Origin: Bacillota bacterium
GTDB taxonomy: Bacteria; Bacillota; Sulfobacillia; DUSP01; JBFMCS01
Direction: 5' to 3'
NCBI GenBank assembly: GCA_040754315.1
Contig: JBFMCS010000056.1
Span: forward strand, 1-49,551
DNA: 49,551 nucleotides
Notes under the pieces: generated by a model
Databases searched by the model: none
Told to the model about the DNA's origin: nothing
What the model saw: only the letters and a program-made list of their open reading frames with translations
Part shown: in pieces, positions 1 to 49,551 of the stretch
Position numbering within the stretch: position 1 is the first letter of the stretch
How the letters are laid out: every line of letters begins with the position of its first letter
Translations under genes and position numbers: made by a program

Positions 1-423
1 GCCTTGCGCTGCTGCCTGCTCAGCGGCAGATTTGACGAATTCTGGGCTCGCTATCGGCCGAATAGCCTCCGGTAGGTTCTCTAAAGTGGAATTGCCAATT
101 ATTTACTCATAAGATTGTCGTGCACCCCAAACTTTCAAGTACTTTTTTGCTTGATGCAACGGGGTCTCCGCGTCACTTGGGTACACGACAAGTCTGTGAG
201 GCAATAAACGGTAGGAATGAATGCTTTGGCCCAACTTGACCCAGCGCCACTCCTTATCTTGGGGGCGTACTGGGTGAGCAAGGGGGCTGAAATGGGCAAG
301 CAGCAGCCACTCCCCCACCCACCCCAGCACACCGGGTGGGCACCGGGTGGGCAGGGGGGCGTCACTGTCACCAAAGTTTAGTTGAGCGGGCGGTGATTAG
401 TCACCCGCTCACACCCAGATGTG
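1..423. other. gene-poor left edge with possible transposase debris
   Basis: No convincing intact gene. On the minus strand a 75-codon open frame (330 to 103) contains the stretch HSYRLLPHRLVVYPSD and looks protein-like, perhaps the tail of a transposase, but it has no visible start signal and no family I can name firmly. A short tandem duplication of ACCGGGTGGGC lies near 330-352. The region is downstream of the tct operon. Confidence 0.3.
383..411 (-). terminator. hairpin after tctA
   Basis: Just past the tctA stop, the minus strand can fold TGAGCGGG against CCCGCTCA (404-411 with 383-390), with a further TGA/TCA pairing inside. The following bases are only mildly T-rich, so it is a plausible but not strong intrinsic terminator for the tct operon. 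Confidence 0.5.
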
Positions 424-1944
424 TTAAACGGCGACTTTCCGAGCGGCTATCTCCTTCCGGCATCGAATGAAGTCAAGCAGGAAGGGCGTGATCAGGAAGA
501 GAACAGAGAACACTAGGATGATCAAGGTGATGGGACGGATGAAAAAGGCCCCGAAATCCCCCCGGGTCACGGATATGCCGTTGACAAAACCGTTTTCCGC
601 GATGCTCCCGAGGACTAGGCCCAGGATAATGGCAGCGATGGAAAAGTCGAATTTCTTGGCGAAGAAGCCAAGGATGCCACAGGCAAACATCACCCACACA
701 TCCACAAACCGATTGTAGATGGAAAAGGCCCCAAAGACGCAGAATACGAAAATGAAAAGGCTCAGCACCTCGAAGCGCACAAGGAGGAGCCGTATCAGGA
801 AGCGCACGAAGAACATGCCAAAGACAAGCATTACGACGTTCGCTAGAAACATGCCCACGAAGACGGAGTAGGTGAGGTCGGGCATTCGCTGGAAGAGGAG
901 GGGACCCGGCCGCAGGCCATGGAGGATCATGACACTAAGCATCACCGCGGTTGTGGCGCTCCCTGGAATGCCCAGAGTCAGCAGGGGCACCATGGCCCCA
1001 CCCACAGCTGCATTATTGGCGGACTCGGGGGCGGCTATCCCCTCGACGATGCCTGTGCCGAAATCCTGGCGCCGCTTAGAGAAACGGGCCGCCATGCCGT
1101 AGCCGAGGAAAGCGGCGATGGTCGCGCCCGCTCCGGGCAGAATCCCGACGAAATTGCCCAGCAGGGAGGAACGCAGTATGGTTCCGGCGTTCTCCGTGAT
1201 ATCTCGCCTTGGTGGGAAGTTCAGGATCCTTGCATCCTTGATCACCTTGGGGTCAAAGTCCTTGTTAATGTGCTTGTCATACAGGCGGGCAAAGATCTCC
1301 GAAAAAGCGAAGAAGCCGATAATGGCCGGAATGAACCCGATCCCGGCCTGCAGCATTGCATTGCCCAAGGTGAAGCGGGAGATCCCAGAGACCGGGTCCA
1401 GGCCGATGGTAGAAAGCCATAGTCCGAAGGTTACCCCGAGGAGTGCCTTTACCTGGGACTTAGCCCCAATGCTGCCTACTATGGCCAATCCAAGCATGGC
1501 AAGGGCGAAATACTCTGGCGAGCCAAAGGTCAGGGCCACCTTTACGAACTGGGGTGCTACCAGGCTCAGAATCACGGTGCCAATGATGCCGCCCACAAAA
1601 GAGGCGAAGATGGCCATAGCCAGGGCACGTTGGGCTTCTCCCTTCAGGGTCATTGGGTAGCCGTCGATAACCGTGGCCGCCGCCATGACGTCTCCAGGCA
1701 TATTGAAGAGGATGGCGCTGATGGAGCCTCCGTAGGTAGCGGCACAGTAGACTCCTATCATCAGCAATAGTCCAGTTACAGGGGACATGCCATAGGTAAA
1801 GGGAACCAGGAGGCCGACAGCGGTCACCCCGCTCAAACCTGGAATAGCGCCGAAGATGAGCCCGATGACCACCCCTAGAGCGATGGCCAGAAGGTTCACC
1901 CACATAACGGTGGTCTGCAGGCCAATGTAGAAGAACTCTAACAT
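424..1944 (-). CDS. tctA: TctA family large permease of a tripartite tricarboxylate transporter
   Basis: 506 aa, the usual size for TctA, the large membrane subunit (about 12 helices) of the tripartite tricarboxylate transporters that import carboxylates with a periplasmic-type binding protein. The family's glycine-rich early segment is visible (GLIFGAIPGLSGVTAVGLL) and repeats in form near the middle (LLGNFVGILPGAGATIAAFLG), as expected for the internal two-fold repeat. ATG with AGGAGGG seven bases upstream. It is the last gene of tctC-tctB-tctA, 116 bp after tctB. The substrate cannot be read from sequence; citrate, other di- or tricarboxylates or aromatic acids are all possible. Identification of the family is secure. 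Confidence 0.95.
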   Translation of the reverse strand: MLEFFYIGLQTTVMWVNLLAIALGVVIGLIFGAIPGLSGVTAVGLLVPFTYGMSPVTGLLLMIGVYCAATYGGSISAILFNMPGDVMAAATVIDGYPMTLKGEAQRALAMAIFASFVGGIIGTVILSLVAPQFVKVALTFGSPEYFALAMLGLAIVGSIGAKSQVKALLGVTFGLWLSTIGLDPVSGISRFTLGNAMLQAGIGFIPAIIGFFAFSEIFARLYDKHINKDFDPKVIKDARILNFPPRRDITENAGTILRSSLLGNFVGILPGAGATIAAFLGYGMAARFSKRRQDFGTGIVEGIAAPESANNAAVGGAMVPLLTLGIPGSATTAVMLSVMILHGLRPGPLLFQRMPDLTYSVFVGMFLANVVMLVFGMFFVRFLIRLLLVRFEVLSLFIFVFCVFGAFSIYNRFVDVWVMFACGILGFFAKKFDFSIAAIILGLVLGSIAENGFVNGISVTRGDFGAFFIRPITLIILVFSVLFLITPFLLDFIRCRKEIAARKVAV

Positions 1945-2060
1945 GAAGATCCCTCCTGCCTTGCGCTTGATGCCCTTAGAAGCCGGGTTTCCCCAGACTA
2001 CGACCGGAACGGCACCGCCAGTTCACATGATGCCAGGGAACAGGGTGGCCTGGCAGCCTG

Positions 2061-2735
2061 CTAGTAGAATAGGTTACTCACATCCCGAAAGAATCCGATT
2101 CCGCGCGGTACGGATACTACCAGGACTTTGGTGAAGACCACCAGAATAACCGCGACCATGGCCAACGGCGTGATGACCAGCACTAAGGCTCGCCGCTCTC
2201 TCAGCAGGAAGAGGTAGGCGAAACCGAACAAGGCGGTACTGGTGATAAACCCCATTATTTGAATGAGATACAGGTAGATAAAAGACAGTCCCACGATGAG
2301 AACAAAACGCACAAGCTCCCGGGAGGTAGGTTGCTCCTCCTGGGCTTTCGATGCGGCCTCCGGGGCCTCGAGTTCCCGCGGGGAGAGTGCCCGGCCGTCT
2401 TTCAGAAGTCCCCCCCGTAGGCTGGATTCCGTCTCCTCGACAAGGTAGCGCCCGTTCTCTTGAGTCTCAGGCGATTCGCAGGCTTGCTTGTCTTTAATCT
2501 TCCTGTAAGCGCCATATAGCAGCACAGCGGCGAGGACGGCTCCGATCAGCAGGGTCCAGCCCGGCCAAAAGGCGGGGCTCACGAATCGCCACTTCTTGAC
2601 CTGCAGGTTTATGAACTCACCGATGAACAGCCGCGCCCCCAGGAAGAAGACCAAGAGAACTGCCGCTACGGTCAACTCCCCGTATCTTCGCCACTTTATC
2701 ATCAGGTCGTCCAGGGTTTCCATGATCTTCAGCAC
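2061..2735 (-). CDS. tctB: TctB family small permease subunit
   Basis: 224 aa, four predicted membrane segments (about 20-40, 55-75, 145-165 and 185-210) separated by a charged cytoplasmic stretch rich in Glu and Arg, which is longer than in compact TctB proteins of about 150 aa. TctB is the poorly conserved small membrane subunit of the tripartite tricarboxylate transporters. The start is a GTG at 2735 behind an AGAGGTGG Shine-Dalgarno; an ATG four codons in (2723) is an alternative. Placed between the binding protein and the large permease. It ends in TAG. Family call rests on position, size and hydropathy. Confidence 0.85.
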   Translation of the reverse strand: MLKIMETLDDLMIKWRRYGELTVAAVLLVFFLGARLFIGEFINLQVKKWRFVSPAFWPGWTLLIGAVLAAVLLYGAYRKIKDKQACESPETQENGRYLVEETESSLRGGLLKDGRALSPRELEAPEAASKAQEEQPTSRELVRFVLIVGLSFIYLYLIQIMGFITSTALFGFAYLFLLRERRALVLVITPLAMVAVILVVFTKVLVVSVPRGIGFFRDVSNLFY

Positions 2736-2786
2736 GATCGTTCACCACCTCTGGGCTTATTGGCCAGCACGAAAGGGGATGTGACT

Positions 2787-2812
2787 AAAAGGGGGAAGGG
2801 GATGCCTTCCCC
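2787..2812 (-). terminator. hairpin between tctC and tctB
   Basis: The minus strand just after tctC forms GGGGAAGG/CCTTCCCC (2805-2812 with 2792-2799) followed by TTTT at 2787-2790. This looks like a weak intrinsic terminator inside the operon. It would let the binding protein be made in excess over the permease, as is common in binding-protein transporters. Confidence 0.55.
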
Positions 2813-2816
2813 TCTC

Positions 2817-3959
2817 CTAGTCCGAGATGTAGCCCAGTTCCTTGGCCAGATCACGCAGCCCTTCCACTTCGTGCTTCGCGTATTCCTCGAACTCCTCCGA
2901 GTTCAGGTACGCCTTGGGCAGATGCTGGAAGAATTCTACCTCATACTCAGCGTAGTAGGGCAGCTTGGAGGCTGCGTAAAAGGAGTTGTGCAGGTAGTCA
3001 ATGATCTTAGGGTCAGTCCCCTTAACGGTAACCATGCCGCGCCAGCGACCCACAGGGACGCTGAAACCCAGGTCGGCTATACAGGGGATACTGGGATCGA
3101 TCTCATTGAAGACGATGCTACCACCATAAGCCAGGGGGCGGATGTCGCCGTTCTTGTAGAGATCGATTACCGTGCCCGCTGTCTCGTGCATGATATCCAC
3201 ATGTCCACCGAGGAGACTGGTTGTCCGCTCCCCGACCTTGTCATAGGGCACGTAGATGATGTCAGTGCCCAGTTCTTTGGAAAGGGATGCGATCCGGAAC
3301 TCATCATCCCCGCCTGCTCCCGCGCCACAGATGGTTAGCCGGCCGGGGTTGGCCTTGGCGTAGTCGAAGGCGTCTTGGATGGTCTTGAAGGGGCTATCCG
3401 CGCGGACCCAGTAGATCTCGGTGGCGCCCTGGTTTCGGATGATGAAATCCGTATCATTGGTGAAGGAGTGAGGCTGGGTACCCAAGGCGTCGTTGATGGT
3501 CTGGTTAGCGATGGCCCCATAAATCGTGTAGCCGTCCGCCGGTTGGGTAAGCAGGTAGGCCAGGCCGATCTCACCGCCGCCGCCGGGCATATTGTTGTAG
3601 ACTATGCTTACGCCCATAATCTTCGCGGCGTCCTGGCCGATGTGCCTTGCGTAGCTGTCCGAGCCCCCGCCTTCACCCCAGGGAATGACATACTCGATGG
3701 AGCGAGCAGGATACCCTTCGGGCTTTGGAATGACCTTCTGAAGTTCAGCGATGGCCTGATCCAGGTCATATTCCTTTTCGTTGAAATCAGCGATCATCGC
3801 GTCAATAGCGGCAATCACCTCGGACTGGCTGGGCCACTCAGGGCCGCCATCACTGGTTTCAGCTGGCGGCTCGGTCTTGGCCCTTTCCCCACACCCGCCC
3901 AGCGCGAATAAGCTGAACACCGTCAAGAGCACCACTGCCAGCGCAATACTCCTTTTCAT
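2817..3959 (-). CDS. tctC: TctC/Bug family lipoprotein binding protein
   Basis: About 380 aa. Captures the carboxylate outside the cell and delivers it to TctA/TctB. The start chosen is the ATG at 3959 (MKRSIALAVV), behind GGGGAGG; an upstream GTG would add 16 residues before the signal peptide and is unlikely. A lipoprotein signal with lipobox LGGC places the mature N-terminus on a Cys near residue 23. An acidic linker of about 50 residues (including a helical EVIAAIDAMIADFNEKEY) comes before the typical Bug-fold start SIEYVIPWGEGGGSD, longer than usual. The motifs PGGGGEIGLAYLL and GGHVDIM fit the family. First gene of the operon; it ends in TAG. Confidence 0.93.
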   Translation of the reverse strand: MKRSIALAVVLLTVFSLFALGGCGERAKTEPPAETSDGGPEWPSQSEVIAAIDAMIADFNEKEYDLDQAIAELQKVIPKPEGYPARSIEYVIPWGEGGGSDSYARHIGQDAAKIMGVSIVYNNMPGGGGEIGLAYLLTQPADGYTIYGAIANQTINDALGTQPHSFTNDTDFIIRNQGATEIYWVRADSPFKTIQDAFDYAKANPGRLTICGAGAGGDDEFRIASLSKELGTDIIYVPYDKVGERTTSLLGGHVDIMHETAGTVIDLYKNGDIRPLAYGGSIVFNEIDPSIPCIADLGFSVPVGRWRGMVTVKGTDPKIIDYLHNSFYAASKLPYYAEYEVEFFQHLPKAYLNSEEFEEYAKHEVEGLRDLAKELGYISD

Positions 3960-4929
3960 GTCTCTTGAACCCTCCCCTTGTCTGTCCTTCCGAGGCTCCC
4001 AGAGCACAGCAATAACTCATCTGAGCCACGTTGACGTATGGACTTGCCACTCGGTTGTTCCCTCCCTGCGTCCCAAAGGGAGATACTGGCCCTTGAGGTT
4101 TGGCCTGATGGTGGAGCATGACCTCTGTCTATCGCACAGATCCCCGGCGCAGGCGCCGCCGGTCAAGAGATGACAGCGACATCACGGGTGCCTTCTTGGG
4201 CGGCGTCAAGGTCATAGGCTGCACTTCCCTCCTCTGATCCTGCAACACCTCCTCCGGCGGGAAGACTTCGCAACCGCTTGTGTCCACCGGCGAACAATGC
4301 CCACCTTGAGAATTGCAGCAGCGTTGGATACACGACAGGGCTTCCGGGCCAAGCAGGCCTTCCAGTTCCCTTGCTTTAGCGCCAAACCGGCCGCGCACTA
4401 CGGCGAATGGATCAGCAATGTTGCGTCTAGCGCCTCTTTATTTAATGTTTTCACTATGCGTCTATTGCCTAATTATTCCTTCTTTCCCCTTACTCTCCCC
4501 GTGGAATTCTCCCGGGGGCCTAGACTCCTGCCTCACCTTAGGAATTACACATCTTGCGAGCGAAGCGCCCAGTCTCTCCGGTAGCGACCCTGGGTTGACC
4601 TCCAACCACTCGCAGGGAGACTCCCAATTCGGGTGCTTAGACTCTATTGTGGAAGCGCCGAGGGACCAGCACCTTCACGGTGAACCCTGCGTTTCGGTGT
4701 TGTTGCTGGCATAGAATGACTCAGGATCACCGGAGGAGAATCGACCCACCTCCCGGCGAAAGACACAACCGGTTAGGCCAAGACCTGGAAGGTGTCAACA
4801 CCAATGCTGGGAGAGGCATTTGCGATGTACCGATACGATTAAGGGTAGTAGCCCTAAGCGGCCTTAATAATGGCTTGGGGGAGGAGGATGAAGGTGTGAT
4901 TGGGGTAAGGGGTGTTCAGTGAGTGGTAC

Positions 4930-5062
4930 ACCTAGCAATGCAAGCCGCCGCTTGCACTCGATACCGACTTCTGGGCGGGAGAGCGGTATCTAGAATACTC
5001 CTCTCGCCAAGCCCCTCAATCTCCTCCCACCCAAACAGCCGCCCCTGCGGCATAATTGCCAT
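4930..5062 (-). pseudogene. 5' remnant of a transposase gene
   Basis: A minus-strand ATG at 5062 sits behind a very good Shine-Dalgarno (AGGAGGGAGGACC) and begins MAIMPQGRLFGWEEIEGLGE. This resembles the N-terminus of clostridial transposases that open with a short 'LFxWEEIExL' segment. Similarity stops after about 20 residues and the frame ends around 4915, so only the start survives. The good promoter and ribosome site with no protein behind them fit a truncated insertion sequence. The family assignment is from memory of such N-termini and is tentative. Confidence 0.35.
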
Positions 5063-5154
5063 GGGTGGTCCTCCCTCCTGTCAGGGGTTTTGTCTCCAAA
5101 CGTCACTTCCCAACACAATGAGGGCAGCATCACCTGGTTTCACCTGGGGTCGGT

Positions 5155-5182
5155 CTTATAAAACCATCCCTATCCATGACAA
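5155..5182 (-). promoter_or_regulatory. sigma-A-like promoter of the transposase remnant
   Basis: Minus strand: TTGTCA (5182-5177), 16 bp, TATAAG (5160-5155). Both hexamers match five of six consensus bases. It lies about 90 bp upstream of the transposase ATG at 5062. Confidence 0.5.
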
Positions 5183-5402
5183 AAAACCCCGCGTATGCAC
5201 TATCCCGTCGGGTAAAAGCCTTTCTTCCCTCTACTATCACCCATGCTTAACCTGCCGGTCTTCTGCAACGCACATGGCTCGAACAAGACCGATAGTCATG
5301 ATGTCCTAACGTCAACTGGCGCTTCGTTAACGGACCCTTGACACCCCCCTGCTCCCAGGTATTCTGACCTTCAATCGCCAGGGGCGACAGCCCTGTCTCG
5401 CT

Positions 5403-6254
5403 TCACAGCGGCTGACCTGGGGATCCCCGAATAAGGCTGTCAAGGAGGCCAGATAGCACTCTTGCTCTTTCCCCCAGCGGCTCAAGACAGGCACGAGCGC
5501 TGTCTAGGGAGACCCTGGCCATGGCCAGGGTCTCCTTGCGGCCAATGACCCTGACGGCATTGAGGCCCTCGGAATCGGTAAAGTCCGCCAGGTCATCCAG
5601 CAGCTGGTAGGCCCTCCCCGTCTCCATCCCGTACTGCCCCAGGAGGGACAGGGTTTCCGGCGAGGCACCAGCAGCCATAGCCCCCATCCGAGCCGCCGCC
5701 TGGAATAGAGCACCGGTCTTCTTCCGGTGGACCTCCAGGAGAAACTCCCTGCTAACCGGACAGGGGGTGGCATCTGCAACCTGGCCTGCGATGATGCCTG
5801 TACACCCTGCCGCCCTGGCCAGTTCCAAGATGATCCCAGGCCATGCCCCCTTCGCCTCCCGGGCCTTCTCAGACAGCACCTCGAAGGCCAGCGTGAGCAG
5901 GGCATCCCCAGCCAGCACCGCTGTGGCCTCTCCGTACGCCTTGTGCACAGTGGGTAGGCCCCTCCGGATCTCCGCATTGTCCATGCAGGGGAGGTCATCG
6001 TGGACCAGGGAATAGGCGTGAACCATTTCCAGGGACAGCGCAGCCGGTAACACCGCCGCTGCCTTAACCCCGCAGGCCTCAGAAGAGGCCAGGCACAGGA
6101 CGGGCCTCAGCCTCTTACCTCCACCCATGAGCGCGTGGCGCATGGCAGCAAGGAGCGCGTCTGGACATCCCCTCTGCCCCTGGATTGACAGGGATCCCTC
6201 CAGGCCCTGGTCTACCAGGAGCCTGAGGCGCCCCCACGCAGTCTCGAATTCCAT
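5403..6254 (-). CDS. ispA: polyprenyl (farnesyl/geranylgeranyl) diphosphate synthase
   Basis: 283 aa, cytosolic prenyltransferase that condenses isopentenyl diphosphate with allylic diphosphates. The first aspartate-rich motif is DDLPCMDN (near residue 92) and the second is DDLADFTD (near 219), slightly degenerate against the usual DDxxD but with the key aspartates. Other family signatures are GGKRLRPVL and KKTGALFQAA. ATG behind GGGGGTG. It closes the nusB-xseA-xseB-ispA block, a conserved order in Bacillota where dxs often follows. Chain length cannot be fixed from sequence, though size and context favour FPP synthase. Confidence 0.93.
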   Translation of the reverse strand: MEFETAWGRLRLLVDQGLEGSLSIQGQRGCPDALLAAMRHALMGGGKRLRPVLCLASSEACGVKAAAVLPAALSLEMVHAYSLVHDDLPCMDNAEIRRGLPTVHKAYGEATAVLAGDALLTLAFEVLSEKAREAKGAWPGIILELARAAGCTGIIAGQVADATPCPVSREFLLEVHRKKTGALFQAAARMGAMAAGASPETLSLLGQYGMETGRAYQLLDDLADFTDSEGLNAVRVIGRKETLAMARVSLDSARACLEPLGERARVLSGLLDSLIRGSPGQPL

Positions 6255-6284
6255 CCCTACACCCCCGTGAGGAAGCAGGTATCT

Positions 6285-6539
6285 TCACGGTTTCTCCTCA
6301 AGCTCCGGGGCGGTAACCGTCAGGATGCGCTGCCCCTCAGCCAGCACCTTCTCTATCTTTCTCTCTGCCTCCTCCAGCCTCCCATGGCACAGTCGCGAGA
6401 GGGCCATGCCCTCCTGGAAGAGCGCCAGGGATTCGTCCAGGCCAATCTCGGATGTCTCAAGCCGCCTCACCACTTCCTCTAGCCTGGAGAGGGCCTCCTC
6501 GAAGGTCATGCCGCCTCTCTCTTCCAGCGCCCTCTTCAA
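6285..6539 (-). CDS. xseB: exodeoxyribonuclease VII small subunit
   Basis: 84 aa. XseB binds the long helices of XseA to form the ExoVII nuclease that degrades single-stranded DNA from both ends. The family core is visible: MTFEEALSRLEEVVRRLE then LDESLALFQEGMAL, a helical hairpin. The ATG at 6539 overlaps the xseA stop as ATGA, so the two are translationally coupled; an inner ATG (MTFEEAL) is an alternative start. The pairing with xseA makes the call secure. Confidence 0.93.
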   Translation of the reverse strand: MKRALEERGGMTFEEALSRLEEVVRRLETSEIGLDESLALFQEGMALSRLCHGRLEEAERKIEKVLAEGQRILTVTAPELEEKP

Positions 6540-7765
6540 TGGCCATCCACCCCTTTTTCCTTCTTGGGAATTACCTCGATCACCTCACAGTGAACCTCGC
6601 CATCCCTCAGGACTACGGCAACACCATCCCCGGCGGACGCCTGGGAGACACTGCCCAGGAGTCTCCGCCCTGGTTCCAGCAGGGTGATGGAGTACCCCCT
6701 GGCGAGCACCGCTAAGGGGCTAAGCGCCTGGAGCCTCGCGGCCATCTCCGAGCTCCTGGAGGTCTTCCTTCCCAGCAGGTTGACCATGGCCCGTTCCATT
6801 CGGGTGGACAGGTCGTCAAGCTGCTGCCGCCTCTGGTTTATTCGATCCATGGGCCTGGAGAGTGCAGGGCTCCGGGCTAGGCCCTCCCACCGCCCCCTCA
6901 GCAGAGAGCGTCGTCTCTCCAGGGCCATCGCCAGCCGCCTCTTGAGGCCTCCCAGGCCTGAGAGAAGGTGCGCCTTCTCCGGCAGGGCCATCTCCGCCGC
7001 TGCCGATGGTGTCGGAGCCCTGGCGTCAGCCACCAGGTCAGCCAGGGTGGTGTCGGTCTGGTGACCGACGGCGGATATCACCGGGACCCGCGAGGAAAAC
7101 ACCGCGCGGGCCACCTCCTCCGAGTCAAAGGCACCGAGGTCCTCCTGGCTACCGCCGCCCCTGCCCACGATGATGACGTCCACTCCGTCGACCTGGTTCA
7201 GCGAGACCAAGGCCCTATGGATGCTGGCGGGAGCGCTGTCCCCTTGGACCTGGACAGGCGCGAGCACCAGGTGGCAGTTGGGATAGCGCCGTCTGGCAAC
7301 AGAAATGATGTCTCTCAGGGCAGCGCTTGTCGGCGAAGTAGCCACGCCCACCTTCCGGGGGAGCATGGGAAGGGGTCTTTTACGGGACGAGTGAAAGAGG
7401 CCTTCAGCCTCCAGGCGAGCCTTCAGCCGCTCGTATTCCTCCTTGATGGCTCCCGCACCATCCAGCTCCAGCGCCTCGACGTACAGCTGGTATGCCCCGT
7501 CGCGCTCATATACCCCCAGGGACCCGGTGGCTACCACGGCGTCCCCGTCCCTGCATAAGAGGGAAAGATAGGCCCTCCGGGAGCGGAACATCACGCACCG
7601 GAGGGCGGAAAACTGGTCCTTCAGGGTGAAGTAGGTATGGCCTGAGGTGTGAACCCTGAAGTTGGAGAGCTCTCCGCGCACGCGCACACCCCTCAAGGCG
7701 TCGTCGCCCTCCAGCTTGCCCTTGACCATCCTGGTTATTTCGATGACCTCCAGGATTCCTTCCAA
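6536..7765 (-). CDS. xseA: exodeoxyribonuclease VII large subunit
   Basis: 409 aa. N-terminal OB-fold (about 1-100, with VRGELSNFRVHTSGHTYFTLKD) followed by the catalytic domain (about 125-300, with GRGGGSQEDLGAFDSEEVARAV and SAVGHQTD) and a helical C-terminal part. Together with XseB it makes the single-strand DNA exonuclease ExoVII used in repair. It starts with TTG at 7765 behind AAGGGA. Overlaps xseB by four bases. Confidence 0.96.
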   Translation of the reverse strand: MEGILEVIEITRMVKGKLEGDDALRGVRVRGELSNFRVHTSGHTYFTLKDQFSALRCVMFRSRRAYLSLLCRDGDAVVATGSLGVYERDGAYQLYVEALELDGAGAIKEEYERLKARLEAEGLFHSSRKRPLPMLPRKVGVATSPTSAALRDIISVARRRYPNCHLVLAPVQVQGDSAPASIHRALVSLNQVDGVDVIIVGRGGGSQEDLGAFDSEEVARAVFSSRVPVISAVGHQTDTTLADLVADARAPTPSAAAEMALPEKAHLLSGLGGLKRRLAMALERRRSLLRGRWEGLARSPALSRPMDRINQRRQQLDDLSTRMERAMVNLLGRKTSRSSEMAARLQALSPLAVLARGYSITLLEPGRRLLGSVSQASAGDGVAVVLRDGEVHCEVIEVIPKKEKGVDGH

Positions 7766-7852
7766 GGGATCCCTTCTTTCGCCACGCCTCGCCCTTGACC
7801 CTATCTATGGTGTTTTGGGCCCCCATGCTGGTGGTCACCGGGCCCCGGTTCG

Positions 7853-9241
7853 CTACCTCTTAGTCTTGAGATACTCGTCCATGGCCTGGGCGGCAGCCTT
7901 ACCGGCCCCCATGGCCAGGATCACTGTTGCCGAGCCCGTAACCGCGTCACCCCCGGCGTAGACCCCCTGCCGGGTGGTGAGCCCTGTTGACTCATCCACG
8001 ATGAGGCCACCCCAGCTGTGGACCTGGAGTCCCTGGGTGGTCCTGGCGCAAATGGGGTTCGGGCTTGTTCCCAAGGCCATGACCATGGTGTCCACCTCCA
8101 TGATGAACTCCGAGCCCTTGCGGGGAACGGGACGGCGGCGACCGGAGGCATCAGGCTCGCCCAGCTCCATCCGGACGCACTCGAGCCCCTTGACCCAGCC
8201 CTTCTCATCCCCTAGTATCCTTACGGGAAGGGTGAGCATCTCGAAGATGACCCCTTCCTCTTTGGCATTCTCCACCTCTTCGAGCCTTGCCGGCATCTCC
8301 ACCTCGGAGCGCCTGTAGACAATGTGGGCTTCCTCCGCGCCCAGCCTCAGGGCACAGCGCACGGAGTCCATGGCCACGTTGCCTCCCCCTATCACCGCCA
8401 CGCGCTTCCCGCACTTGATGGGGGTATCATACACCGGGAACAGGTATGCCTTCATAAGGTTGGTCCTGGTGAGCCACTCGTTGGCGGAGTAGACCCCCAT
8501 GAGGTTCTCACCAGGGATGTCCATGAACTTGGGAAGGCCTGCACCGGTACCCAGGAAGACCGCCTCATAACCGCCAGCGAAAAGGTCGTCTACGGTGAGA
8601 GTCCTTCCCACTATGGCATTGAGTACCAGCTCTACACCAAGGCTTTTTACGTACTCCACCTCTTCTGCCACGATCTGTTTGGGCAGGCGGAACTCGGGAA
8701 TCCCATAAACCAGCACGCCACCGGGGGCGTGAAGGGCCTCAAACATGGTGACCTGGTAACCCAGCTTTGCTAGGTCACCCGCACAGGTCAGCCCGGCGGG
8801 GCCGGAGCCCACGATGGCAACCTTCTGCCCCACAGGTTCTGGCTTCAAAGGGGGCTTGAGTCCAGCCTTTCGCTGGTAGTCCACGGCAAAGCGCTCCAGG
8901 CGGCCGATGGCGACGGGCTCGCCCTTCTTCCCCAGGACACAGGTCTTCTCACACTGCTCCTCCTGTGGGCACACCCTGCCGCACACCGCGGGCAGGCTGT
9001 TGGTCTCCTTGATCTTCTCTCCTGCGCCGGCATAGTCGCCTTCGTGTATCATCTCGATAAACTGGGGAATCTGTACGTTCACAGGGCAACCCGGCACGCA
9101 CAGGGGTTTCTTGCACTGGATGCACCGGGAAGCCTCCTTCTTGGCCATCTCCTCGTCAAAACCCAGCGCAACCTCGTTGAAGTTCTGAACCCGGTCCTCA
9201 GGCCGCTGCCGGGGCATCTCTTGCCTAGGCGTCTTGCTCAC
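7853..9241 (-). CDS. nfnB: NfnB-type large subunit of NADH-dependent ferredoxin:NADP oxidoreductase (glutamate synthase small-subunit family)
   Basis: 462 aa. Two N-terminal [4Fe-4S] cysteine sets (C40, C43, C48, C52 and C87, C91, C97, C101) precede an FAD Rossmann motif GSGPAG (145-150) and a second NAD(P) motif GGGNVAMDS near 290. This domain order is shared by GltD and NfnB. The gene directly overlaps an NfnA-type flavoprotein (GTGA), and no glutamate synthase large subunit is near. In anaerobes this pair forms the electron-bifurcating NfnAB complex, which couples ferredoxin and NADH oxidation to NADP reduction in the cytosol. Stop is TAG. The Nfn reading rests on the partner gene; the fold is certain. 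Confidence 0.9.
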   Translation of the reverse strand: MSKTPRQEMPRQRPEDRVQNFNEVALGFDEEMAKKEASRCIQCKKPLCVPGCPVNVQIPQFIEMIHEGDYAGAGEKIKETNSLPAVCGRVCPQEEQCEKTCVLGKKGEPVAIGRLERFAVDYQRKAGLKPPLKPEPVGQKVAIVGSGPAGLTCAGDLAKLGYQVTMFEALHAPGGVLVYGIPEFRLPKQIVAEEVEYVKSLGVELVLNAIVGRTLTVDDLFAGGYEAVFLGTGAGLPKFMDIPGENLMGVYSANEWLTRTNLMKAYLFPVYDTPIKCGKRVAVIGGGNVAMDSVRCALRLGAEEAHIVYRRSEVEMPARLEEVENAKEEGVIFEMLTLPVRILGDEKGWVKGLECVRMELGEPDASGRRRPVPRKGSEFIMEVDTMVMALGTSPNPICARTTQGLQVHSWGGLIVDESTGLTTRQGVYAGGDAVTGSATVILAMGAGKAAAQAMDEYLKTKR

Positions 9242-10080
9242 CGGCAGTCACCCCCTCCCGAACAGCAGCATGTGTTCATCGCCTGGCGCTCTTCCTCCTG
9301 GTACATCAGGGATCTAGTCATAGCCTCTTTGAAGTCCACCTCATGCCCATCAAACATAGGCCCATCCACACAGCAAAACCTGGTCTCGCCACCCACGGTA
9401 ACACGGCAGGCACCGCACATGCCGGTGCCGTCCACCATGATGGGGTTCAGGCTCACCCATGTCTTTAGCCCGTAGGGGCGGGTTGTCTCCACGCAGGCTC
9501 TCATCATGGGGAGCGGCCCCACAGCGACAATCTCGTCGAACTTCTCATCTTCGTCCAGGAGCTTCTTGATAAGGTCGCTAACAAAGCCATGGAGACCCCG
9601 GGAGCCGTCATCCGTGGCAATGTAGACCTTGCTGGAGACCGCGGTCATTTCATCCTCCAGGATGATGAGGTCAGCGGACCTCGCGCCTATTATCGACACC
9701 ACATCTACACCCCGCTGGTGCATGGCCTTGACCTTCGGCAGCAGGGGTGCCACGCCCACGCCGCCGCCCGCCACCAAGACCCTGCCCTTCTCAGGCAGCT
9801 CCGCGGGAACACCCAGGGGTCCAACCAGGTCCGTCAGGCAGTCACCCTGTTGCAAGGCCCCCAGCATCTTGGTGGTCTTCCCCACCTCCTGGAACACTAT
9901 GGTCAGGGTGCCGGCCTCGCGGTCGAAGTCAGCAATGGTCAGGGGAACCCGCTCACCCCTCTCACCCATTCGAACGATGACGAACTGGCCTGCCTCCGCC
10001 TTTCGTGCCACCAGTGGCGCCCTTACCACGAAGAGTTTGGTCACTGGTGTCAGTGTCCTCTTAATCGAGATCTCGAACAC
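9238..10080 (-). CDS. nfnA: NfnA-type small subunit (sulfide dehydrogenase/PyrK-like FAD, NAD and 2Fe-2S protein)
   Basis: 280 aa. N-terminal FAD-binding beta barrel (to about 95), NAD-binding domain with GGGVGVAPLLP (about 103-113), then a [2Fe-2S] cluster region with D-x-G-x-C-GAC-R and CCVDGP (about 218-240). The C-terminus ends in an unusual CCC cluster. Starts with GTG behind GAGAGGAAG. Its stop overlaps the nfnB start, so the subunits are coupled. Sulfide dehydrogenase SudB and dihydroorotate dehydrogenase PyrK are relatives, but the adjacent NfnB-like gene points to NfnAB. Confidence 0.9.
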   Translation of the reverse strand: MFEISIKRTLTPVTKLFVVRAPLVARKAEAGQFVIVRMGERGERVPLTIADFDREAGTLTIVFQEVGKTTKMLGALQQGDCLTDLVGPLGVPAELPEKGRVLVAGGGVGVAPLLPKVKAMHQRGVDVVSIIGARSADLIILEDEMTAVSSKVYIATDDGSRGLHGFVSDLIKKLLDEDEKFDEIVAVGPLPMMRACVETTRPYGLKTWVSLNPIMVDGTGMCGACRVTVGGETRFCCVDGPMFDGHEVDFKEAMTRSLMYQEEERQAMNTCCCSGGGDCR

Positions 10081-10186
10081 TTCTTCTTCCTCTCCTCGCC
10101 ATGGTGATCTTCTTGTCTACATCTTGCCTTGGCAAACCCTTGAACCATAACACAAATTAAGGAAGCCATATCAGCTTCGACAGGCT

Positions 10187-10603
10187 TCACTTCGACACTG
10201 GACCGGGCTTTCCCTTTTTCGAAACCAGACTAGCCAGTACACCGTTGACAAAGCGCCCGGAGTCTTCGGTGCCGTAGGCCTTGGCTAGGTCCACCGCCTC
10301 ATTGATGGCTGCGGCCTCCGGGGTGTCCTTGGAAAAAAGCACCTCGTAGGCGGCTACCCGTAGAACGTTCCGGTCCATGGCAGGCATCCGTCCCAGGTCC
10401 CAGTCCCGGGACGCCTCTGCCAAGGCGTCGTCTATCTCCTTCAGGTGGGCAACTACCCCCAATAGGAGGGTTTCCGCAAATTCCATGGCGGTTTCGGACA
10501 ATTCCTCCCGGCCCCAGGCCAGGGCCTTAGAGGGATCCTCCTTGACCATATCCACTTGATAAAGGGCTCTCACCGCCCAGTCGCGGCCTGCTCTTCTGCT
10601 CAC
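10187..10603 (-). CDS. nusB: transcription antitermination factor NusB
   Basis: 138 aa, helical RNA-binding protein that joins NusE on boxA RNA in rRNA antitermination. Family features: RRAGRDWAVRALYQVDM at the N-terminus, DRNVLRVAAYEVLF and the closing segment AINEAVDLAKAYGTEDSGRFVNGVL. GTG start at 10603. Sits between the asp23-amaP group and nfn/xse genes, as often in Bacillota. Confidence 0.95.
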   Translation of the reverse strand: MSRRAGRDWAVRALYQVDMVKEDPSKALAWGREELSETAMEFAETLLLGVVAHLKEIDDALAEASRDWDLGRMPAMDRNVLRVAAYEVLFSKDTPEAAAINEAVDLAKAYGTEDSGRFVNGVLASLVSKKGKPGPVSK

Positions 10604-10655
10604 TAGACCTACCCCGTAAGGGACCCTGCATGGCCCCGCTAGTCGTCACTCCAAG

Positions 10656-10868
10656 TCACCCGCGGCCATGGGGCAGGTAGCGCTCCAGGATGTCAGCGAG
10701 GTTTTCCTTTTCCTCGTCCATGCGTTTTCCCACCTGATAGCCGATGAACACACACACTGCCACGAAGAAGGTCCAGAGGAGTCCGATGGTCATGACCAGG
10801 ACCGAGAACACCAGTCCTATCGAGGCCCCCAGGAGCTTGTAGCGATGGTTCTCCCATATCTCCCTCAT
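10656..10868 (-). CDS. small DUF2273-type membrane protein
   Basis: About 70 aa with two membrane segments separated by a short turn (about 12-30 and 33-50), then a charged tail. The pattern WENHRYKLLGASIGL...GLLWTFFVAVCVFIGYQVGKR matches the DUF2273 family, which regularly sits beside amaP and asp23. The ATG at 10868 is preceded by AAGGGA; a GTG at 10892 behind GAGG is an equally possible start. Probably a partner of the Asp23-AmaP envelope stress assembly, by context only. Confidence 0.75.
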   Translation of the reverse strand: MREIWENHRYKLLGASIGLVFSVLVMTIGLLWTFFVAVCVFIGYQVGKRMDEEKENLADILERYLPHGRG

Positions 10869-10905
10869 CGCTTCCCTTGAAACCCAGACCACCTGACCTC
10901 GCTCC

Positions 10906-11448
10906 CTATTCCACTCGGGCCCGGCGGGCCTCCGTAGTAATGTTCTCCACAAGAACCCTTACCTCTCGAACCCCAACTCCCACCACGTTCTTCACGTACT
11001 CCCCAACGGATTTCTGGATGTCCTCGGACACCTCGGGGACGCTCACGTCCGGGCTAACCCATGCCCGGATGTCGGCAGCAATCCCCTCGGAGGTGCTGGC
11101 CACAGAGGCCCTGACGTCCCTAACGCCGTGGATCTGCCGGGCCACCTTCTTCACCAGGTTCTCCACGGCCCCCAGGGAAACCCTGATCTCGCCCAGGGGG
11201 GTCTCGTGGATGATTGCTCTCGAGGGGTACTTCCTCCTGAAGCCGAAGTAGAGGAACCTCAGGCTCACCGCCAGGAAGACCAGGGAACTCAGGCCCAGGG
11301 CCATCCTGCCGCCAGGGTTTCTTAGTAGCAAAAGGAGTCGTTCGAGAGGGGTTGTCCAACCGAGACTCACAATGAAAAGGGCCAGGGAGACTGCCGCCAG
11401 CACCATCGCGTAAAGGGCTAGGAGTATCCTGTCAGGGATGCCCATCAC
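10906..11448 (-). CDS. amaP: AmaP, alkaline shock response membrane anchor
   Basis: 180 aa. Two membrane helices in the first 80 residues, then an Asp23-like soluble domain (about 85-175: GEIRVSLGAVENLVKKVARQ...). AmaP tethers Asp23 to the cell membrane in staphylococci. GTG start overlaps the asp23 stop (GTGA), so the genes are coupled. Stop is TAG. The neighbours asp23 and DUF2273 support the name. Confidence 0.85.
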   Translation of the reverse strand: MMGIPDRILLALYAMVLAAVSLALFIVSLGWTTPLERLLLLLRNPGGRMALGLSSLVFLAVSLRFLYFGFRRKYPSRAIIHETPLGEIRVSLGAVENLVKKVARQIHGVRDVRASVASTSEGIAADIRAWVSPDVSVPEVSEDIQKSVGEYVKNVVGVGVREVRVLVENITTEARRARVE

Positions 11449-11831
11449 TCCACGTCTCTCCCCTCTTGGAAGGCTACGCCGTGGACATGAATGTTCACCT
11501 CAACTACCCTGAGGCCGGTCATGCTCTCCACAGCTTGCTTGACTTTTTCCTGGACTCGGTAGGCCACTTCTGGTATCCGCACCCCATACCGGGTTATCAC
11601 GAAGAGGTCCAGGGCCGCCTCACGCTTGCCCACATCCACCTTGACGCCCTTGGACAGGTTCTTCTTGCCGAGGATCTCGGATATGTCCCCCACTATGCCG
11701 CCGGCCATGCCCACTATTCCCTCTACCTCTGTCGCGGCAATGCCTGCGATGACGGATACCACATCATCGGAGATCTTGACGCTGGTGGCAGTGTCCAGAT
11801 GGACCCCCTCGCGCCCTGTCTGTTCCGTCAA
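11445..11831 (-). CDS. Asp23/Gls24 family envelope stress protein
   Basis: About 128 aa. The typical core is present: SVKISDDVVSVIAGIAATEVEGIVGMAGG, then KNLSKGVKVDVG and VRIPEVAYRVQEKVKQAVESMTGL. The TTG at 11831 lies six bases behind AGGAGGTG and is the better start; the GTG at 11840 overlaps the Shine-Dalgarno itself. Asp23 proteins form membrane-associated assemblies via AmaP and respond to cell-wall stress. Follows spoIIIAH as in many Bacillota. Confidence 0.88.
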   Translation of the reverse strand: MTEQTGREGVHLDTATSVKISDDVVSVIAGIAATEVEGIVGMAGGIVGDISEILGKKNLSKGVKVDVGKREAALDLFVITRYGVRIPEVAYRVQEKVKQAVESMTGLRVVEVNIHVHGVAFQEGRDVE

Positions 11832-11974
11832 GGTGCTCACCTCCTCCTCATCCGCCTCTTATTATAGCGAATACCCGTTGGGAACACAAACCTACCGCGC
11901 CCAGGCCCCTTCCACAGGGGCACGGCAGCCCCCCCGGGGCCCAGGCCCCCCGAGCTCCCTGGCAGCAATGGGCA

Positions 11975-12517
11975 TCACTCGGGCCTTGCTATTATGTTTA
12001 CCTGCTCCGCCCCAATCCCAAGGCAGTTCATGGCGATATCGGCCACCTGGGCTACCTGCTTGGGTTCGAGACTCTCAGCCATCACTGTGATGATGACCCC
12101 CTCAGCGGTTATGAAGGCCAGGGCATCCTCAAACCCCTTGGAGCGTAGGAGGCCCTCGATCTGAGTCTCCAGCCGGAGGTCCCGGGTGATCTTCATCAGC
12201 CGCCTCTCGGCTTCCTCCCGCACCTGGGTATCGCTGCCCGGATCCGCAGCGATGGCCTGGAGCACCTCGGTCTCGCGGCTGGCAGCCCTCTCCCTCTCTA
12301 GGCGGGAGTCGCTGAAGAAGTCTGCCTTGGGTGCTAGGAGCATGGTCTCGGCCGCGTCTTCCAGGGACTCCTCCTCAGCCTGGGGTGGCTCGAGGGCACT
12401 TCCCTCCTCCATCTTTGCTCTCTTCAGGCCCACATACACAGTGAGCGCCGCCGCCAGGAGGACAAATAGCCCAAAGCGCAACAGGGCCTGCCTTCTCAGA
12501 ACTATGCTACTTAACAC
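11975..12517 (-). CDS. spoIIIAH: stage III sporulation protein AH
   Basis: 180 aa. One N-terminal membrane helix (about 12-30), an acidic linker and a C-terminal domain of the YscJ/ring-building type (ITRDLRLETQIEGLLRSKGFEDALAFI...). In Bacillus subtilis SpoIIIAH in the mother cell binds forespore SpoIIQ to form the channel across the two membranes. GTG start at 12517 lies inside the end of spoIIIAG (11-base overlap, different frame). Last gene of the spoIIIA operon. Confidence 0.92.
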   Translation of the reverse strand: MLSSIVLRRQALLRFGLFVLLAAALTVYVGLKRAKMEEGSALEPPQAEEESLEDAAETMLLAPKADFFSDSRLERERAASRETEVLQAIAADPGSDTQVREEAERRLMKITRDLRLETQIEGLLRSKGFEDALAFITAEGVIITVMAESLEPKQVAQVADIAMNCLGIGAEQVNIIARPE

Positions 12518-13082
12518 TGCTCTTACCCCCCTTTCTCGGAAGAACCATAACCCTGTGGGCCGGGATGTCCAGGAGTGTTTGGACCGCCTGGCCGATGCTC
12601 ACTCTTACCTGGGGATCTCGGGCCCCGTCACACACCACCAGCACACCCCCGACCTCCGGCCTGAGGGTCCGCACCTCGATGGGGCTTTCACCTGCCCCTC
12701 CCGGCCGGGCCATGGCCAGCTGGAGTTGCTCGTTGGTCTCCGTGGTCACCCTCACCCCCCCTGACGCGTCTCGCTCCTCGGTCTTGCGCTCGGTGCGCGT
12801 CTCGTTCCCTGCCATCTGGGCTTCTGGCCCGGCCTTCAGTGACACGGTGACCACCACCTGGCCCGCCCCCTCCACCTGGGAAAGCACCCCTTCCAGATCC
12901 CGTGCGAGGCGAGCCTCGTAGCCCTCCAGGCCCTCGGAGACCACCGGGGCCTCAGGCACCTTGGGTGGCTCTTTGGCCTTGGGCCCCATGTAGCTACCAG
13001 CGATCAGCAGGGCCACCCCCAAGACCGCTAGGGCCAAGAGGTTTCGGGATATCTTCAGCCGGTTATGGCCCAGGTTGATCAA
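12507..13082 (-). CDS. spoIIIAG: stage III sporulation protein AG
   Basis: 191 aa. One membrane helix near residues 12-30, followed by a ring-building motif domain (LEGVLSQVEGAGQVVVTVSLKAGPE, VRTLRPEVGGVLVVCDGARDPQVR). SpoIIIAG makes a large ring in the feeding-channel complex of the engulfed forespore. TTG start at 13082 behind GGAGGTCC. TAG stop. Order AE-AF-AG-AH is canonical. Confidence 0.93.
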   Translation of the reverse strand: MINLGHNRLKISRNLLALAVLGVALLIAGSYMGPKAKEPPKVPEAPVVSEGLEGYEARLARDLEGVLSQVEGAGQVVVTVSLKAGPEAQMAGNETRTERKTEERDASGGVRVTTETNEQLQLAMARPGGAGESPIEVRTLRPEVGGVLVVCDGARDPQVRVSIGQAVQTLLDIPAHRVMVLPRKGGKSSVK

Positions 13083-13097
13083 GGACCTCCCTCCCCT

Positions 13098-13658
13098 TCA
13101 CTCACTGATGAAGGTTACACCTATCCTCTCGGGAAAAAACCCATACCTCTCCTCTAGGACCCTCCGTAGCGCCTCCTCTGCCTGCTCCTCGTAGACCCTG
13201 AGCTCGCCTGGCTCCACCGGTTTGGCACCCCACCCGAAAGTCCCCCTGACCTCAAGGTGCACCGAGGATAGTTCCCAGCGGCCCTGGCTGTCCCTGCCCA
13301 CCTCCACACGGGCGGAAGCACTGGAGGCCCCCAGGGAAACGGCGGTCTCCTCGATCTCTTTCTGGAGCTCCTGGGCGAAGGCGGCAGCCACCGCCTCTTC
13401 CGTTCCCGCCGGCATAGTAGCGGGGGCTCCTGGCTCCTGGAGGCCGGAGACTGCCAGATCCTCCCACACCGGCAAGGAACCCTTCACCAAAGACAGTACC
13501 GGGTTCAGGACCACCAGGACCACGATAAGGCCCATCACCACCTTCACGTACTTCCTGGTGGAACCGCTAGGCAAGAGGAGCTCGAGGATGCCCGCCAGGA
13601 CCAGGATGAACACTATATCCCGGGCCCATTCTTTGAGGCCTTCTATGACACCCGGCAA
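13098..13658 (-). CDS. spoIIIAF: stage III sporulation protein AF
   Basis: 186 aa. Two N-terminal membrane helices (about 12-30 and 37-55) and a soluble C-terminal domain rich in charged residues, the SpoIIIAF layout. The conserved segment PSGSTRKYVKVVMGLIVVLVVLNP lies between and within the helices. TTG start at 13658 behind GGAGGGGG. Located between spoIIIAE and spoIIIAG. Member of the mother-cell part of the SpoIIIA-SpoIIQ complex. Confidence 0.92.
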   Translation of the reverse strand: MPGVIEGLKEWARDIVFILVLAGILELLLPSGSTRKYVKVVMGLIVVLVVLNPVLSLVKGSLPVWEDLAVSGLQEPGAPATMPAGTEEAVAAAFAQELQKEIEETAVSLGASSASARVEVGRDSQGRWELSSVHLEVRGTFGWGAKPVEPGELRVYEEQAEEALRRVLEERYGFFPERIGVTFISE

Positions 13659-13670
13659 GAAAACCCCCTC

Positions 13671-14822
13671 CTAGAAGGGCCTGGCAACCCCTATTAGGAA
13701 CGTCAGGCCGATGAAGCACATGAGGGACACCACAGCCAGGGCTACCCAGAATATGGTGAGGGACGCCGCGATACTCTGGAGACACGAGGCAACCCTTTCT
13801 GCACCTATGGGCTGGACGGCGGCGGCCGCCAGCCGGTAGATGGCGATGAAGGAGAGTACCTTCAGGAGGGGAAGGGCCACCACGAAGAACACCCCCAGGG
13901 CACCCGCCAGGCCCACGGCGTTTCTCAGGAGCTGACTGGAGGAGAAGACGACCTCCACTGCATCAGAGAACATCTTCCCCACCACGGGTATAAAGGACGT
14001 GGATAGGAACTTCGTGGACCTCAGCACCATGCTGTCGGTGACCTCGCCTGCTACCTTGTTCACCATGACGAAACCCAGGAAGGCGGAGAAGGACAGCCCC
14101 ATGACCACTACCGCAGCCTGTCTCAGAAGCCCCACCAGACCCGACACCTTGAAACTGCCGCAGAAATAGCTGGCCACATCCAGGATGGCCGCCACGTAGA
14201 GCACCGGGATCACGTAGTCCGCCACGATGACCCCCACGGTATTGACCACAAAGATCAGGGCCGGGTGCAGTAGCCCCGCGGACACCGGTGCCCCCATGCC
14301 CGCCACCAGAACTGCCAGGGTGGGAAGGAGCGCCAGCATGAGGCTGGTAAGCTCCTTCACGGCTCCCCTGACCACGGAGACCGCCTGGGTGAGACTTCCC
14401 AGGGCCAGCAGGGCGATGGCCATGAAGGAAATGGCGTGGGCGAGACTGGCCACGGCCTCACTCTCGAATGCCGACTGTATCGTGGACAGGAGGGTGCACA
14501 CCACCGCCAGGATCACCAGCTTCCCCAGGAGGTTCAGGTTATGGCTGACCTCCCCGAAGAAGTAGCGGCCGAGTCCCTCCAGGAGGGCCTTGGGGTTGAC
14601 TAGCGGCCTTCCCCCCACCACGTCCCTGACCACCTGACCCAGGTTCTCCGGCACGTATTCCCCCAGGTCGCGGCTCATCTCTTTGAAGACCTTCTCCAGC
14701 TCTTCGACCTCCACGTCAGCCAGCTGCCGCTGTATGAGGTCTTCCCCCACATCCCCGGCCGAGGCCGGGCCATGCAGCAAGAGCAGGAGAATGAGCACCA
14801 GCCACAGGCTTCTCAGTCTCAC
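13671..14822 (-). CDS. spoIIIAE: stage III sporulation protein AE
   Basis: 383 aa, polytopic membrane protein with a cleavable-looking N-terminal signal (ending ASAG) and about seven further helices, matching SpoIIIAE in length. Conserved parts include LGRYFFGEVSHNLNLLGKLVILAVVC and FIPVVGKMFSDAVEVVF. Forms the membrane core of the SpoIIIA complex that feeds the forespore. GTG start at 14822 with GAGGGG upstream. TAG stop; spoIIIAF begins five codons later in the same frame. Confidence 0.94.
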   Translation of the reverse strand: MRLRSLWLVLILLLLLHGPASAGDVGEDLIQRQLADVEVEELEKVFKEMSRDLGEYVPENLGQVVRDVVGGRPLVNPKALLEGLGRYFFGEVSHNLNLLGKLVILAVVCTLLSTIQSAFESEAVASLAHAISFMAIALLALGSLTQAVSVVRGAVKELTSLMLALLPTLAVLVAGMGAPVSAGLLHPALIFVVNTVGVIVADYVIPVLYVAAILDVASYFCGSFKVSGLVGLLRQAAVVVMGLSFSAFLGFVMVNKVAGEVTDSMVLRSTKFLSTSFIPVVGKMFSDAVEVVFSSSQLLRNAVGLAGALGVFFVVALPLLKVLSFIAIYRLAAAAVQPIGAERVASCLQSIAASLTIFWVALAVVSLMCFIGLTFLIGVARPF

Positions 14823-14834
14823 ACGACCATCCCC

Positions 14835-15221
14835 TCAGAACAGGAGCCCGGTGATTACCTCCAGGACCGCCCCGACAATGGGCACAGCCAGCACCAGGAT
14901 GAGAATCTTCCCCGCTAGTTCCACCTTGGCTGCCATGGCCTCTTCCTTGGCATCCCGGCAGATCTGGGCAGCGAATTCCGCGATGTAGGCGATGCCGATA
15001 ATCCTCAGGATGGTGCTCAGGTAGCCCAGGTCTATGCCCGCTTTTACACCCAGGTCTGCCATGAACCTGTACAGGAACCCGATCCTCCCCACCAGGAGGA
15101 GGATGACCATAACGCCCGTGGCCACGCTGAGTATTACGGCCATCTCCGGCCTCTGGTGTCTCAGCACCACGACAAACACCAGGGATACCAGGCAGATGCC
15201 AAGGATCTGGCCTAGGTCCAA
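14835..15221 (-). CDS. spoIIIAD: stage III sporulation protein AD
   Basis: 128 aa with about four membrane helices, the SpoIIIAD size. The true start is the TTG at 15221, seven bases behind AGGGGG; the much longer open frame upstream is an artefact that runs through spoIIIAC and spoIIIAB in another frame. Conserved parts: RHQRPEMAVILSVATGV and LRIIGIAYIAEFAAQICRDAKE. Sits 11 bp after spoIIIAC. Confidence 0.92.
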   Translation of the reverse strand: MDLGQILGICLVSLVFVVVLRHQRPEMAVILSVATGVMVILLLVGRIGFLYRFMADLGVKAGIDLGYLSTILRIIGIAYIAEFAAQICRDAKEEAMAAKVELAGKILILVLAVPIVGAVLEVITGLLF

Positions 15222-15232
15222 TTCCAGTCCCC

Positions 15233-15454
15233 CTAGTAGAGGTTGAACATGGTCTTCACCGTGTTGAAGAGATCGCTTACGACCTGCACCACCATGGCGA
15301 GGACTATGACCACGCCCACCAGGGTTATGAGGTAGCCATGCTCCTCCTTGCCGGCCTGTTTCATTACGGTGTGAAGCACTGCTACGATAATGCCGACCCC
15401 GGCGATCTTGAATATGAGGTCTACGTTCAAGGGAGCACCCCCTGCTACTTTCAT
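15233..15454 (-). CDS. spoIIIAC: stage III sporulation protein AC
   Basis: Up to 73 aa, two membrane helices, with the family signature IAGVGIIVAVLHTVMKQAGKEEH. The ATG at 15454 overlaps the spoIIIAB stop (ATGA) but has no Shine-Dalgarno. A TTG at 15430 lies behind AGGGGG and would give a 65-residue protein closer in length to the Bacillus protein, so either start could be used. TAG stop. Confidence 0.92.
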   Translation of the reverse strand: MKVAGGAPLNVDLIFKIAGVGIIVAVLHTVMKQAGKEEHGYLITLVGVVIVLAMVVQVVSDLFNTVKTMFNLY

Positions 15455-15969
15455 AGGAGGAGCAGGACCAGGGCAAGACCGGAGAGGATCCCCAGGTAAC
15501 GGTAGATGCGCGAGTTCCGTGCCTCGTCCTCTCGGGCCTGGGCCTCCAGGGCTGCCAGCCGTTCCCGGGCAAGGTCGAGGTGCCTTGACTGGTCTAGACG
15601 GTCGGAGATCCCCAGGGTCTTCCCTAGGCCCCGGAGGACTTCGGAATCCTCGGCGGTCAAGGAGGTAGAGGCGCTGAACTCTTCAAGGGCTTCCCGCCAG
15701 CCCCTCTCCGCAGGTAAGCCGGAGTCCTGAATGCGGCGCCCGGCAGCGATGAAGAACTCCGCCACGGCCCCCCCGGTTAGCTGTCCCACACGGCGCAGGG
15801 CTTCCGGGAGGGGGGTCTTGAGGAAACTGATCTCTGTCTGGAGGATCTCCAAGGCGGACTGGAGCCTCCGCAGCGTAGCTGTGCGTTCCCGCAGGCTTGC
15901 CGCCCCCACCTCCCCCAGTACCGACAGGGCTGCCACCACCAGGAGACTCCCCAAGATGCGTAGGATCAC
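15451..15969 (-). CDS. spoIIIAB: stage III sporulation protein AB
   Basis: 172 aa. N-terminal membrane helix, a central helical domain resembling the cytosolic part of type II secretion GspF, and a C-terminal membrane helix. Conserved: RRLQSALEILQTEISFLKTPLPEAL and LGKTLGISDRLDQSRHLDLARE. GTG start at 15969 overlaps the spoIIIAA stop as GTGA and follows GAGAGGG; an upstream ATG at 16008 would add 13 residues encoded inside spoIIIAA and is less likely. Confidence 0.92.
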   Translation of the reverse strand: MILRILGSLLVVAALSVLGEVGAASLRERTATLRRLQSALEILQTEISFLKTPLPEALRRVGQLTGGAVAEFFIAAGRRIQDSGLPAERGWREALEEFSASTSLTAEDSEVLRGLGKTLGISDRLDQSRHLDLARERLAALEAQAREDEARNSRIYRYLGILSGLALVLLLL

Positions 15970-17000
15970 CGGGACATCACCCTCTCTGGCCTTCGCCTCC
16001 AGAGGCACCTCAGGTTCCCGTCGATGACCTCCTCCAGGGTACCTGGCCCCGTGTTCCGGGAGAGTACCAGGAACCTATCAAAGGCGCCAGTCGCCACAAC
16101 GGGTTTGAGCCCGGGCCTGGCAGCTATGTCCTCCACGCCGGACGCATGGGCGCTGGCCAGGATCCGCACCCCTGCCGAGAGGGCCTCCTCGATGGCCTCG
16201 GCGTCCCGTGGGCTCCCGATCTCGTCCGTGGCCACCACCTCCGGTGACATGGACCGGATGAGCATCATGATGCCCGCCGCCTTGGGGCACCGGTCCAGCA
16301 CGTCTGTCCTGGGGCCTACATCCTTCTGGGGCTGGCCCTGGTAGCTGGATGCTATCTCCGAGCGCTCATCCACCAATCCCACCCTGAGGCCGCGGAGACC
16401 CAGGGATGGCACCCCATGGGAAACCTGGCGGACAACATCCCTGAGGAGGGTGGTCTTGCCACAGCGCGGTGGCGACACCACCAGGGTGTTACTGATGGCG
16501 CCAGCATTGAGTATGTGGCGAAGGACCACGTCGGCCGCCCCCTTCACCTCCCGGCCAAGCCTGAGGTTAAGGCCGGAAATGTACTTGAGGGTCTTGACGG
16601 CCCCCCTCTCAAGGACCGCCGTGCCAGCTATGCCCACCCTGTGGCCTCCGGGAAGCGTGAGGAAGCCGCTGGCGATCTCTTCCTCCCAAGCATAGACAGA
16701 TGAACCTGTCACCAGCTCAAAGGCCTGCGCCACATCGCCCTTGGTCACGTGGTAGGCCTCCTCGGGGGTCTTCACGAGGCGCCCCTCCGGGGAGACCAGG
16801 TAATCCCCGGAGCCCACCGTGAGGAATAGCGGGGCGCCCACGGACAGCCTGATCTCCTCTAGAGTAGCGTAGGTGTGCGGTGGAAGGCCCGACAGGAGAG
16901 CCCTGAGATGTTCTGGCAAGATGGGAAGGATGCACGAGGCAAGGATGTCCCATCCCTCTCTGGTGATTGTGGCTGTCTGGGCGTTTGGCAGCCCGGCCAT
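15966..17000 (-). CDS. spoIIIAA: stage III sporulation protein AA (ATPase)
   Basis: 344 aa. Secretion-type ATPase predicted to power the SpoIIIA-SpoIIQ channel. Walker A is PPRCGKTT (about 177-184), Walker B is in EVVATDEIG (about 245-253), and the N-terminal LEEIRLSVGAPL is typical. The start is the ATG at 17000 behind GGAGAGGGGG; the open frame extends far upstream but only through antisense-like frame of the symporter. First gene of the eight-gene spoIIIA operon, with a sigma-E-like promoter just upstream. Confidence 0.94.
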   Translation of the reverse strand: MAGLPNAQTATITREGWDILASCILPILPEHLRALLSGLPPHTYATLEEIRLSVGAPLFLTVGSGDYLVSPEGRLVKTPEEAYHVTKGDVAQAFELVTGSSVYAWEEEIASGFLTLPGGHRVGIAGTAVLERGAVKTLKYISGLNLRLGREVKGAADVVLRHILNAGAISNTLVVSPPRCGKTTLLRDVVRQVSHGVPSLGLRGLRVGLVDERSEIASSYQGQPQKDVGPRTDVLDRCPKAAGIMMLIRSMSPEVVATDEIGSPRDAEAIEEALSAGVRILASAHASGVEDIAARPGLKPVVATGAFDRFLVLSRNTGPGTLEEVIDGNLRCLWRRRPERVMSR

Positions 17001-17026
17001 CAGGTTCCAGCCCCCTCTCCACAAGA

Positions 17027-17055
17027 AAGATATGGGGGCAAAAACCGGATTATGC
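17027..17055 (-). promoter_or_regulatory. candidate sigma-E promoter of the spoIIIA operon
   Basis: Minus strand: GCATAAT (17055-17049), 14-bp spacer, CATATCTT (17034-17027), matching the sigma-E pattern of an ATA-containing -35 and CATA-N3-T at -10. The start of transcription would be about 20 bases before the spoIIIAA ATG. The spoIIIA operon is sigma-E controlled in Bacillus subtilis, so the site is where one is expected. Confidence 0.6.
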
Positions 17056-17099
17056 CAACTGTGGGAGTACAGAGAGCCAAGAGGACGGGGAAATGGGGC

Positions 17100-17124
17100 G
17101 GGGGGTGCCCTAGGGGCACCCCCC
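17100..17124 (-). terminator. strong hairpin after the symporter
   Basis: Perfect 11-bp stem GGGGGGTGCCC/GGGCACCCCCC with a three-base loop, starting about eight bases after the symporter stop. The T-run is poor, but position and strength fit a terminator that separates the symporter from the spoIIIA promoter. Confidence 0.7.
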
Positions 17125-17131
17125 TTGAGGT

Positions 17132-18649
17132 TTAGAACCTCATTCCAGTCTCCGTAGCGTCGAGCACTTCGGGGTTGGTCTTCCGGGTCAGCAGGCCTAC
17201 AATCACCATGGCCACGGCCGAGGCTATAAAGGCAAAGAAGCTGAAGTGGACTGGCAGTGGGGTAACGTACCGGTGTATGTAGCCAAATACCACGGCACCA
17301 GCCATCCCCACAACCATGCTGGCGATGCCACCTTCCCGGGTGGCTCCTCGCCAGTAAAGGCCCGCAAGGAGCGGCACGCAGTAGGTGGCGAGCATCAGGC
17401 CGATGCCCATCCAGATTAGCCACGCCAGGAGAGCCGGGGGGTTGATGGCAGCCACGAAGGAAAGCGCCGCAGCGATGAGCACCATCCAACGGCTGGCCGA
17501 CTTCACCTGGGTGTCTGAGGCGCCAGTGTGAAGCACGTTCTTGTGGATGTCCCAGCCGTAGAGGGTACCGGTGGTGAGGAGCAGGCGGTCCGTGGTGGAC
17601 ATCACCGCCGACAGCACAATCACGGCGAAGAGCGACTACACAGAAGCCGGGAAGGAGTGCTCGATGGCGGCCACTATGGCATAGTCCGGGTATGGCACCT
17701 GCAACACGCCGTCTGAGACCATTACCCTGGCCGCCAGGCCCGCCATCTTGATGAGGTAGAAGGCGACTATGTAGATGATGAAAGCCACCAGCGGCGCCCA
17801 CCTGAAGTAGGAGCTTCGCCTGGCCGCCAGCACGTTGTTGAGGGCGTGAGGTGCAGTGGCGAGTCCCAGCGCAAGGAGACAGAAAAAAGACACCAGGTAC
17901 AGCGGGGTCAGGAAGGCGTGACCTCCCAGGGGAGGGTGCACCTGGGGGTAGACCACGGCCACGAGATTGGGGTCTATGGAGGCGAGCTGGGCATTCACGT
18001 AAGCCATCCCACCAGCAGCCTTGAGAATGAAGGGTACCATGAGGATGCACCCTGCCAGGAGCGCTATACCTTGGAGCAGTGTAGTCTAGGCCACCGCATA
18101 CAGCCCTCCCAGAACCACATAAGCGGTGATCACGACCGCGGACAGCAGGAGGGCGTAAATATGGGGGATCCCAAAGAGCTAGGCCAGTACGATACTTATG
18201 GCACGGTACTGCCCGGTCAGGTAGATGAAGCTGATGATGACCCCGGCTGTGGCGGCCAGCGCCCTCATGGCCTTGGGGGATTCAAAGCGGTGAGCCAGGT
18301 AGTCCTGGACGGTGTTGTATCTCATCCTCCGAGAGACCCGGTAGATCTTGGCACCGAACAGGACCATGAGGACAGCGACGCTGAAACACACGAATATAGG
18401 TTCCCACATGCGGGGCCAGCCTACAATGTATGCCAGTCCGCTGGCGCCCAGCACCGTCATGCCACTCATGACGGATCCGACTATCAGGATCATGAATGCG
18501 AGGAAGCCCAGGTTCCGGCCGGCTACAACGTAGTCCTCGGCGGTCTTGACAAACCTCGAGGTTATTGCCCCTATGTACAGCATGGCAACGAAATAGGCTG
18601 CGACAACGAGCACCGTAATCCAGTACAGGTTCACCACTCCCTTCCACAC
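17132..18649 (-). CDS. sodium:solute symporter with three in-frame TAG codons
   Basis: From a GTG at 18649 (or GTG 18634) one frame runs about 505 codons to a TAA, broken only by TAG at codons 157 (18181-18179), 188 (18088-18086) and 338 (17638-17636). There is no TAA, TGA or indel. The rest is a normal SSS family protein (about 13 helices): EDYVVAGRNLGFLAF early, SAVMSTTDRLLL in the middle, LAWLIWMGIGLMLATYCVPL late. Codon 188 falls in the family motif AVxWTxxxQG (GLYAVA-TAG-TTLLQG), so Trp is expected; codon 157 (ISIVLA-TAG-LFGIP) also aligns with Trp from memory; codon 338 (FPASV-TAG-SLFAV) is less clear. Each is TGG to TAG if so. It could be a recent pseudogene, or UAG may be read through in this pyrrolysine-type organism. 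A terminator follows and a small partner gene precedes it. Confidence 0.75.
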
Positions 18650-18658
18650 AGGTTCCGG

Positions 18659-18766
18659 CTAGTCCCTAGGCTTGTAGCCAAGACCCCACACCGCCAGGAT
18701 CAGGGCCAGGGCCACAGGCACCAGGAACATGGTGTAGAAGGTCCCCGGTGGCAGACCCCAGATCAC
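18659..18766 (-). CDS. 35-residue membrane protein upstream of the symporter (small symporter partner)
   Basis: GTG at 18766 with a textbook Shine-Dalgarno (AAAGGAGGTG) opens MIWGLPPGTFYTMFLV..., one membrane helix ending in the basic tail LGYKPRD. Single-helix proteins of this size commonly precede SSS symporter genes in Bacillota and archaea and are thought to be accessory subunits; that role is inferred from position. It stops with TAG, and the codons after the TAG continue in the same frame into the symporter start, so readthrough would fuse the two. Confidence 0.7.
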   Translation of the reverse strand: MIWGLPPGTFYTMFLVPVALALILAVWGLGYKPRD

Positions 18767-18966
18767 GCACACCACCTCCTTTCTCCAGTGTTGCCGCCAC
18801 GCTGAGCCGGGCCGGCCAGACCCTCGCAAGCCTGTGTGAAGCCACCCTAACTCCCTGGAAGAATGAAAGAACGGCGCTGGCCTTCGTCCTTCCTGGCTCC
18901 TCCAAAGAAGGAAGAGGGAAAAGGGATCTAGAAGGTTAAGTCGATACTCTTGCAGGAACGGGAGTG

Positions 18967-20076
18967 ATGGCATCGATGTTGGAGAGGGTTGAGAGGCTCG
19001 CCAGGAAGAACGTCCTGGCGATCAGCCCCTATGTGCCCGGTAAGCCCATTGACGAGGTCAGGAGGGAACTGGGCATTGAAGATGTAGTGAAACTGGCCTC
19101 GAACGAGAATTGCCTGGGCCCGTCACCCAAGGCTGTCAAGGCCATGGCGGGCGCTCTGGGTGATTCTCACCTCTACCCCGACGGGGGATGCCACCGGCTC
19201 AAGCAGAAACTGGCCTCTCGCTGGGGGCTGCAGGCCGACCACTTCCTGGTGGGCAATGGGTCTGATGAGATCCTCAAGCTGACTGCCGAGGCCTTTCTCC
19301 ATGAGGGCGAGGAGGTTGTGGTGGGGTGGCCATCCTTCTCCGAGTACATCTTCGTGGCCAACCTCATGGCCGCCAAGGTTAAGAAGATACCCCTGAAGAA
19401 CTATACCCTGGACCTGGACGCCATGGCCGAGGCCACAGGCCCCTTGACGAAACTGGTAGTCGTGTGTAACCCCAACAACCCCACGGGCACGATGGTCGGG
19501 GCTGACGAGGTACGCCGTTTCCTGGATCGGATCCCTCAGGATGCCATTGTGATAGTGGATGAGGCCTACGCGGAGTACGTGGACCATCTAGGCTACCCCG
19601 ATTGCCGCCAGCTTATCCTGGAGGGCAGGAGCATCGTAGCCCTGAGGACGTTCTCGAAGATATATGGGCTGGCAGGGCTCAGGGTGGGGTATGCCCTGGC
19701 TCACCCCGCTTTTATCCAGGCCATAAACAGGGCCCGGGAGCCGTTCAACGTGAACTCCCTGGCTCAGGTGGGGGCCCTGGCGGCCCTGGATGATGTGGAA
19801 CACCTGGAGGCCTCGGGCAAAACGGTCCGGGCTGGCAAGGCCCAGCTCTACCAGTTCTTTGATGAGATGGGACTGGCCTACGTGCCCACATGCGCCAACT
19901 TCATCCTGGCGGACACGGGCAAAGACGCCATGGCGGTTTTCCAGGAACTCCTCAAAAGAGGGGTCATCGTGCGCCCTGCCGGTGGCTTTGGATTGCCCAC
20001 GCACATAAGGGTGACCGTGGGGACTGAAGAGGAGAACAGGCGCTTTATTGACGCCCTCAGGGATGTCCTGGGCTGA
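18967..20076 (+). CDS. histidinol-phosphate/aromatic aminotransferase family (class I/II PLP enzyme)
   Basis: About 369 aa. Fold type I aminotransferase: VKLASNENCLGPSPKAVKA at the N-terminus, the NNPTG motif (CNPNNPTGT), the PLP aspartate segment IVDEAYAEY and the Schiff-base lysine in TFSKIYGLAGLRVGYA. By sequence it is HisC-like. However, it leads an operon with an ACT protein and a phenylacetate-CoA ligase, so an aromatic amino acid transaminase role is at least as likely. No other his genes are near. ATG at 18967; a GTG directly before it (18964) and an ATG at 18976 are alternatives. Confidence 0.88.
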   Translation: MASMLERVERLARKNVLAISPYVPGKPIDEVRRELGIEDVVKLASNENCLGPSPKAVKAMAGALGDSHLYPDGGCHRLKQKLASRWGLQADHFLVGNGSDEILKLTAEAFLHEGEEVVVGWPSFSEYIFVANLMAAKVKKIPLKNYTLDLDAMAEATGPLTKLVVVCNPNNPTGTMVGADEVRRFLDRIPQDAIVIVDEAYAEYVDHLGYPDCRQLILEGRSIVALRTFSKIYGLAGLRVGYALAHPAFIQAINRAREPFNVNSLAQVGALAALDDVEHLEASGKTVRAGKAQLYQFFDEMGLAYVPTCANFILADTGKDAMAVFQELLKRGVIVRPAGGFGLPTHIRVTVGTEEENRRFIDALRDVLG

Positions 20077-20095
20077 CATGGAAGGAGGAAGTACC

Positions 20096-20530
20096 GTGAC
20101 CCTACGGCAGGTATCGGTGTTCCTGGAGAACAGGCCTGGCAGGCTGGCCCTGGTAAGCCGGGTCCTCGGGGATGCAGGCCTCAGGATCCGGGCAGCCTCG
20201 ATATCGGACACCACAGACTTCGGGGTGCTCCGCCTCATACTAGACAATCCGTCCGAGGGCCTCAGGGCCTTGAAGCAGGCTGGCTTGATGGCCAGCGAGA
20301 CAGAAGTCCTGGGCGTGGAGATACCGGATAAACCCGGGGGCCTCGCGGGGGTGTTTGACCTGCTCAGGGAGGTGAACATCGAGTACATGTACTCATTCGT
20401 CGACCAGCCTTCCCGGAATGCCATAGTGCTCTTCCGGGTGGAGGATGTGGACAGGGCGGTCGGCATCCTGGAGACATCCGGCGTAAGCCTTGTGAACCAG
20501 GATACGGTTAGCACTAGACCAGGGAGTTGA
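20096..20530 (+). CDS. tandem ACT-domain protein
   Basis: 144 aa made of two ACT domains (about 2-66 and 70-138), each with the ligand loop pattern ([42 protein letters not shown]). The GTG at 20096 follows AAGGAGGAAG; upstream in-frame codons overlap the previous gene and are not used. ACT pairs bind amino acids. Next to paaK they are usually taken as sensors or regulators of aromatic acid metabolism, but the precise job is unknown. Confidence 0.85.
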
Positions 20531-20534
20531 CGGT

Positions 20535-21833
20535 ATGATCTGGGACCCCAAGCACGAGAGCATGCCGGCGCAAGAGATGAGAATACTACAGGTGGAGAGG
20601 TTGAAGCACACCCTGGAGTACGTTTACGAGAGGGTCCCCTTCTACCGGAACCTCTTTGACCAGCACGGGCTTATCCCTAGGGATCTTGGGTGCCTGGAGG
20701 ACCTCAGGGCATTTCCCTTCACCACCAAGGAGCACCTCCGGGATAACTATCCCTTCGGTCTCATGGCTGTACCCCTGGAGGGCGTGGTTCGCCTCCATGC
20801 CTCCTCTGGGACTACTGGACGCCCTACCGTTGTGGGCTACACTGCCAGGGACATCGAAACGTGGGCGGAGATGATGGCCCGCATTATCACCCAGGCTGGC
20901 GTGGGCCCGCGGGATATTGCCCAGGTGGCCTTTGGTTACGGTCTTTTCACCGGGGCCTTCGGGCTTCACTACGGTCTTGAGCGGGTTGGCGCCACCGTGA
21001 TCCCCGCCTCCAGCGGCAACACTGAGCGGCAGCTGGTGATGATGAGGGACTTTGGCGTCACGGCACTGGTTAGCACACCCTCCTACGCCCTCCACATGGC
21101 GGAGACTGCCCAGTCTATGGGAATAGCCGCGGAGTCGCTCAGGCTCCGGGTGGGGCTTTTTGGTGCGGAACCTTGGACGGAAGGGATGAGGCAGGAGATC
21201 CAGCGCGCCTGGGGGATCACGGCCACAGACAACTACGGCCTCAGTGAGGTGATAGGGCCAGGCGTGGCGGGCGAGTGCCCACAGTGCCAGGGCCTTCACA
21301 TATCGGAGGACCACTTCTACCCCGAGGTGATAGACCCGGAAACCGGTGAGCCCCTGGGGCCTGGAGAGAAGGGCGAACTTGTGTTCACTTCCCTCACCAA
21401 GGAGGGTCTCCCTGTTGTGCGCTACAGGACTCGGGACATTTCCGCCCTGCACTTTGGGCCATGCCCGTGCGGCCGCACCACAGCCCGGATGGAGAGGGTG
21501 AGCGGCCGGACCGATGACATGCTCATTGTTAGGGGTGTGAACATCTTCCCGAGCCAGGTTGAGAGCGTTCTCATGGACATAGAGGGCATATCCCCCCACT
21601 ACCAGCTGGTGGTGGAGCGCAGGGGCTACCTGAACGACCTTGAGGTGCAGGTGGAGCTCACAGAGCAGGCATTCACCGGCAGCTTTAGGGATCTGGAGAT
21701 GCTGGGACAGAGGGTTGAGGCACGTTTGCGGTCTGCCCTCTCCATCAACCCCAGGGTGAAGCTACTCGAGCCCAGGACCATAGATCGCAGTCCTGGAAAG
21801 GCCAAAAGGATAGTGGAGAACGGGACACCGTAA
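20535..21833 (+). CDS. paaK: phenylacetate-CoA ligase (PaaK family)
   Basis: 432 aa adenylate-forming enzyme. The ATP loop is [15 protein letters not shown] (near residue 90); [16 protein letters not shown] and [20 protein letters not shown] mark the C-terminal domain, ending in the family's [10 protein letters not shown] zinc-ligand-like CPQC and CPCG are present, as in anaerobic PaaK enzymes. Activates phenylacetate or another aryl acetate to its CoA ester. Five bases after the ACT gene, so in one operon with the aminotransferase: together they suggest fermentation of aromatic amino acids. Confidence 0.92.
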
Positions 21834-22271
21834 TGGGAGAGTAAGACGCTTCAAGGTGGGCGCAATCGGGTATGGGGGCATCTAGCCTCGTCTCCCCACA
21901 CCACCCGGCGTGTGGGTTTGCACCGGGCATTTCAGCAAGGTTGGGGAGGTTCCCGGTACGTAAAGATTAGGCTGGTGACACCCTGAGCCTGCCAGTAGGC
22001 CAAGCCCAGGCCTTGGTCTAGAGGCCCCATAGGACGTCGCAACAGCCTTTCTGGCTGTTGGCCAAGGGGACAGACTGCCGAGGCAGCCAGCCTAGGCTGG
22101 GTAGTTCGCGGATACGAGTTCTACTCGCCTGAGGGGTGTTGAATTCCCGGAGACGTTTGGGCATCTCGCCCGGGCGCCCATGCCATCTATGGGGCTCAGA
22201 TCCCTTGGGCCGTGGCTTAACCTCCCGCTTCCTCTTGCTCGAGGCTGTCACTACCCACTCCACCAGGGGAT
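21834..22271. other. gene-free region with a possible group II intron 3' end
   Basis: On the minus strand, 21928-21902 folds as a GCCCGG...CCGGGT hairpin with a small bulge, and 21901-21870 folds as GTGTGGGG...CCCCCATAC and runs into CCCGAT. This order and wording resemble domains V and VI and the 3' end of bacterial group II introns. The catalytic GAGC at the base of domain V is degenerate (ATGC). The minus-strand open frame 22263-22018 is rich in Arg and Pro, with no recognisable reverse transcriptase motif. If it is an intron, most of it is gone. Confidence 0.3.
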
Positions 22272-22301
22272 CAAAGGGAAAGGGGCTCCTTCAAGCCCCT
22301 T
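22272..22301 (-). terminator. terminator after the CD1247-domain gene
   Basis: Minus-strand stem AAGGGGCT/AGCCCCTT (22301-22294 with 22287-22280) followed by TCCCTTTG. Placed about 30 bases after the stop of the gene at 22333, it is a reasonable intrinsic terminator for the bpsA-pepP-efp-CD1247 unit. Confidence 0.65.
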
Positions 22302-22332
22302 ACCCACCGGCCACAAGGACTAGATCCCCTTC

Positions 22333-22785
22333 TTAGTCGTCCTCCTCTTCCTCATCCTCGTCATCATCATCGTCTTCTTCTTCATCATCATCATCGTCTT
22401 CTTCATCATCTTCATCCTCAAGGTCAATAAGGTCCCCACAGCCAGGGCACACAAGTTCCAGCCCCTCGTCATCGTCGAGGAGGTCTTGCTCCATGCATAT
22501 GAGCTCGCCGCAATGCGGGCACTCCACCTCTATCCCGTCTATCTCGTCGTCCTCTTCCTCGCTGTAGTAGTCGTCCTCCAATTCTGAAAGGTCCGCATCC
22601 ATGCTGTCAAGGTACTCTTCCATGCTCTCTTGGTTATCCCACAAGTCCTCGAAACTCTCGGCCATTTCCTCCAGGACATCCAGGATCCCCATCAGGACCT
22701 TTCCTTCCTTGCTCTCAGGCCCGACCCCCGCTCCCTCGGCGAGACCCTTGAGATATGCTACCTTAGCCTTCAGGTCGCTACCCAT
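22333..22785 (-). CDS. CD1247 N-terminal domain protein with zinc ribbon and acidic tail
   Basis: About 150 aa. The N-terminal helical part (LKAKVAYLKGLAEGAGV...ILDVLEEMAESFEDL) matches the CD1247-type domain found in clostridia. It is followed by a two-CxxC ribbon (CPHCGELICMEQD and CPGCGDLIDLE) and a C-terminal tail of almost pure Asp and Glu. ATG at 22785 lies five bases behind GGGAGGTG; a GTG two codons earlier is possible. It sits directly after efp, the usual clostridial location. Function unknown. Confidence 0.8.
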   Translation of the reverse strand: MGSDLKAKVAYLKGLAEGAGVGPESKEGKVLMGILDVLEEMAESFEDLWDNQESMEEYLDSMDADLSELEDDYYSEEEDDEIDGIEVECPHCGELICMEQDLLDDDEGLELVCPGCGDLIDLEDEDDEEDDDDDEEEDDDDDEDEEEEDD

Positions 22786-22797
22786 GCCCACACCTCC

Positions 22798-23364
22798 CTA
22801 GTTTTGGGTTGCCCTTTCTATGTATTCCCCGCTTCTGGTGTCCACCCTTATTATATCCCCCACCTGAACGAACAGGGGCACCTTTACCACTGCCCCTGTT
22901 TCCAGCTTGGCGGGCTTCGTGCCTCCGGATGCGGTGTCGCCCTTTACGCCTGGATCGGTCTGGATAACCTCAAGGTCCACGGAGTTGGGGAGGTCCACCC
23001 CCAGGGGTGAGCCCCGGTACATCAATACCCAGATGTTCATGTTCTCCTTGAGGAACCACGCCCCATCACCCAGGAGGCCTTTTTGGAGGTTCATCTGCTC
23101 GTAGTTCTCCACATCCATCAACACATAGTCTTCGCCTGACGAGTAAAGGTACTGCATCTCCCTGCGCTCCAGGCGTGCCCTGGTAATCTTCTCCCCTGCT
23201 GGGAATGTCTTCTCCAGCACGTTCCCCGTCCTCATATTGCGGATCTTCGTCCTTACGAAGGCCGACCCCTTGCCGGGTTTCACATGCTGGAACTCGATGA
23301 CGGAGTAGACCTCGCCGTCCAGCTCGATGGTTACCCCTGTCCGGAAATCGTTAGTGGAAATCAT
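22798..23364 (-). CDS. efp: elongation factor P
   Basis: 188 aa, three-domain translation factor that rescues ribosomes at polyproline stretches. N-terminal KOW-like domain with [21 protein letters not shown], whose Lys in the PGKG loop is the tip residue; then the OB domains ending [17 protein letters not shown]. Preceded by pepP, followed by the CD1247 protein. TAG stop; the next gene happens to follow in the same frame. Confidence 0.97.
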
Positions 23365-23413
23365 AGCACCCGCCCCTTGCCATCCCCTTCCGGAGAGTAG
23401 TCTCTCGGACCGT

Positions 23414-24487
23414 CTAGACCTCCAACACCTTAGGACAAGCCTCCGTAAGCACCTCGCATCCTTCTTCCCTCACCAACAGCAGGTCCTCAATCCTGATACC
23501 GCCCCAGCCGGGCAGGTAGATTCCCGGTTCCACCGTTACCACCATCCCTGGTGTGAGAACCTGTTCGGCCTTGGGGTTCAGCCTCGGGGCCTCGTGAACG
23601 GCCAGTCCCACGCCATGACCCAAGCCATGCCCGAATTGGTCCTTGTAGCCCCGCTCCTCTATGATACTGCGGCCTGCCACGTCCACCTCCCGGCCGGTCT
23701 TCCCTGGCATCACAGCACCTATGCCAGCCAGCTGCGCCTCCAGGACAATCCCATAGATCTCCCGGTACCGGCTGGACCCGTTCCCTACCATGAAGCACCG
23801 GGTCAGATCCGAGCAGTAGCCTTCGTAACGGCTCCCCAGGTCTACCAGGACAATGTCCCCGTCCTCTATCCTCCTGGCGGTGGGCTTCGCGTGAGGCAAA
23901 GCAGACCTGGGTCCCGAGGCTACAATCGTCTCAAACGCGCTACCGGAGGCTCCTAGGTCCTTCACCATCCTGTCCAGGTTCCTGGCAACCTCCTCCTCGG
24001 TAACACCCACACTCAAGCCCTGCACCGCGCTGGCAAGGGCGCTTATGGCGATCTCCGCGGCCCTCCTGATCTTGGAGACCTCCCCCGGGTCCTTGACAGC
24101 CCGCAGCCGCTCCACCGCCCCACTGAGGGGTTCCAGGGAGACCCCCGCCATTGCCTGCCCAAGCTTCCTGTACTGGCCGTAGGTGATATGGTCCTCTTCA
24201 AAGGCCAGCACTGAAACGCCGGATTCCCGGCAGAGGCCCGCCAGCTCCTGGAAGAAGTCCTCTTCGCAACGGACTACCTTGTAACAGGGCGCCTCCTCCT
24301 GGGCTTGGTCCGTATAACGAAAGTCCGTGATGAGGAATTGCTCCCCCGCTGTGACCAGGAGCGCTCCTAGGCTCCCCCGGAAGCCACTCAGGTAGAACCT
24401 GTTGTTGGGGTCCGTCACCAGAAAGGCGTCCGCCTGGGCTTCCGTGAGGATTTCCCGGCACTGTGACAGGCGATGGGCCTCGGTCAA
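23414..24487 (-). CDS. pepP: Xaa-Pro aminopeptidase (M24 family)
   Basis: 357 aa. N-terminal creatinase-type domain (to about 130), then the pita-bread metallopeptidase domain with metal ligands in [32 protein letters not shown] and TVEPGIY(L)PG...GGIRIED. Removes N-terminal residues before proline. TTG start at 24487 overlaps the bpsA stop (TTGA). Upstream of efp as in most clostridia. TAG stop. Confidence 0.95.
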
Positions 24488-25518
24488 GCCTGCCCATCCC
24501 CCTTACCAGGAAGCCCGGGTTCTATTTGGCCAAACTGCCGCAGGTCGTCGTCCATGTAGAGTTCCTCCCCCATATCCGAGTCCCCCCGGTGAAGGGGCCT
24601 AGGGGGACCGTAGGCCTCCACTCTGAAGAACGTGGAGTTGTACCAGGGGCTGTCCGGCCTGTCCTTCCCTTCGCCGATTCCCTTAAGGAGCAGCCCTGTG
24701 AAGTACTCGTCATCCTCCAGGAGATACCGGTTGAAGAAGGGCAGCGCGTCCGTGACAACCAGGTTCATCTCCAGTAGCATTCGCTGAATGGCAGCCCATT
24801 TCACCCTCGAGGCCTCAAGATGAGTCAGGCCAAAGTATCCTGCGGTGCCTGGTCCCTCCAGTGCTTGGACGCACCTGGAGAGAAAGAGGCCGATCCCTGG
24901 TAGGGTCTCCACGGGGTCCGTAATGAACACCTGGTGGGTGCCGTCCATGCGAGAGGGAAGCGCCTGCCTGGCGTCATATAGGGAGACCTCTATAGGGAGA
25001 CCGCGCTGGGCCGCAACATCACCGGTGAAGTCTATGAGACGCCTGTCGATCTCCACGACAGTCACCGCACGGGGCAGTCCGGTGAGGGCCAGGCAGATGC
25101 CGGTGAGGTCGTCGTCGCCAAGGAGAAACACGCGGCTACCCTCCAGGTCCCCGCGTTCATAAAGGAGGAGGCAGCGGGCCAGCGCGTTCTCCTCATCCAC
25201 GTAGCCCTGGTCGAACTCGGGAACAGCCCGAGGCCGTTTGGCGGCAATGGACCGGAATTCCCGAAGGACCTCCCGGAATTGGCCTGCCTCAAGGCCCCGG
25301 CCGGAACAGGCCCGGCAGGTCGTAGGTCTCCTTGGCACCAGACCCTCCCTGGCGGCCTCTGCCATGCCCTGGCGAGTCAGAGATAACCCCTTCTGGGTAG
25401 GCACGGTCAATCCCTGGCGAGCCATATCCTTCAAGTCAGAGACAAGCCTGGATAGCATGGACGGGTAGGAACCGGCAATATCCCACACGCTGGCGTCCTT
25501 AGCCATGAGTTCTCTCAT
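24484..25518 (-). CDS. bpsA: BpsA, branched-chain polyamine synthase
   Basis: 344 aa. Matches N4-bis(aminopropyl)spermidine synthase, which adds two aminopropyl groups from decarboxylated S-adenosylmethionine to spermidine. N-terminal helical/winged domain (about 1-75), a cysteine pair (CRACSGRG), then a Rossmann-like methyltransferase fold with the characteristic GDDDLTG (near residue 135) and an FITDPVETLPG segment near 205. The ATG at 25518 follows AAGGAGC; a GTG at 25554 is a weaker start. The family is known from thermophilic archaea and bacteria, where the product protects nucleic acids at high temperature. Coupled to pepP. I rate the family call as good; activity is inferred. Confidence 0.85.
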   Translation of the reverse strand: MRELMAKDASVWDIAGSYPSMLSRLVSDLKDMARQGLTVPTQKGLSLTRQGMAEAAREGLVPRRPTTCRACSGRGLEAGQFREVLREFRSIAAKRPRAVPEFDQGYVDEENALARCLLLYERGDLEGSRVFLLGDDDLTGICLALTGLPRAVTVVEIDRRLIDFTGDVAAQRGLPIEVSLYDARQALPSRMDGTHQVFITDPVETLPGIGLFLSRCVQALEGPGTAGYFGLTHLEASRVKWAAIQRMLLEMNLVVTDALPFFNRYLLEDDEYFTGLLLKGIGEGKDRPDSPWYNSTFFRVEAYGPPRPLHRGDSDMGEELYMDDDLRQFGQIEPGLPGKGDGQA

Positions 25519-25703
25519 GATGCTCCTTCGTCCCCTATCCACCTGCTGCTCCACCCTTTCCCAGACCTATCCAGGCTCTCCAGTCTCTTGTCCACTCTAA
25601 GTGTATATCCCACAAAGCCCCCCCTGTCAACAAGGCCAGGCCGAGGGGTGTCAACGGGTCCGGGTGGCTATCCCCCCCAAGAGGGCAAGAGCCCTAACAG
25701 CAA

Positions 25704-25733
25704 GCGACCCGGCACGTCTAAGCACCGGGTCGC
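25704..25733 (-). terminator. hairpin between the AbrB-like gene and bpsA
   Basis: Nine-base stem GCGACCCGG/CCGGGTCGC (25704-25712 with 25725-25733). It lies 50 bases beyond the stop of the AbrB-like gene on the minus strand. No good T-run follows, so it may be a weak terminator or only a structured spacer. Confidence 0.4.
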
Positions 25734-25784
25734 GAAAACCCCAGGACCTCAGGCAACCGGGAAGAATGAATGGGGACCGTGGCT

Positions 25785-25973
25785 TCAGCCCTTGGCTTCG
25801 GATACTCCGGGCACACTCCCAGTGGCCCTCATGATTACCAGTGCCCCACCCTCAACATACATAAGAACGTCACCCCCGCAGCTCAGCCCGGCCTTATCCA
25901 GGCAATCACGGGGAATTGAGATGGAGCCAGCCTCATCTAGATCGATTAGAAACCTCTGGCACAAGCAGCCCAT
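25785..25973 (-). CDS. AbrB/SpoVT-type swapped-hairpin DNA-binding protein
   Basis: 62 aa. The beta-alpha-beta pattern FLIDLDEAGSISIPRDCLDKAGLSCGGDVLMYVEGGALVI fits the AbrB N-terminal fold, with an unusual Cys-rich flavour. ATG at 25973 behind GAGGAGGAGA. It stands alone between an amidohydrolase gene and bpsA, so a local transcription regulator is likely. Targets are unknown. Confidence 0.75.
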   Translation of the reverse strand: MGCLCQRFLIDLDEAGSISIPRDCLDKAGLSCGGDVLMYVEGGALVIMRATGSVPGVSEAKG

Positions 25974-26090
25974 GAATGAAGTCTCCTCCTCTGGGGGTTT
26001 GGCTTTCCCGAAAAGAGTAGTGCCCGGGGAGCCCTTGGGGTAAGGTAATCATAACCCCCGTGAGGCGCGAAATCTGTCGCTCCCTGAAGA

Positions 26091-26942
26091 CTAGGGTGCC
26101 AATTTCGCAAGGAGCCCCCGGGCGTTTTCCCCTCCGACCATCCGCTGCTCGCCCGGGGTCAGCCCTGCCTCCTCGAGCCGCCGGAGGTACCTACCTGGCT
26201 TGAGCAGCGGGTAGTCCGTCCCAAGGAGCACCTTGTGCAGCACCCCTGCTTCCCTGGCGACCCTGTACACCCCCGCCTCATACAGGAAGGGGTCCGCCGC
26301 GGTGTCATAGTAGACGTTCCCGAGGGCCCGCCTAACCTCAGGCATGAGCTCGTAGAAGGCCAACCCCCCTCCCCAGTGGGCCAATATCACGGGGATGTCA
26401 GGGTACTTGGAGCAGAAGGCCCAGGCACGCTCCGGCCCTGTGCTTCCCTTTCCGGGATAGTGATGCCCCACCAGCTCGTTGGAGTGGAGAAACAGGCACA
26501 GGCCCGACTCCCGGGCCACCCCTGCCAGGTCCCTGGTATGGCTTGCGTCACCCAGGTCGAAGTCCTGCCCATCAGGGAAGAGCTCACCGATGCCCAGCAG
26601 TCCCGCATCCTTGCAGCGAAACACCTCCTTCTCCATCCCGGGATCCCTGGGAGGCACGCAACAAAAACCCACGAGACGGTCCGGGTGCTGCTTCACGGCT
26701 TCTATCACGTAGTCGTTAGCCTCCCGGCACAGGCCCAGGTCCTTGAAGGCGTAACCGAACACCACCGAGGTGCCGATCCCCGCAAGGTCCATCTCACCCA
26801 GGACCTCGTCCGCCGTGGCCAGCGCCTTTTCGGGACCCTGGCACAGCATGGCGAAGTAGGCATCCCGGCGGCACAGGCGGTCAGAGCCATCGATCATCTC
26901 CTGGGACAAGACGTGAACGTGGAAGTCAACAACATGGTTCAC
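26091..26942 (-). CDS. amidohydrolase-family TIM-barrel metal enzyme (ACMSD-like)
   Basis: 283 aa. The metal-binding HxH is at the N-terminus (VDFHVHVLS), a middle His in ILAHWGGG and a C-terminal Asp in GTDYPL, the pattern of the amidohydrolase 2 family that includes aminocarboxymuconate decarboxylase. Typical small decarboxylases or hydrolases; the substrate cannot be read. GTG start at 26942 behind AGGAGG. It ends in TAG. Not obviously linked with the genes on either side. Confidence 0.85.
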   Translation of the reverse strand: MNHVVDFHVHVLSQEMIDGSDRLCRRDAYFAMLCQGPEKALATADEVLGEMDLAGIGTSVVFGYAFKDLGLCREANDYVIEAVKQHPDRLVGFCCVPPRDPGMEKEVFRCKDAGLLGIGELFPDGQDFDLGDASHTRDLAGVARESGLCLFLHSNELVGHHYPGKGSTGPERAWAFCSKYPDIPVILAHWGGGLAFYELMPEVRRALGNVYYDTAADPFLYEAGVYRVAREAGVLHKVLLGTDYPLLKPGRYLRRLEEAGLTPGEQRMVGGENARGLLAKLAP

Positions 26943-27048
26943 GGGGCATACCTCCTATCTCCGGTCGAGCCACAACAGGAGTTCTAGGCATAACAGGTAT
27001 GTCCTGCAGTCCTCCCTATCATGTGAGGGAAGAGAGGGCCTGCCACGG

Positions 27049-27585
27049 TCAGAAACCTGGGGGGGTGACTGCGGATATGAATTCCAGGTCCTCATGACCG
27101 CCGTTCACTATGCTGTGGGGAACCAAGGAGAAGTAGTAGATCGAGTCCCCTGTTTCCATGTGGTACTCTCGCTTCCCCAGGATGAATCTCATGGTGCCCG
27201 AAAGCACGTGTGTGCACTCCTCCCCAGGGTAGCTCAGGGGCTCCTGGGAGAAGGCGCGACCCGGGGCCAGGCGGACCTTGAGCATGCCTATCTTGCGGCG
27301 CAGGTTAGGGGTGAGGATCCGGCAGTCAGCGGGAGACGAGGGAAACACGATGCTCCGGCAGTCAGATCCCCTGACTATGGGGTCATCACCCTCTGTTTCC
27401 AGGAAGAAGTAGAAGATCGGGACCTTCAGTGCCTCCGCGATCCGCCTCAGTGAGGCCACGGAGGGCTCCGCAAGGTCCCTCTCTACCTGGCTCAAGAAAC
27501 TCGGCGTCAGATGGGTCTTCTCCGCCAAGTGCCTCAGGCTGAGGCCCATCTCGATTCGCTTTCCCCTGACTATGCGGCCAATCAC
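27049..27585 (-). CDS. XRE-family regulator with C-terminal cupin
   Basis: 178 aa. N-terminal helix-turn-helix (about 1-60: MGLSLRHLAEKTHLTPSFLSQVERDLAEPSVASL), followed by a cupin barrel with LSYPGEECTHVLSGTMRFILG and a histidine near HSIVNGG. This PuuR/SutR-type architecture binds a small molecule in the cupin. GTG start at 27585 behind GGAGGG. It lies 75 bases downstream of lpd on the same strand, so it may be read from the gcv operon, or on its own. Confidence 0.9.
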   Translation of the reverse strand: MIGRIVRGKRIEMGLSLRHLAEKTHLTPSFLSQVERDLAEPSVASLRRIAEALKVPIFYFFLETEGDDPIVRGSDCRSIVFPSSPADCRILTPNLRRKIGMLKVRLAPGRAFSQEPLSYPGEECTHVLSGTMRFILGKREYHMETGDSIYYFSLVPHSIVNGGHEDLEFISAVTPPGF

Positions 27586-27660
27586 AGGTATCCCTCCACT
27601 CGCTTGGTATCGAGGGAATTCGACACCCGGATTGCCAAATCCTCCCTTTTTCCCAGTCCC

Positions 27661-29055
27661 TTAGCGGACCTTCGCCAAGTGAATGGGATGGCCCATGATC
27701 CCGTGACAGGCCTCCATGATAGCCTCAGGAAGGGTGGGATGGGCGTGGATCATCGTGGCGATCGCCTCCGCGGTACCGCCCAGGACTATCGCAATAGCGG
27801 CCTCATGGATGATCTCTGTGGCATGGGGGCCCAGGATGTGCATGCCCAGGAGGAGTCCAGTCTCCCCGTCCGCCACCACCTTCACCATGCCCTCAGCCTC
27901 ACCCAGTGCCACGGCCTTGCCGTTGGCAGAAAAGGGGAAACGGGACACCTTCACAGAGTACCCGGCATCCCGGGCGGCGCGCTCGGTGAAGCCGACGCTG
28001 GCCGCCTCAGGACTGGAGAACACGCACTGGGGCACAACCTTGTAGTCCATGTCGGAACCTGTAGAGAACATGTCCTCAACGGCGATGATACCCTCGCGAG
28101 AGGCCACTGGGGCCAGGTAGTACTTGCCCACAACGTCACCGATGGCATACACCCCAGCAAGGCTGGTCCGCATCCTGTTGTCAACCTTGATACCCTTGGA
28201 GTCATGCTCTATTCCCAGGGCAGCCAGGTCCAGGCCGCCGAAGTCCGGTACCCGGCCCATAGCGATGAGGACCTCTTCGGCCTCAAAGGTGACTTCCTTG
28301 CCCTCCTTGGTGTTGGCGATGACCCTCTTTGCCCCGTCGCCGGAGACCTGGATGTCCTTGATGAAGATACCGGCGTTGACCTTGATCCCCTGGCGCGCCA
28401 AGAGGGGCATTATCCGCTTGGAGAGTTCCTCGTCCACGGGTGGCAACACCAACGGGGACCGCTTGATGATGTCTATCTTGGTACCAAACGCCGCGTAGAT
28501 GCAGGCAAACTCCACGCCCAGTACTCCGCCGCCAATCACCAGCATGCTCTCGGGTGGTTTTGGGAGGCAGAGGGCTTCATCGCTGGTGATGGCCCGCCGA
28601 ATGGCAGCCTCGGGCACCGGTGGAAGTGCGTGTCCCGAGCCTGTGGCAATCAACGTGAACCGTGTCTCCAGCCGGGCAGCATCGGGGCCGCTCACCTCTA
28701 CCATGCCAGGCTTCGGTATGGAAGCCTTCCCCCGATAGCAGGTGATACCGTTCGAGGAGAACAGCTTCTCCACGCCAGTAACTAGGCGGTTCACTACCTC
28801 TTGCTTCCTCTGGATGACACTGGGGAAGTCTAGCTGGTACTCCTTCACCCTTACCCCATAACCCTCGCCGTTCACAATAGTCTTGTATGCCTCAGCGCTC
28901 TTCACCATGGCCTTGGTGGGGATGCATCCCCGGTTGAGGCAGGTCCCTCCAAGGTCCCTGGCCTCCACTACAGCCACCTTGGCTCCCAGCTGCGCAGCCC
29001 TGACCGCGGCCACATACCCGCCGGGACCACTGCCTATTACGGCTAGATCGAACAA
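27661..29055 (-). CDS. lpd: dihydrolipoyl dehydrogenase (glycine cleavage L protein)
   Basis: 464 aa flavoprotein disulfide reductase. FAD motif GSGPGGYVAAVRAAQ at the start, redox-active disulfide in GGTCLNRGCIPTK, NAD motif GGGVLGVEFA near 180, FAD-binding aspartate in YAIGDVVG and the C-terminal His-Glu pair in HAHPTLPEA. The TTG at 29055 follows GAGGAGGGAG and gives MFDLAVIGSG; the longer frame overlaps lipM. Reoxidises dihydrolipoyl-GcvH. Last of the glycine-riboswitch operon. Confidence 0.95.
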   Translation of the reverse strand: MFDLAVIGSGPGGYVAAVRAAQLGAKVAVVEARDLGGTCLNRGCIPTKAMVKSAEAYKTIVNGEGYGVRVKEYQLDFPSVIQRKQEVVNRLVTGVEKLFSSNGITCYRGKASIPKPGMVEVSGPDAARLETRFTLIATGSGHALPPVPEAAIRRAITSDEALCLPKPPESMLVIGGGVLGVEFACIYAAFGTKIDIIKRSPLVLPPVDEELSKRIMPLLARQGIKVNAGIFIKDIQVSGDGAKRVIANTKEGKEVTFEAEEVLIAMGRVPDFGGLDLAALGIEHDSKGIKVDNRMRTSLAGVYAIGDVVGKYYLAPVASREGIIAVEDMFSTGSDMDYKVVPQCVFSSPEAASVGFTERAARDAGYSVKVSRFPFSANGKAVALGEAEGMVKVVADGETGLLLGMHILGPHATEIIHEAAIAIVLGGTAEAIATMIHAHPTLPEAIMEACHGIMGHPIHLAKVR

Positions 29056-29867
29056 TTGACTCCCTCCTCGGCTTGCCGGGCCTCGTTCCAAGCCAGGTTC
29101 CCGTACTTTTTCGCTTCAAGACGGAGGCTCAGTTCTTCTTCTTCCCTTGTCAACTCGCCATAAACCAGCTCTATCCCCAACCCCTTTTCAAAACCCACCC
29201 GGAGGGCCTCTTCTACCTCCTGGGGTTCCGGCACTCGCCCCAGGGCCTCCTCCAGATCAATAGCCCTTGCGCTGAGCACTCGCCCTAACCTCATGGCTGC
29301 CTCAGCATCATGGGTGAGTACAGATGAGACCACTTGGGAATCAAGCCTCAGGGGTAGTGAACCATGCTGCAAGAGGGCCTCCCACTTCCTCACCTGAGCG
29401 CTTCCTATCGCCTTTCTGCCATTGACGAGGATCTCCTGGACCGAAGAAAGGTCAAAGCAGGCAGCGGACAAGCCGCTATGGCGCCGGCCTGGGGCTAAGG
29501 TCGCATCCGCCCCTAGGTACCTGTAGGCCTCAAGCAAGCCCCGGCTGAGATAGACGTAGGACTGGATGACGCTCTCGGGGACGTGGGTTGTGGCCAAGCA
29601 CACGCTGTAGGTCACCTCATGGTGGTGCACTACAGCCCTGCCGCCCGTGGGCCTCCTGACAACGTCCAGGCCCCTCCTCTGGCACTCTTTGAGATTCACC
29701 TCCTCATATCGCTGGAAGTATCCCAGTGATACACAAGGGGGATCCCATTTGTAGACCCTGAGGGTGGGAGGTGCTTCTCCCCTTCCCACAATCCTTGCGA
29801 CAGCCTCATCCACGGCCATGTTGCGCCTGCCAGTAGAGGCACCGTGGCTAATCAGTCTCCAACGCAT
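29043..29867 (-). CDS. lipM: LipM-type octanoyl transferase (lipoate-protein ligase fold)
   Basis: 274 aa BPL/LplA/LipB-fold protein. The start is the ATG at 29867 (MRWRLISHG), inside the end of the preceding radical-SAM gene; the longer frame upstream is not coding. Family marks: RRPTGGRAVVHHHEVTYSV and the LipM-type ACFDLSSVQEILVNGRKAIGSAQ with C137 as the likely acyl-carrying cysteine and K152. LipM moves octanoyl from acyl carrier protein onto GcvH. With two lipoyl synthase-type genes just upstream, this gives complete de novo lipoylation of GcvH. A lipoate ligase role is the alternative. TAG stop. Confidence 0.85.
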   Translation of the reverse strand: MRWRLISHGASTGRRNMAVDEAVARIVGRGEAPPTLRVYKWDPPCVSLGYFQRYEEVNLKECQRRGLDVVRRPTGGRAVVHHHEVTYSVCLATTHVPESVIQSYVYLSRGLLEAYRYLGADATLAPGRRHSGLSAACFDLSSVQEILVNGRKAIGSAQVRKWEALLQHGSLPLRLDSQVVSSVLTHDAEAAMRLGRVLSARAIDLEEALGRVPEPQEVEEALRVGFEKGLGIELVYGELTREEEELSLRLEAKKYGNLAWNEARQAEEGVNCSI

Positions 29868-30834
29868 GGCACCCGGTACCCAGCCTTTCCAGAACCAGCC
29901 GCACAGCCTCGTCACGCTCAAGAGCGGTGAGCGGTCTTGGGTAGTTGAATAATGGCCCGCGAGGGCTCTCGTTGTAGTAGGGCCTGTTGCATGAGTCACA
30001 CCCCGTGGTCCTGAAGGCATCGCCTTTGCCCAGCGCCAGCCGGGTGCCACCCGGCGAAAGCCCGAGGCTTGCCAGGCGCCCCTCTTGGAAACTCATGTTC
30101 TCCACCCTAACCGAGCCAGACCTCAGAAGATGTGTTGCCGCCTGTATGATGCGGTAGCTGGCCAGATCTGGCCTTTCCCAGGATTCCATGGGTGTCCCCT
30201 TTACCGGAGTGAAGGCAAAGAGGGCCACAGTTATCCCCTGGTCCGCCAGGGCCTGGAACTGCCGGAGCATTTCCTCCTCAGTCTCGCCCATTCCCGCGAT
30301 GAGATGGGTGCTTATCCGGCCAGGGAACTCCTTGGCGACCCGGGCTAGCTCCTCCAGGGCCATGGCCGGGTCCTGGGCCTTAACCCTCCTGTAAAGGGTG
30401 GGTGTTGCCGCGTCCAAGGGGAGCCCCACCCGGTCTGCACCAGCCTCTAGGGCCTCCCGTGCCAGGCGGGCCTTGGGAAGGGCGGATACCGAAATGGGCA
30501 CGCTTGAGGTCTTCCTGATCGCCGCCACAGTCTCAAGGAGCACGTCCCAAGACCCCGGGGAGAACACAGACTGCAGGCACACCCGCCCTATAGTGCCCCG
30601 CTGGTAGGCGTTTCTAGCCTCGGCGACGACCCGCTCCCTTTCGAATGCTGGCCAGGTAACCCTTGACAGGAGATCTGCCTTGGACGCCGACACCCTTGCC
30701 TGGGGACAGAAGGCACAGGACTGGGAGCAGCCCTCACCCACCAGAAGGTAGGCCGTAGTAGGCTTGCACTGGCTCTGAGCCCCGTCCAGCCTTAGTACCT
30801 CCGCGGTTCCTGCGGAAACCCCTATCCTGGTCAC
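29848..30834 (-). CDS. radical-SAM protein, LipS1/LipS2-type lipoyl synthase component
   Basis: 328 aa. Radical-SAM cluster motif CSQSCAFC at about residues 34-41, then a BioB-like TIM barrel (ISTHLIAGMGETEEEM) and late cysteines in TTGCDSCNRPYYN that could bind an auxiliary cluster. Two such proteins side by side, coupled by GTGA, and placed between gcvPB and a LipM gene match the split lipoyl synthase LipS1/LipS2 first shown in Thermococcus, where one inserts sulfur at C6 and the other at C8 of octanoyl-GcvH. No classical LipA is in the window. I cannot say which of the pair is LipS1. A GTG at 30852 is a possible earlier start. TAG stop. Confidence 0.75.
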   Translation of the reverse strand: MTRIGVSAGTAEVLRLDGAQSQCKPTTAYLLVGEGCSQSCAFCPQARVSASKADLLSRVTWPAFERERVVAEARNAYQRGTIGRVCLQSVFSPGSWDVLLETVAAIRKTSSVPISVSALPKARLAREALEAGADRVGLPLDAATPTLYRRVKAQDPAMALEELARVAKEFPGRISTHLIAGMGETEEEMLRQFQALADQGITVALFAFTPVKGTPMESWERPDLASYRIIQAATHLLRSGSVRVENMSFQEGRLASLGLSPGGTRLALGKGDAFRTTGCDSCNRPYYNESPRGPLFNYPRPLTALERDEAVRLVLERLGTGCHALETD

Positions 30835-31652
30835 AGGCAGCAACACTCCCACTTCTCGCTGACTTCAAACCCGTTCTCCATAGCCAATCTCAGCGCGGGC
30901 GGGCTCGGATTCACGATCTCGTCGATGCCCTCGCGCAAGGCCATGGTGTCCAGATCTGACCGGTACCTGGTACCCGGTCGCATGCACCCCAAGGACAGAG
31001 TAGCACTGGGAAGCCCTGTTCTCGCCCGTAACACCACCCTCTGCACCTCTTTCAGCGGGGGCGGCTCAGCGTCCCCGTATCGCGTTCCCCTGGTGGGAAT
31101 GAACACCAGGAGCACCAGGTGCTCCACACCCTCTCGCTTGAGGAAGTCCAGCACCCGGTACTCGTGGCCCAGGTCGCCCCCCCGGAGGCCGATGCAGAGG
31201 TGGGGCACAACCCTCACGTGTTGCCTCAGGGCCAGGTAGGCATCCTGGTAGGCCCGGGCGCCCCTCTGGTGACCGTATACCTCACGCACCGTATCATCGT
31301 CCCCTACCATGTCCAGGGAGACCACATCGACCCGGCCTGCTATGGCCTGGGCCTCCCGAGGCCCGGCGAGCCCTGAATGAAGGTTTACCCTCCCCAGTTC
31401 GCGCAACTGCTCCAGGAGAGGGAGGTGTTCCATAAAGGGCACCGTCCCTGGCGGGTCGCACCCGCCGCTCACCAGCACGCTGGATGCCCTACCCTCCTGA
31501 AGCGCCCTGACTGCCTGTCCCGGGGAGCTCATGTGCCTAAGGTAGTGCCCAGCACAGTGAGCGCAGCCCATGCGACACTCTGACCCGGTAAGGCTCGCTG
31601 GCAACGTGCGCTGGGGGTACACAAAGGCCACTTGTCGACTGGAGCCGGTCAC
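30831..31652 (-). CDS. radical-SAM protein, second LipS1/LipS2-type lipoyl synthase component
   Basis: 273 aa. Starts at GTG 31652 behind GGGGGAAG; the open frame reaches 100 codons further but only through non-coding frame over the end of gcvPB. Radical-SAM motif CRMGCAHC near residue 28, a TIM barrel with LVFIPTRGTRYGD, a later Cys in LGCMRPG, and a closing WECCCL whose cysteines could bind an auxiliary cluster. Overlaps the next radical-SAM gene by four bases. Biotin synthase-like annotation would be the automatic call; context supports lipoyl formation on GcvH. Confidence 0.75.
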   Translation of the reverse strand: MTGSSRQVAFVYPQRTLPASLTGSECRMGCAHCAGHYLRHMSSPGQAVRALQEGRASSVLVSGGCDPPGTVPFMEHLPLLEQLRELGRVNLHSGLAGPREAQAIAGRVDVVSLDMVGDDDTVREVYGHQRGARAYQDAYLALRQHVRVVPHLCIGLRGGDLGHEYRVLDFLKREGVEHLVLLVFIPTRGTRYGDAEPPPLKEVQRVVLRARTGLPSATLSLGCMRPGTRYRSDLDTMALREGIDEIVNPSPPALRLAMENGFEVSEKWECCCL

Positions 31653-31749
31653 GTCTCTTCCCCCGTTCCTTGTTCGTCGCCCCGGGGGGAAGGGAGCAGG
31701 CTTGCCCCGCTCCCTGTCCCCACTTGGAGGCTTGCCCAGCGAATCGACC

Positions 31750-33201
31750 CTAGCCGTTCCAGCGAAGGTCCGGCTGCCGGGCAGCTCTTGCCTCATCCAG
31801 GCGGCCCACAACGGTGGCATGGGGTGCCGCCTTGACCATATCGGGGTTCTCCAGGGCCTCACTGGCGATATCCAGCATGGCCTGGATGAAGTAGTCCATT
31901 GTCTCCCTGGATTCGGTCTCCGTGGGCTCCACCATGAGCGCCTCATCAACTATGAGGGGGAAGTACACGGTGGGTGGGTGAACCCCATAGTCCAGGAGCC
32001 GCTTGGCGATATCCAGGGTCTTTATACCTGTATTCTCCTTGATCCTCTTGGGCATCACCACGAACTCGTGCTTGCAGTGGCGGTCATAGGGCAGGTCATA
32101 GGCGCTCAGGAGCTTCCGCATCACATAGTTCGCGTTGAGCACGGCATTCTCGCTGACTTCCTTGAGGCCCTGAGCCCCCAGCATCCGGATGTAGGTGTAT
32201 GCCTTCACCATGACGCCAAAGTTCCCATAGAAGGACCTTACCCTGCCTATGCTTTCGGGCATGTCGTAATCCAGGTAGTAACGGCCATCCTTCATCCCCA
32301 CGATGGGCACCGGCAAGAACGGCGCCAGCTCCTTGGTGACTCCCACAGGGCCCGAACCGGGACCCCCACCGCCGTGGGGCGTCGAGAAGGTCTTGTGGAG
32401 GTTGAAGTGGACCACATCAAAACCAGCGTCCCCGGGCCTAGCCAGGCCCATAATGGCATTGGCGTTGGCACCGTCGTAGTACAGCAAGCCGCCAGCCTCG
32501 TGGATCATCCGGGCTATCTCATGGATGTTCTCGTCGAACAAGCCCAGGGTGTTGGGGTTCGTGAGCATGAGCCCCGCCACGTCGTCGTCCAGTACCTTCT
32601 GGAGTTCCTGGAGGTCCACTCCTCCCCGCTCATTGGACTTCACCTCAACGGTCTTATAGCCACACATCACCGCTGAGGCCGGGTTCGTGCCGTGAGCGGA
32701 ATCAGGGATGATGATCTTGCTCTTCTTCTTCCCGTTCTTTTCATGATAGGCCCTGAATATGAGAAGCCCTGTGAGCTCACCATGTGCTCCCGCGGAGGGC
32801 TGCAGCGATACCGCGTCCACCCCGGCAATCTCCGCGAGGTACACCTGGAGCTCGTACAGCATCTCGAGGGCCCCCTGGGAAGCCTCCTCAGGGGCGTAGG
32901 GGTGAAGGTCGGCAAACCCTGGAAGGGTGGCCGCCTTCTCGTTCACCTTGGGATTGTACTTCATTGTACATGACCCCAGGGGGTAGAACCCCACGTCCAC
33001 GCCATGGTTCAGCTGGGACATCTTCGTGTAGTGCCGGACCACATCAACCTCGCTCACTTCAGGTAACTCGGGCGGGCTCGCCCTGAGTGCACCCCGGGGA
33101 AGCAACTCATCCTTCGACTTCATCGGCACATCGCACTTGGGCAGGGTGTAAGCGGACCGCCCCGGAGAACTCATCTCGAAGATGAGGGGTCTCGTTTTCA
33201 T
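31750..33201 (-). CDS. gcvPB: glycine dehydrogenase (decarboxylating) subunit 2
   Basis: 483 aa, PLP subunit of the heterotetrameric P protein. The Schiff-base lysine lies in [18 protein letters not shown], preceded by [14 protein letters not shown] protein decarboxylates glycine and passes the aminomethyl group to lipoyl-GcvH. ATG overlaps the gcvPA stop (ATGA). Ends in TAG with 97 bp to the first radical-SAM gene. Confidence 0.97.
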
Positions 33202-34538
33202 GCCAATCCCTCCAATGCCGCCACAAGGCGCTCAATTTCCTGGCGAGAGCGCTTCTCGGTGACGGCCACCAGAAGCCCCTCAGAGTACTCCGGATACCAG
33301 CGTCCCAGGTCCACGCCGGGGAGAATGCCCTTCTTGACCAGGTCCTTGATGATGGAGGACGGAGATACTGGGCACTTCACAGCGAACTCCTTGAAGAAGG
33401 GCTTCCCAGGGATGAGCGGCTCAAAGCCCTTCACTGAACCTAGGGAATCCATGGCGAAGTGGGCCTTCTGCAGGCACAGGTTTGAAACCTCCTGAATGCC
33501 CTGGCGGCCCATGGTGGCCAGGTAGACCGTGGCTGCCAGCGCGTTCAAGGCCTCGTTGGAGCAGATGTTAGATGTGGCCCTCTCGCGCCTTATGTGTTGC
33601 TCCCGGGTTTGCAGGGTCAGCACGAAGCCTCGCTGGCCCCGCACATCCAGGGTGGTGCCAACGATCCTTCCTGGCATCCTCCGGACAAACTTCTCCTTGG
33701 AGGCAAAGAAGCCAAGGTACGGTCCACCATAGCTCAACGGGTTACCCAGGGCTTGGCCTTCACCCATTACGATGTCAGCGTCATAGTCGCCCGGGGCTTT
33801 GAGGACCCCAAGGGAGATGGGGTCTACCGCTACCACGAAGAGCGCCCCCGCGTCGTGGGCGATCTTGGAGATGTCATCAACGCTTTCCACAACCCCTAGG
33901 AAGTTAGGCTGTTGCGCCATGACACAGGCGGTCTCGCCATCCACCATGCGTGAGAGGGCCTCAAGGTCCGTGGCGCCATCCGACATGGGCACCTCTTGCA
34001 CAGGGATCTCCACGGCCTTGGCATAGGTGGCCAGCACCTCACGATACTCAGGGTTTACTGCCCGGGACACCAGGACCTTGCGACGGCGGGTACTGGATAC
34101 TGCCATTAGGGCGGCCTCCGCCAGGCTGGTCGCCCCGTCGTACATCGAGGCGTTGGATACATCCATGCCCGTAAGCTGGCAGATTAGGCTCTGGTACTCG
34201 TAGATGGACTGGAGCACCGCCTGGCTCACTTCCGGCTGGTAGGGGGTATAGGCAGTGTAGAACTCCGAGCGGGAGGTAACGTGCCCTACGACACTTGGAA
34301 TGAAGTGGTCGTAGGCCCCCGCTCCAGCAAAACATACCAAGTCGTGGAGGTTCCGGCCCGACATTTCATGAAGAAGGTTCAGGGCGTCCAGTTCCGAGAG
34401 GGGCTCGGGCAGGTTCATGTTGCCCTTGAACCGGACTTCATCAGGAATATCCGCGAAGAGTTCATCTATAGACCGGACCCCGATGGTCTCCAGCATGATC
34501 TTCCGGTCCCTGTCGGTGTTAGGAATAAACCCGCCCAT
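33198..34538 (-). CDS. gcvPA: glycine dehydrogenase (decarboxylating) subunit 1
   Basis: 446 aa, the partner subunit of GcvPB. Family features: [26 protein letters not shown]-like stretch (here [17 protein letters not shown]), [18 protein letters not shown] and [20 protein letters not shown]. The ATG at 34538 overlaps the gcvH stop (TGATG). Two-subunit P protein is typical of Gram-positive and archaeal systems. Confidence 0.97.
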
Positions 34539-34924
34539 CAGTGTTCTTCCTCGCTCGCGTGTTTTTCGTAGGCCTCCACATCTAGGAGGTTATCCAGCTC
34601 CGCCATGTCCTTGATCTTCACCGCCATGATCCAGCCCTCGCCATACCCATCAGTGTTGATGAGGTCAGGCTGGGATGCTAGGTTCTCGTTGACCCTGACT
34701 ACCTCACCGCTGACCGGGGAGTAACAGTCAGAGACAGCCTTCACCGACTCCACCACACAGAAGGCCTCGCCCTGAGTCACCTCGCGGCCAACCTCGGGGA
34801 GTTCCACAAAGACGATGTCTCCCAGGTGGTCCTGGGCGTAGAAGGTCAGCCCTACGACTCCCTCGTGTCCCTCCACACGGATCCATTCATGGGTCTTTGT
34901 GTACTTGAGGTCCTTTGGATACAT
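34538..34924 (-). CDS. gcvH: glycine cleavage system H protein
   Basis: 128 aa lipoyl carrier. The lipoylated lysine is in VVESVKAVSDCYSP (about residue 62), and the fold frame KYTKTHEWIRVEG / PDLINTDGYGEGWI is standard. It shuttles the aminomethyl group between P, T and L proteins. ATG three bases after the gcvT stop, behind GGAGGCG. Confidence 0.98.
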   Translation of the reverse strand: MYPKDLKYTKTHEWIRVEGHEGVVGLTFYAQDHLGDIVFVELPEVGREVTQGEAFCVVESVKAVSDCYSPVSGEVVRVNENLASQPDLINTDGYGEGWIMAVKIKDMAELDNLLDVEAYEKHASEEEH

Positions 34925-34927
34925 TCA

Positions 34928-36034
34928 TCACGCCTCCTTTGGTCTTCTGTAGAACGGGAGTTTGGTAATCTCGGCGCGGAGATCCTTGTCCCTTACCCGT
35001 ACCATTATTTGCTGCCCAACCTGAGACACTTCCACCGGCACGAAACCAAGACCTAGATTCTTGCCAAGGGTTGGGGAGAAGGAGCCCGTTGACACATGGC
35101 CCACTTCCTTGCCGTCTTTTACTATTGGGTAGCCTGTCCTGGGGATACCCCGGTCCACCATGACGAAGCCCACCAGGCGCCTCTTGGGGCCCTCAGCGGC
35201 CGTCTTCGCCAGGGCATCCCGGCCAACGAATTCCTTGGTCAGGTCTACGAAGCGTTTTAGGCCTGCCTCCAGCGGGCCAATCTCATCGGTCATCTCCTGC
35301 CCGTACAAGGGCATGGCCGCCTCGAACCTCAGGGTATCCCTGCACCCGAGCCCTGCAGGCACTACTCCCAGCGGTTTGCCCGCCTCGATTATGCTGTCCC
35401 ACAGCACGGGTGCGTCCTTGGGTTCGCAGTAGATCTCAAAGCCGTCCTCCCCCGTGTAACCGGTCCTGGAAACCAGTGCCCTTTTTCTGGCCACCTCCAC
35501 ATTGTCCTTGAAGTAGTAGTACCCTATGGAGCCCAGGTCCTCCGAGGTAAGTTTCTGCATCGTAGCCACGGACACAGGACCCTGTATGCACAGCTCCGCG
35601 GTTTCCTTGGAGATGTTGGCGACCTTCACATCGGAGAAGCCCCTGGCAAGCTCGCTGATCCACTGGTAGTCCTTCTCAATGTTGCCCGCGTTGATCACCA
35701 GCATATAGTGGTCCGCTGACAGGCGGTAGACAAGGAGGTCGTCCACTACCCCGCCACGCTCATTGCACATGGGGGAGTACCGCACCTGCCCGTCACCCAT
35801 CGTGGCGATCCGGTTAGTCAGCGCCTTCTCCAGGAGTCCGGTGGCGTCCCGGCCCCTAATGTCCAACTCGCCCATATCGGATACGTCGAACAGGCCACCC
35901 CTCTGCCTCACTGCATGGTGCTCCTGGATGATGCTGCTAAACTGAACCGGCAACGCCCACCCCTCGAAGTCGATGATCTTCCCCCCGTACTTCAAGTGGG
36001 TCTCGTATAGAGGGGTTCGCTTTAATCCTATCAT
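34928..36034 (-). CDS. gcvT: glycine cleavage system T protein (aminomethyltransferase)
   Basis: 368 aa. Tetrahydrofolate-binding enzyme releasing ammonia and methylene-THF from the H-protein intermediate. LPVQFSSIIQEHHAVRQRGGLFDVSDMGE holds the N-terminal signature; the catalytic Asp lies in GLFDVSDMGE-type context, and GYTGEDGFEIYC and the C-terminal beta-barrel domain (FVMVDRGIPRTGYP) follow. ATG behind GGAGGTG. First gene of the operon and directly downstream of the glycine riboswitch. Confidence 0.97.
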   Translation of the reverse strand: MIGLKRTPLYETHLKYGGKIIDFEGWALPVQFSSIIQEHHAVRQRGGLFDVSDMGELDIRGRDATGLLEKALTNRIATMGDGQVRYSPMCNERGGVVDDLLVYRLSADHYMLVINAGNIEKDYQWISELARGFSDVKVANISKETAELCIQGPVSVATMQKLTSEDLGSIGYYYFKDNVEVARKRALVSRTGYTGEDGFEIYCEPKDAPVLWDSIIEAGKPLGVVPAGLGCRDTLRFEAAMPLYGQEMTDEIGPLEAGLKRFVDLTKEFVGRDALAKTAAEGPKRRLVGFVMVDRGIPRTGYPIVKDGKEVGHVSTGSFSPTLGKNLGLGFVPVEVSQVGQQIMVRVRDKDLRAEITKLPFYRRPKEA

Positions 36035-36078
36035 GTACTCACCTCCAGTTTTGTCTTTGACACCGTGTCCCTCAGGGG

Positions 36079-36123
36079 AAAAACAACGGACAGGAGCCTG
36101 AAATCATCCAGCACCCCTGTCCG
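36079..36123 (-). terminator. expression-platform terminator of the glycine riboswitch
   Basis: Minus strand: CGGACAGG (36123-36116) pairs with CCTGTCCG (36094-36087), followed by TTGTTTTT. The 5' arm overlaps the end of the second aptamer, so aptamer folding can compete with termination: the classic arrangement of a glycine ON switch. Confidence 0.85.
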
Positions 36124-36285
36124 GATACCTGAGAGATTGATGCCCCGGAGGGCAATTTCCCCTTTGGTGGCCCGATAACGGGCTCTCTCCAGAGTTCCGT
36201 CCCGGCACGATACCTTTGCCTGAGAGTTTCGGGTGGATGGCCTTGCTCCTTCGGCGCCCTCGCTTGGAGGGTCTCTCTCGTGCCA
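36121..36285 (-). promoter_or_regulatory. tandem glycine riboswitch upstream of gcvT
   Basis: Two aptamers read on the minus strand. The first runs from GGCACGAGAGAGACC to ACTCTCAGGCAAAGG with GCGCCGAAGGAGCAA between; the second runs from GGACGGAACTCTGGAGAG to ATCTCTCAGGTATCCGGAC with CACCAAAGGGG between. These are the conserved parts of the gcvT RNA element. Glycine binding should prevent formation of the downstream terminator and switch on the glycine cleavage operon. Confidence 0.93.
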
Positions 36286-36350
36286 ATCATCCGGACGTTA
36301 TTCGGTTTGGTTTCACCCTTTCGCCATAGGGTCCAAATCTCCTGCCCGTA

Positions 36351-36599
36351 CTATAGCCCTCTCTGGGACACGATTTCGCGGCCCTCCGGAGGCCGTCCTA
36401 GTTCTGGAACGAATACCCTGATCTCACACCATGGACACCGGAGGATATAGTCGCACTGTATCTCCCGGCGGGATACGGCCTTCTTTGTCTCGGAAGGTAC
36501 CCTTATGCCACACCATTCCAGGGACGCCTGCCGGCAACTAGGGCAGAGACCATGCCTCTCGAGAGTACCCTCATCCATGAGCATCCCGCCCATTGTCAT
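36351..36599 (-). CDS. small two-CxxC zinc-ribbon protein
   Basis: About 82 aa or a little shorter. Two cysteine pairs, CPSC near residue 19 and CPWC near 56, can form one zinc ribbon; the rest is charged and not recognisable. Several close ATGs (36599, 36593, 36578) compete as starts and none has a clear Shine-Dalgarno. Located between the PEP-type gene and the riboswitch. Stop is TAG. Function unknown. Confidence 0.5.
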   Translation of the reverse strand: MTMGGMLMDEGTLERHGLCPSCRQASLEWCGIRVPSETKKAVSRREIQCDYILRCPWCEIRVFVPELGRPPEGREIVSQRGL

Positions 36600-36715
36600 A
36601 TCCCAGCGCTCCGCTCGGTCACCGGGACAGGAACCGCTCTTTATTAAGAATTCTCCATCAAGCCCTGGAATCCTTTTTAATAATTCACTCCTTTGCTAAT
36701 CATTTCCCTTATCTC

Positions 36716-38422
36716 TCAACCCTCCACGACACTGCCTGTTACATCCTGGCCGTCCAGGTAAGCCGAGAAATCGCCCCTGTACAGACGGACAGCCTTGTGC
36801 CTGGTGGCGTCATGAGGGTGCTTTTGGAACCAATCGACGTTGAATACATTGCTCGGCCTGTTGTCGAAGACTGGCATGTAAAGGGTCCCGTCCAGCTCCA
36901 GATCTGCGAAGAAGTGCGTACCGTATGAGAGCTCCGGTGTGAAGCCGTGGTGACTTATGCCCATCTCCACCAGGAGCGCCGCGCCGGAAATCTCAGCGTA
37001 CTGGACAGGTACCCCTCGTGACGGATCGCTAGATCCCCACCGCCCGGGACCCACCAGTATGTACTTCTGCGGAAAGAGCTCTGCGTTCAGGCGCCCAATC
37101 TCGCGAGAGACCGCGTAGCGATCCATTGTGGTCCTGTATGCGTCGTGGTCTACGTAGACAAGGTTCCTAATCCCTTCCAGCACCCCGTTGGTCACCATCG
37201 TGTCCCCCCGGAGGATCAGTGTCTTTCCTGTGATGTCCGGTGTCTGTACCCGCCGGTACTCCTCGTAGCTGCTGAGGGGACGGGCCTGCACCAGGGAGAA
37301 GGACCCATCATCGGTCTCGAATGTGAACTTGATATCCACGGGGGTACCCATCTTCTTCTCCAGGGTTTCGAAGAGGAACCTCACCGTTGAGAAGAGGGCG
37401 GGCTGAAAGTGAGGAAGGCGGTGGAAGGTGAACACAAACCGGTAGTTGGGCCTGGGGCGTGGCAGGTCCAAACCTGGGATGTCCTGAAGTGCATTCTCCG
37501 CGGCATTGTAGATCTGGGCAAACGCGCGAAAGGCTCCATGGTAACCGGCAACCTCTGGCGCTGAGTTGATGTTGTATGACTCAAGCTGGCCCGAGGCCAA
37601 GGATAGGATATCGAAGGTCTCCTGGGAATACTTGGCTATCTCCTGGGGGTTTTGCCCTTCTGGCCTGAGTTTCAGGTTGCTCAAAGACAGGTTCCTGGCG
37701 TAACCCCGGCCCGTGCAGCGGGTACCCATTCCAAACACCAGCCGGACCACCCCGTCCTCCACCCGCACCCTGGGAGTCCACCTCCGGTAGTTCCTGGAGA
37801 AACCAACGCCGGAAATCTCAGGGTAGAAGGCATTCCACCTTCGCCGGCCCTGGAGACTCTGGATGATTACCGCCATCATTTCCCCATGGAGCCCGTGCCT
37901 CTTTCTGTACTGGGAGGCGCTAGGGTTGAAGGTGCTGGCGAACACCCTCTTGATGGAGGCCTCCAAGGCGTACAGCCGCTGGTCAATGTCTCCGGAATTG
38001 GGGATGAACTCGGTGAGATACTTCCCGGCAAAGGAGTACCTGACACTGTCCTCAAGGAGTGACGATGAGCGAATGGCCAGAGGGTAGTCCACGGTTTCCA
38101 GCAGGGCCCTCAGGTCACGCAGAAGGGAATCGGAAAGGTGGCCCCCCAAGAAGGCCCTCTCTACCCCATCGTAGGGAACGCCGCCCTCCACGAAGGGTAG
38201 GAGGCGGTTGGCCTCAATGAAGTCCTGGTACACCTCAGTGGACAGGTACCACGACTCCGGGATGATGACGGGGAGCCCGGCGCGGGGCGGGACATCCTCA
38301 AGGATCTCCCTGGCAAAGACCAGGCCCTTGGCCTTTCCCCCGATCTTGCCAGACCCAAAAGTGGCCTTCACGCAAGAGCCCACTTGGGCTGGCTCAAATC
38401 CAAGGAACCAAGACTTGGGCAC
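36716..38422 (-). CDS. PEP/pyruvate-binding (PPDK N-terminal) domain protein
   Basis: 568 aa. The N-terminal ATP-grasp domain of PEP synthase/pyruvate phosphate dikinase type is evident: GGKAKGLVFAREIL, LAIRSSSLLEDSVRYSFAGKYLTEF and MMAVIIQSLQGR, then VDIKFTFETDDGSFSLVQARPL. The phosphohistidine swivel motif and the PEP-binding barrel of complete PEP synthases are not present; instead a C-terminal region of about 200 residues follows (YILVGPGRWGSSDP). Stand-alone proteins of this layout occur in many anaerobes with unknown function. GTG start at 38422 behind GGGAGGTG. Confidence 0.8.
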   Translation of the reverse strand: MPKSWFLGFEPAQVGSCVKATFGSGKIGGKAKGLVFAREILEDVPPRAGLPVIIPESWYLSTEVYQDFIEANRLLPFVEGGVPYDGVERAFLGGHLSDSLLRDLRALLETVDYPLAIRSSSLLEDSVRYSFAGKYLTEFIPNSGDIDQRLYALEASIKRVFASTFNPSASQYRKRHGLHGEMMAVIIQSLQGRRRWNAFYPEISGVGFSRNYRRWTPRVRVEDGVVRLVFGMGTRCTGRGYARNLSLSNLKLRPEGQNPQEIAKYSQETFDILSLASGQLESYNINSAPEVAGYHGAFRAFAQIYNAAENALQDIPGLDLPRPRPNYRFVFTFHRLPHFQPALFSTVRFLFETLEKKMGTPVDIKFTFETDDGSFSLVQARPLSSYEEYRRVQTPDITGKTLILRGDTMVTNGVLEGIRNLVYVDHDAYRTTMDRYAVSREIGRLNAELFPQKYILVGPGRWGSSDPSRGVPVQYAEISGAALLVEMGISHHGFTPELSYGTHFFADLELDGTLYMPVFDNRPSNVFNVDWFQKHPHDATRHKAVRLYRGDFSAYLDGQDVTGSVVEG

Positions 38423-38510
38423 AGTAACGCACCTCCCGCAGATGCTCCCGAACCGGTGGATTCAACAGGTTCCGGGGATTTCCCTACCTTGACATCAAGT
38501 CCACGGGCAG

Positions 38511-38546
38511 ACAACGGTTGAGGGTCTCCTAGGGAACCCTCAACCG
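38511..38546 (-). terminator. terminator after mtbB
   Basis: Eleven-base stem CGGTTGAGGGT/ACCCTCAACCG (38536-38546 with 38515-38525) followed by TTGT on the minus strand, about 20 bases after the mtbB TAA. Strong hairpin, modest T-run. Confidence 0.75.
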
Positions 38547-38568
38547 GAAGAACGTGCCCGGGCCCACC

Positions 38569-39951
38569 TTAGCCCAGGAGAAGACGGCTCCGGTTAACGC
38601 AATTGATCTCAATTCCCAGTAGCTTTGATATCTGGAACTTAGCCTCCAGGCCCCTGGCGTACCCGTGCACCGAGCTCACCAGCCCCAGGTTCAGTTCCCT
38701 TCTCACGTCGTTCATGACGGCCTCGTCGGTGAGGTCCCTGATACTCACCTTGAGCCTGCTGGCCACGTACTCCTTGGCCTCCCCCAGCTTCACGCCGCGA
38801 GCCATCTGCATCCGGGCTACCAGATCTCCAGCGGCCCGGACTCCGCCCATACCCGCAGCCATTGAGTGAGTTATCGCCATTCCCAAGGGATCCCCCATGC
38901 CTACCTACAGCCCATCCATGCCTCCGATTTCAGCCAGGGCCACCGACACCCTGGAGACAGCGTCAGGGCAGGGAACTTCGTGCATGGGGATCCCTCCGAC
39001 ACCCATCCCCACGTTGGCGTGGACTGGGATGCTAGCCGCCGAAATACAGGCCTTGGTGTAGGTGACTGCCCTGGAGAGGTTCCATGCCAGGGACTTGGAG
39101 GTGTTGGTGTTGATGGCCGGGCCGAAGATGGTGCCACCTGCCTTCTCCACCAGCTTCACCTGCTCGTGGGGGCGGAGCCCTGCCAGGCGCACACCCTCGT
39201 AAAAGAGTTCCCCGTGCATGCCCAGGACCGTCTCTCCAGCCATCCCCACCTCGATGCACATGCCCGGGTATGTCTTCTTCAGGGTTTCCACGGCCCTTAG
39301 GGTTGCCAGGAAGTCACCGTCCCCGGCGGCCCCCGTGGTATCGAAGTTCACCCCGTCAGCCCCAGCCTCATACATGCGCAAGGCCACGTACACCATGTCC
39401 TTAATCGCCAGTTCCACGGTTTCCTCCGTGCATTGCCTGGCCTCGGCTATCCTACCCTGCGGGAGGAGTTCCGCCGGGTTAGACACTGGGCCGTCAGGCT
39501 GAGTGTAAAGGCCCAGGTTGGGCATGGCTCCGTAGAACAGGGGCAGGACTGTGCAGCGCAGCGCATCCTCCATGTCGTGCTGTTCTTCGTGGACTATCGG
39601 TTTCACAGGCTTATAGCTGTAGTCCAAGTGTGAGAGTTCTCCCGTATCGGCACCCATGAGTCTCTCGTAGATCTGCAGGGATGAAACCCTGCCCGAGGGA
39701 ATCCCCAGGCGCATTATCTTGTTGGTGCCCCCGTCATAGGTGAGCACAACCTCCTTGCCCCGCTCCACGCAAACGAACTTGGCCGGCATAGTGCAAATCT
39801 CGTAGAGCCTGGCCATGTCATCCTCTGTTAGCGGAGGGATCCGGCCCTTGACGGCGGCATCCTCGGTACCTGCCCGGATATCACTGGCAATTTCCTCTGC
39901 GGTCATTTCCCCAAGGTACCCGTCGCCCATCCTTATGGTTATCATTCCCAT
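38569..39951 (-). CDS. mtbB: dimethylamine:corrinoid methyltransferase MtbB with in-frame TAG (pyrrolysine)
   Basis: Read through one TAG (38907-38905, codon 349) the frame gives 460 aa and ends in TAA. The family is unmistakable: ELGHIDYSYKPVKPIV is close to the archaeal text (here ELSHLDYSYKPVKPIV), as are LFYGAMPNLGLYTQPDGP, GADGVNFDTTGAAGDGDF, GPAINTNTSKSLAWNL and NVGMGVGGIPMHE. The TAG lies in GGMDGL-TAG-VGMGDPLGM, where Methanosarcina MtbB carries pyrrolysine in the active site. Downstream, RAAGDLVARM and GEAKEYVASRL complete the C-terminus. Transfers a methyl group from dimethylamine to the MtbC corrinoid protein. A strong sigma54-type site precedes it. Requires pyrrolysine genes elsewhere; termination at the TAG would remove the active site. 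Confidence 0.95.
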
Positions 39952-40069
39952 CCGTTCCCACGCGACCTCCCTTCTTTATTCGATCACTGCTATAACGATG
40001 CTGGGTTTGTGTAGCCTGGATAGAGCCCGTCAATACAGGACCCTTGAAGGAGCGTTATCAACCGTCGCA

Positions 40070-40085
40070 TGCAAGAACCGTACCA
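40070..40085 (-). promoter_or_regulatory. sigma54 promoter of mtbB
   Basis: Minus strand TGGTACG-GTTC-TTGCA, one base off the consensus TGGCACG-N4-TTGCW, with the GG and GC at exact spacing. Transcription would start near 40058, about 107 bases before the mtbB ATG. A sigma54 activator gene is divergent next door. Confidence 0.75.
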
Positions 40086-40180
40086 GGGGCGATTGGCACT
40101 GTGCGGCACCCTAGATCCTGGCTTCGAGCCCGCAGGGCGGAATCCTCCTCATCCTCGCTAGGCCGCGCCACCTGCTGGAA

Positions 40181-40198
40181 GAATGCATCCTTGCATTC
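40181..40198. promoter_or_regulatory. palindromic activator site (UAS) for the mtb genes
   Basis: Perfect inverted repeat GAATGCA-TCCT-TGCATTC. It lies about 100-115 bp upstream of the mtbB -24 element and 75 bp upstream of the activator gene, the normal place for an enhancer-binding protein. Two related sites occur upstream of mtbC, which supports a shared regulator. Confidence 0.65.
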
Positions 40199-40271
40199 CC
40201 CAACTGAGGGAGGCAGGAGAACCCCTGTCAAGGACGAAGGTTCAGGTGATGCAGATGGCGCAAGGGGGATA

Positions 40272-42317
40272 ATGATGCTCAGGTTGGAGGGCTTCGTTCA
40301 CAGCGCTACCATTCTCCCGGGTTCTATTCCCACAGCACAGGCCAGGAGCCTCTCTCAGGGACAGAGCGCGGTCCTCGTAGAGCATGGCGGCGTGTACGGC
40401 GTGGTTTTCCCGTCTGCGCTGGAAGTCTCTAGGGGTGCATTGTCCGATCAGGTAGAGTGGTGTGGCACCGTGGATCTTGAGGCAGACCCCGCGAGCGTTG
40501 CCGCTCTCGGCTCTGACATGGCAGTGGTATTGGCTGGTGGCCAGCCCCTCGGATACCTGGTAGTCCGGGAGGTGCTCACGGCACTTTTCCAGGAGGAGCG
40601 TTCCCGCGCTGAGCACTTGACCTCCGTCATGGACGCAACCCCTGCCGCCATTGTGGCCGTGGATGCCGAGGGGCGCATCACCCTGGCGAATCCCGCTGCC
40701 CGAAGGCTCGCAGGCCGGAAGAGATGCCTCCTTGGCTGCCCTCCCGATGGCATTTTGGGAGAATCCAACATCCAGGTGGTGGCGAAGACAGGGGCACCAC
40801 AGCGCAACCGTAAACTGAGCATAGGGCCGAAGACCATTATGGCGAGTAGCCAGCCGCTGGGAAGGAAGGAGGGCGCCGTGGCTGTGCTCCAGGAGGTTGA
40901 TACCGAGGCGCTCTCAGAGGAAATCCGGACCGCAAGGGAAATGAACCGTGAGATGGAAGCCATTTTCGAGTCGGTGAGAGATGAGATCTTCGTCACCGAT
41001 GGAGACGGTGTGTGCCTGAGGGCGAACTCCGCCTCGGCAACGATGTGCGGTGTAAACCCGGAGGACCTGGTGGGCAAGAGAGTCACCGACCTGGAGAGGA
41101 GCGGCATATTCCACCCTAGCAGCGTGATGCTGGCTATCAAGGAGAAACGTCCCGTGACAGTCCTCCAGACAGTCAAGGGGGGAAAGAAGGTACTGGCCAC
41201 GTCCACTCCCGTTCTGGACCCTGAGGGCAAGATATTCCGGGTGGTGTGCAACTCCCAGGACATAACCGAGCTCAACCGGCTCAAGACGCTCCTGGAGGAA
41301 CGAGAGGAACAGATGCGCCGTTACGCCACGGAGATAGAGGCGCTGAGAATGGAGCGGATGTCACGCCACCTGGTGTTTAGGAGCAGCGCCATGGAGAGGG
41401 TGTACCAGCTGGCAGCCAGGGTCGCTCAGGTGGACTCCACGGTGCTAGTGACCGGGGAGTCAGGCGTAGGGAAGCAAGTGGTAGCGGAGACAATCCACCG
41501 GATGAGCAAGCGAAGCGAGGGCCCGTTTGTAACGGTTTGCTGCGGCGCCATCCCTGAGAACCTTCTGGAATCGGAGCTCTTCGGGTACGAGGCGGGTGCA
41601 TTCACCGGGGCATTACGCGAGGGAAAACCTGGGACAATTGAGGTATCCCACGGCGGCACGCTGTTCCTGGATGAGATAGGGGACCTGCCCCTCAGCCTCC
41701 AAGTCAAAATCCTGCACTTCCTCCAGAACAAGCAGATCGTCAGGGTCGGGGGCACCAAGACCCGCAATGTGGACACACGCGTCCTGGCCGCCACCAACCT
41801 GGACCTGCGGTCAATGGTGGATAAGAGAGAGTTCCGGGAGGACCTCTACTACCGCCTGAACGTTGTGCCAATCACCATTCCCCCCCTTCGTGACAGGAGG
41901 GAGGACATACCCATACTGGTGTCTCACTTCCTCTCCCGCTATAACGAGAGGTACGGTTTGGACAAGCGCATATCGCCTGATACCCTGAACTTGCTGGTAG
42001 AATATGATTGGCACGGCAATGTCCGGGAGCTGGAGAACATGGTGGAGAGACTGGTGGTCACGGTGGAGGCATCCATCATAACCCCTGGCCACGTGCCTAA
42101 AGGCATCCTGAAGGGTTCCGCCAGAGGGCGGCCGGTAACTGTATCTGCTATGATGCCCCTGAAGGAGGCCATTGAAGAGGTGGAGTGCCAGCTCATCGAG
42201 AAGGCCTACTCGCGGTTTGGGAACACCTACAAGATGGCGGAAGTCCTCGGGGTGAACCAGTCTACCATCGTCAGGAAGATGCACAAGTATATCAAGCCTC
42301 TGGCCATAAGACACTGA
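40272..42317 (+). CDS. PAS-domain sigma54-dependent transcription activator
   Basis: 681 aa. The ATG at 40272 follows AAGGGGG; a long in-frame extension upstream crosses the mtbB promoter and is not coding. Order: N-terminal region of about 110 residues, PAS (about 115-215), PAS (about 227-335), AAA+ domain with Walker A GESGVGK (395-401), the sigma54 contact loop GAFTGA (442-447) and Walker B GGTLFLDE (461-468), then a Fis-type helix-turn-helix near 650-675. It lies divergent from mtbB and convergent to the hydantoinase-like gene. It likely binds the GAATGCA palindromes and switches on mtbB and mtbC with sigma54 when methylamines are present; the signal sensed by the PAS domains is unknown. 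Confidence 0.93.
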   Translation: MMLRLEGFVHSATILPGSIPTAQARSLSQGQSAVLVEHGGVYGVVFPSALEVSRGALSDQVEWCGTVDLEADPASVAALGSDMAVVLAGGQPLGYLVVREVLTALFQEERSRAEHLTSVMDATPAAIVAVDAEGRITLANPAARRLAGRKRCLLGCPPDGILGESNIQVVAKTGAPQRNRKLSIGPKTIMASSQPLGRKEGAVAVLQEVDTEALSEEIRTAREMNREMEAIFESVRDEIFVTDGDGVCLRANSASATMCGVNPEDLVGKRVTDLERSGIFHPSSVMLAIKEKRPVTVLQTVKGGKKVLATSTPVLDPEGKIFRVVCNSQDITELNRLKTLLEEREEQMRRYATEIEALRMERMSRHLVFRSSAMERVYQLAARVAQVDSTVLVTGESGVGKQVVAETIHRMSKRSEGPFVTVCCGAIPENLLESELFGYEAGAFTGALREGKPGTIEVSHGGTLFLDEIGDLPLSLQVKILHFLQNKQIVRVGGTKTRNVDTRVLAATNLDLRSMVDKREFREDLYYRLNVVPITIPPLRDRREDIPILVSHFLSRYNERYGLDKRISPDTLNLLVEYDWHGNVRELENMVERLVVTVEASIITPGHVPKGILKGSARGRPVTVSAMMPLKEAIEEVECQLIEKAYSRFGNTYKMAEVLGVNQSTIVRKMHKYIKPLAIRH

Positions 42318-42327
42318 GCGGAGCGCT

Positions 42328-44292
42328 TCAGAAGGGGGGTCTTCCCATGGCCGTCAAGGTAATGGACCACTGCACGAATACGCTGCCCCCAGTGCCTGTC
42401 CTGAACACGCACTCGTCCTCATCTTCCATCTCCACGGCGGGTTCTGGGGCCCCCGCGGCGATGGCCAGGTCCTTCACGTAGCGGCGTCCCTGCTCGATGG
42501 GCGTAGGCCTTGGCCTCTGCCAGTCCCTGCACAGCATTCCTACCCCAGGGACCGTGCACCCAGAAGTCCCCCTCCCATGTCCCCTGCTGCACCAAGACCT
42601 GGACCCTCTCGATTACGTTGGCAAAGACTGCGCCAGCTGCCCCTGCCACTGAAGCGTCACTGGGGATTTCCAAGTGGGCGTGGAGTTTCTGGGCAATCCG
42701 GGGGAAGTAGGCGGATACTGGGGCCCCTATGGCCACAAGGGGTAACCTGGGGGCTATCTCGAAGGCCAGATCCCCCCTGCCATCATCCTTGAGAGCCCTG
42801 GACAGTAGCAGTGCCGTGGAAGGACACGCCTGGAGGTCGGAAGCCTCCTGGCCAAGCTCATCGGAAAGCAGCTTATAGCAGTGGTGGGACGCCATCTTCC
42901 GGGCAACCTCATCCAGGATTACTTCGCACAGGTCCTCCGGGCTGACACGGAACCGCTTGGCCTGCAGGGATACCCCGAGCCGGGCCGCCTCTACTGACCA
43001 TGGGCAGTATTTGTTTGTCACGTGGAGCACATCCGTGGGGGTTAGCGATGCCCTGGCAAGGTAGCCCAGGCGCACCAGCCGGTCAAAGGGCAAAAGATCA
43101 GCATCCTTGAAAAAGGCCCGGCTGAGCCTGTACATTGACTTGGGCCCTTCACCCAGGACAGACAGGAGTTCCTCCTCTTCGGGGGTAAGCGCAATACCGG
43201 GCTTTGCCAGTTTCCACAGGAACTCGGTGGGCTGGTGCAGGGCGGGGCTTTAGCCAGGGTCCTGGGCTATAATCCTGAGTTCCTCCTCTACCCCGGAGTC
43301 CTGGCAGCCCATAAAGGAAAGCGGCATCGCCCTGCGAGGCCCTATCTCCAGGGCTCCCTTCCTGCTAAGCCAGATCTCGCTGTCCCCGCCAAGACCTATG
43401 GTATGGATATCAGCTGCCCTCACCCGGGTGCGCCAGCCGCCTATGACAGCTCCATCTGGGTTTACCTTAGGCTTTCCCTTCTTGACCACACCCAGGTCTG
43501 AGGTAGTACCGCCTATGTCTACTACAATGGCATCCCCCTGACCGGTAAGGTGTACGCCCCCCACCATGCTGGCGGCAGGCCCCGAGAGTACTGTCTCGAT
43601 GGGTTTCTCCCTGGCCGTTGCCGCGTTCATGGGGCTTCCGTCCCCACGTACTATCATCAAGGGCGCGCGGATCCCCATCTCCCCAAGAGCAGCCTCAACG
43701 GCCTGGACTAGCCGGTCTAGCACGGGAATCAGCGCTGCGTTCAAGCAAGCGGTGATGGACCGTCCTGGAAGCCCAGCCGTATGGTGAGGTCACACCCGCA
43801 CACCACTGGACGGGGGCAGATAGAGGCAATTATGGACTTGATCTCTTTTTCGTGAGAGGGGTTTCTCACACTCATGTACCCGGACACCGCGAAGGCCTCA
43901 ACCACGCTTGCCATCTCTAGCACCTCGCTGGCGGCGGCATCGCGGTCAAGGGGCTCGACCTCTTCCCCGTGGACATCATGGGCACCAGGGATGACCCTGA
44001 CAACGTCAGTGGGGAGATCGTTTCGAAGTGGCTTACCCAGGAGAAGAAGGCCAACCTTGCCACCCTTCCCCTCCACCACACTGTTTGTGGCCAGGGTGGT
44101 GGACAGAGATACCATCCGCACCGAAGATGGGGCAGGAATCTGAAGGCAGCGGATGCAGTCGAGTATGCCGTTGAGCAGGTTGCCATGAGTGGTGAAGGAT
44201 TTGGCCTTGGACAGAATGGTCTTACCGGCAAAGTCAAAGAGCACACCATCGGTATAGGTGCCCCCAGTGTCAATCCCCAAGCCTAGATTCAC
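42328..44292 (-). pseudogene. hydantoinase/oxoprolinase-family (HyuA-like) ATPase, broken
   Basis: Starts with a good GTG at 44292 (LGIDTGGTYTDGVLFD, the phosphate-binding N-terminus of the ASKHA-type fold). Frame one ends at 43741, but the protein clearly goes on in another frame (ITACLNAALIPVLDRL), so there is a frameshift near 43765. An in-frame TAA at 43252-43250 follows (QDPG-TAA-SPALHQPTEFL). A second frameshift near 42510 moves into the last 60 residues (IEQGRRYVKDLAIAAG to the TGA at 42330). Three lesions make it a pseudogene unless assembly errors are involved. Such ATPases often accompany corrinoid methyltransferases and may help activate the corrinoid. Probably in one unit with mtbC. 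Confidence 0.8.
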
Positions 44293-44391
44293 ATATCAAG
44301 CCCCCTGTGATATGGAGGCAGGCCTGGGGCCTCGCCTCCGGCGGTAACCGTGCCAGGGACTTTAGCTCCCCGGATGATCTGCTCTAGAGCC

Positions 44392-45054
44392 CTATGCCTT
44401 GCCAACCAGTCTCCTGGCCTCTCTCACCGCCGCCGTCGCATCGGGCGCGTAGGAGTCGGCCCCGATCTTGTCTGCCCAGCCTTGAGTAATGGGGGCGCCA
44501 CCAACCATCACCTTAATGCCCTTTCTCAATCCTTCCTCCTCCAGGGTGTCCATGACCTCCTTCTGGCGGCCCACAGTGGTGGTAAGCAATGCCGACATAC
44601 CAACTATGCCGGCACCGGATCCCTTGATGGCGTCTATGAACCTTTCCGTCTTCACGTCTACTCCCAGATCTATGACGTCGAAGCCCGCAGCCTTCAGCAT
44701 CATCCTAACTATATTCTTGCCTATTTCGTGAATGTCGCCGGCCACTGTTCCCAGGATAATCGTGCCCAGGGGTTCACGCTTCTGCTTCTTCTCCAGGAGG
44801 AGCGGCTCAAGGATCTGGATCCCCGCCTCCATGGCCTCCGCGCCAAGGATCATGTCAGGAAGGAAGTACTCGCCCTTCTCGAACTTGGCACCCACTGCCT
44901 CGACGCCTGGGGTCAGGCCCCAGTCGATTATCTCCAGGGGATCGATGCCGGACTTCAGTCCCTCTTCCACCCATTGGGTTACCTCGGAAGCCTCGCCTTC
45001 GATAACGCCCTCCTGGATCTTCTTAAGCAACGCTGCCTTGTCCACGAGTGTCAC
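44392..45054 (-). CDS. mtbC: MtbC/MttC-type corrinoid (B12-binding) methyl carrier protein
   Basis: 220 aa. N-terminal helical cap domain (LKSGIDPLEIIDWGLTPGVEAVG, EGEYFLPDMILGAEAM-type text) then the Rossmann B12 domain with the lower-ligand histidine in GDIHEIGKNI, followed by MSALLTTTVG and VMVGGAPITQGWADKIGAD. It accepts the methyl group from MtbB. The GTG at 45054 is close to its Shine-Dalgarno; a GTG at 45045 is better spaced from AAGGAGTG. TAG stop. The name is by function with the MtbB nearby; it could equally serve trimethylamine (MttC). Confidence 0.9.
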   Translation of the reverse strand: MTLVDKAALLKKIQEGVIEGEASEVTQWVEEGLKSGIDPLEIIDWGLTPGVEAVGAKFEKGEYFLPDMILGAEAMEAGIQILEPLLLEKKQKREPLGTIILGTVAGDIHEIGKNIVRMMLKAAGFDVIDLGVDVKTERFIDAIKGSGAGIVGMSALLTTTVGRQKEVMDTLEEEGLRKGIKVMVGGAPITQGWADKIGADSYAPDATAAVREARRLVGKA

Positions 45055-45108
45055 TCCTTACTGCCTTATTTTCCCCTAATGATGAGGCCCACAGCGCCCA
45101 AGCCGCGC

Positions 45109-45125
45109 TGCAACGATCATACCCC
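45109..45125 (-). promoter_or_regulatory. sigma54-type promoter candidate of mtbC
   Basis: Minus strand GGGTATG-ATCG-TTGCA: the -12 TTGCA is perfect, GG and GC are ten bases apart, but the -24 hexamer has mismatches. Start of transcription near 45097 would leave a leader of about 45 bases. Confidence 0.45.
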
Positions 45126-45311
45126 AGGCCTTCTAGGCAAGTCCCTGTGGATCCGGTGGCCAGCTCCCGCGTGAGGTATCGCGCCTGCGCCCGGCGCCTG
45201 CCCCTCATACTTCTCCAGCCTCGACGCCGATCCTTCCCAGCGAAGTGAGGCCGGGTTGCCCCGGGACCAGGGTCCTCCTGGGATCAAGAGATACCAGGCA
45301 ACCCTCGCAAA

Positions 45312-45360
45312 GGATGCCTCACTGCATTCGCACCCCAGGGTTGAATGCAAAGACGCATCG
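45312..45360. promoter_or_regulatory. two tandem copies of the GAATGCA palindrome upstream of mtbC
   Basis: Site one is GGATGCC-TCAC-TGCATTC (45312-45329), 12 of 14 half-site bases identical to the 40181 site. Site two is GAATGCA-AAGA-CGCATCG (45343-45360), one perfect half. They are 31 bp apart centre to centre (three helical turns) and about 190-235 bp upstream of the mtbC -24 element, a usual enhancer distance. Confidence 0.55.
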
Positions 45361-45490
45361 CCAGAAGGGTGCGCACGGGCATGGACTTGATGTTGGTGGA
45401 ATAGTAGTGCAACTGCATGGCTTTTGCAGAGTGCCCTCGCCATCCGGGGAGGTTCAACACAAGGGAGGGAATAATGACTAGGGTGAGGTA

Positions 45491-46112
45491 GTGAAGGGCA
45501 ACGGTCCGGCCGGATTGCCTGCCACCTCAACTTACTGCCTGACCAATGGGGCTGATACTGTGAGGGACACCATTGACCTGCTTTTTGTCCTCGCTTATCC
45601 TGCAATACTCATGGCAATAGGGTTCGTTGCGACCCGGCGCCAGAAGAACCTGGAGGACTATCTCATCGGAGGAAGGAATGTGGGCTGGTTCGTAGTGATG
45701 ACCAGCTGGCTTGCCTCCTGGGTGGGTGGCGGATCCACCCTGGCCACCGTCAACAACGCCTACAACATCGGGCTTTCCGCCTTCTTGTATCCTCTTGCCA
45801 TTGCCGTTTCCCCTCTTTGGTTTCACGTCTCCCGGCACGTGTTCCGGGTAGGTGACCGCCTGAAGCAAATGGCCTTCCCGGACGTAGTGGAGGATCGCTA
45901 CGACACACGGTCGCGAGTGGTTGCCGCCATTACTACTTTCCTTGCCTACATCGCTTACACCACGGGCTAGATGGCCGCCGCGGGAACAATCATAGCGGTA
46001 TAATGGGCTGGGACGTGATCACCAGCTTCTGGGTAGCAGCCATCGTAGTCATAGTCTATACATCGGTGGGAGGGTACCTGGCCGTTGTCTTGACCGACTT
46101 CGTACAATTCTG
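45491..46112 (+). pseudogene. sodium:solute symporter, 5' part only, truncated by an IS element
   Basis: A second SSS family gene. GTG at 45491 (or 45560) opens a frame with EDYLIGGRNVGWFVVMTSW, ASWVGGGSTLATVNNAYNIG and ending YTTG before a TAG at 45968-45970. The same frame goes on (MAAAGTIIAV) to a TAA at 46001; the protein then continues one base off (MGWDVITSFW ... GGYLAVVLTDFVQFW) up to the IS boundary at 46113. So it has a nonsense codon, a frameshift and an IS truncation and is dead. The position of the TAG may originally have been Gln. It lies beyond the mtbC control region, divergent from it, so it may once have imported methylamines or betaines. Confidence 0.85.
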
Positions 46113-46126
46113 GTAACTATTCAGCC
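46113..46126 (+). repeat. left terminal inverted repeat of the IS66-type element
   Basis: GTAACTATTCAGCC, perfect reverse complement of 47789-47802. It falls directly after the TGG codon of the truncated symporter (VQFW), which fixes the insertion boundary. Confidence 0.8.
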
Positions 46127-46139
46127 CATCCGGGCAAGA

Positions 46140-47097
46140 ACCAGGGGGGCATGCAGATTTCCTCATTTCGGGGACGGGGTGAGCGGGCGGGTCCAGTGTT
46201 TGACGGCGGCCCGCAGGGAGGTATCCCCTGGTGCGGTGGGTGGAGACTTGCGGCGCTCGCGTCCCGCTGGTTCGGGTGCCGCGGGGTTGGAGGAACGGCT
46301 GGCCCCGGAACCCGGCTTCCCGCGCCGCCAGGAGTGGGTAGCCCCGCTTGCGCACGGTCGAGATGTAACCGCGAATGCGGCAGAATGCCGCGCACCAGCC
46401 AGGCTCCGGAAGGTACCGGGGATCTTCTGCTGCACCTTAACCATGCGCAGGTCGCGTTCCACCATTTGTTGTCGAAGGGGATGCGGAAGTCGTACATGAA
46501 GGCCAAAACCGCAGGGCGGTGTTTTTCCAGTCGCTCAAGGAGGTTTTGGGCCTTGGTCTTCTTGGGTCGCCCGCGCTGACCTTTCTGGCGGTCAGGCGTT
46601 GAAGGGTTCTGGGCCCATCCGCGGCTGAGCACCTGGCATTGTGCGGGTTCCAGGTGACTGGTACGGTTACGGGTTTGCTCCACCATTGACTTGATCTCAA
46701 TGAGGAGATGGATCATCTCCTGGGCCCAGCTCTGGCCCTGTTCGGCGAGGGCGGTGAGTTCCCTGAGGTGGTGGGCGCCCGAGAGGGCGTGGTGGACTTT
46801 GGGGTAGGAGAAGTAAGGGGACCAGGCATCGTGGACAGCTGTGCCGATGGAACCGGATAGGATGCCCATCTCATCCAGGGCGGGGCGGCCGCGTCTGGGA
46901 TGCGGGGTGTAGATGGTCTCTGTAGCAGTGCTGGCGGCATGCAGCCGATAGAGCCGGTCGCCGATACGGATACCGGTCTCGTCGCAGTGGACCACGGGGG
47001 CCTGGCGGATCTGCTCCCTGGTCGCATCCTCTACTGGCGCCAGGCGATCCGCGAGGGCACTTCCCCGAGGGGTGATGAGGAGGGGCCTGGGGGTCGT
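46140..47097 (-). pseudogene. IS66-family transposase remnant
   Basis: Recognised from APVVHCDETGIRIGDRLYRLH (DDE domain start), SYPKVHHALSGAHHLREL and, one frame over, VERDLRMVKVQQKIPGTFRS with GA, the IS66 C-terminal signature. The frame shifts near 46450 (after FRIPFDN), and the N-terminal 150 or so residues are missing, replaced by the fused ISXO2 fragment. Confidence 0.8.
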
Positions 47098-47541
47098 CGA
47101 GCACTGGGCAAGACCCTGGTCGCGGTCGAGCTCAAAGCACCCCATAGTTACGGGCGTCGTCGGCTCGCGACCGTGGCGGATGCCAGTGCTGCATTGCTGC
47201 AAGGATTCGTACGTGCCAACGTGGAGCGAGGGTCGGTGATTATCACCGACGGCTGGCCAAGATACATGGTCTTGGTGAAAACCGCGAGTACAAGCACAAA
47301 TCGATCAACATCTCGAGGTCCAAACGGAAGGCTCACGAGGAACTCCCTGCCGTCCACCGGGTTGCCGCACTGTTGAAGCGTTGGCTGCTCGGAACTCACC
47401 AGGGCTCAGTCGCTCCGGAACACCTCCAAGCCTACCTGGATGAGTTCACCTTTCGCTTCAACCGGCGCACATCACGAAGCCGCGGCCTACTGTTCTATCG
47501 CCTACTCGAAGGCGCTTGCTGCAAAGCCTCCAACATATGCT
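47082..47541 (+). pseudogene. ISXO2/IS1595-family transposase fragment
   Basis: Plus strand: GKTLVAVELKA, RLATVADASAALLQGF and GSVIITDGWPRY give the DDE domain of IS1595-type transposases. After YMVLV the protein continues one frame over (GENREYKHKSINISRSKRKA, LPAVHRVAALLKRWLLGTHQ, LDEFTFRFNRRTSRSRGLLF). Start and end are missing. Confidence 0.8.
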
Positions 47542-47788
47542 AACCTCGTGAGGTCCTGTAAACCCAAGCGTGACGGCTTGAAGCCCATACCGCCATCAAG
47601 CCCACACCGCTTCCGGCAACCCCTTCAGCCTCCTCACCGACCCTGGCGCCATCCGAACCTAGATTGCCGTATCTGAATCGAAGCCCTCTTTGACCCGATT
47701 TCGTGGGTTGTCACCAACAAGAATCTCTGGAGGAAGGAGGAGGAATCGAGGGGGGGGCGAATTGCATTTTTTGTAAAGTCAAAAAGAC

Positions 47789-47802
47789 GGCTGAATAGTT
47801 AC
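47789..47802 (-). repeat. right terminal inverted repeat of the IS66-type element
   Basis: GGCTGAATAGTTAC, perfect reverse complement of 46113-46126. The bases after it do not continue the symporter sequence, so this end was rearranged or the rest of the gene was lost. Confidence 0.8.
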
Positions 47803-47960
47803 CTTCGGACAACTGAAAGACCGTTTCGAATCCGAAAGGCCGAGCCTCCAGAACGTAGTTCTAACCAACAGGACGGTGGTCGATTGACTTGTGACACACA
47901 CAAGCAATACAGACACTGGGAGCGTTTCTGAAGGAGCAATCCTGAATTATGAGGGGGATT

Positions 47961-49202
47961 ATGAACAGTTCAATAAAGGAGCCAGTAATCCAGACTTCTG
48001 ATTTAATCGTATCGCTGTCCAGGGCGGCGGATCTGGTCAGCCCGGCGCTGGCCAGCCACCATCTGCGGGTGGCCGTCATCGCTTACAGTATAGGGAGAGA
48101 GCTGAACCTGTCGGCGGCGCAGATTAACGATACAGTGCTGGCGGCGGCATTGCACGATGTAGGCGCCTTCTCCCTAGCAGAAAAAACGGCCGCTTTGCAG
48201 TTTGAACTGGAAAACCCTCATCAGCACGCGGAAACAGGATATCGGCTGCTTAAGAGTTACAGCCCTTTTTCCCAGGCGGCTGACATCGTGCGTTTTCATC
48301 ATGTCCCTAGCTCCCACGGGGACTGGTTCAACGGCAATAAAGTGGCCCTCGGCAGTCATATAGTACATCTGGCGGATCGGGTGGCAGTGCTGGTGGGCGA
48401 ACAGCGGGAAGTGCTGGGAGAAGCCAGGGAAATCTCTGAAAAGATCCGAGAACAGTCCGGGAAAATGTTTGTGCCGGATCTGGTAGAAGCCTTCGGAAGC
48501 CTGGCCGAAAAGGAGAGCTTTTGGCTTGATGCCGCTTCTCCGCCGGACCTGGCTTTACCGGGAGCTTTGGCCATCGAGGCGGACATTAACGAATTGCTTG
48601 GCTTAGCCAGACTTTTTTCGCGTATCATTGATTTCAGAAGCCGGTTTACTGCCACCCATTCCAGTGGCGTGGCCACCAGTGCGGAACAGATCGCCAGGTT
48701 TGTCGGGTTTTCCGAAAGAGAATGCGGGATGATGAAGGTTGCCGGCTACCTTCACGACTTGGGGAAGCTGGCTGTGCCGGCGGAGATTTTGGAAAAACCG
48801 TCAGAGTTGACAGGAACGGAATTCAACGTAATCCGCGGGCATACCTACTACACTTATCGCATCCTGGCCCCAATCGAAGAGCTTTATGACATAAACAACT
48901 GGGCGTCATTCCACCACGAACGCCTGGACGGCAGCGGCTATCCTTTCCATCATAAAGGTCGAGATTTGCCCTTGGGCTCTCGCATCATGGCGGTGGCGGA
49001 TGTTTTCACCGCTATAACAGAGGACCGTCCGTACAGAAAAGGGATGCCTGAGGAAAAGGCGATGCAGGTTTTGCATCGGATGGCAGACAAGCAAGCCTTG
49101 GATCACGATATTGTGTATTTGCTGAAAATTAACTTTGCTAAGATTAATGCCAGCCGGACGGAAGCTCAGGCGAGGGCGGCAGAGGAATATCGGGAGTATT
49201 GA
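47961..49202 (+). CDS. tandem HD-domain protein with C-terminal HD-GYP phosphodiesterase
   Basis: 413 aa from the ATG at 47961 (MNSSIKEP), just behind AGGGGG; an ATG four codons earlier is less well placed. First HD domain (about 20-145): H33/H34, HD at 65-66, H90 in HAETGYRLL, HH at 113-114. Second (about 215-375): H233, HDLGK at 265-269, H294, HHE at 318-320 and the GYP signature DGSGYP at 323-328. The second set is complete for a cyclic di-GMP (or related dinucleotide) phosphodiesterase; the first keeps metal ligands but lacks the GYP motif. Base use appears less GC-rich than its neighbours, and it lies between two IS remnants, so it may be acquired. No sensor or membrane part. Confidence 0.9.
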   Translation: MNSSIKEPVIQTSDLIVSLSRAADLVSPALASHHLRVAVIAYSIGRELNLSAAQINDTVLAAALHDVGAFSLAEKTAALQFELENPHQHAETGYRLLKSYSPFSQAADIVRFHHVPSSHGDWFNGNKVALGSHIVHLADRVAVLVGEQREVLGEAREISEKIREQSGKMFVPDLVEAFGSLAEKESFWLDAASPPDLALPGALAIEADINELLGLARLFSRIIDFRSRFTATHSSGVATSAEQIARFVGFSERECGMMKVAGYLHDLGKLAVPAEILEKPSELTGTEFNVIRGHTYYTYRILAPIEELYDINNWASFHHERLDGSGYPFHHKGRDLPLGSRIMAVADVFTAITEDRPYRKGMPEEKAMQVLHRMADKQALDHDIVYLLKINFAKINASRTEAQARAAEEYREY

Positions 49203-49414
49203 CGGAAGGCTGGTTACGCCTTGCAGATAATCGCCCATGCCGGGCGTACCAGGAACGCACATTGACGGTGAAGATGTCACCGCCAGTGTACACGAGAGTC
49301 GCCTGCATTGGTGCCCGATTGGTGCCTTAGTGTGCCAGAAACCGCATTCTTGTGCAGAATTAACAAACCGTAACAGCCCAATAAACACGGTAAAAGTTTC
49401 ACGCCCGCACAAGG

Positions 49415-49551
49415 TTACGAACGCGGCCCATTGGCGGTCACGCTGATAACACTGTGGATTTTCAACTGGGCCCCACGGGTGCCTGGAAACTGCTGTGCCA
49501 GGTTCTTATGAAGTCTGATCAAGGTCCCGTCCGCTACCACCAGGTCCTTAA
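49415..49551 (-). pseudogene. IS4-family transposase fragment, cut by the window edge
   Basis: Minus strand, entering from beyond the window: DLVVADGTLIRLHKNLAQQF then PGTRGAQLKIHSVISVTANGPRS and a TAA. The DGT-xIRLH text and K-x-HxV(V/I)S are the first DDE aspartate region of IS4 transposases. The stop comes too early for an intact protein, so it is probably broken here. The 200 bp between it and the HD-GYP gene show nothing else. Confidence 0.6.

Follow-up and report, generated by a model that had tools for sequence, protein, structure and literature searches.

The window analysed here is an entire contig of 49.5 kb, belonging to a 2.92-Mb, 65-contig genome that has a GC content of ~60% and contains sporulation genes. 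The features of the window that bear on the analysis are listed in Table 1. The central one is a gene for a sodium:solute symporter (SSF), which is located on the minus strand; an earlier note on this DNA gave no strand, and nothing comparable is present on the plus strand of the same interval. When the minus strand is read from 18649 to 17132, 505 codons precede the final TAA, and the only internal stops are the three TAG codons at positions 157, 188, and 338. As the earlier note had described, no TAA or TGA precedes the final TAA in this reading, and full-length alignment to the orthologues revealed no indel or frameshift. Its figure of about ten further normal TGG codons was likewise correct (exactly ten were counted). 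The GC3 value is 0.73–0.79 in every segment delimited by the TAGs. The genes downstream of the symporter gene are spoIIIA genes, and a microprotein gene lies directly upstream.

Table 1. Features of the 49.5-kb window discussed in the text
Feature	Position	Strand	Description
Sodium:solute symporter (SSF) gene	17132..18649	-	GTG start, TAA stop, 505 codons, three in-frame TAG; PF00474, E 4e-49
TAG codon 157	18179..18181	-	Trp in 59/64 orthologues, otherwise R, H; end of predicted helix 127-159
TAG codon 188	18086..18088	-	Trp in 58/64 orthologues, otherwise M, Y; within predicted helix 163-211, AVxWT motif
TAG codon 338	17636..17638	-	Trp in 51/64 orthologues, otherwise S, A, G, Q; start of predicted helix 335-373
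Single-TM microprotein gene	18659..18771	-	~37 aa; GLPxxT ... WxLxY; start assigned by eye
Glycine cleavage genes	29043-36034	-	gcvT, gcvH, gcvPA, gcvPB, with lipoate ligase and radical-SAM protein genes; near the MtbB gene
MtbB gene (pyrrolysine-type dimethylamine methyltransferase)	38572..39975	-	One internal TAG at 38907-38905; PF09505, E 1.5e-197
HyuA-like (hydantoinase/oxoprolinase) pseudogene	42419-44292	-	Frameshift and in-frame TAA at 43252
Second SSF gene, broken	45491-46116	+	TAG at 45968, frameshift, truncation
IS66-type transposase remnant	46117-47202	-	Adjoins the broken second SSF gene

The symporter has the Pfam SSF domain and a predicted LeuT-type fold (mean pLDDT 90), the nearest solved folds being SGLT1/2, CHT1, and SiaT. 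It shares this domain, the fold, and the conserved core motifs with PanF, PutP, vSGLT, CHT1, and SiaT but belongs to an uncharacterised subfamily, and every equivalog cut-off of NCBIfam was missed. No close paralogue is present in the same genome; because the next SSF protein is at most 34% identical, the symporter has no backup copy.

Scanning of contigs with the window protein itself yielded no orthologues, and searches of relatives and of the class yielded only paralogues with ~30% identity. A phylum-wide search identified one uninterrupted orthologue with 67% identity, in Firmicutes bacterium UBA5435 (hereafter, the sister), and a scan using the sister sequence identified 74 loci, many of them in Methanoculleus, Methanocalculus, Methanothrix, and several uncultured phyla. 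The subfamily is common in Methanomicrobiales and Methanotrichaceae. The symporter is patchily distributed, and in the 153 other genomes of its class that were searched it has no counterpart at >35% identity. The 64 full-length orthologues among the 74 loci served as the comparison set. The alignment of codons 157 and 188 with Trp, claimed in the earlier note, was recovered in this set and extends to codon 338 (Table 1). Codons 157 and 338 had temporarily been regarded as non-Trp sites on the basis of distant SSF paralogues, which are variable there, and this assignment was dropped after the 64 orthologues were aligned. Because Trp occupies all three columns in most of the orthologues, all three TAGs probably arose by TGG→TAG changes, as the earlier note had proposed on the basis of codons 157 and 188. 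The sister has W, Y, and W at the three positions, and its codon corresponding to 188 is TAT, so that a history via a Tyr intermediate is possible at this codon. Conservation of TAG in orthologues, one of the marks of a pyrrolysine protein and the check suggested in the earlier note, was not found: no internal stop, and hence no retained TAG, occurs in any of the 64 sequences, a set with no close sister genome in it.

The organism decodes pyrrolysine, as the earlier note had supposed. Contig C43 carries a gene for tRNA-Pyl with the anticodon CUA (detected by ARAGORN) just before pylS, whose C-terminal domain scored 345 bits in a profile search. These are followed by apparent pylB, pylC, pylD, and pylSn genes and a TAG-bearing mtbB gene, the pylB, C, D, and Sn assignments being made by reading the translated ORFs of the operon. 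The genome contains four MtbB genes, each with one internal TAG, and roughly 26 full-length MttB homologues, two of which carry TAG at the same family position; this set of MttB genes suggests a broad repertoire for the demethylation of quaternary amines. MttB-family genes are found on C52, C27, C49, and other contigs (L011–L025), and several of them form one cluster on C52. One MttB gene with two apparent internal TGAs (L019) was discarded as a candidate for the reading of TGA as Sec or Trp, one of the TGAs falling on the start boundary. No second tRNA with the anticodon CUA was seen among 41 Rfam hits and the ~40% of the genome scanned with ARAGORN. As tRNA-Pyl is the only CUA tRNA among those scanned, pyrrolysine is the likely residue to be inserted if the UAGs of the symporter mRNA are translated.

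TAG is also a common terminator in this genome, ending 204 of the 538 long ORFs (38%), and, together with the presence of the Pyl genes, this means that UAG must carry two meanings. Internal stops were surveyed by homology in 1.47 Mb, about half of the genome sampled in stretches, of which 0.69 Mb was under homology. Since shadow ORFs on the antisense strand gave rise to hundreds of spurious interior stops in an initial tblastn survey with all ORFs, it was redone with best-frame filtering. Interior stops were then few, the clear cases including the canonical MttB TAGs, and no other intact-looking gene with an internal TAG, methylamine methyltransferases aside, was found in this half of the genome; as perhaps half of the genes sampled are represented in the reference set, further cases may exist. 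A general excess of TAG, which a coding-potential scan had suggested for stops with no start nearby, was also considered and rejected: according to Pfam, four of the strong TAG matches were the known MtbB and three newly recognised MtbB genes, and most of the others were gene boundaries.

We give a probability of roughly 0.5 to the reading that the three UAGs are inefficiently decoded as pyrrolysine and that the gene thus specifies a hypomorphic, pyrrolysine-dependent transporter. Three Trp codons would have mutated to TAG in a cell possessing tRNA-Pyl and its synthetase, and these mutations would have been near-neutral, UAG being a partly suppressed, ‘soft’ stop, with no selected gate involved. 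Once the pyl machinery is switched on, the three UAGs would be decoded as pyrrolysine at modest efficiency. In Methanosarcina acetivorans, an introduced UAG gives 20–30% of full-length, Pyl-containing product in the absence of any special element (PMC2933860); at this rate per UAG, the yield of full-length transporter over three UAGs would be only about 1–3% with an active pyl operon and close to nil with an inactive one, and it is this low yield that would make the symporter hypomorphic and pyrrolysine-dependent. Its synthesis would in turn depend on methylamines. The outcome would be a little full-length transporter with three Pyl residues, and selection would still act on the entire reading frame. 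Leaky decoding is argued against by this low yield, by the normal use of TAG as a stop in this genome, and by the uniqueness of the symporter TAGs, which are shared by no orthologue and have no counterpart in a comparable intact gene within the half of the genome that was surveyed. The earlier claim that the UAGs can be read and render the transporter conditional on pyrrolysine is supported in so far as the organism decodes Pyl, the TAGs lie at Trp sites, and constraint is kept, but its purposeful component is not: nothing was found to indicate that ‘UAG-gated uptake’ evolved as a means of control, since no TAG is shared with orthologues and the sites have no special context in common. It is a more doubtful, though conceivable, extension that a working bacterial transporter with three pyrrolysines is made only when pyrrolysine is supplied, in which case UAG would serve as an ordinary, substitutable codon at Trp-tolerant sites outside the methylamine methyltransferases and uptake would be coupled to the pyrrolysine supply.

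A competing explanation, only somewhat less likely than leaky decoding, is that the symporter gene is a very young pseudogene, which remained under normal selection until recently, lost its use, and acquired three chance TGG→TAG changes before any other damage. Premature stops are indeed a mark of pseudogenes, and in-frame stops usually reflect decay. The HyuA-like gene and the broken second SSF gene in the window, as well as a gene near position 40094 of C49, all contain stops and are pseudogenes; the last (L085), a paralogue of C27:76434-77747, combines a TAG at a Trp codon (TGG→TAG) with a frameshift. Moreover, the patchy distribution of the symporter and its absence from the other genomes of the class imply that its loss should be tolerable, and another SSF gene not far away, at 45.5 kb, has already decayed. 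However, a frameshift is present in each of these three pseudogenes; recognisable pseudogenes of this genome thus carry indels, and the symporter gene, with three stops and no indel, stands apart from them as the exception; frameshifts, deletions, and insertion elements, all of which mark pseudogenes, were not found in it. As a separate observation, the segment at 46319-46823 on C51 contains three in-frame TGAs relative to its paralogue at C51:63525-64838 and is probably a decayed copy.

The constraint on the reading frame provides evidence against the loss of the gene. Of the 96 columns at which the other 63 sequences show no variation, one is changed solely in the window gene and one solely in the sister. 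The numbers of changes found only in the window gene and only in the sister were 4 v 4 at columns with ≥95% conservation, 15 v 17 at those with ≥80%, and 27 v 30 at those with ≥60%, and the change counts were similar across all four segments between the TAGs. A model of decay, in which neutral mutation proceeds up to the third nonsense change with the count of the sister as the baseline, predicts far more missense changes, so that the observed pattern is unlike such decay: so few changes have a p value of 0.004–0.015 under neutral decay and of 0.33–0.74 under normal constraint. Apart from the TAGs, the symporter therefore evolves like its intact, 67% identical sister, with no sign of decay. 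The relaxed selection that the earlier note had named as evidence against use, which is also a mark of pseudogenes, was seen neither before, between, nor after the TAGs. Conversely, two marks of pyrrolysine proteins are present, i.e. homologous coding sequence on either side of each in-frame TAG and purifying selection beyond it, with no excess of changes over the sister in any segment. Because these counts span the lineage since the split from the sister, they are also compatible with a very recent loss, and the fresh pseudogene mentioned in the earlier note is thus still a live alternative: a gene whose function had been lost very recently, through an unlucky series of steps, would give the same picture.

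The identity of the stops also bears on these two explanations. From the codons of this gene, the p value for all three stops being TAG is about 0.11–0.14 (about 0.13), and that for all three being TGG→TAG is about 0.001–0.03 over seven mutation models; both argue against a young pseudogene, although all p values given here depend on the choice of gene and are optimistic, because the symporter was picked for being striking. Of the ten conserved Trp columns, those with TAG are the three of lowest conservation (0.92, 0.91, and 0.80 v 0.98–1.00; p = 1/120), as would be expected if another residue were inserted and only tolerant sites survived. When all 13 Trp codons are counted, including three non-conserved ones, the p value is 0.07, and this pattern is thus supporting evidence only. 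Among the 13 Trp codons, a GCC-TGG context occurs only at codons 157 and 188 (p = 0.04). A Dcm-type mutational hot spot at these two codons (CCTGG methylation) was considered and rejected, as no C5 cytosine methyltransferase (PF00145) was found. No special sequence context common to the three symporter sites, or to the MtbB/MttB sites, was seen.

Three further explanations are much less probable. A suppressor or near-cognate tRNA might insert tryptophan or some other standard amino acid at the UAGs, which would yield a normal transporter; the ancestral Trp at all three sites and the TAG at Trp in the C49 pseudogene accord with this idea, but CUA was found only in tRNA-Pyl, the single tRNA-Trp seen among the scanned tRNAs has the anticodon CCA, no Trp suppressor tRNA appeared in the same searches, and suppression of this type would give no preference for Trp columns of lower conservation. 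It is slightly less probable still that the TAGs result from assembly or sequencing errors or from a mixture of strains in the assembly, as might be suspected from its 65 contigs and an estimated contamination of 3.6%, since three separate G→A errors, each creating a TAG at a Trp codon, are unlikely in an otherwise clean gene. Equally improbable is a split gene whose fragments, re-initiated at in-frame start codons such as those present after the second and third TAGs, assemble into a working transporter: the segment 158-187 is too short on its own, and the TAGs at codons 157 and 188 lie within or at the end of predicted transmembrane helices. To our knowledge, there is no precedent for a split transporter reassembled from fragments re-initiated after stops.

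The symporter differs from the pyrrolysine proteins that accompany it in the genome. In the methylamine methyltransferases in general (MtmB, MtbB, and MttB), the position of the single TAG is fixed, and the residue that it specifies is conserved and catalytic. The symporter gene resembles these genes in having in-frame TAGs in a genome with a pyl operon, whereas its TAGs lie at Trp columns, are unique to this genome, and are unlikely to be catalytic. A closer parallel is Thg1 of M. acetivorans, which, according to the work of Heinemann et al. (2009) as cited in PMC2933860 and PMC8211752, contains a dispensable Pyl acquired by neutral evolution, its TAG lying at a dispensable position that is readable through general Pyl suppression of UAG. 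In both cases, a non-methyltransferase gene of a Pyl organism has acquired in-frame TAG and has homologues that lack it. Thg1 is, however, an archaeal soluble enzyme with one TAG, in which Pyl has been physically detected, whereas the symporter is a bacterial membrane transporter with three TAGs and is known from sequence alone. In ordinary bacteria, genes with in-frame stops that are otherwise undegraded and under purifying selection (dN/dS below 1) are reported to be common, the stops being partly read through (PMC7918605); those genes mostly have single stops of any kind and no dedicated decoder, in contrast to the symporter gene, in which all stops are TAG and for which a UAG-decoding tRNA is present in the genome.

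A wider question is whether, in pyl bacteria that end many genes with TAG, UAG is leaky enough for other genes to drift into its use. The symporter represents a natural test: it combines three UAGs, each at a site that was ancestrally Trp throughout the family, with an otherwise undamaged reading frame. Should it be translated, drift would be a route by which pyrrolysine reaches ordinary proteins of bacteria, and genes of this kind would be wrongly annotated as pseudogenes by automatic pipelines; should it not be, it would mark how recent a pseudogene may be and still resemble a recoded gene.

The microprotein gene directly upstream likewise terminates at a TAG, which lies 9 bp before the GTG of the symporter gene and in the same frame, and readthrough of this TAG would fuse the two proteins. 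No match to the microprotein was found in Pfam or NCBIfam. In both bacteria and archaea, most of the symporter orthologues inspected have a small protein of this type encoded ahead of them, its gene lying just upstream of the symporter gene at loci L169 (the sister), L170, L171, L173, L174, L175, L177, L178, L184, L194, L200, L208, and L239. The microprotein may be a small accessory subunit and bears a loose resemblance to MAP17 of the human SGLT complexes.
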